Shown in pieces: positions 1 through 59,041 of a DNA stretch of 59,041 bases (the stretch's first letter is position 1; each line of letters begins with the position of its first letter). A program made the position numbers and the translations under genes. The DNA lies in contig QHUB01000024.1 of the NCBI GenBank assembly GCA_003221035.1, forward strand, positions 1-59,041, given 5' to 3'. The notes under the pieces are model-generated. The model had not been told where the DNA came from. It worked only from the letters and a program-made list of their open reading frames with translations, and ran no database searches. Source of the DNA: Gemmatimonadota bacterium. GTDB taxonomy: Bacteria; Gemmatimonadota; Gemmatimonadetes; Gemmatimonadales; GWC2-71-9.

Positions 1-1
1 C

Positions 2-682
2 TTCGCAGCCAAGCCCGGCGTCTACGGCAACGGCCGCAACTCGATCAGCTGGGATTGCGACAAGGGAAACTGCCGCAATCAGGTCAATGGAGACTGGGAG
101 GACCGCGACAACTGGAACTCGCCGTGCGATTCAGGTCCGGTCCGCGTGGCCGTGCAGAAGACCAGCGGCCGGATCACCGACCTGCGCGTGTACGTCGGCG
201 GCGAGTGGCGTCCCAACACGTCGGCAACCGATCTCGGCACCGTAAGCACGAAGGACGCCGCGTCCTACCTGCTCGGCCTGGCCCTGCGTGATGAGTCGCG
301 CGCGTCGGAGAAAGCGATCTTTCCCGCCGTCCTGGCGGACAGCGTCACCGTCTGGCCCGACCTCTTGAAAATCGCCAAAGCGGACAACGTCACCCGCAAG
401 ACGCGCCGGTCGGCGGTCTTCTGGCTCGGCCAAGCCGCGGGAGACGCGGCGACCAAGGGTCTTACCGATCTCGTGGCCGACGGCGACGCCGACCACGAAG
501 TCCGGGAGTCGGCGGTCTTCGCGTTGTCGCAGCGACCGAGCGACGAGGGTGTCCCGGCCCTGATTCGCATCGCCAAGGAGAACAAGGATCCCGATCTCCG
601 CCGGAAGGCCATCTTCTGGCTGGGCCAATCCGACGATCCGCGCGCGCTGGATTTGTTCGAGCAGCTCCTGACGAAGCCATAA
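2..682 (+). CDS. HEAT-repeat protein, 5' end outside window
   Basis: The reading frame is open from the first bases of the window, so the start lies upstream and about 226 C-terminal residues are visible. The last 120 residues form HEAT-like helical repeats: RRSAVFWLGQ, ESAVFALSQ and RKAIFWLGQ recur about every 35-37 residues. Such repeats usually act as protein-binding scaffolds. The upstream part is rich in Trp, Asp, Asn and Cys and looks secreted. No catalytic motif is visible, so the function is unknown. It ends in TAA, with an imperfect inverted repeat just downstream. Confidence 0.8.
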   Translation, partial: FAAKPGVYGNGRNSISWDCDKGNCRNQVNGDWEDRDNWNSPCDSGPVRVAVQKTSGRITDLRVYVGGEWRPNTSATDLGTVSTKDAASYLLGLALRDESRASEKAIFPAVLADSVTVWPDLLKIAKADNVTRKTRRSAVFWLGQAAGDAATKGLTDLVADGDADHEVRESAVFALSQRPSDEGVPALIRIAKENKDPDLRRKAIFWLGQSDDPRALDLFEQLLTKP

Positions 683-699
683 AACTGCTTCGGGTATAG

Positions 700-737
700 G
701 GAGTAGGGTGTGGTCCACTTACCACATCCCACACTCC
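700..737. repeat. imperfect inverted repeat between genes
   Basis: The arms at 700-714 and 721-737 pair imperfectly around a 6-base loop, using GGGTGTGGT-like and ACCACATCCC-like sequences. It lies between the HEAT-repeat gene and the YdcF-like gene. It could act as a weak terminator, but no T-tract follows directly. A related TAGGGTGTGG word occurs again near 24731. Confidence 0.5.
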
Positions 738-764
738 ACACCCAACGCCTTTTAGATTTGGCGC

Positions 765-1367
765 ATGCCATTCTGGACCGGACGGCGGGCGCTCGGTGCG
801 ATTCTTCTCGCTATTCTGCTTGTCGCTGCCACTTGGGCGGCTGTCGTGGTCATGGTGGCGGTTCAGGCCTCCCACGATCAAGCCACGAACGCCGACGCGA
901 TCGTCGTGCTCGGCGCCGCGCAGTACAATGGCCGGCCCTCTCCCGTCTTCCGTGCCCGGCTCGATCACGCCGCCGCGCTCTATCAGCGCGGCCTCGCGCC
1001 CACCGTCCTGGTCACTGGAGGAATCGGCGCACACGACACGCTGGATGAGGCCAACGTGGGTCGGGATTACCTCGTGCGCCTGCACATTCCCGACGATGCC
1101 GTCATTCCGCTCGCCGGAGCCGACGACACGTTCAGGTCGATCGAGCAGGTGACACGCTGGTTCCAGGGGCGCGAGAGTCGTCGTGTGCTGCTCGTGAGCG
1201 ACGGATTTCATATGCTGCGCCTGCAGATCATTGCGAGACGGCTGGGTCTGACAGCGTACACGTCACCGGCGACAGGCTCCCCCATTCACGCGAGCGTGCG
1301 GCGCAACACCGGTTATCTCTTTGCCGAGGGATTCAAGGTCCCATTCACCTGGCTGTTCCAGCGCTAA
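765..1367 (+). CDS. YdcF/ElyC-like (DUF218) membrane protein
   Basis: This 200-residue protein has one N-terminal transmembrane segment (about residues 8-32) followed by a DUF218 domain. The family pattern is clear: ADAIVVLGAAQYNG, then RLDHAAALYQRG and TVLVTGG, then the late VLLVSDGFHMLR stretch. YdcF/SanA/ElyC proteins are linked to envelope integrity and may bind nucleotides or envelope precursors, but the reaction is not settled. It is followed after 15 bases by a NUDIX hydrolase and may be cotranscribed with it. Confidence 0.85.
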   Translation: MPFWTGRRALGAILLAILLVAATWAAVVVMVAVQASHDQATNADAIVVLGAAQYNGRPSPVFRARLDHAAALYQRGLAPTVLVTGGIGAHDTLDEANVGRDYLVRLHIPDDAVIPLAGADDTFRSIEQVTRWFQGRESRRVLLVSDGFHMLRLQIIARRLGLTAYTSPATGSPIHASVRRNTGYLFAEGFKVPFTWLFQR

Positions 1368-1382
1368 ACGACGAGGGCAGGC

Positions 1383-1922
1383 ATGAAGCTCGACAGTAAG
1401 CGAGTGTATTCGGGACGTGTGATCGATCTCGATGTGGACAGCGTGCGATTTCCCAATGGATCGACCGGTCAACTCGAGATGATTCGACACCCCGGTGCTG
1501 CTGCCGTCGTGCCGTTCGCTTCCGATCCGCACGGTCCAGACCCGACGATTCTACTCATTGATCAATACCGCTACGCCACCGGCGGCTCGCTGTTCGAAAT
1601 TCCCGCCGGTCGCTTGAACCCTGGCGAAGATCCGCGGGTATGTGCAGAGCGGGAGCTGCTGGAGGAGGTCGGTGTGAAGGCCGGCAGGGTCGAGCGTCTT
1701 ACTACTATATGGACGACGCCCGGCTTCACGGACGAAAAGATTCACCTTTTTTGGGCAACGGACCTCACCGCGGGGCAACACGCGCGCGAGCCGGACGAGT
1801 TCATCGAAGTGACCCCAAAACCTTTATCCGAGGCACTTCAACTCATCCGAAGCGGTGTGATTTCGGACGCCAAGACCGCGTTGGCGCTACTTTTTGTGGC
1901 TGGTTTCACCCTGGAGCATTAG
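1383..1922 (+). CDS. NUDIX hydrolase, ADP-ribose pyrophosphatase type
   Basis: A 179-residue NUDIX protein. The NUDIX box is intact around residues 80-102: G-x5-E-x7-REL-x-EE-x-G, ending RELLEEVGV, which binds the catalytic metal. The preceding QYRYATGGSLFEIPAGRLN matches ADP-ribose pyrophosphatases, which cleave ADP-ribose to AMP and ribose-5-phosphate. Length fits this subfamily. The exact substrate cannot be fixed from sequence alone. Confidence 0.88.
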   Translation: MKLDSKRVYSGRVIDLDVDSVRFPNGSTGQLEMIRHPGAAAVVPFASDPHGPDPTILLIDQYRYATGGSLFEIPAGRLNPGEDPRVCAERELLEEVGVKAGRVERLTTIWTTPGFTDEKIHLFWATDLTAGQHAREPDEFIEVTPKPLSEALQLIRSGVISDAKTALALLFVAGFTLEH

Positions 1923-1992
1923 TCCTCTCCGTCCTTCAGATCTAGATCAAATGTGGAATTGTGCCGTCCTCTGGCTGGGACAATATTCCCAT

Positions 1993-2010
1993 TTCGCAGT
2001 CCGCTGCGAA
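1993..2010. promoter_or_regulatory. perfect 7-bp dyad upstream of the sigma gene
   Basis: TTCGCAG and CTGCGAA form perfect 7-base arms around a 4-base loop, about 55 bases before the sigma-factor start. The same 142-base gap (1923-2064) also has a GATCTAGATCA word at 1940-1950, a weak relative of the palindrome at 31701. A role as operator or small hairpin is possible. No T-tract supports a terminator. Confidence 0.4.
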
Positions 2011-2064
2011 TCGTAAATAGTTCACCGACAAGGAGTTAGTCCCCTAGCCAGGGAGGCACGGATT

Positions 2065-2778
2065 GTGCCGAGTCCTCATAACGTAAATCAGGGCAGGGCT
2101 TTCCGTATTCCAGTTCGAAACGCAAGGATGCCTATGCGGCCCGCGTTGAAGCGTCCAACAGCAGCTGTCGATTCGCGACGAGCATTGCAGCGCGAAGCGC
2201 TGCATGAGCTGGATGACGGCCAAGTGGTCTTGCGCCACCTCGCCGGGGAGCCGCAGGCGTTCGGGACGTTGGTGGACCGCTACCAGACCCGCCTCCTCAA
2301 TTTCGTCAATCGCACGATCGGCGACCGGGAGCGCGCAGAGGACCTGGTGCAGGAAGTGTTCATCCGGGTGTTCCGGCACCTGCACCGCTTCGATCAGACC
2401 AAGAAGTTCTCGACGTGGATCTACACGATCGCTTCCAACCTGGCGAAGAACGAGCTGCGCAATCGCAGCCGCAACCCGCTGGTTCTGTTCCAGACGATCA
2501 AGAAGAATTGGGAAGCGGACCACCGGCCGCTGCAATTCGAAGACACGACCGCACGGCCCGACGACCTGTATCGCAAGCGGTTTCTTAAGGATGCCGTGGA
2601 TCAGTGCGTTCAGCGCTTGCCGGAGCATCACCGCGAAGTCTTCGTGCTGCGCGAGCTCGAGGGGAAGAGCTATCAGGAAATCGCCGAGATCACCGGCTGC
2701 AACTTGGGGACGGTAAAGAGTCGCCTGAACCGGGCGCGCAACAGCTTCGCCCAGCTCATCGGCCCGATCCTCGTTTAA
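2065..2778 (+). CDS. ECF-type RNA polymerase sigma factor
   Basis: A 237-residue sigma-70 family protein of ECF size. Region 2 is visible around residues 63-120, with AEDLVQEVFIRVFRHL and the WIYTIASNLAKNELRN segment. Region 4 follows around 180-230 as RLPEHHREVFVLRELEG and a helix-turn-helix ending GTVKSRLNRAR. I chose the GTG at 2065 because GGGAGG sits 8 bases upstream; an in-frame ATG at 2128 lacks a good ribosome binding site. A small zinc-finger membrane protein follows at 2846 and is its likely anti-sigma partner. Confidence 0.9.
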   Translation: MPSPHNVNQGRAFRIPVRNARMPMRPALKRPTAAVDSRRALQREALHELDDGQVVLRHLAGEPQAFGTLVDRYQTRLLNFVNRTIGDRERAEDLVQEVFIRVFRHLHRFDQTKKFSTWIYTIASNLAKNELRNRSRNPLVLFQTIKKNWEADHRPLQFEDTTARPDDLYRKRFLKDAVDQCVQRLPEHHREVFVLRELEGKSYQEIAEITGCNLGTVKSRLNRARNSFAQLIGPILV

Positions 2779-2845
2779 GCACAACTCGACGCTCTTTTCG
2801 CCCGGCCGCGGAACACCCCGCTGCCGGGAGTGGTACATTCCCCCC

Positions 2846-3313
2846 ATGCTGTGCCAGGAGTTCCTCGAACGCCATAGCGAGTTCCGGGATGGATTAATCA
2901 CCTCGACCCGGGATCTGCGCCGCTTTGCTCGACATATGGCGCAGTGCTCTTCGTGCGGCCGGTATGACGCCACGGTTCGCTATGCGGTGCGGGCTCTTCA
3001 CTCAGCCACTCCGATTACGCCGTCGGCGGACTTCCGGGAGCGCCTCGACGCACGCATCGCCATCGAGCGCCGGCGCGTGCCGCGACCGCCGGCGCAGGCC
3101 GGCGTCTCAGCCACCTTACTGGTGATTGCGGCATTCGCATTGTGCTTTTTCGAGATCGGCCAACGGCCGCGCATCGCGCGCGCGCCGTTCTTGCCGCCGG
3201 TCGCGAACCCCAAGCCCGTTGCTGGAGCGGGGCTGCCGTTTGTGTCGTTCCAGGATCCGCGAGCGATCATTACCCAGATTACAAGCCTTTCTCCGACTAC
3301 CGGCGGGCGATAA
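2846..3313 (+). CDS. putative zinc-finger anti-sigma factor
   Basis: A 155-residue protein with an N-terminal H-x3-C-x2-C motif (HMAQCSSC, about residues 30-37), preceded by an early Cys. This is the pattern of zinc-binding anti-sigma domains (zf-HC2). One transmembrane segment follows near residues 87-107, then a short Pro-rich tail. Position right after an ECF sigma gene supports a role in sequestering that sigma at the membrane. The similarity is short, so the call rests partly on context. Confidence 0.7.
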   Translation: MLCQEFLERHSEFRDGLITSTRDLRRFARHMAQCSSCGRYDATVRYAVRALHSATPITPSADFRERLDARIAIERRRVPRPPAQAGVSATLLVIAAFALCFFEIGQRPRIARAPFLPPVANPKPVAGAGLPFVSFQDPRAIITQITSLSPTTGGR

Positions 3314-3322
3314 CTTCGCTGG

Positions 3323-4387
3323 ATGGCGGCGCTCAACCTCGACGCCCTCCTTCGAAGTCTGAAGAAGGGCGGCCCTGCTCTCGATCCGGTCTATCTGCTC
3401 TACGGTGACGAAGACGTCTTGAAGGACGAGGCGATTCGCGCGCTCATCGACGTCGGCATAGGCTCGAGCCGCGACTTTAACCTGGATATCCGGTTTACCG
3501 GCGATCTGGACCCGGAATCATTCAACGCACTGGTCAATACGCCGCCCATGCTGGCTGACCGCCGCGCCGTCGTGATTCGCGGCCTGGAGCAGCTCGGCAA
3601 GCGGAAGACGAAGCTCCGGGATGAGCTCGTGCGGTATTTGGAATCGCCGAACCCGACCACGCTGCTTGTGCTCGTCGTCGCAGCAGGCGAGGAGCCCGAC
3701 GCTGAGATTGCGAGGGCGTGCACCGCAATCGATCTCACAGCCCTGGCTGCCGAACGGATTCCGCGCTGGGTACAGCATCGGGCGAGCGCGCTGGGTGTCG
3801 CGATCGATGCCCCGGCCTCGGAGCTGTTACTCAAGGCCGTCGGGAATGATCTCAGTACCGTGAGCCGTGAGCTCGAGAAACTTGCGTCGCTCGTCGCCGG
3901 CACCGGTCGATCCATCACCGTCGGTGACGTTTCCGCCCAGGTGGGCGTGCGGCACGGGGAAACCCTGTTCGACCTGGTCGAGTCCGCTCTGGAACGGATG
4001 GGCGCGCGCGCGGCCCAGCTGGCCGGGCCCGTCCTGGAGCAGGCAGGCATGAACGGCGTCAAGATCATTTCCTTACTCGGCACGCACCTTGTCGGGACGG
4101 CTCTCGCCCGCGCCGAGCGCGATCGCGGGGTGCATCCGAGTCGCCTCGCCGACATCCTCTATCGGCAAATGATCAACGTCAGGCCGTACGGATTGCGCGG
4201 CTATAAAGAGGAAGCGGCGCGCTGGGCGGCGTGGAGCGCCCTCTGGACCGGGTCCGAGCTCCGTGCGGCGCTGCGCGCGGCGCTCGACGCCGACAATGCC
4301 CTGAAGACGGCCACGGTGAGCGACGACCGGGGAATCGTAACGCAGCTCGTACTCGGGTTCGCGGCAACGAAGCGGGAGGCCGCATGA
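3323..4387 (+). CDS. holA: DNA polymerase III delta subunit
   Basis: A 354-residue HolA protein, the clamp-loader subunit that opens the beta clamp (DnaN, also in this window). The N-terminus has the family signature PVYLLYGDEDVLKDEAIRAL around residues 21-40. The middle carries ALAAERIPRWVQHRA and the later LEKLASL helix typical of delta domain II. Length is normal. It starts an overlapping gene run: its TGA overlaps the ATG of the next gene by 4 bases. Confidence 0.9.
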   Translation: MAALNLDALLRSLKKGGPALDPVYLLYGDEDVLKDEAIRALIDVGIGSSRDFNLDIRFTGDLDPESFNALVNTPPMLADRRAVVIRGLEQLGKRKTKLRDELVRYLESPNPTTLLVLVVAAGEEPDAEIARACTAIDLTALAAERIPRWVQHRASALGVAIDAPASELLLKAVGNDLSTVSRELEKLASLVAGTGRSITVGDVSAQVGVRHGETLFDLVESALERMGARAAQLAGPVLEQAGMNGVKIISLLGTHLVGTALARAERDRGVHPSRLADILYRQMINVRPYGLRGYKEEAARWAAWSALWTGSELRAALRAALDADNALKTATVSDDRGIVTQLVLGFAATKREAA

Positions 4388-5235
4388 GGGCCGGACAGTC
4401 GGCGCGCCGGACGGCGGGACTGTTGGTGCTTGCGGTGTTGTTCAGTCCCGCAGTCAGACTGTCGGCACAGACCGACAGCAGGCTCGTCGGAGCGCTTCGC
4501 CTCGCGCAGTCCGGCCAGGTCGATTCCGGTCGCGCGATCATTCGGCGCCTGCTCGCGACACTTCCGCCGAGCGATACGTCCTATCCGCAAGCCCTGCTTG
4601 CGGCCGCGAAGGTCGCGCCTGACGCGGCGACCGTCGGATCGCATCTCAACCGGGTCGTGGTCGAGTATGGGACCAGCCCCTGGGCGGATGACGCCTTGCT
4701 GCTCCTGACGCAGCTTTACTACGCGCAGCGCGACCCCGCGCAGACCGTACAATCGGCGGAACACCTGAATCGTGACTACCCCGACTCGCCGCTGCGGCCG
4801 CGTGCGGACTTCACGGCTGCGCGCGCCTATTTCGAGCTCAAGAACGAAACGCGCGGGTGCCAGCTGATTCAGCAGGCTCTGGACGGCGCGGGCGACGATG
4901 TCGAGTTCAAGAATCAAGTGGGCTTCTACGCGGCGCGGTGCAGTGCACCATCGCCGGCCGCCAGCGCGCCTTCTCCCGACACCGCGCCCAAACCCTCGGG
5001 GAGCGGCCCACACGCGTATGCCGTGCAAGTCCTGGCCGTGAAAAGCGCGGCGCAAGTTGACGACATGCTCACCCGGCTCAGGGTGATGGGCTTCGATGCC
5101 CGCGTCGTGCGGGATTCGACCGGCTACTTCAAGGTGCGCGTCGGCCGATACGCCACGCGCGAGGAAGCGACGCGGACGCAGCAGCGGCTGAAGACCAAGA
5201 TGGGCGGCCAGCCGTTCGTCGTGGACGAGCCATGA
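4384..5235 (+). CDS. secreted TPR-like protein with C-terminal SPOR domain
   Basis: This 283-residue protein starts at the ATG overlapping the holA stop; a longer upstream frame exists but the signal peptide (AGLLVLAVLFSPAVRLSAQ) begins here. Residues about 30-190 are helical repeats resembling YbgF/TPR domains (YPDSPLRPRADF). The last 80 residues form a SPOR domain (AYAVQVLAVKSA, FKVRVGRYATREEA), which in known proteins binds denuded peptidoglycan at division sites. It overlaps mutS by 4 bases. The envelope role is inferred from the domain. Confidence 0.85.
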   Translation: MRAGQSARRTAGLLVLAVLFSPAVRLSAQTDSRLVGALRLAQSGQVDSGRAIIRRLLATLPPSDTSYPQALLAAAKVAPDAATVGSHLNRVVVEYGTSPWADDALLLLTQLYYAQRDPAQTVQSAEHLNRDYPDSPLRPRADFTAARAYFELKNETRGCQLIQQALDGAGDDVEFKNQVGFYAARCSAPSPAASAPSPDTAPKPSGSGPHAYAVQVLAVKSAAQVDDMLTRLRVMGFDARVVRDSTGYFKVRVGRYATREEATRTQQRLKTKMGGQPFVVDEP

Positions 5236-7826
5236 CGGCATTGACCCCACCTGAAACACCGCTCATGCAGCAGTACCGCGACATCAAGGCCCGCCATCCG
5301 CAGACCATCCTGTTTTTCCGGATGGGCGACTTCTACGAGATGTTCGAAGACGACGCGAAGCTCGCGGCACGCGAGCTGGGGCTGACGCTCACCTCACGCA
5401 ACAACGGCGGCGCCGCGGAAATCCCGCTTGCCGGTGTGCCCGTCAAGGCGGCTACCGAATACCTCCGGCGGCTCATCGCCAAAGGCCACCGCGTCGCCAT
5501 CTGCGAACAGATCGAGGATCCGAAGCTGGCCAAAGGAATCGTCCGCCGCGCGGTCGTCGAGACCGTTACTCCGGGCACGGTGCTCACCGACGACTGGCTC
5601 GTCAAGAATCGCAACAACTATCTGATGGCTGTCGATCCGCGCGGCGCGGCCGTGGGGCTCGCCACACTCGACATCACGACCGGCGAGCTCATCCTCGAGG
5701 TCGTGGCGCCAGACGAGCTCGAGCCGGTGCTCGGGCGATATGAGGCGCGTGAGCTGGTCATGCCGGCGGAAACGACGATCCCGGGATCTGCGGTGACGAC
5801 GACCGCGCGCGAAGCCTGGGAGTTCGACCCCGAGCTCGCGCGCGAGGACCTGCTGCGGCTCTACGGCATCGCATCGCTCGACGGCCTCGGCGTCTCGCCG
5901 GACGATCGGCCCGCGATCGGCGCGGCCGGCGCACTGCTGCGCTACGCGCGCGAGCTCAAGCCGGGCGGCTTGCCCCATCTCGCACACCCCACGATCGTGC
6001 GCCGCGGCGATCTGCTGCCGCTCGACGAGATGACGCGTCGCAACCTGGAGCTCGTCGAGCCCCTGCGTGCCGGCATGGAAGGCGCCACACTGCTCGAAGT
6101 GATCGACCGCACCCTCACGCCGATGGGCGGGCGCCTGCTGCGTCGCTGGCTGCTCGCGCCACTGGTCGATCCCGCGGCGATCACCACGCGGCTCGACGCC
6201 GTGACCGTGCTGGTGGGCGATGGCCGCGGGCGCGAGCGACTGCGCGAGGGGCTCGACGGCGTGCGTGATCTCGAGCGGCTGGCGGGACGCGCAACCCTCG
6301 GCCGGGCCGCACCCCGCGAGATGGGGGCGCTCCGGGATTCGATCGTGCGCCTGCCCGACGTGGCGGGCGCCTTGAGCGGGCTCGAGGGCCGCGAGCGGTC
6401 CGCCCTGCTCGACGCGGGAGCCCATGAGCTCGATCTGCTGACGGACATCGGGGAGGAGCTGGCGCGCGCGCTGGTCGAACGGCCGCCGGCGCAACTGGAT
6501 GACGGCGACACAATCAAGGGCGGATATGATGCCGACCTCGACGAGCTGAAGGCGGCGCGCGACGGCGGCAAGCAATACATCGCGGGGCTGCAGGCGCGCG
6601 AGCGGGAACGCACCGGCATCGGCTCGCTCAAAGTCGGCTTCAACAAGGTCTTCGGTTACTACATCGAAGTCACGCACGCGCACCGCGAGCGTATTCCGTC
6701 CGATTACGAGCGCCGCCAGACCCTCACCGGCGCGGAGCGCTACGTCACGGCCGAGCTGAAAGAGTACGAGGCCAAGGTTTTGGGTGCCGAGGAGCGCATC
6801 GCGGAGCGCGAAGCCGCCGTGCTGGACCAGCTGCGCCGGCGCGTGGGCGCCGGCATCACGCGCGTCCAGACCACGGCAGGGTTGCTCGCCCGGCTCGACG
6901 TCTGGGCCGCGCTCGCCGACGTGGCTGAGCGCGAGCGTTACGTGCGGCCCGCAGTCACGAGTGAGTACACGGTACAGCTCGAGGGCTGCCGCCATCCCGT
7001 CGTCGAGCGGATGATGGCGCGCGAAGCCTTCATTCCGAACGACGTGCTGCTCGACGCGTCCGGTCGCGTCATCCTGCTCACGGGTCCCAACATGGCGGGC
7101 AAGTCCACCCTGCTCCGCCAAGTCGGGCTCTGCGTCGTGCTCGCGCAAATGGGCTCGTTCGTCCCCTGCCGGCGCGCGGACATCGGCGTCGTGGATCGCC
7201 TGTTCACGCGGGTCGGCGCGTCGGACAACCTGGTGCGTGGACAGTCGACGTTCATGGTCGAAATGAGCGAGACCAGCGCGATTCTGCACGCGGCCACCGC
7301 CCGGAGTCTCGTGCTGCTCGATGAAATTGGCCGCGGCACGTCGACCTACGACGGAGTGGCGATTGCATGGGCCGTCACCGAGGCCCTGCACAACAGCATC
7401 GGGTGCAAGACGATCTTCGCCACACACTACCACGAGCTGACGCAGCTGACCGAGGAGCTCGAGCACGTGCGCAACTTCAACGTGGCCGTCCGCGAGGTGG
7501 GCGAAGAGATCGTGTTCCTGCACCGCCTGGAGCCGGGTGGAGCCGACCGCTCGTACGGGATTCACGTCGGTCGCCTGGCGGGATTACCCGCGCCGGTCGT
7601 GACGCGCGCCTGGCAAGTCCTCAAGCTGCTGGAGGCCGGACATCACGTGGCACGGCAGCGACCCCCAGCTCCGGCCGACGCGACGCAGCTCGGTCTGTTC
7701 GCACCGCCGCCTCCAGACCCCCTGCTCCTCGAGCTGGACGGGCTGGACGTCAATTCGCTGTCTCCACTCGAAGCGCTGAACCGGTTGGCAGCGTGGCAAA
7801 AGCGCCGCAAGGATGCAACCGCATGA
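5232..7826 (+). CDS. mutS: DNA mismatch repair protein MutS
   Basis: A full-length 864-residue MutS. The mismatch-binding domain starts with the Phe-x-Glu motif in FFRMGDFYEMFEDD (about residues 28-41). The ATPase domain has Walker A TGPNMAGKST near residue 617, the DEIGRGTSTYDG Walker B/signature region and FATHYHEL. It recognises mismatches after replication and recruits MutL; no mutL is in the window. Start and stop overlap the neighbouring genes by 4 bases each, so translation is probably coupled to them. Confidence 0.97.
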   Translation: MTALTPPETPLMQQYRDIKARHPQTILFFRMGDFYEMFEDDAKLAARELGLTLTSRNNGGAAEIPLAGVPVKAATEYLRRLIAKGHRVAICEQIEDPKLAKGIVRRAVVETVTPGTVLTDDWLVKNRNNYLMAVDPRGAAVGLATLDITTGELILEVVAPDELEPVLGRYEARELVMPAETTIPGSAVTTTAREAWEFDPELAREDLLRLYGIASLDGLGVSPDDRPAIGAAGALLRYARELKPGGLPHLAHPTIVRRGDLLPLDEMTRRNLELVEPLRAGMEGATLLEVIDRTLTPMGGRLLRRWLLAPLVDPAAITTRLDAVTVLVGDGRGRERLREGLDGVRDLERLAGRATLGRAAPREMGALRDSIVRLPDVAGALSGLEGRERSALLDAGAHELDLLTDIGEELARALVERPPAQLDDGDTIKGGYDADLDELKAARDGGKQYIAGLQARERERTGIGSLKVGFNKVFGYYIEVTHAHRERIPSDYERRQTLTGAERYVTAELKEYEAKVLGAEERIAEREAAVLDQLRRRVGAGITRVQTTAGLLARLDVWAALADVAERERYVRPAVTSEYTVQLEGCRHPVVERMMAREAFIPNDVLLDASGRVILLTGPNMAGKSTLLRQVGLCVVLAQMGSFVPCRRADIGVVDRLFTRVGASDNLVRGQSTFMVEMSETSAILHAATARSLVLLDEIGRGTSTYDGVAIAWAVTEALHNSIGCKTIFATHYHELTQLTEELEHVRNFNVAVREVGEEIVFLHRLEPGGADRSYGIHVGRLAGLPAPVVTRAWQVLKLLEAGHHVARQRPPAPADATQLGLFAPPPPDPLLLELDGLDVNSLSPLEALNRLAAWQKRRKDATA

Positions 7827-8449
7827 GAGTGCTGATCGCCGTCGCCGTGCTTGGCGTCGTGGGGTGGGTGGGGTGGGCGTGTCACGGCTCGTCTCCGCAA
7901 TCGGATGCAGGAGATCAGTCGGCTCAGGCGGCGCCGCCGCCCGAATCCGAAGCGCCGGTCGCCCTCAACCCGGATGTGCCGATCGCCTATCCGCCGGCTT
8001 TGTACGATCAAAAGGTCGAAGGCGACGTCACGCTGCGGTTGTTTGTCGATTCGATGGGCAAGCTCGTTCCCGAATCGACACGGGTGGCCGAGGCCAGCGG
8101 GTATCCCGCGCTCGATTCCGCGGCGCTCGCCGGTTCCAAGGCGCTGCGGTTCGCGCCCGCGAAGCGCCGTGGCGTCCCGGTGGCAACCGCATTTCTGCAG
8201 CCCGTCGAGTTCCGGCAGGTGGGCACGACGCGAACGGGAACGGTGACTTTGCCGCCGGCGCCCGCGCCTATACCGCCACCGGCACCCGCGCCCGCCCGTC
8301 CGCGCTCTCCACCTCCCGCTCCAGTCGTGCGGCCAAAGCCGGATACCACGCGGACGGGTGGGGACACCACCAGGGCTCGCGCCGATACGACGCGGCCGTC
8401 CCCTGACACGACGAAGGCACGCACGGACACGAGTGCCACAACACACTAA
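7823..8449 (+). CDS. TonB-like membrane-anchored protein with Thr/Asp-rich tail
   Basis: I start this at the ATG overlapping the mutS stop, giving 208 residues. An N-terminal hydrophobic segment (about 3-20) ends near a Cys, so it is a membrane anchor or lipoprotein signal. Residues about 55-135 match the TonB C-terminal fold (YDQKVEGDVTLRLFVDSMG, ASGYPALDSAAL, LRFAPAKRRG). Unlike TonB, a Pro-rich stretch and a tail with repeated DTTR/DTTK units come after this domain. A scaffold or energy-transduction role is possible, but TonB function is not shown. Confidence 0.7.
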   Translation: MRVLIAVAVLGVVGWVGWACHGSSPQSDAGDQSAQAAPPPESEAPVALNPDVPIAYPPALYDQKVEGDVTLRLFVDSMGKLVPESTRVAEASGYPALDSAALAGSKALRFAPAKRRGVPVATAFLQPVEFRQVGTTRTGTVTLPPAPAPIPPPAPAPARPRSPPPAPVVRPKPDTTRTGGDTTRARADTTRPSPDTTKARTDTSATTH

Positions 8450-9818
8450 GCCGTACGCCAACGTCCTCGAGACGATCGGCTGGACGCCACTCATTCGCAT
8501 CAACAAAGTCGCGCGCGGGATCCGGACGCCCGTCTACGCCAAAGCGGAGTTTTTCAATCCCGGCGGGTCGGTCAAGGATCGAATCGGACTCGCGATGATC
8601 GAAGCGGCCGAGCGCGCCGGCACGCTGAAGCCTGGCGGCCTGATCGTCGAAGCCACGTCCGGAAACACAGGCGTCGGGCTCGCCATCGCGGCAGCCGTGA
8701 AAGGGTATCGGTGCATTTTCACGATGCCGGACAAGATGTCGCAGGAAAAAGCGCGACTGCTGCGCGCGCTGGGCGCGGAAGTCATCATCACGCCGACCGC
8801 CGTGCCGCCGGATCACCCTGACAACTACATCGTGAAAGGCCGCGCCATCGCGGCCGCGCACGACAACGCGATCTTCGCCGACCAGCACTACAACCCGGTG
8901 AATCCCGACGTGCACTATCTCACGACCGGACCGGAGATCTGGGAGCAAACCGGCGGGAAGGTCACGCACTTCGTGTGCGCGCCCGGCACCGGCGGCACAG
9001 TCAGCGGCGCGGGCAGGTATCTCAAGGAGAAGAATCCGAAGATCCGCGTGGTCGCTGCTGATCCCGTGGGATCGATCTATACCGAGTATGCCAGGAGCCA
9101 CACGAAGGGCGACGGGCAACCCTACAAGGTTGAGGGCATCGGCGGCGACAAGATCCCCACGTCGCTGCACTGGGATGTGATCGACGAATGGGTGGTCGTG
9201 AGCGACAAAGACGCGATGCAGATGGCGCGCCGGCTCTCCAGGGAGGAGGGCCTCTTCGTCGGTGGCTCCACGGGCGTCAACGTCGTCGCGGCCCTGGACG
9301 TCGCGCGCCGGACCGACGACCCCAACGCTCTGGTCGTGACCGTCCTGGCCGACACCGGCGAACGCTATCTCAGCAAGGTCTATAACGAAGAATGGCTGCG
9401 CGAAAACCAGCTGATCGACGACGCGAGACCTACGGTCGGCCGCCTTATCGCCGCCAAGACGGGCGAGGCGCCGCCACTGATCCACGTCGCTCCAGAGGCG
9501 TCGGTCCGTCAGGCGCTGAACTTGATGTCCACCTACAACGTGTCGCAGCTGCCGGTACTCGACGGTGACGACGGTGTGGGTGCGGTGTCCGAGCAGGCCC
9601 TGATGGCGCGTGCGATCGGCCAGCAGAAGATCCTCGACAGCCCCGTGCGGGATGTGATGGACCCCCCCTTCCCGGTCGTGGACGGCGAATCGCCGATAGC
9701 ACTGCTGACCACGCTGTTGTCGCGCACGACGCCGGCCGCGCTGGTGCGGCGCAACGGCAAGGTCGTCGGGATCGTCAGCCGCTACGACTTGCTCCATCAG
9801 CTGGCGGGAATCCGCTGA
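8433..9818 (+). CDS. cystathionine beta-synthase / cysteine synthase with CBS pair
   Basis: The likely GTG start overlaps the previous stop and gives 461 residues beginning MPQHTKPYANVLETIG. Residues about 1-325 are a fold-type II PLP enzyme: NPGGSVKDR holds the PLP lysine (about residue 49) and EATSGNTGVGLA binds the cofactor phosphate or substrate. The last 120 residues form two CBS motifs (VSQLPVLDGDD, GIVSRYDLLHQL), a regulatory module binding adenosyl ligands. It makes cystathionine or cysteine from a serine derivative; which one cannot be decided here. Its stop overlaps ddl by one base. Confidence 0.88.
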   Translation: MPQHTKPYANVLETIGWTPLIRINKVARGIRTPVYAKAEFFNPGGSVKDRIGLAMIEAAERAGTLKPGGLIVEATSGNTGVGLAIAAAVKGYRCIFTMPDKMSQEKARLLRALGAEVIITPTAVPPDHPDNYIVKGRAIAAAHDNAIFADQHYNPVNPDVHYLTTGPEIWEQTGGKVTHFVCAPGTGGTVSGAGRYLKEKNPKIRVVAADPVGSIYTEYARSHTKGDGQPYKVEGIGGDKIPTSLHWDVIDEWVVVSDKDAMQMARRLSREEGLFVGGSTGVNVVAALDVARRTDDPNALVVTVLADTGERYLSKVYNEEWLRENQLIDDARPTVGRLIAAKTGEAPPLIHVAPEASVRQALNLMSTYNVSQLPVLDGDDGVGAVSEQALMARAIGQQKILDSPVRDVMDPPFPVVDGESPIALLTTLLSRTTPAALVRRNGKVVGIVSRYDLLHQLAGIR

Positions 9819-10825
9819 TGCGTGTGACGGTGCTCACGGGCGGCGCGACGTCGGAGCGCGCCGTCGCATTTGCCAGCGCCTCACAGATCGTGGCTGCGCT
9901 GCGAAGCCGGAAGCACGACGTGCACGTGGTCGATCTGGCCGGTGGCGTCTTGGACGAGCGGAGCGAGCGTGAGCTCCTCGCAGGGACCGTCGGCACAACG
10001 CCGCCGACCGTAGAGGCGCTGGTCGAGCGCCAACGGCAGATGCTGTCGGAAGGTCTGGGGGAGCTCGAGCCGGTGCGGAGGGCGGAAGTGCTGTTCCTCG
10101 CGGTGCACGGCGGTGCCCTGGAAGGCGGCACGCTGCAGGCCGTGCTCGACGTGATCGGGGTGCCCTACACGGGCAGCGGCCCGCTCGCGAGCGCGCTCGC
10201 GATGGACAAAGACTTGTCCAAGCGACTGTTCCGGGCCATGGGCGTACCTGTGCCGGCATGGTTCATGGCTCCGGTGGGTCCTGAGGACGTGAGCACGGCG
10301 TTGGGGTGGCCGGTCATCATCAAGCCGTCCAAGCAGGGTTCCTCGGTCGGATTGACGCTGGTGAAACAGGCCCAGGATCTGGGCAGCGCGGTGAAGCTGG
10401 CAGCGCGCTTTGACGACGAGGTGATGGCGGAACAGTTCATTCCGGGAAGGGAGCTGACGGTCGGCGTGCTCGGCGACGTTCCGCTGCCCGTAGGTCAGAT
10501 AGTCCCTAAGCACGAATTGTTCGACTATGAGACGAAGTACACGCCGGGCATGTCAGAGGAAACCTTCCCGGCCAAGATCGAGACCCTGCTCGCCCGACAA
10601 TTGCAGGAGTATGCGCTGATGGCGCACCGTGCCCTGAAGCTGAGCGGTTACTCTCGGATCGACTTCCGGGTCAGTCCTGAGGGGGACATCTTCTGCCTGG
10701 AAGCGAACTCTCTGCCGGGAATGACCCGCACCAGTTTGTTCCCTCAGGCGGCGCAGGCGGCTGGGATTGTTTTTGCGGAGCTGTGTGAGCGGATCGCCAC
10801 GCTGGCTCGGAACAAGGCCCCCTAG
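9818..10825 (+). CDS. ddl: D-alanine--D-alanine ligase
   Basis: A 335-residue ATP-grasp ligase joining two D-Ala for peptidoglycan precursors. Visible motifs are VHGGALEGGTLQAVLD (family HG-x-x-GEDG region, here variant), YTGSGPLASALAMDK, KPSKQGSSVGL in the ATP-binding loop, and CLEANSLPGMT near the C-terminus, where the usual Asn is kept although the common EINTLPGMT is changed. Start ATG overlaps the previous TGA by one base. It ends the overlapping run that starts at holA. Confidence 0.93.
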   Translation: MRVTVLTGGATSERAVAFASASQIVAALRSRKHDVHVVDLAGGVLDERSERELLAGTVGTTPPTVEALVERQRQMLSEGLGELEPVRRAEVLFLAVHGGALEGGTLQAVLDVIGVPYTGSGPLASALAMDKDLSKRLFRAMGVPVPAWFMAPVGPEDVSTALGWPVIIKPSKQGSSVGLTLVKQAQDLGSAVKLAARFDDEVMAEQFIPGRELTVGVLGDVPLPVGQIVPKHELFDYETKYTPGMSEETFPAKIETLLARQLQEYALMAHRALKLSGYSRIDFRVSPEGDIFCLEANSLPGMTRTSLFPQAAQAAGIVFAELCERIATLARNKAP

Positions 10826-10872
10826 AGCGGGGGGTATATCCATGAGAGTGAGCCGAGCCGCGTAGACGCCTA

Positions 10873-11748
10873 GTGGACGCCGAGGAACTGATGGGCCCGC
10901 AGCGAATGTACGGTCTGACGACGTGGGTGCGACGCCTTTTGGTCGCCAACCTGCTCGTGTTTCTGGTTCAAAACACGCTGTTCGTTGATTCCAACTTCGC
11001 GAAAGCGTTTGCGTTTACTCCGCTGGCCGCCTGGGACCAGCCGTGGACGTTTGTCACCTACATGTTCCTGCACGCGGGAATTCTGCACCTCGCGTTCAAC
11101 ATGCTTGTGCTGTTCGTGTTCGGCTCCTCGGTGGAAGAGCACATGGGTGGTCGGAAGTTTTTGCTCTTCTATCTCCTCTGCGGGATTGGTGGCGCGGCCG
11201 CATCGTTCCTTTTGATGCAGGCCATGCGGATGACGCAGATCATCGGCGCGTCGAGCGCCGTGCTCGGCGTCGCGGTCGCCTTTGCGTGGTACTGGCCCGA
11301 CCATCCGGTGTTCGTGTTCCCGCTGCCCGATCCGATTCCGGCGAAATGGCTCGTCGTATTCCTCGTGGGTGTGGACCTTGTGTTGGCCCTGCTCGGGGCG
11401 AGTGATGGGACCGCACATCTCGCGCACCTTGGCGGCGTCGCTACCGCGCTGCTCTATCTCAAGGGCCAGGATTGGTATGCCACGCGCGACGAGCGGCGCG
11501 GCCGCCAGCCCTCGGAGTCGAGCGTGCTCGTGTCGCAGCCGCCGCGGATGAGCCGCGGCAGCGGCATTCCGCCGTCGGCGCGCGCCGCGAGCTCGCGCGG
11601 CGCGCCTTCGCCCGACGCGCGCGCCACCGCCGAAATCGATCGCGTGCTCGACAAGATCATCGCGAGCGGCGTCGACAGTCTCACGCCGGCCGAGCGCAAG
11701 TTTCTCACCGAAATCAGCCGCCGGTTGCGTACGCCGCCAAAGGCGTAG
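10873..11748 (+). CDS. rhomboid-family intramembrane serine protease
   Basis: Up to 291 residues. Several transmembrane segments span about residues 15-200. The catalytic serine lies in GASSAVLGV and the partner histidine in HLAHLGG on a later helix. FVTYMFLHAGILHLAFNM is the typical early loop and helix. The last 90 residues are a soluble Ser/Arg-rich tail ending in a short helix (LTPAERKFLTEISRRLR). The GTG at 10873 is the longest start; ATGs at 10891 and 10906 are alternatives, the latter giving MYGLTTWVRR. The substrate is unknown. Confidence 0.9.
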   Translation: MDAEELMGPQRMYGLTTWVRRLLVANLLVFLVQNTLFVDSNFAKAFAFTPLAAWDQPWTFVTYMFLHAGILHLAFNMLVLFVFGSSVEEHMGGRKFLLFYLLCGIGGAAASFLLMQAMRMTQIIGASSAVLGVAVAFAWYWPDHPVFVFPLPDPIPAKWLVVFLVGVDLVLALLGASDGTAHLAHLGGVATALLYLKGQDWYATRDERRGRQPSESSVLVSQPPRMSRGSGIPPSARAASSRGAPSPDARATAEIDRVLDKIIASGVDSLTPAERKFLTEISRRLRTPPKA

Positions 11749-11833
11749 TGTCAAGCCCGCCGCGACCAGGTGTCGCGGCGCAACGAGATTGAATTCCGCG
11801 GGACCGCTTCCCAAATTGGGCAGCACCAGCGCA

Positions 11834-12778
11834 ATGCTCGTCAATCTCGTTCCTGAATTCCTCGCGACACTGGCCGCACAAGATCCTCCCGCGGCATACC
11901 ACGAGTACCTCGATCGCCATAGTCCGGTGCTCAGCGCGTACTGGCAGAATTACGTGCTCGATCCAAACTCGCCGCATGCGGAGCCGATCATCGCGACGGC
12001 GTTGCGCGCCGACCGCAGCGACCTGAAGCGACTGCTCGAAGACGTGGACGTGGTGGCGATCGCCGAGGAGGGCTTGCGACGCGCGACCGAGTTACTCGAG
12101 GCCGACAGCCCGGTCGATCTCTATCTGATGGTCGGCGTGGGCGCCGCGAATGCAGGAGAGCTGGTCGTGCGCGGGCGGGGCATTGCGTTCGTGTGCCTCG
12201 AGCATTTCACCGGGCGCGCGAACGCGCAATCATACGGCATGGGACTCGCGCCAAACCTTCTGCCGCTGTGGATCGCGCATGAAGTGGCGCACGCGCTGCG
12301 CTACACGTCGCCGACGAGCCGCGCGGCGCTGCGCCGGCTCGTGAGCGACCTCGGCGGATATTATGACGCATGGGAGATGGGATCGCGCGCCACGCTGCGT
12401 GAGCTGGTCGTGAATGAAGGCGCCGCGATTGCGGCATCGCAGGCGGCGGCACCGGGCTTTGATGCCTGGGAATACTTCGGCTACAACCGCCGGCAGTATC
12501 GCCGGCTGCGCGAGCTGGACGCATTCCTGCGCCGCGCCTCGGCGGCCGATCTCGACGCCACGGGGCTGGGGCTCCGCCTGCGTTATCTGTCGGGCGGCAT
12601 GAGTCCCGCCGCGCGCCTGCTCGCGGGCAAGGTGCTTCCGGAGCGCGCGGGTTATTATCTCGGCCTGCGGCTGGTGGAGAACTATTTCGCGGAGCACGGC
12701 GGCGCTTCGACCGTGCGGGCGACTGTCGAGGAGCTGCGACAGGCGGACGATCGAGCCATGGGGATCCAGACGGCGTGA
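11834..12778 (+). CDS. putative Zn-dependent protease with HExxH motif
   Basis: A 314-residue soluble protein with HEVAHALRY (about residues 153-161), a zincin-type HExxH metal site, in a context resembling DUF2268 predicted proteases. Downstream NEGAAIAAS may supply a third ligand (Glu). I prefer the ATG at 11834 over the TTG at 11789. No signal peptide is seen, so it is probably cytoplasmic. Its TGA overlaps the GTG of the next small gene by 4 bases. Proteolytic activity is inferred from the motif only. Confidence 0.65.
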   Translation: MLVNLVPEFLATLAAQDPPAAYHEYLDRHSPVLSAYWQNYVLDPNSPHAEPIIATALRADRSDLKRLLEDVDVVAIAEEGLRRATELLEADSPVDLYLMVGVGAANAGELVVRGRGIAFVCLEHFTGRANAQSYGMGLAPNLLPLWIAHEVAHALRYTSPTSRAALRRLVSDLGGYYDAWEMGSRATLRELVVNEGAAIAASQAAAPGFDAWEYFGYNRRQYRRLRELDAFLRRASAADLDATGLGLRLRYLSGGMSPAARLLAGKVLPERAGYYLGLRLVENYFAEHGGASTVRATVEELRQADDRAMGIQTA

Positions 12779-13026
12779 CGACGCGGGGAAAGGGGCAGAG
12801 TGGTCCGGCTCGGGTTGGAGCGCCGGTGCCGGCAGAGGCGCCGGAGCGGCGGCGCAATCGCCCGCTGCGCGAGGTGTTGGACGAGTTGCTCGCGCATACG
12901 CGGGAGATCGCCCGCCGGGCCAAGACCATGACCCCCGTCGAGCTCGACTATGCCCAGCAGCGCCTGGAGTGGCTGGCGGACGAGGTGTGGCGGCTCTCGA
13001 CAGGCGAGGCTGTACCTCCCGAGTAG
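12775..13026 (+). CDS. small unknown protein, 83 residues
   Basis: Starts at a GTG overlapping the preceding stop (GTGA) and lies 12 bases before queD. The N-terminal third is basic and Pro-rich; the rest is predicted helical (LREVLDELLAHTREIARRAKTM, LEWLADEVWRLSTG). It has no family I recognise. The tight packing and helical composition support a real gene. An operon role with the Zn-protease-like or queD product is possible but unproven. Confidence 0.6.
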   Translation: MTTRGKGQSGPARVGAPVPAEAPERRRNRPLREVLDELLAHTREIARRAKTMTPVELDYAQQRLEWLADEVWRLSTGEAVPPE

Positions 13027-13038
13027 ATTACGCGGGGT

Positions 13039-13539
13039 ATGGGCACTCGCGGGCGGGGCGCATTCAAAGTCGCGATCACCAAGGAAGACCTGGTCTTCGC
13101 GGCCGCGCACTTCATCACGTTCGCCGGTCACCGCTGCGAGAAACTCCACGGCCACAACTATCGCGCCAGCCTGGTCGTCGAAGGCGGGCTCGAGAAAGAC
13201 AGCTGGTTCGTGGTGGACTTTTCCGCAGTCAAGAAGGTGATGCGCAGTCTCACGGCCGAGCTCGATCATCGCGTCCTGCTGCCGCGCGACAATCCGCAAC
13301 TCGAGATCTCCGAGGAGAACGGCAGCGTGCGCGTGGCATTCGCCGGCCAGCCTCGCTATCTGTTTCCCGCGGGCGATTGCGTAATCCTGCCGATTCCGAA
13401 TACGACGGTCGAAATGTTGGCGCAGTATCTCGCGGGCCGGGTGCGCGCCGAGCTCGGCTCCGTCCGCCTCAAGACGATAGAGATCGAGGTGGAGGAAAAC
13501 TTCGGCCAGTCAGCGAGCTACCGTGAAGACCTCGACTAA
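13039..13539 (+). CDS. queD: 6-carboxytetrahydropterin synthase (QueD/PTPS family)
   Basis: A 166-residue protein of the 6-pyruvoyl-tetrahydropterin synthase fold. Zinc ligands are visible as the His in AAAHF and the pair in LHGHNY; LDHRVLL and a C-terminal Glu-rich strand (KTIEIEVEENFG) complete the active site pattern. QueD makes 6-carboxytetrahydropterin in queuosine biosynthesis; animal-type PTPS activity is an alternative. It is slightly longer than E. coli QueD because of an insertion near residues 90-120. A pterin dehydratase gene overlaps its end, so a pterin-linked role is consistent. Confidence 0.85.
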   Translation: MGTRGRGAFKVAITKEDLVFAAAHFITFAGHRCEKLHGHNYRASLVVEGGLEKDSWFVVDFSAVKKVMRSLTAELDHRVLLPRDNPQLEISEENGSVRVAFAGQPRYLFPAGDCVILPIPNTTVEMLAQYLAGRVRAELGSVRLKTIEIEVEENFGQSASYREDLD

Positions 13540-13873
13540 ACTTTCGCCCACTGAGATCAGCGACCGGCTCAACGGTTTACCCGGCTGGCGTCTCGAAGCC
13601 GGCGCCATCGTGCGCGAGTATCAGACCGACGGCTGGCCGACCACCTTGATGCTGGTCAATGCCATCGGGTTCTTCGCCGAGGCGGCCGACCATCATCCCG
13701 ATCTCGCGGTGAGCTGGGGCAAGGTGCAGGTGAAGCTGTGGACGCACAGCGCCGGCGGCGTGACTGCGAGTGACATGGAGCTCGCGCAGCTCATCGAGCA
13801 GACGGCGCTCTGGCGTCCAAGGCCGGGCGCCAGTGTCCTGCGCGGGACGACGAAGAAGTTCGTGGGGCCGTGA
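13523..13873 (+). CDS. 4a-hydroxytetrahydrobiopterin dehydratase
   Basis: A 116-residue protein matching pterin-4a-carbinolamine dehydratases: GWRLEAGAIVREYQ, then the active-site EAADHHPDL motif and VKLWTHSAGGVT with the late conserved His and Thr. These enzymes recycle oxidised pterin cofactor. The GTG start lies inside the end of queD (17-base overlap), suggesting coupled expression. No aromatic amino acid hydroxylase is in the window. Confidence 0.88.
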   Translation: MKTSTKLSPTEISDRLNGLPGWRLEAGAIVREYQTDGWPTTLMLVNAIGFFAEAADHHPDLAVSWGKVQVKLWTHSAGGVTASDMELAQLIEQTALWRPRPGASVLRGTTKKFVGP

Positions 13874-13878
13874 CGCGC

Positions 13879-15237
13879 TCACTTCCCCACGCAAAACGCC
13901 GCGAACACCCGGTCGAGCACATCCTCCGGCGTAACCGCCCCGATCAAATCGTCGAGCGCAACTACCGCGGCGCGCAGATGCGTCGCCGCCGCTGCCGCAT
14001 CGATCCCACTGGTCCGCGCGGTCCAGAACTCCTCGAGCTCTCGCTGGGCACGCTCGAGCGCGACGCGATGGCGCGCGCGGGTCACCACCGGCTCGACGTC
14101 GCCGAGCGCGAGTAGCCGGCCGAACGCGACCTCGGCGAGCTGGCGCCGCAGCTCGGCGAGTCCCTGCCCCGTGACGACCGAAATCCCCGATCCGCCGAGG
14201 TCGGCTTTGGTCCGCGCGATCACGACCGGAACGGATATCTCCGCGAGAAATTGCTCTCGGCTGGGATCATCGGTCTCTTCGCAGTAGAGCACGAGGTCCG
14301 CCGCCGCGAGGTATTTCTTGCTGACCTCGATTCCAAGCCGCTCAATCCGCTCGCCAACATCCCGCAATCCCGCCGTATCCACCAGGCGGAACGGAAAGCC
14401 CTCGATCACGGCGTGCGCCTCGATGGCGTCGCGCGTGGTGCCGGGGATCTCGGTCACGATTGCGCGCTCGGTACCGAGCAGCGCGTTGAACAGGGACGAT
14501 TTGCCGGCGTTGGGCCGGCCTGCGATCACGAGCAGCGCGCCTTCGCGCAGCCGTTCGCCCTCGGGAGCGGTCTTCAAGAGATCGGCTATGCGGTCACGCA
14601 CAACGCACCACGCATCTCGCACGCGTTCCGGCGAGACGGGACCCTCATCCTCCTCGGGAAAGTCGATGTCATAGGCCAGCAGCGCGTCGAGTTCCAGGAT
14701 CTCGCCGCGGAGCGCCGCCAGGCGGTCCGACAGCCCGCGCTCGAGCTGCTGCAGCGCGCGGCGGCGCTGCGCCGGCGAACCGGCGTCGATGAGGTCGGCG
14801 GTCGCCTCGGCCTGCAGCAAATCCATCTTGCCGTTCAGCACGGCGCGGCGAGTGAACTCGCCCGGCATGGCGGGCCGTGCCCCGGCCTCAACCAGCGCCG
14901 CGACCGCGGCGGCCGGCACGACCAGCCCGCCATGGGTCGAGATCTCGATCAAGTCATCGCCGGTGTAGGAGTGCGGCGCCGGGAAGCAGGCCGCGAGGCA
15001 GTCGTCCACGAGCGCGCGGGACGCGGGATGTAAAAGGCGCGCCCGGAAAACGGTGCGCGGCGGTGTGGCGTGAAACGGCTCGAGGCAGCGGGCGGCGAGC
15101 GGGAAGGCGTCGCGACCCGAGAGGCGGATCAGCGCGAGGGCCGAGCGGCCGGGAGGCGTCGCGAGCGCAACGATGGTGTCAGTGAGCAGTCTACGTCTTG
15201 CGTGCGGGCAGGGGCGGCGCGGGCGCGCGCGTGCCAC
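13879..15237 (-). CDS. mnmE: tRNA modification GTPase MnmE
   Basis: A MnmE (TrmE) protein of up to 452 residues. The conserved N-terminus begins at TDTIVALATPPGRSALALIR, about 19 residues after the GTG used here; no better ATG, GTG or TTG is seen, so the start is uncertain and overlaps yidC. The G domain has GRPNAGKSS (P-loop), PGTTRD, DTAGLRD and TKAD (variant of NKxD). The C-terminus FCVGK carries the catalytic Cys in the usual C-[IV]-G-K end. With MnmG it modifies wobble uridine of tRNAs. Confidence 0.93.
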   Translation of the reverse strand: MARARPRRPCPHARRRLLTDTIVALATPPGRSALALIRLSGRDAFPLAARCLEPFHATPPRTVFRARLLHPASRALVDDCLAACFPAPHSYTGDDLIEISTHGGLVVPAAAVAALVEAGARPAMPGEFTRRAVLNGKMDLLQAEATADLIDAGSPAQRRRALQQLERGLSDRLAALRGEILELDALLAYDIDFPEEDEGPVSPERVRDAWCVVRDRIADLLKTAPEGERLREGALLVIAGRPNAGKSSLFNALLGTERAIVTEIPGTTRDAIEAHAVIEGFPFRLVDTAGLRDVGERIERLGIEVSKKYLAAADLVLYCEETDDPSREQFLAEISVPVVIARTKADLGGSGISVVTGQGLAELRRQLAEVAFGRLLALGDVEPVVTRARHRVALERAQRELEEFWTARTSGIDAAAAATHLRAAVVALDDLIGAVTPEDVLDRVFAAFCVGK

Positions 15238-16894
15238 TACCCGCCACCGGCGCTTCGCGCAGCCGCCGCTTCGCGATCATGTATTGCTGCGGGATGCTGA
15301 AAAGGTTCTGCGCCGCGTAATACAGATTCAGTCCGGATGCGAAGTTGAGGAACAGGAACGTCATCATCACCGGCATGAAATACACCATCATGCGGGTCTG
15401 CGGATTCGGCGGTACGCCGATCTGCCCCACCTTCGAGAGGCCGAACATCGACAAGCCGAGCACGATGGGAATGATGCGGTACGGATCAGGCCGCGACAGA
15501 TCGGGCAGCCACAGGAATGGCACGCCGCGAAAGATGATCGTGTTGGCGAACACAAAGAACAGCGCGAGCAGCACCGGCCAGGGCAGGAGCATCGGCAGGC
15601 AGCCCCCGAAGGGATTGACCTTGTACTCCTTGTAGATGCGCAGCATCTCGCGCTGCAGCCGCGCCGGGTCGTCCTTGTACTTGTCCTGGGTCTCTTTGAT
15701 GAGCGGCGCGACGGCCTGCATCCGGATGCCCGACTCCATCGCTTTTTGGTTCAAGGGCCAGAGCAAAACGCGGATGACGATACCGAACAGGATCAACGCC
15801 CAGCCGTACGCGAGATGGAGCCGCTCGTGCATCCAGAGCAGGATATTGACGACGAAGACCGAGACGGGCTGAATGATGGGCCGGAAAATGCCGCCATAGG
15901 GATTGGCGTCGTCGAGCCCGTGCCCGAGCGGCGCGAGGTGACGATTCTCGAGCGGGCCCGCATACACCTGATAATGGAACGAGCCGCCGGGCTGCACCGG
16001 CATCGTCACCATGACGTCCGCGCGCGACGCCGCGCGTCCGTTTCTCGGGCCCCCGACCGCAACGGCGCCGGCGAATGTCGGCTCTCCCTCTTGCAGGGCG
16101 AGCGCGGCGAGGAAGAAGTACTTCGACTTCACCCCCACCCATTCGAACGGGCCGTTGAACAGCGCGCGCTGTCCCGGCCGAACCTTCGCGAAATCGGTGC
16201 GCTCGGTCTTGGATGCCTTCGTCACGATCGAGTAGTGGCGATAGTCGTCGAGTGAATCTTTCTCGACGGAGCGCAAGCCATTGGCCAGGTCGAGCAGCAG
16301 GATCGCGCCGCTCGAGCCAAGCCCGCTCACCGAGCCGTGCACTTCGAAGCGGTAGCGATCGGGCACAAACGAGTATTCGAGCGTCACGTGCGAGCCGCCG
16401 CGCTCCGCGTCGAAGCGCAGCGGCTTTGCACCCTGCCCCGCGTAGACCACGACACCCGCCGCATCCGGACTCGGCTGAAAGCTCCAGTCCTCGAGCGAAA
16501 CGGTGTCGCCGCCGGAGAGCACGAGCCGATGGCGCAGGAAGGCATCGCCGGCGGGCACCAGCTGCACCGGCCCGGAGTCGCCGCGGGCGAATGACTTGTA
16601 TTGCAGCAGCTCGGCGGCAACGAGACGGGCGCCCTTGCTGCTAAAGCCCAAGCGATAGAGCGGTGACGTCACCCAGATAATGCGGCCGGTGTCGTCGGAC
16701 GGTCGGACCGTCGGACGATCGGACGGTAACGGCGTTACGGCCGGACGTGATTGGGTGGAGTCAGCCCTGCGCAGGCTGTCCGGCCGTCCGGCGGTCGGAC
16801 GGGCCGGCGGTTTTTTGGTCGGCCAAATCAGCGACGGCGCAACCGCCACGATCATCATGAGCGCGAACGCGAGGAGAAGGCGTCTTTTATCCAT
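15191..16894 (-). CDS. yidC: membrane protein insertase YidC
   Basis: A 567-residue long-form YidC. Residues 1-25 contain the first transmembrane helix after a basic start. A low-complexity Arg/Pro/Asp/Ser linker follows (about 30-70), then the periplasmic beta-domain to about residue 355. The conserved insertase core has the hydrophilic-groove Arg in VIRVLLWPLNQK, the NPFGGCLP loop, and late helices ending NLFSIPQQYM. It inserts proteins into the inner membrane. Its stop lies within the assigned start of mnmE. Confidence 0.95.
   Translation of the reverse strand: MDKRRLLLAFALMMIVAVAPSLIWPTKKPPARPTAGRPDSLRRADSTQSRPAVTPLPSDRPTVRPSDDTGRIIWVTSPLYRLGFSSKGARLVAAELLQYKSFARGDSGPVQLVPAGDAFLRHRLVLSGGDTVSLEDWSFQPSPDAAGVVVYAGQGAKPLRFDAERGGSHVTLEYSFVPDRYRFEVHGSVSGLGSSGAILLLDLANGLRSVEKDSLDDYRHYSIVTKASKTERTDFAKVRPGQRALFNGPFEWVGVKSKYFFLAALALQEGEPTFAGAVAVGGPRNGRAASRADVMVTMPVQPGGSFHYQVYAGPLENRHLAPLGHGLDDANPYGGIFRPIIQPVSVFVVNILLWMHERLHLAYGWALILFGIVIRVLLWPLNQKAMESGIRMQAVAPLIKETQDKYKDDPARLQREMLRIYKEYKVNPFGGCLPMLLPWPVLLALFFVFANTIIFRGVPFLWLPDLSRPDPYRIIPIVLGLSMFGLSKVGQIGVPPNPQTRMMVYFMPVMMTFLFLNFASGLNLYYAAQNLFSIPQQYMIAKRRLREAPVAGSGTRAPAPPLPARKT
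16696..16809. repeat. short GC-rich repeat array inside yidC linker
   Basis: CGGACGGTCGGACCGTCGG-type 8- to 10-base units recur at 16696-16726 and again, as CCGGCCGTCCGG and GGTCGGACGG, at 16780-16809. Between them GTAAC-GGC-GTTAC forms a small dyad. The coding effect is the Arg/Pro/Ser/Asp/Thr-rich linker of YidC (RPTVRPSDD). This looks like repeat expansion tolerated in a flexible segment. Confidence 0.6.
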
Positions 16895-16902
16895 GGAAGG
16901 CG

Positions 16903-17133
16903 CTAGGGAACGGGATCATACCCGCCGACATGAAATGGATGGCACTTGAGAATGCGCTTGATCCCAAGCCAGGAGCCCTTGAGTGCGCCGTAGCGCTCGA
17001 CCGCTTGATAGGTATAGCGCGAGCACGACGGCTCGAACCGACATTGGGTGAAGACGAGGTGGGACAGCGTGAGCTGGTAGCCACGGATGAGAGCCATTAC
17101 GGCCAGGCGCGGCGCGCGTTCCAGGCGCGTCAC
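16903..17133 (-). CDS. yidD: membrane protein insertion efficiency factor YidD
   Basis: A 76-residue YidD with the family core [22 protein letters not shown] and the C-terminal [17 protein letters not shown]. The three conserved Cys positions are kept (TQC, PSC, KC). It assists YidC at the inner membrane. The GTG start overlaps the rnpA stop by 4 bases, as is common in this gene order, and yidC follows 8 bases downstream. Confidence 0.95.
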
Positions 17134-17369
17134 GTCAGCGTCTCGACCACGCCCGTCAATTCGGCACGCAGCACTGCAAAGGAGGCGCTGTAGGCGGAGC
17201 GCTTCGCGCGGATGACGAGATCGACTGCCGGGAGCATGCGCAGCACGTCGCGGCGCAGGATTTCATGCAGCCGGCGGCGCAGACGATTGCGCGCCACGGC
17301 CGACGATTGATGACGCGGCACGATCAGGCCGAGCCGCGCGTGACCCGAGGTATTGTGACGCCAAGCCAA
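17130..17369 (-). CDS. rnpA: ribonuclease P protein component, start unclear
   Basis: The TTG at 17369 gives only 79 residues ([24 protein letters not shown] has the RNR signature; VIRAKRSA is the late strand). RnpA is normally 110-120 residues. The frame stays open upstream to the rpmH stop at 17469, and this stretch encodes YPRRVRITRGSEL and a basic helix resembling the missing RnpA N-terminus. No ATG, GTG or TTG exists in that stretch. So either a non-standard start is used or the protein is short. It binds the RNase P RNA encoded at 24759-25136. Confidence 0.85.
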
Positions 17370-17468
17370 ATCGAGGTGCCGGGTGCGGCGCCGGCCTCCC
17401 GCCTCCCAGCAGGATGTGAGCTCCGAGCCGCGCGTGATACGGACGCGGCGCGGGTACCGCTCGCTCGT

Positions 17469-17630
17469 TTACCGGCTCCGGTGTTTGGATGGAATGCGGA
17501 CGACGAGCTGCTTACGGCCCTTCTTGCGCCGGCGAGACAACGTGGCGCGGCCCCAAACGGTTTTCATCCGCGCGCGGAAGCCATGCTTATTGATGCGCCG
17601 CCGATTGCGCGGCCGATATGTCGGTCCCAT
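17469..17630 (-). CDS. rpmH: 50S ribosomal protein L34
   Basis: A 53-residue L34 starting [22 protein letters not shown], with the expected very basic composition and the GFRARM core. It starts at an ATG; a longer in-frame ORF upstream is not conserved-looking and runs into the dnaA gene region. It is divergent from dnaA, leaving a 127-base gap, the classical bacterial arrangement. Confidence 0.95.
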
Positions 17631-17685
17631 GAATTCCTCGAGTAAGGCCGGGAAAGTTACCCGGCTCGTGACGCGACGGTCAAGG

Positions 17686-17714
17686 TTGACTTTTCCACAG
17701 CGAGCCCGTAGCTT
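17686..17714 (+). promoter_or_regulatory. candidate dnaA promoter with internal DnaA box
   Basis: TTGACT at 17686-17691 and TAGCTT at 17709-17714 are separated by 17 bases, a plausible sigma-70 pair. Between them TTTTCCACA (17691-17699) differs from the TTATCCACA DnaA box at one position. That placement fits autorepression of dnaA. The gap also holds a GCCGGG/CCCGGC dyad at 17647-17665 on the rpmH side. Confidence 0.55.
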
Positions 17715-17757
17715 CGCCCCGCCCTTGTTGGACACCCTACCTTTTTGAAAAATCGTG

Positions 17758-19146
17758 ATGGAGCAATCGGTAAACGAAGCTTGGAAGCGCCTCCTCGACG
17801 AAGCTCGACGTGAACTTCCCGAGGCGACGGTGCGCACGTGGCTCGAGCCATCTGAGCCCATCGCGCTCGACGAAGGGCGGCTGATCCTCGGCGCGCCCGA
17901 TCAGTTCGCGGCGGAATGGAATGAGTCGAAACACGCGTCGCTGCTCGCGCGTGCCGCCGAGCGTGTGCTCGGCCGGCCGACGACCGTCGTGTTCCGCGTG
18001 CAGGAGGACCGACAGCGCCGGCCGCAGATGGATTTCTTCGTCGCGCCGCAGCACAGCGCGGCGACGGCAATCGCCGCCAACATTGGGACGACACCGCTCA
18101 ACGAACGGTACAGTTTCCAGACGTTCGTCATCGGCAAGTCAAACGAGCTCGCGGCCGCGGCGGCACACGCCGTCGCCGAAGCGCCGGGCAAGACCTACAA
18201 CCCGCTGTTCATCTACGGCGCGACGGGACTCGGCAAGACGCACTTGATGCAGGCGATCGCGCATACGGTGCTCGAGAGGAATCCCGAGACCCGGCTGCAG
18301 TACTTCGGCGCCGAGCAGTTCATCAACGACGTGATCGAGTCAATCCACGCGCGCACGATGTCGGAGTTCCGCCGGCGCTACCGCAACGACGTGGATCTCC
18401 TCCTGGTGGACGACGTGCATTTCCTGGAAGGCAAGGAAATGACGCAGGAGGAGTTCTTCCACACCTTCAACGCCCTGTTCGAGGCGCACAAGCAGATCGT
18501 GCTGACGTCCGACCGGCCGCCGAAGGAGATCCCGGGCCTGGAAGACAGGCTGATTTCGCGGTTCGAATGGGGCATGGTGGCCGATATCGGCCATCCCGAT
18601 CTCGAGCACCGCATCGCCATTCTGCGGAAAAAGGCCGAGCAGGACCATCTCGAGCTCACGATCCCGGATGACGTGCTTCGGTTCATCGCCGAGCATATCC
18701 GCTCCAGCGTACGCGAGCTGGAGGGCTGCATCATCAAGCTCTTGCTCTTCGCCTCACTCAAGAACCGCGAGGTGACGATCGAGCTGGCGCGGGACGCGCT
18801 GTCGGACAAGATCCGCCAGGGCGAAGAGGGCGCGGGATATGCGAACAGTGGGTCGGCGCCGAGCATCGACCGCGTACAGGAAGTGGTTGCGCGACGCTGG
18901 GGTGTCACGCCTGAAGGCCTTCGCTCCAAGGCGCGGACCAAGACGCTCACTATCCCGCGCCAGGTGGCGATGTACCTCGCGCGCGACATGCTGGGCATGC
19001 AGCTGGTCGAGATCGGGCAGGCGTTCGGCGGGCGGGACCACTCCACGGTGATCCACAGCGTGGACAAGGTCGAGCGCCAGATGATGCGCGACCGGACGTT
19101 CAAAGAGCGCGTCGAAATGGCCCGGCAGGAATTGTCCGCACTGTAG
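17758..19146 (+). CDS. dnaA: chromosomal replication initiator DnaA
   Basis: A 462-residue DnaA. An N-terminal domain I (about 1-85) is followed by a short linker, the AAA+ domain with Walker [11 protein letters not shown] near residue 155 and Walker [14 protein letters not shown], and the C-terminal DNA-binding domain with the signature [20 protein letters not shown] directly before the ATG is an alternative start. It binds DnaA boxes and opens the origin; boxes and a trio track lie just downstream in the dnaN gap. Confidence 0.97.
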
Positions 19147-19389
19147 CTAACATTCGAGAAATGGGGAAAACGGCGCAGGGTGTGGGTGATGGGGAAATCG
19201 TCAGAGCTATCCGCAAAGCGCCAACAGTCCCAACAGTGCACCAACATCATGTGACGTACGACAGGTGATTCACTGGTTGCGTTTTAGCGACATCGCGCAC
19301 ATATCCCCGGTGTCTACTACTACTACTAGTATTTCTATATAGAGAAGCAGTAGTAAGACTTTCCTCATTTTGGAGACGAAGCGTCCGGC
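19147..19389. other. candidate replication origin (oriC)
   Basis: The 243-base dnaA-dnaN gap has DnaA-box-like 9-mers, each 7 of 9 to TTATCCACA on one strand: 19162-19170 (TGGGGAAAA), 19181-19189 (TGTGGGTGA), 19207-19215 (CTATCCGCA); a weaker 6 of 9 match is at 19301-19309. Directly after it come a short GC-rich spacer, a CTACTACTACTACTAGTA track (19314-19331) and an AT-rich run TATTTCTATATAG. On the other strand the track reads TAG repeats, the DnaA-trio pattern of basal unwinding systems. The order box, GC cluster, trio, AT-rich matches the Bacillus layout. Confidence 0.65.
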
Positions 19390-20502
19390 ATGAAGTTCAC
19401 GATCACGCGAGAACAACTACAAGAAGGCCTGGTCGCGGTCGCGGCGGCGATTCCCGCCAAGACAACCCTCCCGGTTCTGGCCAACGTCCTGGTCGAGGCT
19501 TCGAGGCAAGCCGGCGGACTCCGGCTCTCGGGCACGGATCTCGACATCGCGGTCAGCACCACGGTCGCTGCGGAGGTGGATGCCGATGGCGCGGTAACGC
19601 TGCCGGCCAAGAAGCTGGTGGACATCGCGCGCGAGCTGCCGTCGGGCCCGGTGCGGATCACGGCGGCCGGCGAGTCGCGCGTCTCGATCGAGTCGGGTCG
19701 CTCCAAGTTCAAGCTGTTGGGCCTGCCGCGTGAAGAGTTTCCCTCCTTCCCTGTGGTGAAGTTCGAGAAGGCCTGGAAGGCGGCAGCCGGCGTGGTGCAC
19801 AAGCTCGTCGGTCATGTGGCATTTGCCGCCTCGACCGAGGAAAGCCGCCCGATCCTGAACGGCGTGCTGTGGGAGCTGCGGCCCGACCGGATGCGCATGG
19901 TGGCCACGAACGGTCACCGGCTCGCCAAGATGGACGTGCCGGCGACCGGCGGATCCACTGCCGATCTCATCGTGCCGCCGAAAGCGCTGGAGCAGATCCG
20001 CCGGCTCTATGCGGCCGACGCCGAGATTGAGCTGGCCAAGAGCGACAACCATATCGGTTTCCGCGCCGGCGGCACCCTCGTATTCTCGCGTCTGATCGAA
20101 GGTCCGTATCCGAACTACGAGCAGGTGATCCCGCGCGAGAACGACAAGCACGCCACCGTCGACAAGATGGCGATGGCGGCCGCGCTGCGCCGCATGAGCG
20201 TCGTGGCGAGCGACCAGACGCATCGCATTCGCCTCGCCTTCTCGGGCGGCAACGTGAAGTTCTCCGTGCAGACGCCCGACCTGGGCGAGGCGCAGGACGA
20301 GCTCGCGGTCACGTACGAAGGTGAGCCGCTCGAGATCGGCTTCAATGCGATGTATCTGCTCGAGATCCTGAAGTACATGCCGACCGACGAGGTGCGCTTC
20401 ACGTTCAAGGCGCCCGAGCGCGCGGCGACGATCGAGCCCGTGGGCTGGAACGATCCCGCGTCCTACATGGCGCTCGTCATGCCGTTACGCTTAGTGGACT
20501 GA
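19390..20502 (+). CDS. dnaN: DNA polymerase III beta sliding clamp
   Basis: A 370-residue beta clamp of three similar domains. MKFTITREQLQEGL opens domain I; TLPVLANVLVEA, the middle ESRPILNGVLWEL and the C-terminal YMALVMPLRL (partner-binding pocket region) are typical. It encircles DNA and tethers the polymerase, and is loaded by the complex that includes HolA at 3323. It is downstream of the candidate origin. A hairpin terminator follows at 20541. Confidence 0.97.
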   Translation: MKFTITREQLQEGLVAVAAAIPAKTTLPVLANVLVEASRQAGGLRLSGTDLDIAVSTTVAAEVDADGAVTLPAKKLVDIARELPSGPVRITAAGESRVSIESGRSKFKLLGLPREEFPSFPVVKFEKAWKAAAGVVHKLVGHVAFAASTEESRPILNGVLWELRPDRMRMVATNGHRLAKMDVPATGGSTADLIVPPKALEQIRRLYAADAEIELAKSDNHIGFRAGGTLVFSRLIEGPYPNYEQVIPRENDKHATVDKMAMAAALRRMSVVASDQTHRIRLAFSGGNVKFSVQTPDLGEAQDELAVTYEGEPLEIGFNAMYLLEILKYMPTDEVRFTFKAPERAATIEPVGWNDPASYMALVMPLRLVD

Positions 20503-20530
20503 CGCAGAGACGCCGAGCGGGTCCGAGGAG

Positions 20531-21355
20531 TTAGTGCGTGGGACCACCTGAGTCTGGGTGGTCCTTTCTCGTGTCCGGAATCGTGAGTGTGTCGGGAATC
20601 ACCGGAAGCACAGGGGCCTCGATCTCCGGCATCTCAGGGATCGCGTCTTCGTCCATGTGTGGCACGGGCGTCTTGCCGCCGTAATAGCGCGCGAGAATCA
20701 ATTCGCGGCGCGCGAGCATGCGAGCGGGCCGAAATGTGGGATTGGAGGTTCGAGGCTGGGGCAGTGTGGCCGCCAGGGCGGCGGCCTGCATGGCGCTGAG
20801 CTTCGACGCCGGCACGCCAAAATACGCCGAGCTCGCGGCATCCATTCCCCAAATCCCGGGCCCCAACTCCGCGGTCTCGAGGTACAGCTGCATGATCCGG
20901 TCTTTGGGCAACGCGAGCTCGAGCCGCACTGCGGTCACCGCCTCTTTCAGCTTCCGGAGAATCGAGCGCGACGGCGAAAGGTAGAGGTTTTTCGCGAGCT
21001 GCTGCGTAATGGTGCTCGCGCCGCGGTGACCGCCGGCCGCCCACGCCTCGTGTAGCTCGACGAAATCAATTCCGTGGTGCGTTCTGAATCGGGAATCCTC
21101 GGCGATGATGACCATGCGCTCGAGGAGGGGGTCATGCTCGCGCCGACGTGCAGTCGTGCCGGCGTGTGCGGAGCCCTGGATTGATGCACGTCGGCACGTC
21201 GACGCGTCGGCACGCACGCGCATCATCGCCGTACACCGCGGCTCGTGATCGCGCCACCAGACAGGCGGCGGCCACACGCCAAACAGCCACAGACAAAGAA
21301 GTGCGATCACGACTGGCACAACGCGTCGCACAATCCTAGCTTGTTGCTCCGCCAT
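20531..21355 (-). CDS. mtgA: monofunctional peptidoglycan glycosyltransferase
   Basis: A GT51-family protein; the ATG at 21355 gives 274 residues beginning MAEQQARIVRR and one transmembrane helix (VVPVVIALLCLWLF). The catalytic Glu lies in EDSRFRTHHGID and the second signature is GASTITQQLAKNLYLS, followed by KEAVTAVRLE. It polymerises lipid II into glycan strands. The short, acidic Pro-rich C-terminus overlaps the dnaN terminator. The start codon overlaps that of the divergent kinase (CATG); GTGs inside the first 20 residues are alternative starts. Confidence 0.9.
   Translation of the reverse strand: MAEQQARIVRRVVPVVIALLCLWLFGVWPPPVWWRDHEPRCTAMMRVRADASTCRRASIQGSAHAGTTARRREHDPLLERMVIIAEDSRFRTHHGIDFVELHEAWAAGGHRGASTITQQLAKNLYLSPSRSILRKLKEAVTAVRLELALPKDRIMQLYLETAELGPGIWGMDAASSAYFGVPASKLSAMQAAALAATLPQPRTSNPTFRPARMLARRELILARYYGGKTPVPHMDEDAIPEMPEIEAPVLPVIPDTLTIPDTRKDHPDSGGPTH
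20541..20568 (+). terminator. dnaN terminator hairpin inside mtgA 3' end
   Basis: GGACCACC (20541-20548) pairs perfectly with GGTGGTCC (20557-20564) around an 8-base loop and is followed by TTTCT. It lies 38 bases after the dnaN stop and inside the last codons of mtgA. Confidence 0.75.
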
Positions 21356-22820
21356 GGACCTCGAAGACCTCCGGAAGCGCTTACAACAAGCGCTTGGCAC
21401 GGAATTTACCGTGGGCGCCCTGCTGGGTCAGGGGGGCTTTGCGGCGGTCTTTCGCGCGCGCGACAACGTCCTCAATCGGGACGTCGCGGTGAAGGTGCTG
21501 GACGTGGAGCTCGCGCCGTCGGCGGTGGTGGCCGAACGCTTCATGCGCGAAGCGCAGACGGTCGCTCGCCTCGAGCATCCGCACATCGTCCCGATCTACA
21601 AGGTCGGCCGGCAGGAAGAAATCTTTTACCTCATCATGCGCTGCATCGACGGACCATCGCTCGGCCAGCTCCTCGAGACGCAAAAGCGGCTGCCCATCGG
21701 CGATGCCGCGCGCATCACGCGGCAAGTGGCGGACGCCCTCGCCTACGCGCACAGCCACGACATCGTGCATCGCGACATCAAGCCCGACAACATCCTGCTC
21801 GACAAGAGCGGGCACGTGCTCGTGACCGACTTCGGCATCGCCAAGGCCGCGCAGGCAGCCAAGGAGAAGAAGAGCGGCGGATCCACGCTCACGAGCGAAG
21901 GCACCGTGGTCGGAACACCCGAGTACATGAGTCCGGAGCAGGCGGCCGGCGACCCGCTCGACGGCCGCTCGGACATCTACTCGCTCGGCGTCGTGTTGTA
22001 TCAGATGCTTTCGGGCGCGCCGCCGTTCCAAGATCCGTCATCCGCCGCGATTCTCGCTCAGGTGCTCACGGAGCCGCCTGAGCCGATTCGCCGCCATCGC
22101 CCCGACGTCCCGGAGGAGATGGCCGCGGTGCTCGACCGGATGATGGACAAGAAGCGCGCCAAGCGGTTCCAGCTGGCGAGCGAGGTCAGCCGCGCGCTGG
22201 TGGGCGCATTGCCGACCGCGGCGCGCGACCGGGTGCACATCCCGCTGCGGCGCCGCCTCCGCTCGATGTTCTACCGCTCGCTCGTGGGACTCGGCGTGGC
22301 CGGGTGCCTGCTCTCGATAGCGGCCGCAGGTGGGGCCGCACTCGTGGCCTACTATGTCTTCAGCGAGCCGCCGCGCCTCGTGGCGCGGGCGCCACTACCC
22401 GACGTCCTGGCTCGCACGCTGCGCGCCCGGCACGCACTGCTGCCGGGCGATGTCGGCCTGTTCGCCTATCGCCCGGCCGGGCAGGAAGACACGACGCTGC
22501 TGCTGCTCACCCGTCATCGCACCGTCGTCCTCACGCCACATGAGGTGCGGTCCTACGCGCGCGACAGCGTACAGCGGCACATGGATCTCATTCCCCATGG
22601 CGGTCTGGCGTTTCGATTGATGATTTACGGCAGGTATTCCGGAGGAGTCGCGGACACCGTCTATCGCAGCCTGTCGTTCCGTGACATGATGCAGATCAGA
22701 CCACAGCTCAATCGGGAACCGCCACCAGAGGCGCCCGCGGCGAAGCCACGCGTGGTGCGGCCCACTCCCCCGCCACCGGCATCCCGTCCCCGCACGCGGA
22801 GCAAGACGCGCCGCGGCTAG
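21354..22820 (+). CDS. transmembrane Ser/Thr protein kinase
   Basis: A 488-residue Hanks-type kinase. Residues about 18-285 are the kinase domain: glycine loop LGQGGFAAVF, VAVKVLDVE lysine, catalytic HRDIKPDN, DFGIAKA and TPEYMSPEQ. A transmembrane helix spans about 305-335 (GCLLSIAAAGGAALVAYY). The extracytoplasmic part of about 130 residues matches nothing I know and ends in a Pro/Arg-rich tail. It likely senses an envelope signal and phosphorylates cytoplasmic targets. It is divergent from mtgA and shares CTAG stop bases with the next gene. Confidence 0.92.
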   Translation: MDLEDLRKRLQQALGTEFTVGALLGQGGFAAVFRARDNVLNRDVAVKVLDVELAPSAVVAERFMREAQTVARLEHPHIVPIYKVGRQEEIFYLIMRCIDGPSLGQLLETQKRLPIGDAARITRQVADALAYAHSHDIVHRDIKPDNILLDKSGHVLVTDFGIAKAAQAAKEKKSGGSTLTSEGTVVGTPEYMSPEQAAGDPLDGRSDIYSLGVVLYQMLSGAPPFQDPSSAAILAQVLTEPPEPIRRHRPDVPEEMAAVLDRMMDKKRAKRFQLASEVSRALVGALPTAARDRVHIPLRRRLRSMFYRSLVGLGVAGCLLSIAAAGGAALVAYYVFSEPPRLVARAPLPDVLARTLRARHALLPGDVGLFAYRPAGQEDTTLLLLTRHRTVVLTPHEVRSYARDSVQRHMDLIPHGGLAFRLMIYGRYSGGVADTVYRSLSFRDMMQIRPQLNREPPPEAPAAKPRVVRPTPPPPASRPRTRSKTRRG

Positions 22821-23677
22821 TGTCGTCCGGTCGTCGACAGTCCTCGCGTCAGCAGTCCGTAGATACTCGAGTAGTCGATCTGCGACGCATCTCCCGGTGA
22901 CGACGCCACGACGCCCCCGCGATTATGGCCTCCAATCGAGAACCCGAGCGACAGGGCACCGCGCCGAAACTGATTATCCGTATCGATGCGGCCAATGACT
23001 TCGATGGGCCATTTGGCGCTGCTGCTGTTTGTCCGCCACGTCAACCCAAACGCCATGGACTCCACCGAATCGGGTGTAATGCGCGCGTCCGCCGAGAAGG
23101 CGAGCGTGGGCACCGAACCGAGACGCCATGTCAGCCCCGGGATGTAAGTCAGGCGCTGCTTGAGGCCGCGGACCACCGGCTGCCCGATGTTGGTCGTCAC
23201 GAGGCCAAAGGTGAAAGCGGGGCTGGGCGCGTACGACGCGCCGATATCCCAGCCGGTTGCGTTGGCGCCGCTGCCGCTGTAGCGGGCGATGTCGAAGCCG
23301 GCGGCCAGCCCGCCGGTTCCACCGGCCAGCCCCAGGCGCAGGGTCGTTCCCCGCACGCCGTCATCGAAAATGTCGTGCTGGTACCCGAACGCCAAACCCC
23401 GTGAATTGAAGCCGGCATTGATCTGGCGGAGCCGCCCGCTCTGGCCCGGTTCACCGATGCCGACTTCCGCGTAGATCGATGCTTCACGAGCGATGGCGAG
23501 ACCTGCCGGGTTGACCCAGATGGCGCGCGCGTCGCGCACGTCGGTAGGAAAGAGGTAAGCGGTGGCGCGATTGGGAGCGACTGACTGACCGACGGCTTGA
23601 CGGCCGAGCGGCCCGACGGCCAACAGCAGGATCGCGGCCAGTGCGACCGTCGGGCCGTCGGGCCGCTCGGCCGTCAA
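22817..23677 (-). CDS. outer-membrane beta-barrel-like protein
   Basis: A 286-residue exported protein. A hydrophobic signal (ALAAILLLAVGPLG) is followed by ATAYLFPTDVRDARAIWVNPAGLA, a start similar to PorV/UPF0164-type barrels, and by many alternating Gly/aromatic strands (FNSRGLAFGYQHD, GLVTTNIGQPVV). The TTG start overlaps the preceding stop as TTGA and lies inside a perfect 25-bp inverted repeat. The partner and function are unknown. It is in a likely unit with the lipoprotein and small protein upstream. Confidence 0.7.
   Translation of the reverse strand: MTAERPDGPTVALAAILLLAVGPLGRQAVGQSVAPNRATAYLFPTDVRDARAIWVNPAGLAIAREASIYAEVGIGEPGQSGRLRQINAGFNSRGLAFGYQHDIFDDGVRGTTLRLGLAGGTGGLAAGFDIARYSGSGANATGWDIGASYAPSPAFTFGLVTTNIGQPVVRGLKQRLTYIPGLTWRLGSVPTLAFSADARITPDSVESMAFGLTWRTNSSSAKWPIEVIGRIDTDNQFRRGALSLGFSIGGHNRGGVVASSPGDASQIDYSSIYGLLTRGLSTTGRH
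23597..23677. repeat. perfect 25-bp inverted repeat over a gene start
   Basis: The arms 23597-23621 and 23653-23677 are exact reverse complements, separated by 31 bases. The outer edge of the right arm is the TTG start codon of the minus-strand barrel-like gene; both arms lie in its first 27 codons. Core of the arm: TTGACGGCCGAGCGG on the left-arm strand. A transcript from either strand could fold into a very stable stem. Confidence 0.85.
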
Positions 23678-24549
23678 GGCAGTACCGTCACCGTCGTCTT
23701 CGATACCTGGGTGCGGGGGATCGTCATGGCTTGGACAGGCAGCGTGATCGTCATCGACGTCGAATCGCGCGATTCACCGCCCAGATAGCGGCCATCTACG
23801 GCGACATAGTCTACGCCGCTGCGCAGGCCGTTGCCCGCGACCTCGAACGGCTGGCCGGCCTGCTCCCCGCTGCCCTTGATCGTGAATTCGGAGGTCACGT
23901 CGATGCGCAGCGCCCGCGCGGTATTCCGCTCCTCCCACGCCGCCGCATGGGCTTTGCTGACGCTGGTCACGGTGACGGCGCCGGCTGCCCGGTCGTTGTC
24001 GCTCACCGTGTCGGTCCAGGTCGCGCCGAGTGCCGCGCCGCCGGCAGGAAGGCGGGGGAAGAAGTTCTTGAACGACCCGACCACGGGCGTCAGCGCCTGC
24101 GCCGCCGTGGTATCTGAGGCGAGCTGATAGCGGAACTCCCCGCGCGGTGTGAGCCGCCCCGAATAGGACAGTCCCTTCGCCGAGCTCAGGTTTATGCCCA
24201 TGGGCGCCGTCGTGCCCGAGTCGGGAATGATCGAATCCACGGTGATGGTCGTCGGATAGCCACTCGAGTCGGCCGGGCCGGTAATTGTCGCCGCAAAGAA
24301 CGCCCGCAGTCCAAAGTCGAGCGGCTGATGCATTCCCTGAAAGTCCTGGTCGATATGTATGACCTGGTGCATCACGTAGCGCAGCGTATTCGGCCCGAGC
24401 CGAACACTTTGATGCGATGACGGAGGCGGCGCCGCGGGCGGCGGCGGTGGCGCGTCCGGAGGGTTGACCGGTATGGGACCCGATGCTGGATGTTTTGGCG
24501 TGCAGCTCACTGCCACGCACAACGCGACCACGAACAGGGAGCGACGCAT
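23674..24549 (-). CDS. unknown lipoprotein, 291 residues
   Basis: The N-terminus MRRSLFVVALCVAVSC is a lipoprotein signal with Cys 16 as the likely lipidated residue, followed by a Pro-rich spacer of about 30 residues. The rest (about 50-291) is predicted beta-rich with many Thr/Ser/Gly strands and no Cys. I do not recognise the family. It overlaps the downstream barrel-like gene by 4 bases and lies 3 bases after the small 66-residue gene, so the three form an operon. A surface complex with the barrel-like protein is possible. Confidence 0.7.
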   Translation of the reverse strand: MRRSLFVVALCVAVSCTPKHPASGPIPVNPPDAPPPPPAAPPPSSHQSVRLGPNTLRYVMHQVIHIDQDFQGMHQPLDFGLRAFFAATITGPADSSGYPTTITVDSIIPDSGTTAPMGINLSSAKGLSYSGRLTPRGEFRYQLASDTTAAQALTPVVGSFKNFFPRLPAGGAALGATWTDTVSDNDRAAGAVTVTSVSKAHAAAWEERNTARALRIDVTSEFTIKGSGEQAGQPFEVAGNGLRSGVDYVAVDGRYLGGESRDSTSMTITLPVQAMTIPRTQVSKTTVTVLP

Positions 24550-24552
24550 CGG

Positions 24553-24753
24553 CTATTCCTTGGTCTTGGTCCGTCCGAAGATGGCGACGACCTCGGTATC
24601 CTCGCTCGTCACCTTCAGGAGCTTCCATCCCCGTTTTCGCATATCGGTCCGCCAGGCAATGAGCTTCTCCCACTCCGGGGGCGTGGTGCGGAAGACCCGG
24701 AGATCGGCGACGTTCTCCCAATGGGGAGGATAGGGTGTGGACGGCCTGGTCAC
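24553..24753 (-). CDS. small unknown protein, 66 residues
   Basis: The GTG start at 24753 is 6 bases after the likely 3' end of rnpB, and the stop is 3 bases before the lipoprotein gene. The protein is soluble and mixed alpha/beta, with conserved-looking Trp residues (PPHWENVADLR, PPEWEKLIAW, RGWKLLKVTSED, EVVAIFGRT). The pattern resembles small DUF4177-like folds, but I cannot assign it. It may be expressed by read-through from rnpB or from an unseen promoter. Confidence 0.6.
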   Translation of the reverse strand: MTRPSTPYPPHWENVADLRVFRTTPPEWEKLIAWRTDMRKRGWKLLKVTSEDTEVVAIFGRTKTKE

Positions 24754-24758
24754 AGAGG

Positions 24759-25136
24759 TGGAAGTGGTGAGACCATAAGCCGAGTTCTGTTTACTCGTTG
24801 GTACGAGCAGATGGTCATCTCTCTGGGATAGCTGTCGCCAGCCATCTCGTGCGGCCTACCCGCAGCTCGAACGACCCGGACCAGGTCTCGCTGCTTATTT
24901 GGCCTTGCTCCGACCGGGGGTTGCCGTGCCGCGCCTGTTGCCAGACGCGCGGTGGGCTCTTACCCCACCTTTTCACCCTTACCCTTTGGATACAAGGGCG
25001 GTCTGTTCTCTGTGGCCCTGTTCCGTCGCCTCACGGCGCCCAGGCGTTACCTGGCGGCCTGCCCTGCGGAGCTCGGACTTTCCTCGAATGGCCCCTTCAG
25101 CCGGCCACCCGCGACCATCGGCCCCACCACTTCCAG
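24759..25136 (-). ncRNA. rnpB: RNase P RNA, bacterial type A-like
   Basis: Read on the minus strand, the sequence has the universal RNase P RNA landmarks in order: GAGGAAAGTCCGAGCTCCG, GCCAGGTAACGCCTGG, AGAGAACAGACCGCC, GTGAAAAGGTGGGGTAAGAG and the 3' part ACAGAACTCGGCTTATGG. Helix P1 closes the molecule: GGAAGTGGTG at the 5' end pairs with CACCACTTCC at the 3' end, giving a length near 378 bases. It matures tRNA 5' ends together with RnpA. Ends are set by the P1 helix and may be off by a few bases. Confidence 0.95.
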
Positions 25137-25142
25137 TCGAAG

Positions 25143-25172
25143 AACTTACCGGACGCCGCCCCTCCCCGGCAA
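25143..25172 (-). promoter_or_regulatory. candidate rnpB promoter
   Basis: On the minus strand TTGCCG (25172-25167) and TAAGTT (25148-25143) are 18 bases apart, and the predicted start about 7 bases later coincides with the 5' end of the P1 helix of rnpB. It lies directly downstream of, and slightly beyond, the stop of the 624-residue lipoprotein gene. Confidence 0.5.
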
Positions 25173-25176
25173 GTCT

Positions 25177-27051
25177 TTACTTCGTGAGGCGGCGCATCAC
25201 GCGGCCCAGACTGTCGGTCGCGGCGCCACTGAGCCAGAAGCCCGCGTGCTCGCTGAAGATGGCGAATCGCAACCTCGGCAATTGCGCCGGCGCGAAGCTC
25301 TCGCGCTCCGGATCGAGTCCGAGCGCCGAGAGCGCGGAGATGCCACGCGCCTGGTAGCGGCTGAGCAGCGTCCGCGGGTCGCGGGTGGGAATGTCACGGA
25401 GCCAGAGCAATACGGGAGCGTCCGGGCTCGACAATCCCCGCAACAGGCCGAGCGAGAACCAATCGGCCGGCGCGGCCGTCGCGCGAAACGCAAAACGCAG
25501 ATCAGGACGCATCCGCTTCATCTCGACACCGAGCGCCAGCGCGCGCTCGGCCACTGCGGCTTCGAGCGCCGTGTAATACGCGCTCAACCATCCGCGCTCG
25601 AGCAATGTGTCGTACCGCAGCGGCGCTGGCAGCGCCAGCAGACGATGCAGCTCGGCGGAATCAAGGCTCATCGCCGTGAGCCCAACGCGGTAATCCGAGT
25701 CGCAGAATCCACTGCCCTGGTACATCGCCATCGCGCTGTCGAGATCGAGAGCGACGCCTGTAAGCACATCGGGCGCGGGCCTCGGCCCGCCAAGGTGTGA
25801 GAGAACGCGGTAGGTCGGCCGCAACGCATTGCGCCAATAGAGCGAATCGAGGCCGCAGGGAATCGGCATCAGCTCGCCATGACGGTTGAGTTCGTCGGAG
25901 CTGCCGACATTCGGTGCCGCGGGAGTCAGCAGGCGGCGAGTGGAGATCGGTGCGGGCCCCACCGCCGCCGGCAGTGCAACGAGCGAGACGGCAGGAAACC
26001 AGTGCACGCTCGTCGCCTGCAACCGATCTCCCGTCACTTTCCACAGGCTGCGGGTGCTGAGCGTGTCGGCGAGTGCCGCTTCTGGAATCTTGGTCGCGAG
26101 GGCGTTGAGCGCAGCCACATCCACGAAGCCGAGGAGCGAATCGAGTGAATAGAGTGCAAACCGGCTCCAGAGCACCCGCATTCCCTGGCGTGCGATCCAG
26201 CTCGGCGCCACAATGCCGCTTGCCGTCGATGCGGGCCGAGTCGGCAGGTCGGGCAGCACTGTCGGTGAGGACCCCGTCGGTGGCGCCAGCTGCGGCGGAT
26301 GGATCGCGACAGGCTGCGGTGCGTTCGCCAGGTGCAGCGGCACCGGATGAACCGCGGCGCCGACGGTGGCCCACTCCGCCGGCCGCCGCGTCCAACGCGC
26401 CAGCGCCACGAGGAAGTCGCGCGTCCGCGCATCGGCGTCGATCGAGCTCAGCAGACTGCGGCTGGCGACGAGAATCAGGCCGCCGCCGCCGGCGCGACTT
26501 GCGGCGACCAATGCGCTGCCGCCGGCACGTGCGAGCGTTTGGCTGCGGTCACGGACGGTCAGAATGCGGTTTCTGCCCGCGGGAAATGGTTCGAAGCCCG
26601 CATTGTCCAGCGCGGAATGCGGCATAGGCGTCGCAGGCGATTCGAATGACTGCGTTCCAACGGCGATGCCTGCACCCGCTGCTGCGAGCCATTGGTTCAT
26701 GACCCAGCGGTCGAGGCCGCCATCGCCGTCCGTGTAGCCGAGCACGACGACGGCATCGCGCCGGACCCATTCGTTCAGGATCGCCAGGTCGCCGACCGTC
26801 AACGCATCGGAGGGACTCTCGGGCTCGCGGCCTCCGAGCACGAGCACAGTGCGATAGCGCACCAGGTCCAGACGAGTGAGGTGCGGATAGAAGCGGCGGT
26901 ACTCGACGCGATAGCCGGCCGCGTGCCACGGCGCGGCCGTGGTCTCGAGCGTCAGCGGATCGGAGAGGGTGAGATCAAGAACGAGAAGGCGGCGCGACTC
27001 CGTTTGGCATGCCGCGCTGAGCACCAGCAGGAGAGGCCACAGCCGCCTCAC
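25177..27051 (-). CDS. large unknown lipoprotein, 624 residues
   Basis: A lipoprotein signal (MRRLWPLLLVLSAAC) is followed by an alpha/beta domain of about 200 residues (LLVLDLTLSDPLTLE, RTVLVLGGREPES, AVVVLGYTDGDGG), resembling glutamine-amidotransferase-like or DUF4350-like folds without a visible catalytic Cys triad. A Pro-rich linker leads to a C-terminal part of about 340 residues that may be a barrel of glycosidase type (GVALDLDSAMAMYQ, GLTAMSLDSAEL). I cannot assign a function. Its start overlaps the P1-peptidase stop by 4 bases, so it ends a three-gene unit with kinase and peptidase. Confidence 0.7.
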   Translation of the reverse strand: MRRLWPLLLVLSAACQTESRRLLVLDLTLSDPLTLETTAAPWHAAGYRVEYRRFYPHLTRLDLVRYRTVLVLGGREPESPSDALTVGDLAILNEWVRRDAVVVLGYTDGDGGLDRWVMNQWLAAAGAGIAVGTQSFESPATPMPHSALDNAGFEPFPAGRNRILTVRDRSQTLARAGGSALVAASRAGGGGLILVASRSLLSSIDADARTRDFLVALARWTRRPAEWATVGAAVHPVPLHLANAPQPVAIHPPQLAPPTGSSPTVLPDLPTRPASTASGIVAPSWIARQGMRVLWSRFALYSLDSLLGFVDVAALNALATKIPEAALADTLSTRSLWKVTGDRLQATSVHWFPAVSLVALPAAVGPAPISTRRLLTPAAPNVGSSDELNRHGELMPIPCGLDSLYWRNALRPTYRVLSHLGGPRPAPDVLTGVALDLDSAMAMYQGSGFCDSDYRVGLTAMSLDSAELHRLLALPAPLRYDTLLERGWLSAYYTALEAAVAERALALGVEMKRMRPDLRFAFRATAAPADWFSLGLLRGLSSPDAPVLLWLRDIPTRDPRTLLSRYQARGISALSALGLDPERESFAPAQLPRLRFAIFSEHAGFWLSGAATDSLGRVMRRLTK

Positions 27052-28253
27052 TTTTGCGGCTCGACCAGCCGATTGTACTTCTGCAGCGCGGCACGCAAGC
27101 GGTCGTGGGGCAGGCCGTAGACGCGCATGCCGTTCGCACCGGTCATCGTTTCGGCCGCGACCATCGCATTGACGATGGCTTCCTCCGTCGCGTCCACCGT
27201 GGCCTCGAACAGCGGCGTGATGCGTTCATTCGGCAGCATCGTCACGGTGACGTTCGCATCGGGCTTGGCGGCGCCGGGATTGGCGGTCGAGAACGCGACG
27301 AAAATGTCGCCGGAGGGATTGCCGCCGAGGCCGCCAAGCCGGCCGACTGCCAGCGAGGCGCGCTTCGCGATGCGCTTGAGCTGGTGCGGCAGGAGCGGCG
27401 CGTCGGTCGCGATCACGATGATGATGGAGCCCTTGTCCGCATCCGCGCAGCGGCGGCCGTTCGCCGGGAACGGAACTCCCGGGATCGAATCCCGGCACGG
27501 CAGCAGATCGGGGATCTCTTGTCCCACCGGAACGCCGGCAATCGAAAGCCGTGGGCGCGAGCCGTAGTTGCATTGCACGAGCACACCGACCGTGTACCCC
27601 CCGAGCGGCGCGGGGAGCCGCCGCGATGACGTGCCGATGCCGCCCTTGAACTGATTGCAGATCATCCCCGTCCCCCCGCCCACGGCGCCCTCGACGACCG
27701 GGCCGCCGCGCGCGCTGTCGAGCGCGGCAAAGACATTCTCCTTCTTCACGTGGAAGCCGTTGATGTCGTTCAACGCGCCATCCCAGGTCTCGGCCACGAT
27801 CGGAAGCGACCAGTCGAACTCGAATCCTTTGCGCACGAGCCACTCGATCACGGCGTCACGGACGATCCCGACGCTGTGCGTGTTCGTGATCATGATGGGC
27901 CCGGCGAGGAAGCCCGATTCCTCGAGCCAGGTCGTGCCGGTCATTTCGCCGTTGCCGTTGAGCGTGAACCAGCCGCCGAACACGGGATCGCCGTTCGTCG
28001 CGCCGCGCGGGAAGACGGCGGTCACGCCGGTGCGGACCGGGCCCTGACCGACGACCAGCTTGCCCTGTCCGCGAACGATCGTGTTCTGTCCCACGGTGAC
28101 GCCGGCGACGTCGGTGATCGCATTGAGCGGACCGGGCGGCGTGCCACCAAACGGAACCCCGAGATCGCGCGCGCGCGGACGCGCCGGGGGTGCCTGCGCG
28201 GATGCCGTCGTGGCCGCGAGAGCGAAGGTGATCAAGAGCGTGCGTATCGTCAT
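27048..28253 (-). CDS. P1-family peptidase (DmpA-like, S58)
   Basis: From the ATG at 28253 this is 401 residues with a secretion signal (TIRTLLITFALAATTASAQ). The DmpA fold is clear: ITDVAGVTVG near the N-terminus, TNTHSVGIVRDAV, then GGGTGMICNQFKGGIGTSSR, where self-cleavage before the nucleophilic Ser is expected, and FVAFSTAN late. Members are L-aminopeptidases or D-esterases; the substrate is unknown. ATG overlaps the kinase stop by 4 bases. An exported hydrolase coupled to a soluble kinase is notable. Confidence 0.88.
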   Translation of the reverse strand: MTIRTLLITFALAATTASAQAPPARPRARDLGVPFGGTPPGPLNAITDVAGVTVGQNTIVRGQGKLVVGQGPVRTGVTAVFPRGATNGDPVFGGWFTLNGNGEMTGTTWLEESGFLAGPIMITNTHSVGIVRDAVIEWLVRKGFEFDWSLPIVAETWDGALNDINGFHVKKENVFAALDSARGGPVVEGAVGGGTGMICNQFKGGIGTSSRRLPAPLGGYTVGVLVQCNYGSRPRLSIAGVPVGQEIPDLLPCRDSIPGVPFPANGRRCADADKGSIIIVIATDAPLLPHQLKRIAKRASLAVGRLGGLGGNPSGDIFVAFSTANPGAAKPDANVTVTMLPNERITPLFEATVDATEEAIVNAMVAAETMTGANGMRVYGLPHDRLRAALQKYNRLVEPQK

Positions 28254-29101
28254 GGTGTCACCGCATGAGGGAGCAGAGCGTGGCGCATGTCGGCGGCGGT
28301 CTGCCAACGCGCTTCGCGCGCCTTTGAGAGTGCTTTCAGGACCGCGTCGCTCAAGTCGCGCGGAACGTCGCGCCGCAACTTGCGCAGGTCGGGCGGGTTG
28401 GCGTGCTGCTGCATGTCGAGTACGGCCGCCGCACTCGCCGCCGAGAAGGGCGGCCGTCCCGCCAGCGCCTCGAACAGCACGATCCCCAGCGAGTAGAGGT
28501 CGGTCCGGCCGTCGATGTCGGGAGAGCCGCCGGCCTGCTCGGGACTCATGTATTCCTCCGTGCCGACAACGAAGCCGCTGCGCGTGACGCGATCCTCCCC
28601 CGAGCTTGCGATCGCGCGCGCAATCCCGAAGTCCACCAAGATTGCGCCGCTGCCCTCGGCCGAGAGCACAATGTTGTCGGGTTTGATGTCGCGATGGGCG
28701 AAGCCGTGCGCGTGGGCGTATCCCAGCGCCTCCAGAACGTCGTTGGCTACTTGGACGGCGCGGTCGACCGGCAGCATGCGCTCGCGCCGCATCACCTGGC
28801 GCAGCGTTTCACCCGCCACGAACGGCATCACGAACCAGAGCAGGTAGTCCGTTTCCCCGGAGTCGAGCAGCGGCGCAATGTGGGGATGATTGAGGGTCGA
28901 GGCGTAGCGGATCTCGCGCAGGAAGCGGTCCGCCGCCACCGACACGGCAAGCTCGGGGTGCAGCACCTTGATCGCGACCCTGTGGCCCTCCTTGTCGAGG
29001 GCTCCGTACAGCGTCGCGTTCCCGCCCCGGGCGACCTCGGTGATGACGTTGTAGCGCTCGCTGAGCGCCTGGCGCACGCGGTTGATGAGTTCGCGAGCCA
29101 T
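28250..29101 (-). CDS. soluble Ser/Thr protein kinase
   Basis: Taking the ATG at 29101 (MARELINRVRQAL) the product is 283 residues, essentially only a kinase domain. Motifs: glycine loop VARGGNATLYG (variant), VAIKVLHPE lysine, HRDIKPDN, DFGIARA, TEEYMSPEQ and the late Arg in KAREARWQTAADM. No transmembrane segment or sensor domain follows. It heads a unit with the P1 peptidase and the large lipoprotein, which may be its targets or co-regulated products. Confidence 0.9.
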   Translation of the reverse strand: MARELINRVRQALSERYNVITEVARGGNATLYGALDKEGHRVAIKVLHPELAVSVAADRFLREIRYASTLNHPHIAPLLDSGETDYLLWFVMPFVAGETLRQVMRRERMLPVDRAVQVANDVLEALGYAHAHGFAHRDIKPDNIVLSAEGSGAILVDFGIARAIASSGEDRVTRSGFVVGTEEYMSPEQAGGSPDIDGRTDLYSLGIVLFEALAGRPPFSAASAAAVLDMQQHANPPDLRKLRRDVPRDLSDAVLKALSKAREARWQTAADMRHALLPHAVTP

Positions 29102-29129
29102 CGCGGCAGAACGTGCGCTCCATGACTGG

Positions 29130-29165
29130 AAAAAGGAAGGGCGGCTCCGGAGAGCCGCCCCTTCC
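29130..29165 (-). terminator. terminator for the repeat-lipoprotein gene
   Basis: GGGCGGCTC and GAGCCGCCC form a 9-base perfect stem around a 4-base loop, extended by GGAA/TTCC. On the minus strand it is followed by five Ts. It lies 30 bases past the stop at 29195 and just before the kinase start at 29101. Confidence 0.85.
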
Positions 29166-29194
29166 AAGGTGATGGCTGTTGCCGCGCTAGGGCG

Positions 29195-31561
29195 TCAACT
29201 GGCCGTGCCGCAGACGGCAAGGAATCGCACGTTGTGGGCGACCTCGTCGAGATTCTTCACAGCGCTCAACCAGACGCCGGTTTCATTGCTGAGGCCCACT
29301 GTCCCGGGAGCGGATTCCTGTAGGCGCGTGTTGAAGTCCGCACTTCCTTCACCGACTACCTGCGCACCACCGCCGAGCACGACCTTCCCCGCGGGGCACG
29401 GGACCGCGTTCCGATTGAAACCGCCGTTGGCCCCGAGCGGCGTTGAGGCGCCGCTGACCACCTCGTAGCCCGACAGCATGTACGTACATACCGCGAACAG
29501 TCGCATCGTATGCGCAGCCGCATCCTGGTTGCGCGCTGATACCAGCCACACGCTCGTTTCGTTGTTGACGCCAACCGTCCCGGGGGCGGACTCTTGCAGG
29601 CGCGTGTCGAAATCGGTTGTGCCTTCCCCCGTAACCTGGGCGCCGCCGCCGAGTACGACTTTCCCAGCCGGACACTGGACGGCGTCGCGTGCGAAGCCTC
29701 CTGCCGCAATGGCGACATCCTTGGTCACGACCTCATATCCGAACGGCGCCGTTCCGCACGTCGCGAAGATCCGGACATTGTGCGCGGCACCATCCTCGTT
29801 GTCGATGGAGGCCAGCCAAACGCTCGTTTCATTGTTGATGCCGACCGTGCCCGGCGCGGATTCCTGCATCCTGGTATTGAAATCAGCGGTGCCTTCGCTG
29901 ATCACTTGTGTGCCCCCGCCGAACACGACCTTACCCGCCGAGCATTGCGCGGTGCTACGTGCGAAACCCACCGTCGCCGGCACGGGGATCGCGTCCGTCG
30001 TTGAGACTTCATACGCCGCCAATGCACTCGCCGTGCCCACCGCGGTGATCATCTGCGGGCTGTTGGTCACGTAACCGGTCGTGACCTGGATCGTGTTCAC
30101 CCCGACGCCCAGCCGCCACGTCACATCGGCGACGCCACTGGAGTTCGTGTTGGCCGGGCACGTCGGACCTTCCTCGCAGGTCGCCGTGCTGACTGTACCG
30201 CCGCCGCCGGTGACCGTGAACGTGACCGACTGGCCGACGACCGGGAACGATGTTTCGTGGTGAGTGGTCCGGACTTGCACCGCCGCATCGATGGTCGATC
30301 CTGCGGCCGCGCTCGCGCCGTCGCCGGCCGTGACCGTCATCGCCGCGCGCCGCGCATAACCGAATCGGCTGAACCCGCTCGTGTTGCCGCCGGCACCGAA
30401 ATCCACCGCATGCAGCGCCTCGGGCTGGAGCACTCGGCCGATCGCGTGCGCGACGGCATAGAGACCGGCTTTGGCGACGTCACCGATGCGGCCCGACCGG
30501 AAGGCCGCGCCAATCGATGGTGGCGTGGCGCCGAAGTTTTCGCAGTGCAGGAATGGAGCGGGCACTTCGTCGAGCGGCACGGCGGAGCCAAGCAACACGC
30601 CAGCAACTTCCTCACGCTTGTGCAGCTGGAACGGATGCTGGTTGTCGTGCCCGATGTCAGCCGGGAATTGGAAGCACACGCCGGCAGTCACCGGCAGCGC
30701 GAACGGCAGATCCGTGCCGTCTGGTCCGAGTGTGTGGAGATCAGGATCGGTGCGGAACCGGTAGCAACCCTCGAGCTCCTCGAGCCCGCTCTGGAGGCAG
30801 CTCGTCGCCGAACCGCCGTCATTGACTGGAATGCGCTCGATGATCACGACCACCTGCGTGACGCCGGGGGGCAGCCACCCATTCGGGAAGTGCGCGCCGG
30901 CAGAGCCCGTATTCGTCGTGACGTCGAGTCCCGTGGGCGGCAGCACCGCGGGTACTACCTGCTCCACGCGGTCGCTGGAATTGCCCGAACCAAACGCGCC
31001 CTGCTCGATGCGAACCTTGATCGGAAGCGTGCGCCCGTCCTGGAAGACGTAGACGTCGCCGGTCTTGGCATTCTTCACCCCGCCCAATACCGGGTCGATG
31101 TCGAGTGTGCCAAGGACGGTTCCTTTCGCGGCCCCGCGCACGAGGATGCGGTAGAAGCTGGCCGCATTCAGCAGCGATGCCTTCGTGTCCCAGTTCAACT
31201 GGTACTGCTCGTTCGACGCATCGAGCGTCATGTTCACTGGTCCCAGCACTCGAACGGTCCCGCTCTTGCAATTCGCTGTCGCGAGTGAGACGAGATCGGT
31301 GGCGTTCAGCTCACAGATCTCGACCGTCGGCGCAAGCTTCGCGTTGAACTTGCCGACATCGAAGAACGGAGTGTTTACGGGACTGGGAACGAGTGGAGGG
31401 AGGAAGAAGAAATCTTTGTTACCATTGCCTAACGCATCGAGATGTGCACCATCGGAGATCAGCGTGTTCATGGCCGGCTGATTCGGCTGTACTGAGGAGT
31501 CGGTTCTACATGCGGCGAGACCGACGACGGCGACAGCAACAACGAGCGAAACTTGCTTCAT
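29195..31561 (-). CDS. lipoprotein with Ig-like domain and three tandem C-terminal repeats
   Basis: From the ATG at 31561 (AGGAG 6-9 bases upstream) the product has 788 residues. MKQVSLVVAVAVVGLAAC is a lipoprotein signal. The first 400 residues are beta-rich and unassigned. A Big_1-like Ig domain spans about 405-515 (GQSVTFTVTGGGGTVS, GVADVTWRLG). Residues 516-788 are three copies of a 90-92-residue unit with two Cys each and the core GGGxQV-x3-EG-x2-DF-x-TR-x-QESAPGTVG. The unit is not one I know. It is probably surface-exposed, perhaps adhesive. Confidence 0.8.
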   Translation of the reverse strand: MKQVSLVVAVAVVGLAACRTDSSVQPNQPAMNTLISDGAHLDALGNGNKDFFFLPPLVPSPVNTPFFDVGKFNAKLAPTVEICELNATDLVSLATANCKSGTVRVLGPVNMTLDASNEQYQLNWDTKASLLNAASFYRILVRGAAKGTVLGTLDIDPVLGGVKNAKTGDVYVFQDGRTLPIKVRIEQGAFGSGNSSDRVEQVVPAVLPPTGLDVTTNTGSAGAHFPNGWLPPGVTQVVVIIERIPVNDGGSATSCLQSGLEELEGCYRFRTDPDLHTLGPDGTDLPFALPVTAGVCFQFPADIGHDNQHPFQLHKREEVAGVLLGSAVPLDEVPAPFLHCENFGATPPSIGAAFRSGRIGDVAKAGLYAVAHAIGRVLQPEALHAVDFGAGGNTSGFSRFGYARRAAMTVTAGDGASAAAGSTIDAAVQVRTTHHETSFPVVGQSVTFTVTGGGGTVSTATCEEGPTCPANTNSSGVADVTWRLGVGVNTIQVTTGYVTNSPQMITAVGTASALAAYEVSTTDAIPVPATVGFARSTAQCSAGKVVFGGGTQVISEGTADFNTRMQESAPGTVGINNETSVWLASIDNEDGAAHNVRIFATCGTAPFGYEVVTKDVAIAAGGFARDAVQCPAGKVVLGGGAQVTGEGTTDFDTRLQESAPGTVGVNNETSVWLVSARNQDAAAHTMRLFAVCTYMLSGYEVVSGASTPLGANGGFNRNAVPCPAGKVVLGGGAQVVGEGSADFNTRLQESAPGTVGLSNETGVWLSAVKNLDEVAHNVRFLAVCGTAS

Positions 31562-31700
31562 GGACGCTCCTGCGCGACACATTGGACCCGCGATGTGTTG
31601 GCGCGTCTAGGGAGCGCCGCTACGACGGGCGGACTTTGCAGACCGGACGCTCTTAAACATCTCTCCGGGTGAACGCGGACGCTAGACCGGCGACCTTCGC

Positions 31701-31722
31701 CCCTGTGATCTAGATCACAGGG
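31701..31722. promoter_or_regulatory. perfect 22-bp palindrome with CRP-type core
   Basis: The 22 bases are perfectly self-complementary, and the central 16 read TGTGATCTAGATCACA, identical to the ideal CRP-type site (TGTGA-N6-TCACA). It lies in the 169-base gap between the kinase-TPR gene and the repeat lipoprotein, 140 bases before the latter's start. It could control that gene. As an RNA it would form a 9-base stem with a CTAG loop, followed on the plus strand by ATGATTTTTT, so a plus-strand terminator is the alternative, although no plus-strand gene is seen here. Confidence 0.6.
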
Positions 31723-31730
31723 ATGATTTT

Positions 31731-34220
31731 TTACTGGGCGCCAATCAGTGCCTTGAACCGCGGATCGTCCTGAATGGGCCGCCACCACCAGTGCACGATC
31801 TTGCGGAAACCCTCACGGTGCTTGGGGTTGGCCACGAGATACTCGTCGAGGAGGCGCAGCGCTTCGTCCTTGTCGCCGAGCATCACGCGCGCCATCGCCT
31901 CGTAGCCGAGCAATTCTTTCTGCGGATCGATGTCGGCGTTGCCCTTCGAGCGCTCGAGGACATGCCTGGCACTATCCGGAAGGCCCGCGCGGGCGAGCAC
32001 TGCCGCGACAAAAATGTGTTGGAAGTTTTCCTGATACGGCCGATTGCCTTCCGGTGAGAGGCGCACCGCCTCGTCCGCGAGCTGCCAGGCCGCGGGGACA
32101 TCCGGATCGGCGGCATTGGTCGTCATCATCATCAGCTGGCACTGCACGAACAACGGATTGGCGGGAAACCGGCTGCGTCCTTTGCTGCACCAGTCGGCAG
32201 CCGGCATGAACAGCTCGAGGTCGTACGAGGTCACGAACAGCCGGAACAGAATGGCCTCGGCGGATCCGAGGTAGGCGTCCTGCTCATAGGCCGTCCGCGC
32301 AGCGCGGTTGGCCTCGACGAGATCGCGGCGCTGATAATACAGGACCGACAGCACATTCCACGCGCCGACCTGCATGGGGTTGAGCCGGGTGGCGCTCTCG
32401 AGATCGCTCTGGGCGGCGGCGACCAGCTTGTCCGCGGCCGCCGGATCCGGCTCGAGGCCGCGCGAGAAGCGCGTGAACAGCAGCGTGCCGCGCACTTCGA
32501 GGGCATCGGGGTTTTGGGGGTTCGCACGCACAGCCTGGTTCGCATGATCGAGTCCGATCGTCAGCCACTTGTCTGCCTGGCGCGGCTCTCGCTCGAGGCG
32601 CGAACGGAGCAAAGCGGTTCGCGCTCGCGCCACTGTCGGCGTCGGCCAGGTCTTGTCGGCTTGTTCGGCCGCGCGGAGCAGCGAGTCGGCGCGCTCATAC
32701 AGCGTTGCCGCGGCCGCGGGATCGGATACCCGGGCGACGTCGCCGTCCTTCTGCAGTTTCAACCCTTGCTGGAGGAGCGTCCACGCGTCCACGCTGTTCG
32801 TGCCCGCCCGCTCTTCGCGCAGCCGGACTTCGTCGCCGAGTCGCTCGCGCAGGAATACGGCCGCCTGGCTCGCCACGGTGTCCCGCATGGCCAGCGGCGC
32901 GTTCAGTGGCAGCTCGAAGCTCTGGCGCCGCACGTCTACACCGCTCGCGCCGTCTACCAGCCGCACCGTCACCCGCGCGCGTGTGCCCACGGGTTCCACT
33001 TCTCCCTCGACGAGGGTACCGGCTCCGAGCGCCCGCGCGACCGAGTCCCTCGGCGCGTCGCGGCCGCGGAACGGCGCGACGCCGTTGCGCGACACCACAT
33101 CGAGCGCCCGGATCGCGCCGAGCTGATCGATCAGCGATTCGGTCAAGCCGTCGGCGAGGTAGCGCAGCGAGCTGTCGCGGCTCAGATCGTCGAAGTAGAG
33201 GACGGCGACGCGATTCTGCGTGAGCCCGCTCGAGCCAGCCGCACCGTTTCGCTTGCGGGGACCGAACAACAGCCACGCGCCGACAATGACGGCCAGCATG
33301 CCGAGGCCGATACCGACGGTGAGGGAACGCCCCGCACGGGAACGCGTCGGCCGGCGCGCGGCGGTCACGCGCGAAACCTGTCCCGTGCTCGCCACGGTGA
33401 GCGCTTTGGCGAACTCGCCCGACGTTTGATACCGGTCGGCCGGCACTTTTTCCAGTGCCCGCTCGATCACCGTCTCGAGCTCGTCTGGAATGGCATCGCG
33501 CACGATCTTGAGACGCGGGACCGCATCGAGCGAGTGGCGCGCCATGATCGCTTGCGCCGTCGGACCGGTGAAGGGTGGCTGGCCGGCCAGGGTCTCGTAG
33601 AGCACGCACGCGAGACTGTAGATGTCGCTGCGCCGGTCGACCTGCTCCGAACCCGAGGCCTGCTCGGGAGGCATATACGCCGGCGTCCCGATCGCGAGCC
33701 CCGTCTGCGTGAGCTTGTCGCCGCCCGCCGCGCTGACGGCGCGCGCGATGCCGAAATCGGTCACGATGGCGTGACCACCCGAGAGCATGATGTTCTCAGG
33801 CTTGATGTCGCGGTGCACGACGTCGTGACTGTGGGCGTACGCGAGCGCTTCCGCCACTTCCTTTGCGATGTGCAGCGCATCGTCCACCGGCAATTGTGGC
33901 TCGCGCTCCAGCCGGTCCCGGAGGGATTCGCCCTCGACGTAGGGCATCACGTAAAACAGCGTGCCGTCCGCATCGCCTGAATCGTAGACGGGAAGGATGT
34001 TGGGGTGCTGCAACCGCGCGGCGAGCTTGATTTCGCGCAGAAACCGCTCACGGCCGAGGGCGATGGCGATCTCGGGGCGCAACGTTTTCAGGGCGACGAA
34101 GCGCTCGTGGCGCGTGTCGCGCGCGAGATACACGAGCGCCATCCCGCCTCGTCCCAGCTCACGGTCGATGATGTAATGGGAAGGCAGCGCCGCGTTCAGG
34201 TCTGCAAACGGATCAGTCAC
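31731..34220 (-). CDS. Ser/Thr kinase with FlgO-like domain and TPR repeats
   Basis: An 829-residue protein. Kinase domain about 15-275: LGRGGMALVYLARD, VALKTLRPE lysine, HRDIKPEN, DFGIARA, TPAYMPPEQ. One transmembrane helix near 302-322. Then a FlgO/TolB-like domain (VAVLYFDDLSRDSSLRYLADGL, residues about 340-470) and a helical TPR-like region to the end, including ANPQNPDALEVRGTL. This architecture is common in Gemmatimonadota and Acidobacteriota. The extracytoplasmic part probably senses envelope state. The gene upstream encodes a related domain alone. Confidence 0.93.
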   Translation of the reverse strand: MTDPFADLNAALPSHYIIDRELGRGGMALVYLARDTRHERFVALKTLRPEIAIALGRERFLREIKLAARLQHPNILPVYDSGDADGTLFYVMPYVEGESLRDRLEREPQLPVDDALHIAKEVAEALAYAHSHDVVHRDIKPENIMLSGGHAIVTDFGIARAVSAAGGDKLTQTGLAIGTPAYMPPEQASGSEQVDRRSDIYSLACVLYETLAGQPPFTGPTAQAIMARHSLDAVPRLKIVRDAIPDELETVIERALEKVPADRYQTSGEFAKALTVASTGQVSRVTAARRPTRSRAGRSLTVGIGLGMLAVIVGAWLLFGPRKRNGAAGSSGLTQNRVAVLYFDDLSRDSSLRYLADGLTESLIDQLGAIRALDVVSRNGVAPFRGRDAPRDSVARALGAGTLVEGEVEPVGTRARVTVRLVDGASGVDVRRQSFELPLNAPLAMRDTVASQAAVFLRERLGDEVRLREERAGTNSVDAWTLLQQGLKLQKDGDVARVSDPAAAATLYERADSLLRAAEQADKTWPTPTVARARTALLRSRLEREPRQADKWLTIGLDHANQAVRANPQNPDALEVRGTLLFTRFSRGLEPDPAAADKLVAAAQSDLESATRLNPMQVGAWNVLSVLYYQRRDLVEANRAARTAYEQDAYLGSAEAILFRLFVTSYDLELFMPAADWCSKGRSRFPANPLFVQCQLMMMTTNAADPDVPAAWQLADEAVRLSPEGNRPYQENFQHIFVAAVLARAGLPDSARHVLERSKGNADIDPQKELLGYEAMARVMLGDKDEALRLLDEYLVANPKHREGFRKIVHWWWRPIQDDPRFKALIGAQ

Positions 34221-34720
34221 TGCGGATAACGATAGTTGGCGCGAACCTGCTCAGCGAGCGCTCGGGGCAACGCATCGAGGTCGGCAATGGCCCACGGCCG
34301 GTCCGTGTGCACGACCACTTCGCCGGTACCGGCGTCGACGCCGATGAGTTGCACGCGCACCGAGTCGCGATCCGTCACCATTGGGTCGAGCCGGCCATAG
34401 ATCGCGAGGCCCGCGCTGGTGCGGCGGGCGAGATCGAGCGCGGCGATTTCCGACCGCGCTTGCCCCTGCCAGCGTTCGCGCACGACATCCTGCGATACGG
34501 CGGCGAGCGGCGGGACGCTGTCGAGCTGCTTGGTGAGGCCGACCGCCAGCCGCACGCGCCAGGCTTCGAGTCCGGGGACGAAGATGTCGAACGGCGCGAC
34601 CGCAGCGAGTCGAGGATTGAGAGCATGGCGCCGTGCATAGCGCGCAAAGCTTAGTGCGCCGGCCACCGTGAGAATCACGACCACCGCGGAAAAGAGCAGC
34701 AGCAGACGTTTGGAGCTCAC
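34217..34720 (-). CDS. membrane-anchored FlgO-like protein
   Basis: A 167-residue protein with an N-terminal transmembrane helix (LLLLFSAVVVILTVAGALS). The rest follows the pattern of the FlgO-like domain in the adjacent kinase: a first strand (RLAAVAPFDI), then LAVGLTKQLDSV, VSQDVV, an ALDLARRTSAGLAIYG strand-helix pair and RVQLIGVDAGTGEVV. It overlaps the kinase start by 4 bases. It may be a competing or assisting module of the kinase sensor. No enzyme motif is present. Confidence 0.75.
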   Translation of the reverse strand: MSSKRLLLLFSAVVVILTVAGALSFARYARRHALNPRLAAVAPFDIFVPGLEAWRVRLAVGLTKQLDSVPPLAAVSQDVVRERWQGQARSEIAALDLARRTSAGLAIYGRLDPMVTDRDSVRVQLIGVDAGTGEVVVHTDRPWAIADLDALPRALAEQVRANYRYPQ

Positions 34721-34739
34721 GAGGTGGGATCCGGCGAGC

Positions 34740-35171
34740 TCACTGCTTGCGCATCACCGGCGTTGTTGCTCCACGACTGTTTGGCATCAGTGCCAGCCGC
34801 ACCGTGCCGTCGGGATGATACTCGGGCACGAACAGCGCCGGCTCCGGGTCGTTGTCGGTTCGATGCGTCGCGCGGCTGATCATCACGCCGACGGTTCTCA
34901 GCCGGGTCTTTTGGTAGTGTGTGACGGCGAATCGAGCCAGCTGCTCCGCGAACGCGGCGTGCTCCTTCGGCTCGAGCGCCGCGCGAGCGTCGTCGAAGAC
35001 CGCGACCACCATGTACGTCGTGTCCATGACGACGACCATGGCCTGCGCGACGTGGAACTCGCTCTGAATGTCCTTCTGCAGCTGCAGTTGAAATTTGGGA
35101 AGCACGTCGCAGCCCAGCGCCAGCGTAAGCGCGCAGCCGAGGGACAGGAGAAGGCGGTTGTGCTCGGGCAT
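34740..35171 (-). CDS. unknown lipoprotein, 143 residues
   Basis: The ATG at 35171 gives MPEHNRLLLSLGCALTLALGC, a lipoprotein signal with the lipobox LALGC; longer starts would bury this signal. The mature part is about 120 residues with an amphipathic helix (FQLQLQKDIQSEFHVAQ) and strands (MVVVMDTTYMVVAVFDD). No family recognised. It precedes the FlgO-like and kinase genes with a 19-base gap and is likely cotranscribed with them. Confidence 0.7.
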   Translation of the reverse strand: MPEHNRLLLSLGCALTLALGCDVLPKFQLQLQKDIQSEFHVAQAMVVVMDTTYMVVAVFDDARAALEPKEHAAFAEQLARFAVTHYQKTRLRTVGVMISRATHRTDNDPEPALFVPEYHPDGTVRLALMPNSRGATTPVMRKQ

Positions 35172-35271
35172 TTTTTTGACGAGGCTCCGCCGGAAATTCG
35201 CCTCCCGGCCCCGGGGGCGCAATGCAGAATCGGTGACCGGCCGTTGAAGCATCTCGATTACCGTGGGGCGC

Positions 35272-36153
35272 ATGGTTACCGTGTGCACGGTCCTGCCCCC
35301 GCCCGAGCGGCCGCGGCTCGATGCCGCCGGAGACGGCTGCTTCAACGCGCTGCATGCCGACTCGTTGCGCGAAGCGCTGTATGTCGCGAGGCGCCGTCGG
35401 GTCGATGCCGTCATTATTTCCGTGCATCGCTGCCACGGCGAGGCGTTACCGGGCATCGCGCGATTCGTGCGCGAGTTCCCCGCCATTCCCGCCGTCGCAC
35501 TGGTCTCGCATCACGATCGCGAAGCCACGGAAACCCTGCTCCGTCTCGGCGCCACAGGTGTGCGCAACGCGGTGGACTGCAGGGAGCCCGATGGCTGGCG
35601 GAGGCTGCGCGACCTGGTCGGCCATCCGGCATCCCCCGTCGCCGCCCGCATACTGGCCCGGCTGATTCCGGCGCTCGGCCGTCCGCCCGAGCCCACACCT
35701 TCCGAAGAGACGCGCCTGTTCTTTGAGGCGATCGCGCAGCTGGCGCCGGCCCTCAGCACGGTGCGCAGCCTCGCCCGCCACCTGCGTGTTCTGCCCAGCA
35801 CTTTGATGTCGCGCTTTCACCGTGCGGATATCCCTTCGCCCAAGAGCTACCTGGCCGGCATGCGGCTGCTGCATGCCGCTTTCCTCTTTCAGAACCCAGG
35901 CCTGTCGGTCTCGGACGTGGCCTATCGGATGGATTACTCGTCACCCCAGAGCTTCGGCCGCCATCTGCGCGCCGTGCTGGGCGTGACCGCGACTGAGTTT
36001 CGACAGCGGTTTTCGTTCGATGTGGCGCTGGCGCGATACATCGACCTGCTGATCACCCCGTACCGGGAGGCCCTGCGTGCGTTTCACCCCTTCAACGCGG
36101 GGTCGTGGGACCAAGGCCCGAGCGCCGCAGCGGTCTTCTGGACGGGGTCCTAA
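35272..36153 (+). CDS. AraC-type regulator with receiver-like N-terminus
   Basis: 293 residues from the ATG; a GTG at 35263 would add three. The N-terminal 130 residues fold like a response-regulator receiver (VDAVIISVHRC, AVALVSHHDREATE, LGATGVRNAV), but no clear phosphoacceptor Asp is seen, so it may be unphosphorylated. The C-terminal 110 residues are a double helix-turn-helix of AraC type: LARHLRVLPSTLMSRFHR and VSDVAYRMDYSSPQSFGRHLR. The target is unknown. It converges on the chemoreceptor gene with only a 3-base gap. Confidence 0.8.
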   Translation: MVTVCTVLPPPERPRLDAAGDGCFNALHADSLREALYVARRRRVDAVIISVHRCHGEALPGIARFVREFPAIPAVALVSHHDREATETLLRLGATGVRNAVDCREPDGWRRLRDLVGHPASPVAARILARLIPALGRPPEPTPSEETRLFFEAIAQLAPALSTVRSLARHLRVLPSTLMSRFHRADIPSPKSYLAGMRLLHAAFLFQNPGLSVSDVAYRMDYSSPQSFGRHLRAVLGVTATEFRQRFSFDVALARYIDLLITPYREALRAFHPFNAGSWDQGPSAAAVFWTGS

Positions 36154-36156
36154 TCT

Positions 36157-37848
36157 CTAGTCGGCAGCCGGCCTGACTTGTTGATCTTTCGTGCGCTCAT
36201 CGCGCCGCAGAACCGAAAACCGCGCCATACCGCCACGCAAGCGCTCGGCAAGCTGAGCCAGCTGCTGGGACGTCGCCGTCAACTCGCCCATCGAAGTGAT
36301 CTGGGCCTCGGTCGCGGCGGCCGTACTGTTGGCACTTTCAGAGGAAGCTGTCGAGATACTGGCGACTTGCTGTAATGATTTTGCCAGCTCGGCGAGCCGG
36401 TGCGCCTGGCTTCGTGACACGTCCGCCGTCGCGTTGACGAGGTCCCCCATGAGCTGCACGCCCTGATGCAGCTCCTGGAGCGCGCCGTCGGCTTCAGCCG
36501 CCACGGCACCGATATCGCGGACTTTGGCTTCCCCCGATTGCATCGCGCGGGCAGCCGCCTCAATGCCCGTCCGCAAATCGCTGACGAGCTCGGCGACTTC
36601 GCGCGCCGACTTCGCGGCCTCGGCGGCGAGCGAGCGCACTTCGTCGGCGACGACGGCGAACCCCTCCCCATGCTCTTCGGCGCGCGCCGCTTCGATCGCC
36701 GCGTTGAGCGCGAGCAGATGTGTCTGCCGCGCGATGCGGGCAATCGTCTGCGCAAAGACGCCGATCCGCTCCGACATCCCGGACAGGCCGGCGACCGTCG
36801 ACGCAGTCGCCCGCACCTCTTCACCCACGGCGCGCAGGGTCGCGCTGGCGCGCGCGACCCGCTCGCGCCCACGCTCCGCCGCGCCCACCAGCCGGGACGC
36901 ATCGACCTGCATCAGCTCGGCGCGCACCCGGAGCGATTCCGCCTGATCGGCGGCCTTGGCGCTTTCGCCGCGCGCCCCGTCTGCCAGGCCGCGCTGATCG
37001 CCAAGATCGCCGGCGAGCCTCTGCGACGTCTGCGTCAACGACTCGGTGGTGGCGTGCAGCTGCTCCGCGGCCGCGGCCAGCTCTTCGGCGAACGCCGCGA
37101 CTTCGTCGGCTTCGTGCTGTACCGAGGAAATCGTCGCGCCGATTTCCTCGAGCATACGGTTGAAGCTCTTTTCGAGAAACCCGAGCTCGTCGGCTTCGGC
37201 GGCCGCCGCACGCACGGCAAGAAAACCCTGCTCCGCTTCGCCCATGACGCTGCGCGCGCGGCGAATGCGCTGGATCAGCGTCGCGGGAATCCGTTTGAGC
37301 GCCATGGCTACGACGATGAACACGCCGGTCTCGAGGAAAGCCGTGGTGTCGAGGCCGCTGCCCCCCGGCTGCAGCTGCCCGTGCGCCCAGCTCGCGAGCA
37401 GATAGGCGATCGACGCAACCAGCACGAGGAAGTCACCGACCGCTTGCCCTTGATCGAATGCGTAGGGCAGCACTGCAATGAACAGTGCCGCGACCACACC
37501 GCCGTGCCCGAACCACAGCACGAGCACGTTGACCAACACGACATCGAGCAGCGGCAGCATATAGATGAACCACCAGCGATACCAACCGCGCTCGTTGATC
37601 ATGCCGACGATCGCATTCAGCACCGCAGCCCCGCCGGCGAACAACACAATCGTACCAAAGCTGATGTCGGTGATTCCACCGAGCTTGCCGAGCACGCCGA
37701 GCACGAGGAGCGCGGCGGCGACGGCCCAGCGGCGACGGTGGCTGCGCTCGAACGTCTCGAGATCTTTGAAGCGCTGCTCGAGCGCCGTCGCGTCGTCGTG
37801 CCAGCCGCGAGCGCGAGCCGCGAACGAAAGCGGCCGGGGTTCGGTCAC
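36157..37848 (-). CDS. methyl-accepting chemotaxis-type protein
   Basis: A 563-residue receptor. About five or six transmembrane helices occupy residues 38-185 with only short loops, so there is no classical periplasmic ligand domain. A HAMP-like segment follows (about 190-245), then the long cytoplasmic coiled coil. The signalling hairpin reads [34 protein letters not shown]; the usual Asn of QTNLLALNA is His. No che genes are in the window. It overlaps pyrE by 4 bases, so expression may be coupled. Confidence 0.88.
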
Positions 37849-38423
37849 TTGGGAGACCCCAAGTCGAGATCGGACGCCGTGAGAAACGCCTCGACGAGAA
37901 ATCCGTCCCGCTCGATCGCTTCACGACCACCCTCTTCGCGATCGAGCACCGCCATGACGCCGAGCACGTGGCCACCCTCGCGCTGGACGGCGTTGATCGC
38001 GTCGCGGGCCGAGCCGCCGGTCGTGAGCACGTCCTCGACGATGACGACGGAGTAGCCGGCGGCAAAGCACCCCTCGATGCGTTGACCGGTGCCGTGGTCC
38101 TTCGGCTGCTTCCGGACCGTAAACGCGTCGAGCAATTGGCCGCGCCGACGCGCCGTCAGCGCGAGCGCGTAGGCGATGGGATCGGCACCGAGGGTGAGCC
38201 CTCCTACGGCGCGGGGGGTCCATCCCCGGACGGCCAGACGATCGAGGCCCAGGCCGCCGACGACCGCCAGGCCGTCGCCGGACATCGTGGTGAGCCGCGC
38301 GTCGACGTAAAAGGACGAGCGCCGTCCCGAGGAGAGCACGAAATCACCTCGACGGACGGAGCGGGCGAGGAGCAGGTCCTTGAGGGTATTCCTGAGGTAG
38401 TAGTAGTCGCTACTACTCTTCAC
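37845..38423 (-). CDS. pyrE: orotate phosphoribosyltransferase
   Basis: A 192-residue PyrE joining orotate and PRPP to make OMP in pyrimidine synthesis. The PRPP loop [17 protein letters not shown] is intact; [12 protein letters not shown] and [11 protein letters not shown], the flexible loop, are as expected. The GTG start overlaps the end of a kinase gene by 11 bases at an AGTAGTAG/CTACTACT hairpin (38399-38417), which encodes the SSSDYYY N-terminus. The N-terminal end could begin slightly later. Confidence 0.93.
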
Positions 38424-39330
38424 TTTGCCGCTTATTTACGATGTTTTTCAGGGCACGGAAGAGCCCGCGCGATTTGCCGACATCCTTCGTTTGCACAAGA
38501 CCCGCCTCCAGCTCGTCCGCGAATTCGGTGACCGTGCCTTGACGCTCGTCGGGGTGTCGTGACAGGCCTTTCATCACCGCCGCTTCGAGTGCGGGCGGAA
38601 ATTTGCGCTCGCCGGCGCCCGAGAGCGGTGTCGGTTTGCCGCTCAAGAGTTGCTGGAAGAGCTCGCGGGGGCTCCGCCCGTCGTGCGGGTGGCGTCCCGT
38701 GAGCATGTAGTATGTGATCTTCGCCAGGCTGTAAATATCCGCGCGGCCGTCCACCAGTTCGCCGGAGAGGGCTTCGGGCGCGACATACTGCAAGGTGCCC
38801 ACGAAAAAACCGGTGCGCGTCAGCCGTTCTTCGAGCGGCTGCTCCGCGTCCCGCGCGATACCGAAATCGAGCAGCTTCACCGTGCGCGTGTGCGGGTCGT
38901 AAATGATGTTTTCTGGCTTCAAGTCGCGATGGATGATCCCTGCGGCATGCGCGGCGGCGAGCGCATCGGCAAGCTGGCGCACCAGCGCGACGGCGTCCGG
39001 GGCGGCGAGCGGTCCTTCACGGTGTAAGAAATCCGCGAGCGGTTCGCCGCTGGCCCACTGGAGGGCGAGATAGTACAAGCCGTCCGCTTCGCCGAAGTCG
39101 TAGGTGCGAACCACGCCCGGATGCACCACGCGAGACCCATAGCCGGCCTCTCGCAGGAAGCGTTTGACCACAACGGGGTCGCTCCTGAGACCCTCGCGCA
39201 ATACCTTGAACGCACAGGCGCCGCGCTCAGGGTGATCGGCGCGGTACACCTCCGCCGTTCCTCCTTCGCCGACGCGCTCGAGGAGGCGGTAGCCGGCGAT
39301 AGACCTGCCGGCCAGGTTTTCGAGGGCCAT
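38413..39330 (-). CDS. soluble Ser/Thr protein kinase
   Basis: From the ATG at 39330 (MALENLAGRSIAGY) the product has 305 residues. Motifs: VGEGGTAEVYRAD, ACAFKVLREG lysine, HRDLKPEN, DFGIARD and the LQYVAPEAL activation-loop end, DGRADIYSLAKI. A short basic tail follows the domain; no transmembrane helix. It leads a unit kinase-pyrE-chemoreceptor. The start codon overlaps the ATG of the divergent GWxTD gene as CATG. Confidence 0.92.
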   Translation of the reverse strand: MALENLAGRSIAGYRLLERVGEGGTAEVYRADHPERGACAFKVLREGLRSDPVVVKRFLREAGYGSRVVHPGVVRTYDFGEADGLYYLALQWASGEPLADFLHREGPLAAPDAVALVRQLADALAAAHAAGIIHRDLKPENIIYDPHTRTVKLLDFGIARDAEQPLEERLTRTGFFVGTLQYVAPEALSGELVDGRADIYSLAKITYYMLTGRHPHDGRSPRELFQQLLSGKPTPLSGAGERKFPPALEAAVMKGLSRHPDERQGTVTEFADELEAGLVQTKDVGKSRGLFRALKNIVNKRQSEE

Positions 39331-40753
39331 GGGGGATTTGGCGAAACTAACGTCCGGCTTGAAGGCTCGGCAAGTGACGCGATGGGTGAAGTTTGTCGTG
39401 GCCATGCTCGGTCTGAATGGTTGTGGATCGCTGCAGCCGTCGGGGGCGCCCGGGCGCGCCGCCGGCCACGGCGCCGCGTCGCCGCGCCTGTTCGATGCGT
39501 CCGCAGTCTACCGCTCGCTGGGGGCGCTCGTCGGCGGGGGCACATTGCCGTTCGTCGCCTCGGTCCGTTATCTCGCCGGGCCGACACCCGATTCCACGCT
39601 GGCTCTGTTCTCGGTCTCGCTGACCAATCAGACGCTCACGTTTCAGCGCCGTGGGGACGCCGAATTCGTGGCCGAATACCACGTCGAAGCGTCCTTCTGG
39701 AGGGATAGCACCAACCTCCAACCGGTGCGGCAGATCTCCAGCGATGAGCAAGTGCGCGTGCGGAATTTCCAGGAGACGCTGCGCAACGACGAAAGCGTGA
39801 TCTTTCAGCAATTCATCGCCGTGCCCCCCGGCGTCTACACGGTCGGCGCCCTCGTCCGCGATCGCAACGGCCCCGCATTTGCCCGCGCCGAGCGCATCGA
39901 TACGGTGCCGCGCTTCGACGCACCCGGGCTCAGTAAACCCGTGGCCGTCTATACCGCCGAAGGCAGGCTGGGACGCGGCGTCCCGCCCCGGCTCGTCGCG
40001 AATCCGCGAGCCACGCTGCCCTATGGTCCCGACTCCATGCACTTCTATGTCGAACATTACGGCGGGGAGGGGGCGGATACCGAGATCGCGGCGATCGAAG
40101 CCCGCGTCGTCGACGCCGGGAAACAAGAATTGTGGCGCGACAGCGTGCCGCTGGCCGGGAGCCAGGATGTCGCGTGGGCGACGATCGTGATCGTGCCGTC
40201 GAAACTGCCCGTGGGGGCGGCTGAGCTGCAGACGGTCGCGGGGAGGGATACCACGCGCGCCCGGTTCCTGGTGAGTTTCTCCAATCAGTGGGTGATCACG
40301 AATTTCGATGAAATGATGAGCCTCCTCCGGTACTTCGACCGCCAGGACTGGGTCGATTCATTGCGCCGCTCGACTCCCGAGCGCCGGCCAGACGTCTGGC
40401 GGGACTTCTGGAAGGCGACCGATCCCGTGCCGCTCACACCGGAAAACGAGGCGTTGGACGACTACTTCCGGCGCGTGCAGCAGGCGAACATCCGGTTCCC
40501 GGACGAAGGCGGTCCGGGCTGGCTCACGGAGCGCGGCGAAGTCTTCATCACGCTCGGCGAGGCCGATGAAATGATCGATCTCACGAACACGATGGAGCGA
40601 AGCGGGATGCGCGTGTTACGGTGGACGTATACGTCCCAGAAGCTGACCCTCTATTTCCAGGATCAAACGGGCTTCAGCCATTTCCGGCTCACCCCCTCGT
40701 CGCGCTCCGATTATCAGCGCGTGCTGATGCACGTGAGACAGTCACGGCAGTGA
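39329..40753 (+). CDS. GWxTD-domain lipoprotein
   Basis: Up to 474 residues from the ATG at 39329; a GTG at 39386 gives a compact lipoprotein signal (MKFVVAMLGLNGC) and may be the real start. Middle strands (FSVSLTNQTLTFQRRG) form a beta domain. The C-terminal GWxTD domain (about residues 360-470) has NEALDDYFRRVQQANIRF, PGWLTERGEVFITLGEADE and WTYTSQKLTLYFQD; the family GW-x-T[DE]RG is present. The molecular role of GWxTD proteins is not established. It overlaps the following transglycosylase by 4 bases. Confidence 0.85.
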   Translation: MGDLAKLTSGLKARQVTRWVKFVVAMLGLNGCGSLQPSGAPGRAAGHGAASPRLFDASAVYRSLGALVGGGTLPFVASVRYLAGPTPDSTLALFSVSLTNQTLTFQRRGDAEFVAEYHVEASFWRDSTNLQPVRQISSDEQVRVRNFQETLRNDESVIFQQFIAVPPGVYTVGALVRDRNGPAFARAERIDTVPRFDAPGLSKPVAVYTAEGRLGRGVPPRLVANPRATLPYGPDSMHFYVEHYGGEGADTEIAAIEARVVDAGKQELWRDSVPLAGSQDVAWATIVIVPSKLPVGAAELQTVAGRDTTRARFLVSFSNQWVITNFDEMMSLLRYFDRQDWVDSLRRSTPERRPDVWRDFWKATDPVPLTPENEALDDYFRRVQQANIRFPDEGGPGWLTERGEVFITLGEADEMIDLTNTMERSGMRVLRWTYTSQKLTLYFQDQTGFSHFRLTPSSRSDYQRVLMHVRQSRQ

Positions 40754-42996
40754 GACGCTCCGCAGTGGCGGGGGCAGTGGTAGCACTGCTGGCCGCGGCG
40801 GCGGGGGGCGCCTCGCTGCGCGCGCAAGCCGCCGCACAGCCTGATCATACTGCCACCTATCGCGCTGATTCCCTACGCCTGTCCGGCAGGCCCTGGCACG
40901 CGGCCGAGACGTTGCTCGCCGCCGCGCGTCGCGACCCGAATCCGAACGCGTTCCTGATCGTCGAAGGCGCCAAGGCTGAGGTTCATGCGCGGCGCTTCGA
41001 TCACGCACGGACGCTCCTCGTGGATCAGCCGTGGCTGTCCGATTACGCCGACGGCGAGGCCCTGGCCGTTTTGGGGCAGGCTGAGTTCGGTCTCGGCCGA
41101 TTCGCGGACGCGGCGGCGCATTTCCGGATGGCCGCGACCCGCGCACCCGCAGCGCGCAGGCCGCTACTGGCAGTGCGCGCTGGCGTCGCGTTCGACGCCG
41201 CCGGCCAGCCCGACAGCGCCGCAGTTGCATTCGCCGCAGCGCGCGCCGGCGGCAAGCTCGCGAGCATCGACTCCTGGCTCCGCGTGCGGCAGGCGCGCGT
41301 CACGCGCGATACCGCGCTCGCGTCGCAGCTGCTTGATGGGATACCGGCGCCGGCCGCCCGCGGCGCCCCCGTCGCGCGGGCGCTCTCGTTCCTGCTCGCC
41401 GCTGACACGACTCGCGCCCTCGCCGCCTTCGCCGCGGCGGGAAAAGGGCTCGACGCGGCGCGGCTCGCGCTCGCCACCGGTGATTCCGCGCGTGCGCGCA
41501 CGCTGCTCTACGGACTCCTCGCCCGCGATCCATTGAGCGACGATGGTGCCGCGGCGGTGAGCCTCGCGATTGGTCCGCTGCCGCCGCGGTCCCCGGATGA
41601 GCATGTCGCCCTTGGCCGTGCACTCAACCGCCGCACAACGGTGCGAGACGCGCGGATTCACGTGGAGCATGCGCTGCGCGCCGGCGACTCGAGCGCCGCC
41701 ACGATGCTGTTCTACGGTGAGCTGCTGATCGCCTCGGGGAGGCTGCGTGATGCGGTGCGGGCGTACACGGCGGCGGCTCGCGATTCTGCCGCACGGCCCC
41801 TTGCCACCTATCGGCGCGCGCGCGTGCTCGTGCGACTGGGCGACTCGAGCGCGAGCGCCGCGTTGTCGGAATTCGCCGAGCGCTATCCCGGCGACTCCGC
41901 AGCCCCCGGCGCGCTGTACATCCTCGGCGACATGAACGACGGGCGCAACGACTGGAATCAGGCCAGCCGCTGGTACACCGCGCTGATCACGCGTTTCCCC
42001 GTCGATGCGCGAGCATCGCTCGCCCGCTTCCGCCTGGCGGCCCGCGCCGAGAGCGCCCGCGATCCGGACAGCGCCGCGGTCCTATACCAGTCGGAAATCG
42101 ACGCGGGAGGTCCGCAGCGCACCGCGGCGCGCTTCTGGCTCGGTAAGATGGCGGAGGCGCGCGGCGACACTGGAGGAGCCCGCCGTATCTGGGTCGCGCT
42201 CGCACATGAGGATTCGCTGGGCTATTACGGAATGCGCGCGCGGCGCGAGACCAATCTCGGTCCGCTGGAATTCACGCCGGCCGCCGTTCCGGCCACGCAT
42301 CCGCCGCCGGCGATCGCTGCCGGTCTCGCGCGCATCGACACGCTCCTGCTCGCCGGTCTCGACAGCGACGCGCAGGCCGAGGTGCGCGTGGTCCTGGCCA
42401 AGCCGCCGCAGGATCTCGAGTCGCTCTTGGCGTGGAGCGAGGGGCTGGCCAGCCGTGGCTACGGCTCCGCCGGCGTTCGACTCGGTTGGCAGGCCGCGCT
42501 GCTCGCGCCGGGCGATGTCCGCGTATTGCGCGCAATCTTCCCCTGGCCGAACCGCGCGGCCGTCGAAGCCGAGGCACAGGAGTTCGGCGTCGATGCTCTG
42601 CTGCTCGCGGCACTCGTCCGTCAGGAGAGCGTGTTCGACGTCGAAGCCTTGTCGCCCGCGGGCGCGCGCGGGCTGGTGCAGCTGCTTCCCAGCACCGCGT
42701 CCCTCATGGCGCGCGGGCTCGATGTGACCTTCTTCCCCGAGTGGATCACCGTCCCCGACCTGAATCTCCATCTCGGCGCGGCTCATCTCGCGGACCTGCT
42801 CAAGCGCTTCGGTCGCGTGGACGCCGCGGTTGCCGCCTACAACGCGGGACCGATGCCGGTGCGGCGCTGGCTCGAGCGCGCCGGCGCTGACGATCCCGAC
42901 CGCTTTATCGAATTGATCCCGTATCCGGAAACCCGCGGCTACGTCCGCAGCCTGTTGCGGAATCGGGAGTTGTATCGGGCGTTGTACGAACCGTAG
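40750..42996 (+). CDS. soluble-type lytic murein transglycosylase (SLT)
   Basis: The GTG at 40750 overlaps the previous stop and opens a signal peptide (AGAVVALLAAAAGGASLRAQ), giving 748 residues. Long helical repeats (about 40-590) are of the Slt70 superhelical type. The C-terminal SLT domain (about 605-748) has the catalytic Glu in RQESVFDVEALSPAGARGLVQ, then QLLPSTA and AVAAYNAGPMPV. It cleaves glycan strands with anhydromuramyl formation. No promoter is seen, consistent with coupling to the GWxTD gene. Confidence 0.92.
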   Translation: MRRSAVAGAVVALLAAAAGGASLRAQAAAQPDHTATYRADSLRLSGRPWHAAETLLAAARRDPNPNAFLIVEGAKAEVHARRFDHARTLLVDQPWLSDYADGEALAVLGQAEFGLGRFADAAAHFRMAATRAPAARRPLLAVRAGVAFDAAGQPDSAAVAFAAARAGGKLASIDSWLRVRQARVTRDTALASQLLDGIPAPAARGAPVARALSFLLAADTTRALAAFAAAGKGLDAARLALATGDSARARTLLYGLLARDPLSDDGAAAVSLAIGPLPPRSPDEHVALGRALNRRTTVRDARIHVEHALRAGDSSAATMLFYGELLIASGRLRDAVRAYTAAARDSAARPLATYRRARVLVRLGDSSASAALSEFAERYPGDSAAPGALYILGDMNDGRNDWNQASRWYTALITRFPVDARASLARFRLAARAESARDPDSAAVLYQSEIDAGGPQRTAARFWLGKMAEARGDTGGARRIWVALAHEDSLGYYGMRARRETNLGPLEFTPAAVPATHPPPAIAAGLARIDTLLLAGLDSDAQAEVRVVLAKPPQDLESLLAWSEGLASRGYGSAGVRLGWQAALLAPGDVRVLRAIFPWPNRAAVEAEAQEFGVDALLLAALVRQESVFDVEALSPAGARGLVQLLPSTASLMARGLDVTFFPEWITVPDLNLHLGAAHLADLLKRFGRVDAAVAAYNAGPMPVRRWLERAGADDPDRFIELIPYPETRGYVRSLLRNRELYRALYEP

Positions 42997-43005
42997 AAAT
43001 CCCGC

Positions 43006-43036
43006 TTGACAGTTTTCTGCGTGACGGGTCTTTTCT
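43006..43036 (+). promoter_or_regulatory. candidate promoter of cold-shock gene
   Basis: A consensus TTGACA (43006-43011) lies 77 bases before the GTG start. A matching -10 is less clear; TTTTCT at 43031-43036 is 19 bases away. The leader of about 40 bases precedes the GGGAGG ribosome binding site (43071-43076), 6 bases before GTG. Confidence 0.5.
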
Positions 43037-43082
43037 AGGCCGTCCACGATAGGCTGGGAACAGACTCTGCGGGAGGCGGATC

Positions 43083-43283
43083 GTGATCAAGGGAAAGGTG
43101 AAGTGGTTCAATGACGCCAAGGGGTACGGGTTCATTGAACAGGAAGGCGGCGAAGACGTGTTTGTGCATTTCTCCTCCATCCAGATGGACGGCTTCAAGA
43201 CGCTCGCCGAGGGTCAGGTGGTGGAGTTCGAAGTGAAGCAGGGAGACAAAGGGCTCCACGCCACCAACGTCGTGCGCGTCTAA
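43083..43283 (+). CDS. cold-shock domain protein
   Basis: A 66-residue CSD protein with both RNA-binding motifs: KGYGFIE (RNP1) and DVFVHFSSI (RNP2), between a standard [11 protein letters not shown] start and a LHATNVVRV end. It binds single-stranded nucleic acids and loosens mRNA structure. GTG start with a strong ribosome binding site, consensus -35 and its own terminator make it a single-gene unit. Confidence 0.97.
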
Positions 43284-43315
43284 CGCGCGCCCTCTTCACC
43301 CGACCGTCAGTTTCC

Positions 43316-43351
43316 AACCCCGGGACCCCCTTGGCCCCGGGGTTTAGTTTT
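43316..43351 (+). terminator. terminator of cold-shock gene
   Basis: AACCCCGGG (43316-43324) pairs with CCCGGGGTT (43336-43344) around an 11-base loop and is followed by TAGTTTTC. It lies 33 bases after the stop. Confidence 0.85.
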
Positions 43352-43358
43352 CTCGCCT

Positions 43359-46190
43359 ATGCCGCCGCGCCCTGCGCCCAAGATTCCCGCCACCTCAGCC
43401 GGAAAGCAGAACGTCTTTCTGGTGGACGGCTACGCACTCATCTATCGGGCGTTTTTCGCCATGATCGCGCGGCCGCTGACCACCAAGAGCGGCGAAAACA
43501 CGTCGGCGGTGTGGGGCATTACGAACTTCCTGCTGCGGCTGTACGAGAACTACCATCCGGAATACGTCGGTTGGGTCCATGACCGCGGCGTCTCGTTCCG
43601 CCAGGAACAGTACCCCGAGTACAAAGCCACGCGTGAGAAACTCGGAGAGGAACTGCAGCAGGACTTCGACCGCTCGCTCGAGCGTGTCTGCCAGATCCTC
43701 GATGCGTTTCACATTCCGGTCATCGCCCTCACCGGCTACGAGGCCGACGACGTCGTGGCGACGCTGGCGCAGCGCGTGGCAGGCAGCGGCCTGCAGGCCG
43801 TCATCGTCTCGGGCGACAAGGACTTCTATCAGCTGATCGGAGAAGGGGTCGCGCTGCTCAATCCCGGACGCGGCGGGCAGGCGGCCGTCGAAGAGCAGTG
43901 GGTCGATCAATCGAACGCGAGCGAGCGCCTCGGCGTGCCGCCCCACCGCGTCGTCGATTATCTCGCCCTGGTCGGCGACAGCTCCGACAACATTCCGGGC
44001 GTCAAGGGAATCGGTGACAAGACGGCGGTGCAGCTGCTCGAGACCTACGGCGATCTCGACACGATTCTCGCGAAAGCGGCGGAGATTGCGGGCAAGCGCC
44101 CGCGTGAGGCGTTGTTGGCGCAGGCCGATAACGCCCGTCTCTCGCGACAGCTGGTGACCCTCCGGCGCGACGTGCCCGTCGAGCTCGATCTCGAGCAGCT
44201 GCGCGTCCGCGCACCGGACACCGACGCGCTCGCAGCGCTGTTCACGGAGCTCGAGTTCCGCACGCTGATCCCGAAACTCGACACGCTGACGTCGGTCGGC
44301 GCCTCCGCCCCCGCCACCGAACGAGGCAAGGAAACGGTGCCGGCGCCCGCCGCCCCGCGCGTGCCGCTGCTCGCCGATCCGCAGATCGTCGAGGATCCTG
44401 CCGGCATTCCTGCCATGATCGACGAGCTCCGGGCGGCGCGGCTCGTCGCGCTGCGAGCCGAGCCCGGGCTCGCGGGGCTGTCATTCGCCGTCGCTCCGGG
44501 GCGCTCCTGGTACCTCCCGCTCGGCCACGAGCCGCGCGAGGGTGAATTCGACGCCACGCCTCGGCGCAACCTGCCCGCGCTGACGAGCGAGGCGCTCGCA
44601 CCGGTCCGCGCCGTGCTCGCCGATCCCGGAGTGCCCAAGGCGGGACACGACATCAAGGTTGCCTGGGTGGCGCTCGCGCGCGCCGGCATTCCATTCGCCG
44701 GCGCGGCGTACGACTCGATGGTCGCGAGCTTCGTGCTCGATCCGGGCAGCCGCTCGCACGCGATCAACGATCTGGCACGAGAGCACCTGTCGGTCGAGTT
44801 GCCCACGACCGCGCAGCTCTTGGGAAAAGGGAAGGGCCCGGGAGGCACGGAGCGCACGTTTGCGCAGGTCCCGCCCGCGGAGGCAGCCCGCGTCTCCGCA
44901 GCCCAGGCGGAGATGGTGCTGCGCTTGGAAGCGGCGTTCCGCGCGGACATCGAGGCGCACCAGCTCGTGCGCCTGCTCGACGAAATCGAGATCCCGCTCA
45001 TTCCCGTGCTCGTCGATATGGAAGCGACCGGCATTCTCGTGGATCGTGCGCTGCTGGGCGAGCTGTCACGCGGGTTCAACAAGGAGCTCACGCAACTCGA
45101 GCTCGACATCTATCGCGCGGCGGGCACCGAGTTCAACATCGGCTCGACGCCGCAGCTGCGGACCGTCCTGTTCGAGCGGCTCAAATTGCCGATTCTGAAG
45201 CGCACGAAAACGGGTCCGTCGACCGACGTGGAAGTGCTCGAGCAGCTGGCCACCATGGGTCACGAAGTGCCGCGCCTCATGATGGAGTACCGTGAGCTTT
45301 CGAAGCTCAAGTCGACTTATGTCGACGCGCTGCCGGGCTACATCAGTGCGGTGGATGGGCGCGTCCACACCAGCTTCAATCAGACGGGTGCGGCGACGGG
45401 ACGGCTGTCGTCATCCGACCCCAACCTGCAGAACATCCCCATCCGCACCAGGCGGGGCGGGGGAATCCGCCGCGCCTTCGTCGCGCCGCCAGGACGGATG
45501 CTGCTCACGGCTGACTACTCCCAGATCGAGCTGCGGCTCCTTGCGCATTTCTCGGAAGACCCGTCGTTCGTCGCGGCGTTTCAGCGCGGTGGCGACATCC
45601 ATCGCCAGACGGCGGCGGTGATTTTCGGGGTGCCCGAAGAGAACGTCACCGGCGAGATGCGTGGGCGGGCCAAGACGATCAACTTCGCGACGATTTACGG
45701 CCAGGGCGCGCTGGCGCTGTCGCGACAGCTGGGCATCACCCTGGAAGAAGCGAAGGCGTTCATCAAACAGTACTTCGAGCGCTTCGCCGGCGTACGCGCG
45801 TGGCTCGACCGCACCATCGAGGAAGCCAAACACAAAGGCTTTGTGGAGACGCTGTTCGGTCGGCGCCGCTACATCCCCGAGCTCCGGGACCGCAACTTCA
45901 GTATTCGCGCGTTCGGCGAGCGCACCGCCACCAATTCCCCCCTGCAGGGATCAGCGGCCGACTTGATCAAGATTGCGATGATTCGGATCCATGCCGCGCT
46001 CCGAGAGGCCCAACTCGAGGCCAAAATGCTGCTCCAGGTTCACGACGAGCTGGTCTTTGAAGCGCCGGAACATGAACCGGCTGCTGCCGGAGCCCTTGTA
46101 AAACGCGAGATGGAGGGGGTAGCCAATTTGCGGGTGCCATTGCTGGTAACTGTCGGTAGTGGAAGGAATTGGATCGACGCCAAGGGTTAA
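43359..46190 (+). CDS. polA: DNA polymerase I
   Basis: A 943-residue PolA. The 5'-3' exonuclease domain (about 18-290) has FLVDGYALIYRAFFA, TGYEADDVVATLA and VSGDKDFYQL. The middle 3'-5' exonuclease-like region (about 345-540) lacks the expected acidic residues: the Asp of D-x-E is Arg in ALRAEPG, and later Asp positions are Ala and Gln, so proofreading is probably lost. The polymerase domain is complete: LTADYSQIELRLLA (about 718), RAKTINFATIYGQG and QVHDELVFEAP (about 892). It fills gaps and removes RNA primers. Confidence 0.97.
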   Translation: MPPRPAPKIPATSAGKQNVFLVDGYALIYRAFFAMIARPLTTKSGENTSAVWGITNFLLRLYENYHPEYVGWVHDRGVSFRQEQYPEYKATREKLGEELQQDFDRSLERVCQILDAFHIPVIALTGYEADDVVATLAQRVAGSGLQAVIVSGDKDFYQLIGEGVALLNPGRGGQAAVEEQWVDQSNASERLGVPPHRVVDYLALVGDSSDNIPGVKGIGDKTAVQLLETYGDLDTILAKAAEIAGKRPREALLAQADNARLSRQLVTLRRDVPVELDLEQLRVRAPDTDALAALFTELEFRTLIPKLDTLTSVGASAPATERGKETVPAPAAPRVPLLADPQIVEDPAGIPAMIDELRAARLVALRAEPGLAGLSFAVAPGRSWYLPLGHEPREGEFDATPRRNLPALTSEALAPVRAVLADPGVPKAGHDIKVAWVALARAGIPFAGAAYDSMVASFVLDPGSRSHAINDLAREHLSVELPTTAQLLGKGKGPGGTERTFAQVPPAEAARVSAAQAEMVLRLEAAFRADIEAHQLVRLLDEIEIPLIPVLVDMEATGILVDRALLGELSRGFNKELTQLELDIYRAAGTEFNIGSTPQLRTVLFERLKLPILKRTKTGPSTDVEVLEQLATMGHEVPRLMMEYRELSKLKSTYVDALPGYISAVDGRVHTSFNQTGAATGRLSSSDPNLQNIPIRTRRGGGIRRAFVAPPGRMLLTADYSQIELRLLAHFSEDPSFVAAFQRGGDIHRQTAAVIFGVPEENVTGEMRGRAKTINFATIYGQGALALSRQLGITLEEAKAFIKQYFERFAGVRAWLDRTIEEAKHKGFVETLFGRRRYIPELRDRNFSIRAFGERTATNSPLQGSAADLIKIAMIRIHAALREAQLEAKMLLQVHDELVFEAPEHEPAAAGALVKREMEGVANLRVPLLVTVGSGRNWIDAKG

Positions 46191-46200
46191 GCATGCCTCT

Positions 46201-46229
46201 TGCAGGAACGGGCCGCAGTACCCACAATA
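46201..46229 (+). promoter_or_regulatory. candidate promoter of pilin gene
   Basis: TTGCAG (46201-46206) and CACAAT (46224-46229) are 17 bases apart, about 60 bases before the pilin GTG. No -24/-12 sigma-54 pattern is visible. A GGAGGG ribosome binding site is at 46275-46280. Confidence 0.4.
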
Positions 46230-46287
46230 GGGGCGTCGATTCCGCGTTTTTCGGGTCGATGCCCTTTTGCGCCCGGAGGGTAACGAC

Positions 46288-46665
46288 GTGAAGGCACGGG
46301 GTTTTACACTGATCGAGCTACTGATCGTGGTGGTGATCATCGGGATTCTGGCCGCGTTTGCCATCCCGAAGTTCGCCAACACGAAGCAGAAGGCCTATGT
46401 CGCCGCGATGAAATCCGACCTCAAGAACCTTGCGACGGCGGAGGAGGCCTTCTTCTATGACAGCACTTTCTATGCGACCAGCCTGGCGGCGTTGAACAAC
46501 TTCAACTCCTCCACCGGCGTGACGCTCACCATTGTGACGGCGACGCCCGGCGGCTGGTCCGCGCGGGCGATTCATTCTCAGACCACGCGGCAGTGCGTGC
46601 TATTTCAGGGGAATGCGCCGGCTTTGGCTCCGGCCACGGTCGAGGGCAAGATCACCTGCACCTAG
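46288..46665 (+). CDS. type IV pilin-like protein
   Basis: The GTG at 46288, 7 bases after GGAGGG, gives 125 residues beginning MKARGFTLIELLIVVV. The prepilin peptidase site is G|FTLIE, with Glu at +5, then the 20-residue hydrophobic helix. Two Cys residues near the C-terminus (QC, TC) could form the usual pilin disulfide loop. It is a major pilin or pseudopilin (type II secretion or pilus); no assembly genes are in the window. Confidence 0.9.
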   Translation: MKARGFTLIELLIVVVIIGILAAFAIPKFANTKQKAYVAAMKSDLKNLATAEEAFFYDSTFYATSLAALNNFNSSTGVTLTIVTATPGGWSARAIHSQTTRQCVLFQGNAPALAPATVEGKITCT

Positions 46666-46703
46666 AGCCGCCCTATAAGGAATTCGAACGCCGCCGGGAG
46701 GGG

Positions 46704-46940
46704 ATGCGTTTCGCCCTGAACGGCGGCGTTTGGCTTCATCGCCACAAGATCCGAGGTGAACCGATGGTCCACCTCGTGAGCTCAGATAAGGAAAGGCTGC
46801 TCGCGCTGGGACGCGTCCTGGGTTTTCAGCCCCGCTGGCTTCAATACAAGCCACTCAAGGACCCCGATACCGGCGTGCGCGTGGAAGCGTGGCATTGGGA
46901 CGTCGTGGGCGAGAAGCTCAAGCTGCTGGACGCTACGTAG
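46704..46940 (+). CDS. small DUF4031-like protein, 78 residues
   Basis: The ATG at 46704 follows GGGAGGGG closely. The protein has MVHLVSSDKERLLALGRVLG and RWLQYKP, then WHWDVVGEKLKLL. This resembles DUF4031 proteins, whose function is unknown. The frame extends 37 codons upstream into the pilin gene, but the ATG is more likely. Its last 8 bases overlap the 3' end of the MMPL gene on the other strand. Confidence 0.55.
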   Translation: MRFALNGGVWLHRHKIRGEPMVHLVSSDKERLLALGRVLGFQPRWLQYKPLKDPDTGVRVEAWHWDVVGEKLKLLDAT

Positions 46941-49209
46941 CCTCTTCGACGTCCGTATCGCGCCGCGGCGCGCGCACACCCGGCCACCAGTTCCACCGCC
47001 CGGCGATGTGCATGATCGCCGGCACGAGCACCATGCGGATCAGTGTCGCATCGAGCAATACCGCCATCGCGAGCCCGAATCCGATGAACTGCACCGCGAG
47101 CACGCGCGTAAATGCGAAATTCCCGAACACGATGATCATGATCAGCGCGGCGAACGTGATCGTGGACGCGGTCGCGGACAGGCCTTCCATGGTTGCGTGA
47201 TCGTTGCGCCCCGTCTTGTCGAAGACCTCCTTCACGCGCGTGAGCAGAAACACTTCATAGTCCATCGACAGCCCGAAGACGGTCGCGAACACGAGCACCG
47301 GCACGACGACGAAGATCGCTTCGGTCGGTCCCTGGAGTCCGAACAGGCTCGAGCCATAGCCGTGTTGAAACACGAGGACGGTGATACCGAAGGCGGCGCT
47401 CACCGACACACAGTTGAGCACCACCGCCTTGAGCGGCACGAGCACGGAGCGAAACGCGATCAGCAGCATGATCGCCGTGACGCCGAGAATCATCGCGACG
47501 ATTCCCGGAAAGCGGGACAACAGGTTCTCCTGCAAATCGAGACTCGACGCCGCAAAGCCCCCCACGACGATTTCGGCACCCCGTAACCGCGTGCTGCGCG
47601 CGATGGTGCTGCGGACCTGACGGGCGAGATCCATCATCCCCGTCAGCGATACGGAATCCACCGCGATGACGTCCATGAGCGTCGTACGCTGGTCCCTGCT
47701 GAGATATGCATTGAAGAACTCCGGATAGCGGTCGCGCACCGAGTCCGGATCGTCGTAGAACATCGCGAGCTGGAGCGTGGACAGGCCCGGCCGCAGCGTG
47801 GCCACACCGCGGACTTCGCGCACGCGGGGATCCTTGGCGACCGAGTCGCTGAGCGCCTTCAGTCCTCCCAGCCGGCGTCCCGACAGCACGGATTCGCCGG
47901 CCGGCAGCTGCACCACCATGCGCAGCGGCTGGATCACGCCGCTGGCACCCATCTCGCGCAACGCCTCGAGCGCTTGACCGGATTCGGTTTCCGGTGGAAA
48001 CCAGTTGCGCACCGGTAATCCGATTTTGATTTGCGTGAGGGGAAAGGTGAGGAGGGCCGCGACGAGACCGCCGCCCAGAATCGCGCGCCAGGGATGGTGG
48101 CCGAGCGAGCGCGCCCAGCGCTCCCACCCCTGGGGCGTGTGAATCCAGGCGAGCATCCGCGCGAGCCATTTCGGACGGTCGATGTCGCGCCCGAGGAACG
48201 CGAGCAATCCAGGCAAGAATGTCGTCGCGAGCAGGACGGCCACCCCGACGACTATGAGTCCGCCAAGGCCGACCGAGCGCGTCTCGGTCAGGGGGGTGAG
48301 GATCAGGGCGGCGAATCCGACCACCACCGTCAGGCCCGACGTCACGATGGCCGATCCAGCGGTCTGAATGGTGCGGATCGCGGCATCGCCGGGGGACAGA
48401 CCGCGATTCAACTCCTCGCGAAAACGCGTGACGATGAGCAGGGAGTAATCGATACCGACGCCGAGGCCCACCATGGTCGTGATGTTGAGTACGAACACCG
48501 ACATCGACTGGAATTGGGCCGCGACCGCGACGATGCCGAGCGCAATCGTGATCGCGAGGATGCCGACGATGATCGGTAACGTGGCCGCGACGAGCGCCCC
48601 GAAGGCGAGCACGAGCACCAACAGCGTCAGTGGCAAGGCGCGCTCCTCGCCGCGGCGCGTATCCTCCGCGCTGATCGTCCGGACGTCGTAGTCCAGCGCG
48701 GGATTGCCCGTCACCTTGACGTCGAAGCCGTCGGCGCGTGGCAGCTTGTGCAGCGTACTCTGGACCGTCTCGCGCAGCTCCGGCACGACCGTCCGGCTCA
48801 CGTCGCTGTAGCTCGCGGGCGACAGGGCCGCAATGAGAAACGTGGTGCGGCGATCGGGGGTCGCGAACGTGGATTCGCCGATGCTCCGGACGGATACAAC
48901 CTGGCTGATGTAAGTCTGCCGCTCGAGCGCGGCGGAAATCGAATCGAGAACAGTGACAAAACGGGGGTTGCTGTAACGGACGGGGCCGTGTACGACGATC
49001 GCGACATAATCGGCGATGGGGTTCGGAAATGCATCGCGAATGAGCTGCGTCGCGCGCGCCGATTCGCTGCGCTCGAAGTTCATGCCGCGCACGGCGAGCA
49101 CGCGCTGCACATGCGCGGCCTTGGGTACGAACAGCAGCGCGAGAATCGCCCACGCGCCGATGACCCAGGCGCGCCAGCGGACGATCTGCCTCGCGGGTAA
49201 CGCGATCAC
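46933..49209 (-). CDS. MMPL/RND-superfamily transporter
   Basis: A 758-residue protein with the duplicated MMPL layout: one helix, an extracytoplasmic loop of about 160 residues, five or six helices, then the same again. Hallmarks are GLGVGIDYSLLIVTRFREE in the first half and GLSMDYEVFLLTRVKE in the second, each with the Asp-Tyr pair used for proton coupling. Such proteins export lipids or hopanoids; the cargo is unknown. A 93-base gap separates it from the divergent metalloprotease gene. Confidence 0.9.
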   Translation of the reverse strand: MIALPARQIVRWRAWVIGAWAILALLFVPKAAHVQRVLAVRGMNFERSESARATQLIRDAFPNPIADYVAIVVHGPVRYSNPRFVTVLDSISAALERQTYISQVVSVRSIGESTFATPDRRTTFLIAALSPASYSDVSRTVVPELRETVQSTLHKLPRADGFDVKVTGNPALDYDVRTISAEDTRRGEERALPLTLLVLVLAFGALVAATLPIIVGILAITIALGIVAVAAQFQSMSVFVLNITTMVGLGVGIDYSLLIVTRFREELNRGLSPGDAAIRTIQTAGSAIVTSGLTVVVGFAALILTPLTETRSVGLGGLIVVGVAVLLATTFLPGLLAFLGRDIDRPKWLARMLAWIHTPQGWERWARSLGHHPWRAILGGGLVAALLTFPLTQIKIGLPVRNWFPPETESGQALEALREMGASGVIQPLRMVVQLPAGESVLSGRRLGGLKALSDSVAKDPRVREVRGVATLRPGLSTLQLAMFYDDPDSVRDRYPEFFNAYLSRDQRTTLMDVIAVDSVSLTGMMDLARQVRSTIARSTRLRGAEIVVGGFAASSLDLQENLLSRFPGIVAMILGVTAIMLLIAFRSVLVPLKAVVLNCVSVSAAFGITVLVFQHGYGSSLFGLQGPTEAIFVVVPVLVFATVFGLSMDYEVFLLTRVKEVFDKTGRNDHATMEGLSATASTITFAALIMIIVFGNFAFTRVLAVQFIGFGLAMAVLLDATLIRMVLVPAIMHIAGRWNWWPGVRAPRRDTDVEEAT

Positions 49210-49302
49210 GTATCACGGTCCAAGCACATGCGGGCCACAATCATAGAGATGTGCGAATTGCAAAGCTAGCGTCGCGGTATGTGATCTCCGCATATTGCGC
49301 GC

Positions 49303-50130
49303 ATGGTGGAACGTCGCCTCACCGGAATGATCGCCGCAGCCGCGGTCCTCATCGTCCTGTTCGTCTTCTGGGATCTGCTCCGGCCTGCGCCCCAACCCGT
49401 CGCGGCGGAGTCCGATGAGCCGGTGCGCATCGCCGAGCCGGCACCGGCGCCGCCGGATGCCGTTCCGCCTCAAGCGCCCGCAACCTCGACGACCACAACG
49501 CAAGGGAATGCCGTCCCGCTCGACCCCGGCGGCCGCGAGCCCTCGTACTTCGAGCTCATGGCCCGCTCCGAGACGCGGCGCCGCATTCGCTCGAGCGGCA
49601 CGACGACCTATTTGGGCGAGATGATCGATGCCAGCGGCGATTCGATGCTGCGCCGCTGGGAAAACCGGCAGACGACGCCGATTCGCGTGTATTTCGCACC
49701 CACCCACGCCGCAAACTTCCAGCCGGCGTTTGTCGACGCGATCAAGTCGGCATTCGACCTGTGGAGCAGCGCCGGCGTTCCGGTCCGCTTCAACTTCGAT
49801 GCCGACTCAACCAACGCCGAAGTCACCGTAAAGTGGCGCATTCAGTTCGAGATCGAGCGCACCGGCCAGACCGACGTCACCTGGGACGAGAACGGCAACA
49901 TTCAGTCGGCGGTCGTCACCCTGGCGACCTTCGATCCCAAGGGCCGGCCGATGGATGCGGATGACATTCGGGTTGTGTCCACGCACGAGGTCGGTCACGT
50001 TCTCGGGCTCGACCACTCGAAGGACTCGGCGGACATCATGTTCCCAACCGCCAAGGTCCGGGATTTGTCGGATCGTGACGTCCGGACGGTGTTGCTGCTG
50101 TATCAACTGATACCGGGGAGCCTGCGCTGA
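49303..50130 (+). CDS. matrixin-type metalloprotease
   Basis: A 275-residue protein with an N-terminal membrane anchor (MIAAAAVLIVLFVFWDLL), a Pro/Ala/Thr-rich spacer and a catalytic domain with STHEVGHVLGLDHS (HExxHxxGxxH zinc site near residue 228) followed by a met-turn in IMFPTAK. The fold is metzincin-type (M10-like). The active site faces outward. The substrate is unknown. Confidence 0.9.
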   Translation: MVERRLTGMIAAAAVLIVLFVFWDLLRPAPQPVAAESDEPVRIAEPAPAPPDAVPPQAPATSTTTTQGNAVPLDPGGREPSYFELMARSETRRRIRSSGTTTYLGEMIDASGDSMLRRWENRQTTPIRVYFAPTHAANFQPAFVDAIKSAFDLWSSAGVPVRFNFDADSTNAEVTVKWRIQFEIERTGQTDVTWDENGNIQSAVVTLATFDPKGRPMDADDIRVVSTHEVGHVLGLDHSKDSADIMFPTAKVRDLSDRDVRTVLLLYQLIPGSLR

Positions 50131-50204
50131 GTCCACGCAGTATCACGTCCTTCCTCAATCACGTCGCTCCACCATCATCGCTGGCGCAGGTCCTCGATAC
50201 GCGC

Positions 50205-51221
50205 GTGCGCGAAGCCGAGCTGATAGAGACGCTGCCGGAAGGCGCCGTGCGGTGTTTTGCCTGCGGTCACCGCTGCCTCGTGAAGCCAGGACGCCGCGGC
50301 ATCTGCAAGGTCCGCTTCAATAAGGAAGGGAAGCTGTTCTCGCCGGCGGGCTACGTCGCGGCGCTGCAGTGCGACCCCACCGAGAAGAAGCCGTTCTTTC
50401 ACGCACTCCCCGGCTCCGACACGCTCACCTTCGGCATGCTCGGCTGCGACTTTCACTGCGGCTACTGTCAGAACTGGCTGACGTCGCAAGCGCTGCGTGA
50501 CGACTCGGCCGGCGTCATGCCGAATGACGTGACGCCTGATGCGCTCGTCGCGCTCGCGCAACGCCAAGGCGCGCGCATGGTGGGCTCCTCCTATAACGAG
50601 CCGCTGATTACCGCGGAATGGGCGGTGGACGTGTTCAAGGTGGCCCGCCGCGCCGGACTCAAGACCGCGTTCATCTCGAACGGCAATGCCACGCCCGAAG
50701 TCCTCGACTACATCCGACCCTGGACCGACTGCTACAAGATCGACCTCAAGGCGATGGACGATCGACGCTATCGCGAGCTCGGCGGAGTCCTGCAGCACGT
50801 GATCGACGCGATCCGCATGGTCCACGAACGAGGCTTCTGGCTCGAGATTGTGACGCTGATCGTGCCGGGCTTCAACGATGACGAGACCCAATTGAGCCGG
50901 GCGGCTGAGCTGATCGCGGGGGTGTCGCCGGAGATCCCCTGGCACGTGACGGCGTTCCACAAGGACTACAAGATGACCGATCCCGACAACACGCCGGCGG
51001 CCACGCTGCTGCGCGCCTGCGAGATCGGCGCCCGGGCCGGGCTCGAGTTCATCTATGCCGGCAACCTTCCGGGTCGGGTTGGCCGCTGGGAGCACACCTA
51101 TTGCCCCGACTGCGGGGACCTGCTCATCGAGCGCTACGGCTACGTGATCAAGCGGCAGCGTGTCGGAGCCGACGGGCGTTGTCCCTCCTGTAGCCGGCGG
51201 ATTCCAGGAGTCTGGTCGTAA
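50205..51221 (+). CDS. amrS: AmmeMemoRadiSam-system radical SAM enzyme
   Basis: A 338-residue radical SAM protein. After a Cys-rich start (CFACGHRCLV), the SAM cluster motif is GCDFHCGYCQNW (C-x3-C-x2-C near residue 80), followed by SYNEPLI, FISNGN and KIDLKAM. A C-terminal CPDCGDLL...CPSC adds a possible zinc site. AmrS is the radical SAM member of the AMMECR1/MEMO1-linked system; AMMECR1 and MEMO1 genes are not in this window. Similar sequence extends upstream of the GTG in frame, so the true start may be earlier. Confidence 0.88.
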   Translation: MREAELIETLPEGAVRCFACGHRCLVKPGRRGICKVRFNKEGKLFSPAGYVAALQCDPTEKKPFFHALPGSDTLTFGMLGCDFHCGYCQNWLTSQALRDDSAGVMPNDVTPDALVALAQRQGARMVGSSYNEPLITAEWAVDVFKVARRAGLKTAFISNGNATPEVLDYIRPWTDCYKIDLKAMDDRRYRELGGVLQHVIDAIRMVHERGFWLEIVTLIVPGFNDDETQLSRAAELIAGVSPEIPWHVTAFHKDYKMTDPDNTPAATLLRACEIGARAGLEFIYAGNLPGRVGRWEHTYCPDCGDLLIERYGYVIKRQRVGADGRCPSCSRRIPGVWS

Positions 51222-51226
51222 ACGTC

Positions 51227-52426
51227 TTGGTCTGGTTGCTCGTCCTGCTGTGCTCGCGGCACACCGGATGCGGAATGCGAGATGCGGGTTGTGCCGGCGC
51301 CCAGACGCGCATCGCGCATCCCGCATCTCGCAGCTCGTTGGATTCGATCTTCGATCCGATCGTGGAAACCGGAATCCGAGGCGGCGTCTACCCCGGCGCG
51401 GCCCTCGTCGTCGGCCGGCACGACACGATCCTGTTCGCCAAGGGCTACGGACACCTCACCTGGAACTCCGGCAGTGCCGCAGTCACCGTCGATAGCACGC
51501 TCTGGGACCTGGCATCGCTGACAAAGGTGGTGGCTACGACGCCGGCGATGATGCTGCTCGTCGAGCAGGGCAAGGTGGCCCTCGATTCGCCCGTCGTTCA
51601 CTACCTCCCTGAGTTCAACAGCCCCGGTACCGCGGCAATCACGGTGCGGCATCTCCTGACGCACACCTCCGGCTTGCGCGCGACACTGCCGCTGCGCGAG
51701 GCGGCGGACAGCGCCGCCGCGTTGCTCATGGTGCTGACGACGGTCCCGATCGCGCCACCCGGAAAACAGATGGTGTACTCGGATCTCAACGCAATTCTGT
51801 TGGGCGAGATCATCCGCCGGGTGAGCGGTTCACCCCTCGATGTGTTCGCGACTCGCGCGATCTACACGCCTCTCGGCCTCGAGGAGGATCTGCTCTTTCG
51901 TCCGCCCAGACGACTGGAAAAACGGGCCGCTCCTACGGGACTCTGGCGCGGGCACCCCATCGCCGGCGTCGTGAACGACCCGAGCGCGGGTATGCTCGGG
52001 GGCGTGTCAGGCAATGCGGGACTCTTTGCGACGGCGCGCGGCGTCGCGCGATTCGCGCAGTTCATGCTCAACGACGGTGCATTGCCCGGTCATTCCCGGC
52101 TCGTGAAGCACGAGACCGTGCAGCTGTTCACGCAGATTGCCGTCCCCGCGCGCCGCGGCGTCAGCGCGCGCACGCTGGGATGGGAAGCGTTACCGACGGG
52201 GGAGGAGACCTCGAGCGCGGGGACGCTGTTCGGTCCGCGCAGCTATGGGCACACCGGCTGGACCGGCACCTCTCTGTGGATCGATCCGGATCGTGACGTG
52301 TTCGTGCTGCTGCTGACCAATCGCGCATTCGATCCCCGCACGGGGAAGTCGTTCACCAAACTCAAAGAGGTTCGCGGGCGCGCGGCCGATGCCGCCGCGC
52401 GCGCCATCGATGGCTCCGCCCACTGA
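51227..52426 (+). CDS. secreted serine beta-lactamase-family hydrolase
   Basis: A 399-residue class C-like penicillin-binding-fold protein. The TTG start gives a short signal (WLLVLLCSRH); an ATG at 51275 is another option. Catalytic set: SLTK (S-x-x-K, about residue 97), YSDLN (Y-x-N-like, about 183) and HTGWTG (about 341). Members include esterases and D-aminopeptidases; true beta-lactamase activity is not implied. A 13-bp inverted repeat (51276-51332) lies in its first 35 codons. Confidence 0.85.
   Translation: MVWLLVLLCSRHTGCGMRDAGCAGAQTRIAHPASRSSLDSIFDPIVETGIRGGVYPGAALVVGRHDTILFAKGYGHLTWNSGSAAVTVDSTLWDLASLTKVVATTPAMMLLVEQGKVALDSPVVHYLPEFNSPGTAAITVRHLLTHTSGLRATLPLREAADSAAALLMVLTTVPIAPPGKQMVYSDLNAILLGEIIRRVSGSPLDVFATRAIYTPLGLEEDLLFRPPRRLEKRAAPTGLWRGHPIAGVVNDPSAGMLGGVSGNAGLFATARGVARFAQFMLNDGALPGHSRLVKHETVQLFTQIAVPARRGVSARTLGWEALPTGEETSSAGTLFGPRSYGHTGWTGTSLWIDPDRDVFVLLLTNRAFDPRTGKSFTKLKEVRGRAADAAARAIDGSAH
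51276..51332. repeat. perfect 13-bp inverted repeat
   Basis: TGCGAGATGCGGG (51276-51288) and its exact complement at 51320-51332 are separated by 31 bases, inside the start of the serine hydrolase gene. Related GCATC units lie between the arms. Confidence 0.75.
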
Positions 52427-52778
52427 TCCCACGCTGATCTATGACGGGGAGTGTGGAATCTGCCGGCAGGCCGTCGCGCTCCTCGAGCGCTGGGACCGGG
52501 AACACGTCCTGCGGTTCGTACCGTTCCAGGACGCGGCTCGAGTCGCGCGCTTCGGGATCGCATTGCCGGCGCTCGCCGCCGCGATGCATCTGATTTTGCC
52601 CGACGGTCGCGTCTACGCGGGCGCGGATGCGGTGCCCGAGCTGCTCCGGCTGTTTCCGGGCAAACGCTGGCTCGCACCGCTATTTCGCGTCCCGGGGGTC
52701 TTACGACTCGCCCGCCGGATCTACGCCTGGATCGCGTTGCGGCGCCGCTGTCTGGTGCGGGGTATTCCAGGTCGCTAG
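52410..52778 (+). CDS. DCC-family thiol-disulfide oxidoreductase (DUF393)
   Basis: A 122-residue protein starting at the ATG inside the previous gene's end. It has the DUF393 signature LIYDGECGICRQAV, with C-x2-C as the redox-like pair, then ALLERWDREHVLRFVPFQD and a C-terminal helix. Function of the family is predicted as thioredoxin-like and is not proven. It overlaps the hydrolase gene by 17 bases. Confidence 0.85.
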   Translation: MAPPTDPTLIYDGECGICRQAVALLERWDREHVLRFVPFQDAARVARFGIALPALAAAMHLILPDGRVYAGADAVPELLRLFPGKRWLAPLFRVPGVLRLARRIYAWIALRRRCLVRGIPGR

Positions 52779-52800
52779 GTTCGCTGGAGGAGATACTGCG

Positions 52801-53109
52801 GTGACGACTGCTGTCCTCAGTTCCGATACGGTTCGCCAGGCACTGCGCCAGGTGAAAGACCCCGAGCTCGACATGAACATCGTCGACCTCGGCCTCGTCT
52901 ACGACGTCGAGGTGGACGAGGGGCTGGTGCGCATCAACATGACGTTGACGTCCCCCGGATGTCCGGCGGGGCCGATGATCACCAACGACATTTACAAGGT
53001 CGTGCGCGCGCTCGACGGCGTGAAGGATGTGGACATCGACATCGTGTGGGAGCCGTACTGGACGCCGGAGCGCATCGATCCGAAGATCCGCGCGATGATG
53101 GGGTTCTAG
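52801..53109 (+). CDS. SufT/MIP18-family iron-sulfur assembly factor
   Basis: A 102-residue DUF59 protein; the GTG at 52801 is preceded by GGAGGAG at 8 bases. QALRQVKDPELDMNIVDLGLVYDV and MTLTSPGCPAGPMI show the family pattern, including the conserved Cys. Proteins of this group assist Fe-S cluster maturation. Its final TAG shares CTAG with the convergent RNase D stop. Confidence 0.9.
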   Translation: MTTAVLSSDTVRQALRQVKDPELDMNIVDLGLVYDVEVDEGLVRINMTLTSPGCPAGPMITNDIYKVVRALDGVKDVDIDIVWEPYWTPERIDPKIRAMMGF

Positions 53110-54248
53110 CGCAGCGCCTCGAGAAAGGCGTCCCCGAGTACTTCGATTTGCCAGCGCCGGAGCTCAGCGACCTGCTCGAGCCCGGCGCGATTCGTTGGTC
53201 GAGCCCGCGCCACCGCCTCCAGCGTGCCGCGCCCGCCGAGCACACCAGGTTCGAGACCGAGCTCTGTCGCGATACGATTGCGCGCCGTCTTGAGCAGCTC
53301 GAGACGGGCATCGAAACCGGGATCCTTCGCGAGGCGGGGCTGGCGCGTGAGTCGCCGAGGGAGTTCATCCTCCGGTAGAGCTTTCGCGCGGGCGAGCGTC
53401 TCCAGCAGTGCCTCGCCGTGGCGGCGCGCGAGCGAGTTGGGAAGCTCGCGGATCGGGCCGAGGTCCGCCCGGGTGGTCGGCAACGCGCGACTGAGGGCAA
53501 CCAAGGCGTCGTTCCCGATGATTCGAAACGGCGCTTTGTCGTCGCGCGCGGCGACAGTATCCCGCCAGCGATGTAACAGTCGCAACGCGGCGAGACCGCG
53601 CGGGCCTAGTCCTTTCGCCCCTTTTAGCCGTAAGTAACTGTCGTCATCCGAACCGGGCGGGGCGCCGGTCCAGCGCAACGATTCGAGCTGCTTGAACTCT
53701 TCCTGCGCCCAACTGAGGCGGCCTAAGGTGCGCAGCTGCTGCTCCAGGGCGTCCCGCAACGCGAGCAGGTATCGCGTGTCGGCCGCCGCGTACGCCAGCA
53801 TGGAGGGGGTCAGGGGGCGAATCGACCAGTCCGCCTTCTGGTGCTGCTTGTCGAGCTTCACACCGACGTACTTCTCGAGCAGCGCCGCCAGGCCAATGGC
53901 CGGCTCACCGGCGAACTGCGCGGCGATCCGCGTATCGAACAGGCGGACCGCGCGAAATCCGTAGTCCCGATCGAGAACACGAAGGTCGTAGTCGGCGTCG
54001 TGGAAGGCTTTTTCGAGCTGTGGATCGGCAAGCAGGGTGCCGACGGGCTCGAGGTTCGGGATGGCGACCGGATCGATGAGCGCCGTCAGGGTCGGGCTCG
54101 AAATCTGGACCAGGTAGATGCGGTCGCGATAGCGGTGAAAGCTCGCGGCTTCAGTATCGACGGCGAGGCGCGACTCGCCGGCAGCCCGGACGGCGGCAAC
54201 GAACGCCTCGAGCTCAGGCGCGGTATCGATGTAGAGTGGAGCGCTCAC
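53106..54248 (-). CDS. rnd: ribonuclease D-like 3'-5' exonuclease
   Basis: From the GTG at 54248 the protein has 380 residues (a longer in-frame ORF upstream is not homologous). The DEDD exonuclease core shows RLAVDTEAASFH, HDADYDLRVL, and the last Asp in YAAADTRYLL. Two HRDC-like helical domains follow, WTGAPPGSDD..ARDDKAPFRII and the C-terminal RWQIEVLGDAFL. It trims tRNA and other small RNA 3' ends. It is coupled by GTGA overlap to the small gene upstream. Confidence 0.9.
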   Translation of the reverse strand: MSAPLYIDTAPELEAFVAAVRAAGESRLAVDTEAASFHRYRDRIYLVQISSPTLTALIDPVAIPNLEPVGTLLADPQLEKAFHDADYDLRVLDRDYGFRAVRLFDTRIAAQFAGEPAIGLAALLEKYVGVKLDKQHQKADWSIRPLTPSMLAYAAADTRYLLALRDALEQQLRTLGRLSWAQEEFKQLESLRWTGAPPGSDDDSYLRLKGAKGLGPRGLAALRLLHRWRDTVAARDDKAPFRIIGNDALVALSRALPTTRADLGPIRELPNSLARRHGEALLETLARAKALPEDELPRRLTRQPRLAKDPGFDARLELLKTARNRIATELGLEPGVLGGRGTLEAVARARPTNRAGLEQVAELRRWQIEVLGDAFLEALR

Positions 54249-54418
54249 TCCTCTTTCCCGAGCGCCTCCATGCCGGCGGCGATTTCTTCCAGCGCCTTCG
54301 CCAGAGTCTTGTAGAATTCCGCATCCGGAGCTCCTGACGGGGCTCCGCCGAACGGATCGCCCGCATATTTGCGGGCCATTCGCGCCGCATGACGGACGTA
54401 ATCGGTGGCAACGTGCAT
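54245..54418 (-). CDS. small unknown protein, 57 residues
   Basis: The ATG at 54418 gives MHVATDYVRHAARMARKYAG, then a Gly/Pro segment and a C-terminal helix (LAKALEEIAAGMEAL). It overlaps the rnd GTG by 4 bases and faces a divergent PLP-enzyme gene. No family recognised; composition supports a real helical protein rather than a shadow. Confidence 0.55.
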   Translation of the reverse strand: MHVATDYVRHAARMARKYAGDPFGGAPSGAPDAEFYKTLAKALEEIAAGMEALGKEE

Positions 54419-54455
54419 GGATCGCTCCGCTGTGTTGGACACAAAGATACGTAGC

Positions 54456-55376
54456 GTGTTCGCGCCGTGCAGTCTCGGGCAATGGCCATCGCCGCTCGAG
54501 CCGCACCCCGGTCTCGCGCGCGCATCCGGCCTGCAGACGCTCTGGCTGAAGCGCGAAGATCGGAGCGGCGGCAACAAAATGCGCGGACTCGAGTTTTTGC
54601 TCGCGGGTGCGCCGCCGCGCTCGGTGTTCGTAACGATCGGCGGCACGGGATCGAGTCACTGTCTGGCCACGGCGCGCGCGAGCCGGCAACTGGGACACCG
54701 CACGGGCCTCGCGCTCTTCCCTCAGCCCGAAACAGATGCAAGCCGCCGGATCAGCGACGCCATCTCGGATACGTCGCCGCTCGTCATGCGCGCGTCGAGC
54801 CTTGTGACGCTGCCATGGACGGTCATGCGAGTGTGGCGTGCCGCGCATCGGCTCGGGGCTGGCACGCCGCGGTGGATTCCGGGTGGCGGCGCCGACCCGC
54901 GTGCGGTGCTCGGACATCTGCTCGCCGCACTCGAACTCGGGACGCAGCTCGACTCGCCGCCGGACGCGATCGTCGTGCCGCTCGGTACCGGCGGTACCGC
55001 AGCCGGCATCGCGCTCGGCGTGGCGTGGCTCGGATGGTCCACGGAGGTCATCGCGGTTCGCGTCGCCCCGCGCATCGTCGCGAATCGTTGGCGCACGTTG
55101 CGTCTGGCGCGGAACGCTGCCGCGTTGCTCCGGCGATCGGGCATTGAGTTCAATGTGCCGCGGGCGGCGATCCGCGTGCGTGTCGTGGATGCCGCGGGCG
55201 CGGGCTATGGCCACCCGACGCCGGAGGGAGCGCGCGCGCGTGCGATCGCCGCACACCACGGCGTGGAGCTCGAGCCGACGTATGGGGCGAAAGCGTTCAG
55301 CATTTTCTTGCGACGTCCCGACGTGAACGTACAGCGTGCCGTTTTCTGGCATACATTCGCCTGGCCCCGGCCATGA
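54456..55376 (+). CDS. PLP-dependent D-cysteine desulfhydrase/ACC deaminase-like protein
   Basis: I use the GTG at 54456 (306 residues); GTG 54405 and TTG 54435 are longer options. The PLP lysine lies in SGGNKMRGLEF. TIGGTGSSHCLATA binds the cofactor and PLGTGGTAAGIALG is the phosphate loop. The family covers ACC deaminase and D-cysteine desulfhydrase; the substrate cannot be told from this. ATG of the next gene overlaps its stop by 4 bases. Confidence 0.8.
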   Translation: MFAPCSLGQWPSPLEPHPGLARASGLQTLWLKREDRSGGNKMRGLEFLLAGAPPRSVFVTIGGTGSSHCLATARASRQLGHRTGLALFPQPETDASRRISDAISDTSPLVMRASSLVTLPWTVMRVWRAAHRLGAGTPRWIPGGGADPRAVLGHLLAALELGTQLDSPPDAIVVPLGTGGTAAGIALGVAWLGWSTEVIAVRVAPRIVANRWRTLRLARNAAALLRRSGIEFNVPRAAIRVRVVDAAGAGYGHPTPEGARARAIAAHHGVELEPTYGAKAFSIFLRRPDVNVQRAVFWHTFAWPRP

Positions 55377-56116
55377 CGACGGTTCTCTTCATTCACGGTT
55401 TTCCCTTCGACCATCTGATGTGGCGACACCAGGTCGCCGCGTTGTCGGGTTGGCGGGTGATCGCGCCAGACCTGCGTGGCGCGGGTGCGGCGTTGGGGCC
55501 GAGCGCCCCGGATGAGTACTCGATGGCCGGTTATGCCAACGATCTGATTGCGCTGCTCGACGGCATGCACGTGCAACAGGCCGTGGTGTGCGGCCTGTCG
55601 ATGGGAGGCTACATCATCTTCGAATTGCTGCGCCGTTTCCCCGAGCGCGTGGGCGCCGTGATTCTCTGCAACACGAAGGCCGAGGCCGATACGCCGGATG
55701 CGAAGCGTGGCCGTGATGCGCTGGCGGCACGAGCCCGCAGGGATGGAGCGCTGGCAGTCGCGGACGAGATGATCCCCAGGCTGCTCTCTCCCGCGACCCA
55801 GAAGCAGCGGCCCGATGTCGTGCGGGAAGTCCGTGAGATGATCGGGCGCCAATCGGTTACGGGCGTCGCGGGGGCGTTGCACGCGCTCCGGGAACGGCCC
55901 GATTCAACGGCGGTACTCGACCGGATCGCGGTGCCTACGCTGGTCGTAGCTGGGGATGACGACGTGATCGCTCCGGCGAATGAGATGAAGCAAATGGCGG
56001 AGGTAATTCCCGACACCGAGTTCGTGCTCGTCCGTGGTGCCGGCCATCTGACGCCACTGGAGCAACCGCTCGTCGTGAACGCGGCCGTGGCGGCCTTTTT
56101 GGAGAAGCTGGGCTAG
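55373..56116 (+). CDS. alpha/beta-hydrolase
   Basis: A 247-residue enzyme of the alpha/beta fold. The oxyanion motif is [12 protein letters not shown], the nucleophile elbow CGLSMGGYI, the acid likely Asp in [10 protein letters not shown], and the catalytic His in GAGHLTPLE. It may be an esterase, hydrolase or haloperoxidase-like enzyme; no substrate clue is seen. It shares CTAG stop bases with the convergent ferredoxin gene. Confidence 0.9.
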
Positions 56117-56385
56117 GCGCCCTTGCGCTGCGGTTTGCCGGGCGGGTTGTCGCTCTGGAAGATGTCGCGATTCTTGGCGATGTAGTCTTTCCACTGGGGA
56201 GGGGTGTCCTCCTCAGGGAAGATGGCTGTCACCGGGCACTCGGGCTCGCACGCGCCGCAGTCGATGCACTCGTCCGGGTGGATATAGAGCATATCCGGCC
56301 CCTCGTAGATGCAGTCCACCGGGCACACGTCCACGCAGGAACGGTCTTTGACGTTGATGCACGGCTCGGCGATGATGTACGGCAT
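56113..56385 (-). CDS. ferredoxin, 3Fe-4S/4Fe-4S type
   Basis: A 90-residue FdxA-type ferredoxin. The first Cys set is C-x7-C-x3-C-x3-C ([17 protein letters not shown]), the second [16 protein letters not shown] 8-11 bases before the ATG supports the start. It carries electrons in the cytoplasm. It is divergent from the short TetR gene; the gap between them holds the GTATC-site cluster, so it may be the regulated gene. Confidence 0.92.
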
Positions 56386-56471
56386 TCCGTCTCCTGAATG
56401 CAGTCCGAGGTCAATCAGAGCGGCGAATGGCAAACCTAGACTGACAGTTAGCTCAGTCAAGGGACCGCCAA

Positions 56472-56557
56472 GTATCACAGATACCGAATGGTATCGTTTT
56501 GTTGGCCTGTCGACCTCGAACTCTTGCGCGAAAGGTTCTGCGCAGTATCCTGGATAC
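56472..56557. promoter_or_regulatory. cluster of GTATC/GATAC dyads before tetR
   Basis: GTATC-ACA-GATAC (56472-56484) overlaps GATACC-GAAT-GGTATC (56480-56495), and GTATCC-T-GGATAC (56545-56557) ends 2 bases before the TetR-family start. All three are perfect dyads sharing the same 5-base half-site. They are good candidates for TetR-family operators controlling tetR and the divergent ferredoxin. Confidence 0.65.
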
Positions 56558-56559
56558 TC

Positions 56560-56964
56560 GTGGGAATCATTCACCAGCGGCGCAAAGCAGAAACGCGGAC
56601 GCTCCTCGTCGCGGCCGGTCTGGAGCTGTTTGCGGAGCGAGGCTTCGACATCGCGACTTTAGACGAAGTAGCCCTGTCCGCAGGATTCACCAAGGGTGCC
56701 ATCTACCGCCATTTCCCATCCAAAGGCGCTTTTCTGCTCGCACTGTTCGAGCAATATGCGGCCGTGGCGCGAGCCGGTTCGGGCGCCCGTCAGGCGCCAT
56801 GGTTCATTCCATTGACCGTCCAGTTCGCAGCGCAGGCGACGCGCGATCCATTGCTCAGGCGACGGCTTGCCACCGTCCTGTCGGAAGCGCCGGATGGCGG
56901 GACTCCTGACGGTCAGCTGCTCAAAGCGCTCGCACGGATATGGCCGTCCCCCGCCCACGCCTGA
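56560..56964 (+). CDS. short TetR-family regulator
   Basis: The GTG at 56560 gives 134 residues; longer starts are possible but run through non-conserved sequence. The TetR DNA-binding domain is complete: [43 protein letters not shown] (motif in parts, about residues 12-55). The rest, about 70 residues, is much shorter than the usual ligand domain, so dimerisation or ligand binding may be reduced. The end overlaps the cyclase gene by 25 bases. It probably binds the dyads just upstream. Confidence 0.85.
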
Positions 56965-57611
56965 TTGACCTGAGTCACGAAATCGAGCACGGCATGGTGA
57001 CCTATCGCGGCCTGCCGGCGCCCGCGATCAGCGACTGGCTCTCGCGCGACGCCTCCACAGCCAGATACGCGCCGGGGACGACCTTCCAGATCGGCAAGAT
57101 GGAGCTGGTGGCCAACACCGGCACGTACATCGACGCACCGTTCCATCGTTATGCCGGCGGCCACGACATCGCGGGCTACGCGCTCGAGGTAGTCGCCGAT
57201 TTACCCGGCGTCGTCATTCGCGTGAGCGGCGTCGCTCGCGCGGTCGATCGCGCGCGGTTTGAGGGCCAGGAGCTGAAAGGCAAAGCGGTGCTCGTGCACT
57301 CCGGCTGGGACCGGCACTGGCGTACCGATACGTACTCTTCGGGCCAACATCCCTTCGTCACGAAGGATGCCGCGGAGTACCTCGCGACAGCGGGTGCTGC
57401 GCTCGTGGGGATCGATTCGTTCAATATCGACGACGACAAAGATGGCACTCGTCCCGCGCACACGATCCTGCTCGGCGCCGGCATCGCGATCGTCGAGCAC
57501 ATGACGCGCCTTTCCGAACTGCCGGACAGGGATTTTCGCTTCTTCGCCGTGCCGCCGCGCGTCAAAGGGATGGGGAGTTTCCCCGTCCGCGCGTTCGCAA
57601 TCGTCAGTTAG
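56940..57611 (+). CDS. cyclase/kynurenine formamidase-like metal hydrolase
   Basis: A 223-residue protein of the cyclase family (polyketide cyclase/formamidase fold). [16 protein letters not shown] is the N-terminal pattern. The family motif H-x-G-T-H-x-D-x-P-x-H reads NTGTYIDAPFH, so two of the usual His are Asn and Tyr; the Asp and last His remain. VGIDSFNIDDD is the late metal loop. Activity may differ from classical members. It converges with the M28 gene with an 8-base overlap. Confidence 0.8.
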   Translation: MAVPRPRLIDLSHEIEHGMVTYRGLPAPAISDWLSRDASTARYAPGTTFQIGKMELVANTGTYIDAPFHRYAGGHDIAGYALEVVADLPGVVIRVSGVARAVDRARFEGQELKGKAVLVHSGWDRHWRTDTYSSGQHPFVTKDAAEYLATAGAALVGIDSFNIDDDKDGTRPAHTILLGAGIAIVEHMTRLSELPDRDFRFFAVPPRVKGMGSFPVRAFAIVS

Positions 57612-58623
57612 CGATCGCCCGAACCACGTGCGTGAGTCCATGGACCACGCGCGCCATACGATCGTAATCGAGCTTGTCGGGCGTATCCTGCGGCGTGTGG
57701 TAGAATGGATTTCGGTACGGCGCCGTGTCGGTGATCATGATCGCCGGATATCCCACACGCCAGAACGACCAATGGTCCGACCACCAGACGCCGGGTACCC
57801 AGGACGGCGCCGCGGCGCCCTGCGTGGGGAGTGTGGCGTGCTCGCGGAACGCGCCAATCGCGCGGTGCAACAGCGAGCGTGAGCTGAGATTCGACACGAA
57901 CCCGATAAAGTCGCCGACATCGGGATAGGCGAGATTCAACGGGAACGGATACCGTTGGGTCCCCTTGTCGGTATCGAAGTAGCCGATCGACTCGATCGAC
58001 AACATCGCGACGATCTGGTCGTTGCGATCGCGCGCGGCGGACGCATAGTGGCGGCTGCCCATGTTGGCGGTCGGGAATGACGGCGGCTCTTCGTTCGGAA
58101 AGAGCACAAAGCGCACGCTGCGCGCCTGGCGTTCGGCTGCGAAGATCCGCGCCAACGCGAGCACGCCGGCAACTCCGCTCGCGTTGTCGTCGGCGCCGGG
58201 CGCCTCTTTGGCCGTGTCGTAATGCGCGCCGAGGATGACGACGTCCTGCGGACGATTGGTGCCACGCAGGGTCGCCTCGATGTTGCGGTAAGTCCGATCG
58301 TATGCGCTGAACTCCTGCAATGAGACCTGATACCCGAGCGCCGAAAGCGTGCGCTCGATGTATTGCGCGGCGCGTCCCACATTGGCGTATTCGTGGTCTG
58401 AGCGAACGCCGATGTCGTGCGCGAGCGCGGTCACATGGCGCTTGAGCTCATCGCGCAGCTGCGCCTGGTTCGGCGTGAGGGGTGGCAGCGGACCGGAGAA
58501 CGACGGGCCTGGCATCTTGATCGTAAAGAGCCAAATCAAAAGAAAGAAGACTGGCAGAATGCTGGCGATCAGGAGCATGCGGATCCGCCCCCAACGGGTG
58601 CGAGGAGCGATGGTCAGGCGCAT
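57604..58623 (-). CDS. M28-family zinc peptidase
   Basis: A 339-residue protein with an N-terminal membrane anchor (LLIASILPVFFLLIWLF). The M28 zinc ligands are in ILGAHYDT, PGADDNASG, NEEPPSF, SIESIGY and FYHTPQDTPDKLDY. It is likely an exported aminopeptidase. An ATG 15 residues later would start just before the membrane segment and is an alternative. Confidence 0.9.
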   Translation of the reverse strand: MRLTIAPRTRWGRIRMLLIASILPVFFLLIWLFTIKMPGPSFSGPLPPLTPNQAQLRDELKRHVTALAHDIGVRSDHEYANVGRAAQYIERTLSALGYQVSLQEFSAYDRTYRNIEATLRGTNRPQDVVILGAHYDTAKEAPGADDNASGVAGVLALARIFAAERQARSVRFVLFPNEEPPSFPTANMGSRHYASAARDRNDQIVAMLSIESIGYFDTDKGTQRYPFPLNLAYPDVGDFIGFVSNLSSRSLLHRAIGAFREHATLPTQGAAAPSWVPGVWWSDHWSFWRVGYPAIMITDTAPYRNPFYHTPQDTPDKLDYDRMARVVHGLTHVVRAIAN

Positions 58624-58675
58624 CCAATCAACATAGGGCCGATTGCCCCGATTATGACGTTTGGCGCGCGTGTGC

Positions 58676-58706
58676 TTGACACTCGGGGAAGCATCAGGTG
58701 TAGGAT
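58676..58706 (+). promoter_or_regulatory. candidate promoter of the last lipoprotein gene
   Basis: TTGACA (58676-58681) is a consensus -35; the -10 is either TGTAGG (17-base spacer) or TAGGAT (58701-58706, 19-base spacer). The ATG at 58717 is only 11-18 bases later, so the leader is very short. Confidence 0.5.
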
Positions 58707-58716
58707 TTCGTCTCTA

Positions 58717-59041
58717 ATGACCCACGTGCGGATTTGGGCTTTGTGGTTTGTCGTGACCGCGGTCCTCTCGTGCGGCGAGTCTGCCGGACCAACCCCGCCG
58801 CCCCCGCCGCCCCCGCCGCCCCCCCCGCCCCCATCTCCGCCTCCCGGACCACCCAATCCGCGTGTGGTCGCTGGCGACACGATCAGCGGGTCCTTATTCG
58901 GATCGGAACGAGTCACATACTCGTTTGTGGGCCAAAACGGCGCCGAATACGCCGTGTTCTTCTAAGCGAACTCCGGAGGTGGCACCCTTGTGGTAAAGGA
59001 CTCGGTGACCAGGGCTCCGCTCGCCACAGTTTCCGACTTGG
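58717..59041 (+). pseudogene. lipoprotein gene interrupted by in-frame TAA, continues past window
   Basis: The ATG opens a lipoprotein signal (MTHVRIWALWFVVTAVLSC) and a run of about 20 Pro. The frame reads GQNGAEYAVFF, then TAA at 58963-58965, and continues in the same frame as ANSGGGTLVVKDSVTRAPL to the window end. The two sides look like one domain, so a sense codon such as CAA or GAA probably became TAA. Otherwise it is a short 82-residue lipoprotein with an unrelated ORF after it. A sequencing error is also possible. Confidence 0.6.

Follow-up and report, generated by a model that had tools for sequence, protein, structure and literature searches.

The DNA between dnaA and dnaN in this genome raises two questions: whether it is the part of the chromosome origin that unwinds, and how the two strands of the opened DNA might each be marked. 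The window, by which we mean the whole 59,041-nucleotide stretch that was analysed, is one complete contig (G000:C20) of a draft genome that totals 3.36 Mb in 113 contigs. The nearest named relatives of its DnaA are found in Gemmatimonadetes MAGs (68–69% identity). The locus is laid out as follows.

17758 to 19146, plus strand: dnaA, with Pfam matches DnaA_N, Bac_DnaA (235 bits) and Bac_DnaA_C (95.7 bits)
19147 to 19389: the dnaA–dnaN gap
19321 to 19370, no strand: AT-richest 50 bp, 30% GC, the probable unwinding core
19390 to 20502, plus strand: dnaN, the sliding clamp, with three pol III beta domains (Pfam DNA_pol3_beta, _2 and _3)

The dnaA reading frame opens at GTG 17755; ATG 17758 is the likelier start. 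To the left of dnaA, the minus strand carries yidC and mnmE, and rnpA and rpmH (identified by translation) sit between these and dnaA. The gene order yidC/mnmE/rnpA/rpmH-dnaA-dnaN is the usual one at a bacterial origin. The window is around 65% GC and the AT-rich stretch reported in the original prediction proved to hold its lowest-GC 50 bp in all 59 kb; within it, TTCTATATAG is nearly invariant in the genus.

The gap contains a repeat resembling the DnaA-trios of Bacillus, as had been predicted.

19314 to 19337, minus strand: left DnaA-trio track, five copies of 3′-GAT followed by CAT, AAA and GAT; core at 19314 to 19331

The core reads CTACTACTACTACTAGTA, and CTACTACTACTACTAG is present at 19314 to 19329 without mismatch. 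Allowing up to three mismatches, CTACTACTACTACTAG has two overlapping matches in the window against 0.01 expected in shuffled sequence; at one mismatch or fewer it occurs at a single place in the entire 3.36-Mb genome. Read on the minus strand from 19314, the track gives eight consecutive NAN trios, the first five being GAT. A basal unwinding system calls for at least three consecutive NAN trios with 3′-GAT-5′ the commonest and a DnaA box adjoining, and this is what is found at 19314.

Conservation of the track was examined in dnaA–dnaN gaps from 10 species of the genus and around 70 others in its family; two sister families contributed 6 and 22 gaps, and other orders or classes of the phylum 94. 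Every one of the 10 genus members has the track, as do nearly all gaps in the order (Gemmatimonadota), and it is also seen in the class. The lack of conservation in related genomes that would have refuted the original prediction is clearly not observed. A score of at least 12/16 was obtained for 99% of 77 distinct family gaps and for 86% of the 22 gaps from the second family; 99% of the 77 also score above their own shuffles. Within the genus 17 of the 18 trio positions are invariant, as are nine of ten in the AT core, compared with 41% of the upstream gap. From the order we also selected the 67 gaps that diverge most, retaining only those below an alignment score of about 62%, a filter that reduces relatedness among the sequences but does not remove it. 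Aligned on the track, these give TCCAcATtTCCacaccCT CTACTACTACTACTA, a pair of boxes that share one base, followed by four bases and the trios. We note that ATGATGACGAT replaces CTACTACTA after the DnaA box in four class-level Gemmatimonadota loci (L018, L230, L238 and L247) and in two from Chloroflexi (L082 and L091); it has a different trinucleotide phase (3′-TAC-5′ on the minus strand) and is perhaps a deviant trio. A contig binned as Nanoarchaeota (L075:524-1843 and downstream) has a dnaA–dnaN gap of bacterial type that contains a long palindromic TAGTAGTAA...TTACTACTA; the binning is likely to be an error.

Box-like 9-mers with no more than two mismatches peak in the 19-kb bin, where there are 10, against at most two in any other kilobase of the window. 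The boxes and box-like sequences of the gap are these.

19162 to 19215, both strands: cluster of four box-like 9-mers, namely the next four entries
19162 to 19170, minus strand: TTTTCCCCA, 7/9 match
19181 to 19189, minus strand: TCACCCACA, 7/9 match
19190 to 19198, minus strand: ATTTCCCCA, 6/9 match
19207 to 19215, plus strand: CTATCCGCA, 7/9 match
19284: TTAGCGACA, a further 7/9 box-like 9-mer
19293 to 19301, plus strand: box A, TCGCGCACA, at the position of B. subtilis box #7; clade consensus nnnTCCACA
19301 to 19309, plus strand: box B, ATATCCCCG, at the position of B. subtilis box #6; 6/9 match, TCCACA-type in sister families
19310 to 19313, plus strand: 4-nt spacer GTGT, variable in the genus, with the same length as in Bacillus

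Three 9-mers matching at seven positions and one (19301 to 19309) matching at six had been described, correctly; box A was absent from that account. The supposed GC-rich spacer is not one: only the four bases GTGT separate box B from the trios, and the G+C-rich letters belong to the end of box B. Boxes A and B overlap by one base. Box B is invariant at all nine positions among the 10 genus members, while the genus-mates have TCGCCCACA or TCACCCACA in place of box A. Just upstream of box A, a TTGCGYTTTAGCG-like stretch (19275 to 19288) is invariant at 12 of 14 positions in the genus, and the family consensus still shows TTA/TTG there.

An unusual box consensus had been suggested, and this is only partly right. 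The window's own boxes are indeed degenerate, box A differing from TTATCCACA at four positions and box B at three, but the clade core is the standard TCCACA and good boxes occupy the homologous positions. In relatives these positions give the clade consensus nnnTCCACA and ATTTCCACA, 12 and 4 nt from the trios. It is through these homologous positions that boxes of the same orientation are located 0–16 nt upstream of the trios; the letters of the window genome alone are weak. The commonest box cores in the clade are TCCACA, TCCCCA and CCCACA, which are enriched some 4–6 fold in family gaps. TCCACA is present in 38 of 49 family gaps (6.6 expected), with the other two close behind. Use of a wholly different box by the clade was considered and rejected, TCCACA being the most enriched 6-mer in the family. 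By default the published BUS program accepts a box with at most two mismatches to TTATCCACA, or a species-specific motif (PMC8287927); this is a search threshold, not a mechanism. With four and three mismatches in boxes A and B, the window genome falls outside the default cut-off; most genus-mates are likewise missed and three pass with two mismatches. In the order, 31 of the 67 gaps satisfy the box part of the cut-off, and in the class set 39 of the 53 do so. The published survey itself states that low-affinity boxes are under-counted (PMC8287927).

A better-matched box lies outside the gap.

17691 to 17699, plus strand: DnaA box TTTTCCACA, 8/9 match, in the rpmH–dnaA gap inside TTGACTTTTCCACA

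TTGACTTTTCCACA is kept in nearly all the family members listed, with TACTTT or TACAAT placed 17 nt after TTGACT. GGTCAAGGTTGACTTTTCCACA (17680 to 17715, upstream of dnaA), with the same arrangement, is conserved across the family. From its sequence, this site is probably the dnaA promoter, autoregulated through a DnaA box between the −35 and −10 elements. A scan for consensus promoters and terminators returned no site, despite the conservation of TTGACT-17-TACTTT ahead of dnaA.

The basal unwinding system (BUS) of B. subtilis oriC consists of DnaA boxes #6 and #7, a spacer and DnaA-trios (PMC6669920, PMC8287927, PMC10721633). The gap resembles it in its place between dnaA and dnaN, its two overlapping boxes, its 4-nt spacer, its minus-strand 3′-GAT-5′ trios, the AT-rich stretch past the trios and the cluster of boxes upstream. 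Bacillus relatives give TTATCCACATATTCACAGGCC CTACTACTATTATTACT, in the same register as the order consensus; in L034, for example, TTATCCACATATTCACAGGCCCTACTACTATTATTACT comprises box A, box B, a 4-nt spacer and CTACTAC. The two systems differ in that the boxes of the window are degenerate, DnaD is absent, and the far side of the core carries a mirrored NAG track (in sister orders an inverted DnaA box), discussed below. The initiator is also alike. DnaA of the window (P0001) aligns with B. subtilis DnaA (PDB 8btg) over 456 residues (E 6e-121), and the 11-residue B. subtilis segment GGRDHTTVIHA has an aligned counterpart. The ISM isoleucine (B. subtilis I190) corresponds to I194 of P0001 and the arginine finger (R264) to R269; substitution of I190 or R264 abolishes unwinding by B. 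subtilis DnaA (PMC8287927). Elsewhere in the same genome (G000:C4:46876-51459; L002, L003:373-2325) a 650-residue protein has two complete tandem DnaA-type AAA+ domains and no Pfam match to the DnaA N-terminal or DNA-binding domain. The gene preceding it resembles, by eye, an MglA-like small GTPase. Second DnaA-like matches occur in long reading frames of several relatives, such as G121:C31, G073:C199 and G089:C139.

Local GC skew across the window has no minimum at 19.2 kb, 59 kb being too short to decide the matter. Sampled skew in G074, a relative from the order whose genome is a single contig with dnaA at base 104, passes from negative to positive close to dnaA. The 20-kb samples are positive in eight out of eight cases at 0.23–1.88 Mb, mixed at 2.1–3.0 Mb and for the most part negative from 3.2 Mb; the sample at the contig start itself is negative. 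This is the pattern predicted for an origin near dnaA. The only other single-contig relative sampled (G054) has noisy skew. A microsatellite that arose in the gap by chance, with the real origin elsewhere, is favoured to the extent that this genome gives no skew evidence, the window being one whole contig of a 113-contig draft. The track, though, is preserved over family-level divergence; its copies are imperfect yet keep a fixed position behind tandem boxes, beside an AT-rich site, within a conserved origin gene neighbourhood and, in G074, near the sampled skew minimum. Conservation of the track already contradicts the microsatellite explanation, which we consider extremely improbable.

Order, direction and spacing in register with the Bacillus system support the BUS reading put forward in the original prediction. 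The gap is very probably the unwinding part of oriC, with a BUS of the Bacillus kind. Its anatomy, conservation and spacing are observed directly, and from homology we infer that DnaA would bind and unwind the DNA here. Binding of DnaA to the upstream boxes and to the overlapping boxes A and B would position it at the border of the trio track. A filament of ATP-bound DnaA would then grow on the minus strand over the 3′-GAT-5′ trios, stretching that strand and opening the AT-rich core.

On the right of the core are two further features; the first of these had not been part of the original prediction.

19342 to 19356, plus strand: inverted NAG/trio-like track GAG-AAG-CAG-TAG-TAA, converging on the left track and at a fixed distance from it in the order
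19359 to 19367, plus strand: box C, CTTTCCTCA, a weak forward box, with a forward box at +41..48 in family gaps

The inverted track has the trio letters (5′-TAG-3′/NAG) on the strand opposite the left track and in the order sits around 31 nt from the trio start. A match of at least 7/9 to TAGTAGTAG starts at +28..33 in 48% of the 67 divergent gaps (shuffles: mean 6%, maximum 10%). Family by family, the inverted TAG track at its best position is found in 55%, 36% and 50% of gaps, compared with 2% of 49 loci from other phyla, mostly Firmicutes. Neither control repeat, CTACTACTA or CTTCTTCTT, is enriched in the family. Conservation in the genus is lower than for the left track, with 7 of 15 positions invariant as opposed to 17 of 18. 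Of the family gaps, 31% have a forward box at +41..48, against a shuffle maximum of 10%, and in the second family the figure is 64%. To the right of the inverted trios the window has no inverted DnaA box, only the weak forward box C; with box C in that place, a complete second (mirror) BUS is not seen in the window.

The inverted repeats sit in the dnaN leader and the two tracks can pair, the window 50-mer folding into a stem-loop (z −1.0). The BUS could be an ordinary one-sided system, the right-hand repeats being a hairpin or leader element of the dnaN mRNA and no part of the origin. The wider comparison does not favour this. Across the 67 species the fold energy is barely below that of shuffles (mean z −0.66). 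The right arm pairs with the left arm of its own species no better than with that of another (8.51 against 8.50, p 0.49), so there is no covariation, and there is no Rfam match at E ≤ 1. The spacing of the inverted track is fixed to the trios and not to dnaN, with a standard deviation of 2.5 nt to the left track against 10.8 nt to the dnaN start. We regard an RNA element as quite unlikely.

In sister orders of the class a different element is found at the right-hand place. Scanning 53 nonredundant class-level gaps with up to two mismatches to TTWTCCACA located an inverted DnaA box within a single 8-nt window, +46..53, in 68% (shuffles 6%, maximum 13%); a forward box is there in 4%. An offset of exactly 50 is the most frequent (15 gaps), and the median absolute deviation is 1 nt to the left trio against 5.5 nt to dnaN. 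Loci of other phyla, mostly Firmicutes, gave no such signal. Between core and inverted box the class set is modestly enriched in NAG/AAG repeats (z about 4) and shows no enrichment of TAG repeats proper (z 0.8). Inverted trios and inverted box are mostly found in different orders.

In B. subtilis the strand opposite the trios is read by DnaD. Its recognition element (DRE) consists of the letters complementary to those trios and has been proposed to give the second helicase its strand (PMC10201434). The element described here is likewise conserved and opposite the trios; it differs in being a separate track further on, with DnaA-like letters, in genomes without DnaD. DnaD (PF07261) was detected in none of 21 genomes examined, the B. 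subtilis and L. lactis controls being positive, and DciA was found in 18. By analogy with DnaD, the right-hand element could be the site of some other second-strand protein, for example DciA itself or a DnaD analogue. Against this, the TAG/NAG letters are those that DnaA itself prefers (PMC10316083), and the sister orders place a DnaA box at the right-hand position. We consider a site for a protein other than DnaA unlikely.

We tentatively propose, as the likeliest role of the mirrored element, a second contact for DnaA on the plus strand. It would hold the bubble open from both ends and help to direct the second helicase, doing the job proposed in Bacillus for DnaD and its recognition element (PMC10201434). 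Thermotoga maritima oriC offers a likeness in its eTrio (TAG)3, TAG repeats that DnaA binds as single strand (PMC10316083). There, the inverted box lies inside the box cluster and not across the unwinding element, and the available text describes no trio track on the other strand (PMC10316083). The study also reports inverted boxes to be tolerated in head-to-tail DnaA oligomers (PMC10316083); this compatibility makes the forward orientation of box C a lesser obstacle to the mirrored model. Among open-access papers we found none on mirrored or inverted trios, on a box across the unwinding element or on Gemmatimonas origins, which is not proof of absence. As far as the literature we found goes, the mirror-image element on the opposite strand is new.

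The unwinding system is extended here, in exact register, to a phylum that the main text of the published survey does not name. It is possible, although we think it less likely than not, that Gemmatimonadota origins use two convergent DnaA-guiding elements on opposite strands of one AT-rich core, such that DnaA, and no DnaD-like loader, would mark both strands and each end of the bubble would receive its own helicase. How the second helicase is placed on the other strand of a bacterial origin has been described as unclear (PMC10201434; PMC13326638). A lineage that lacks DnaD and keeps such a mirrored, DnaA-like element at constant spacing on the other strand would offer a simple, testable answer encoded in the DNA.
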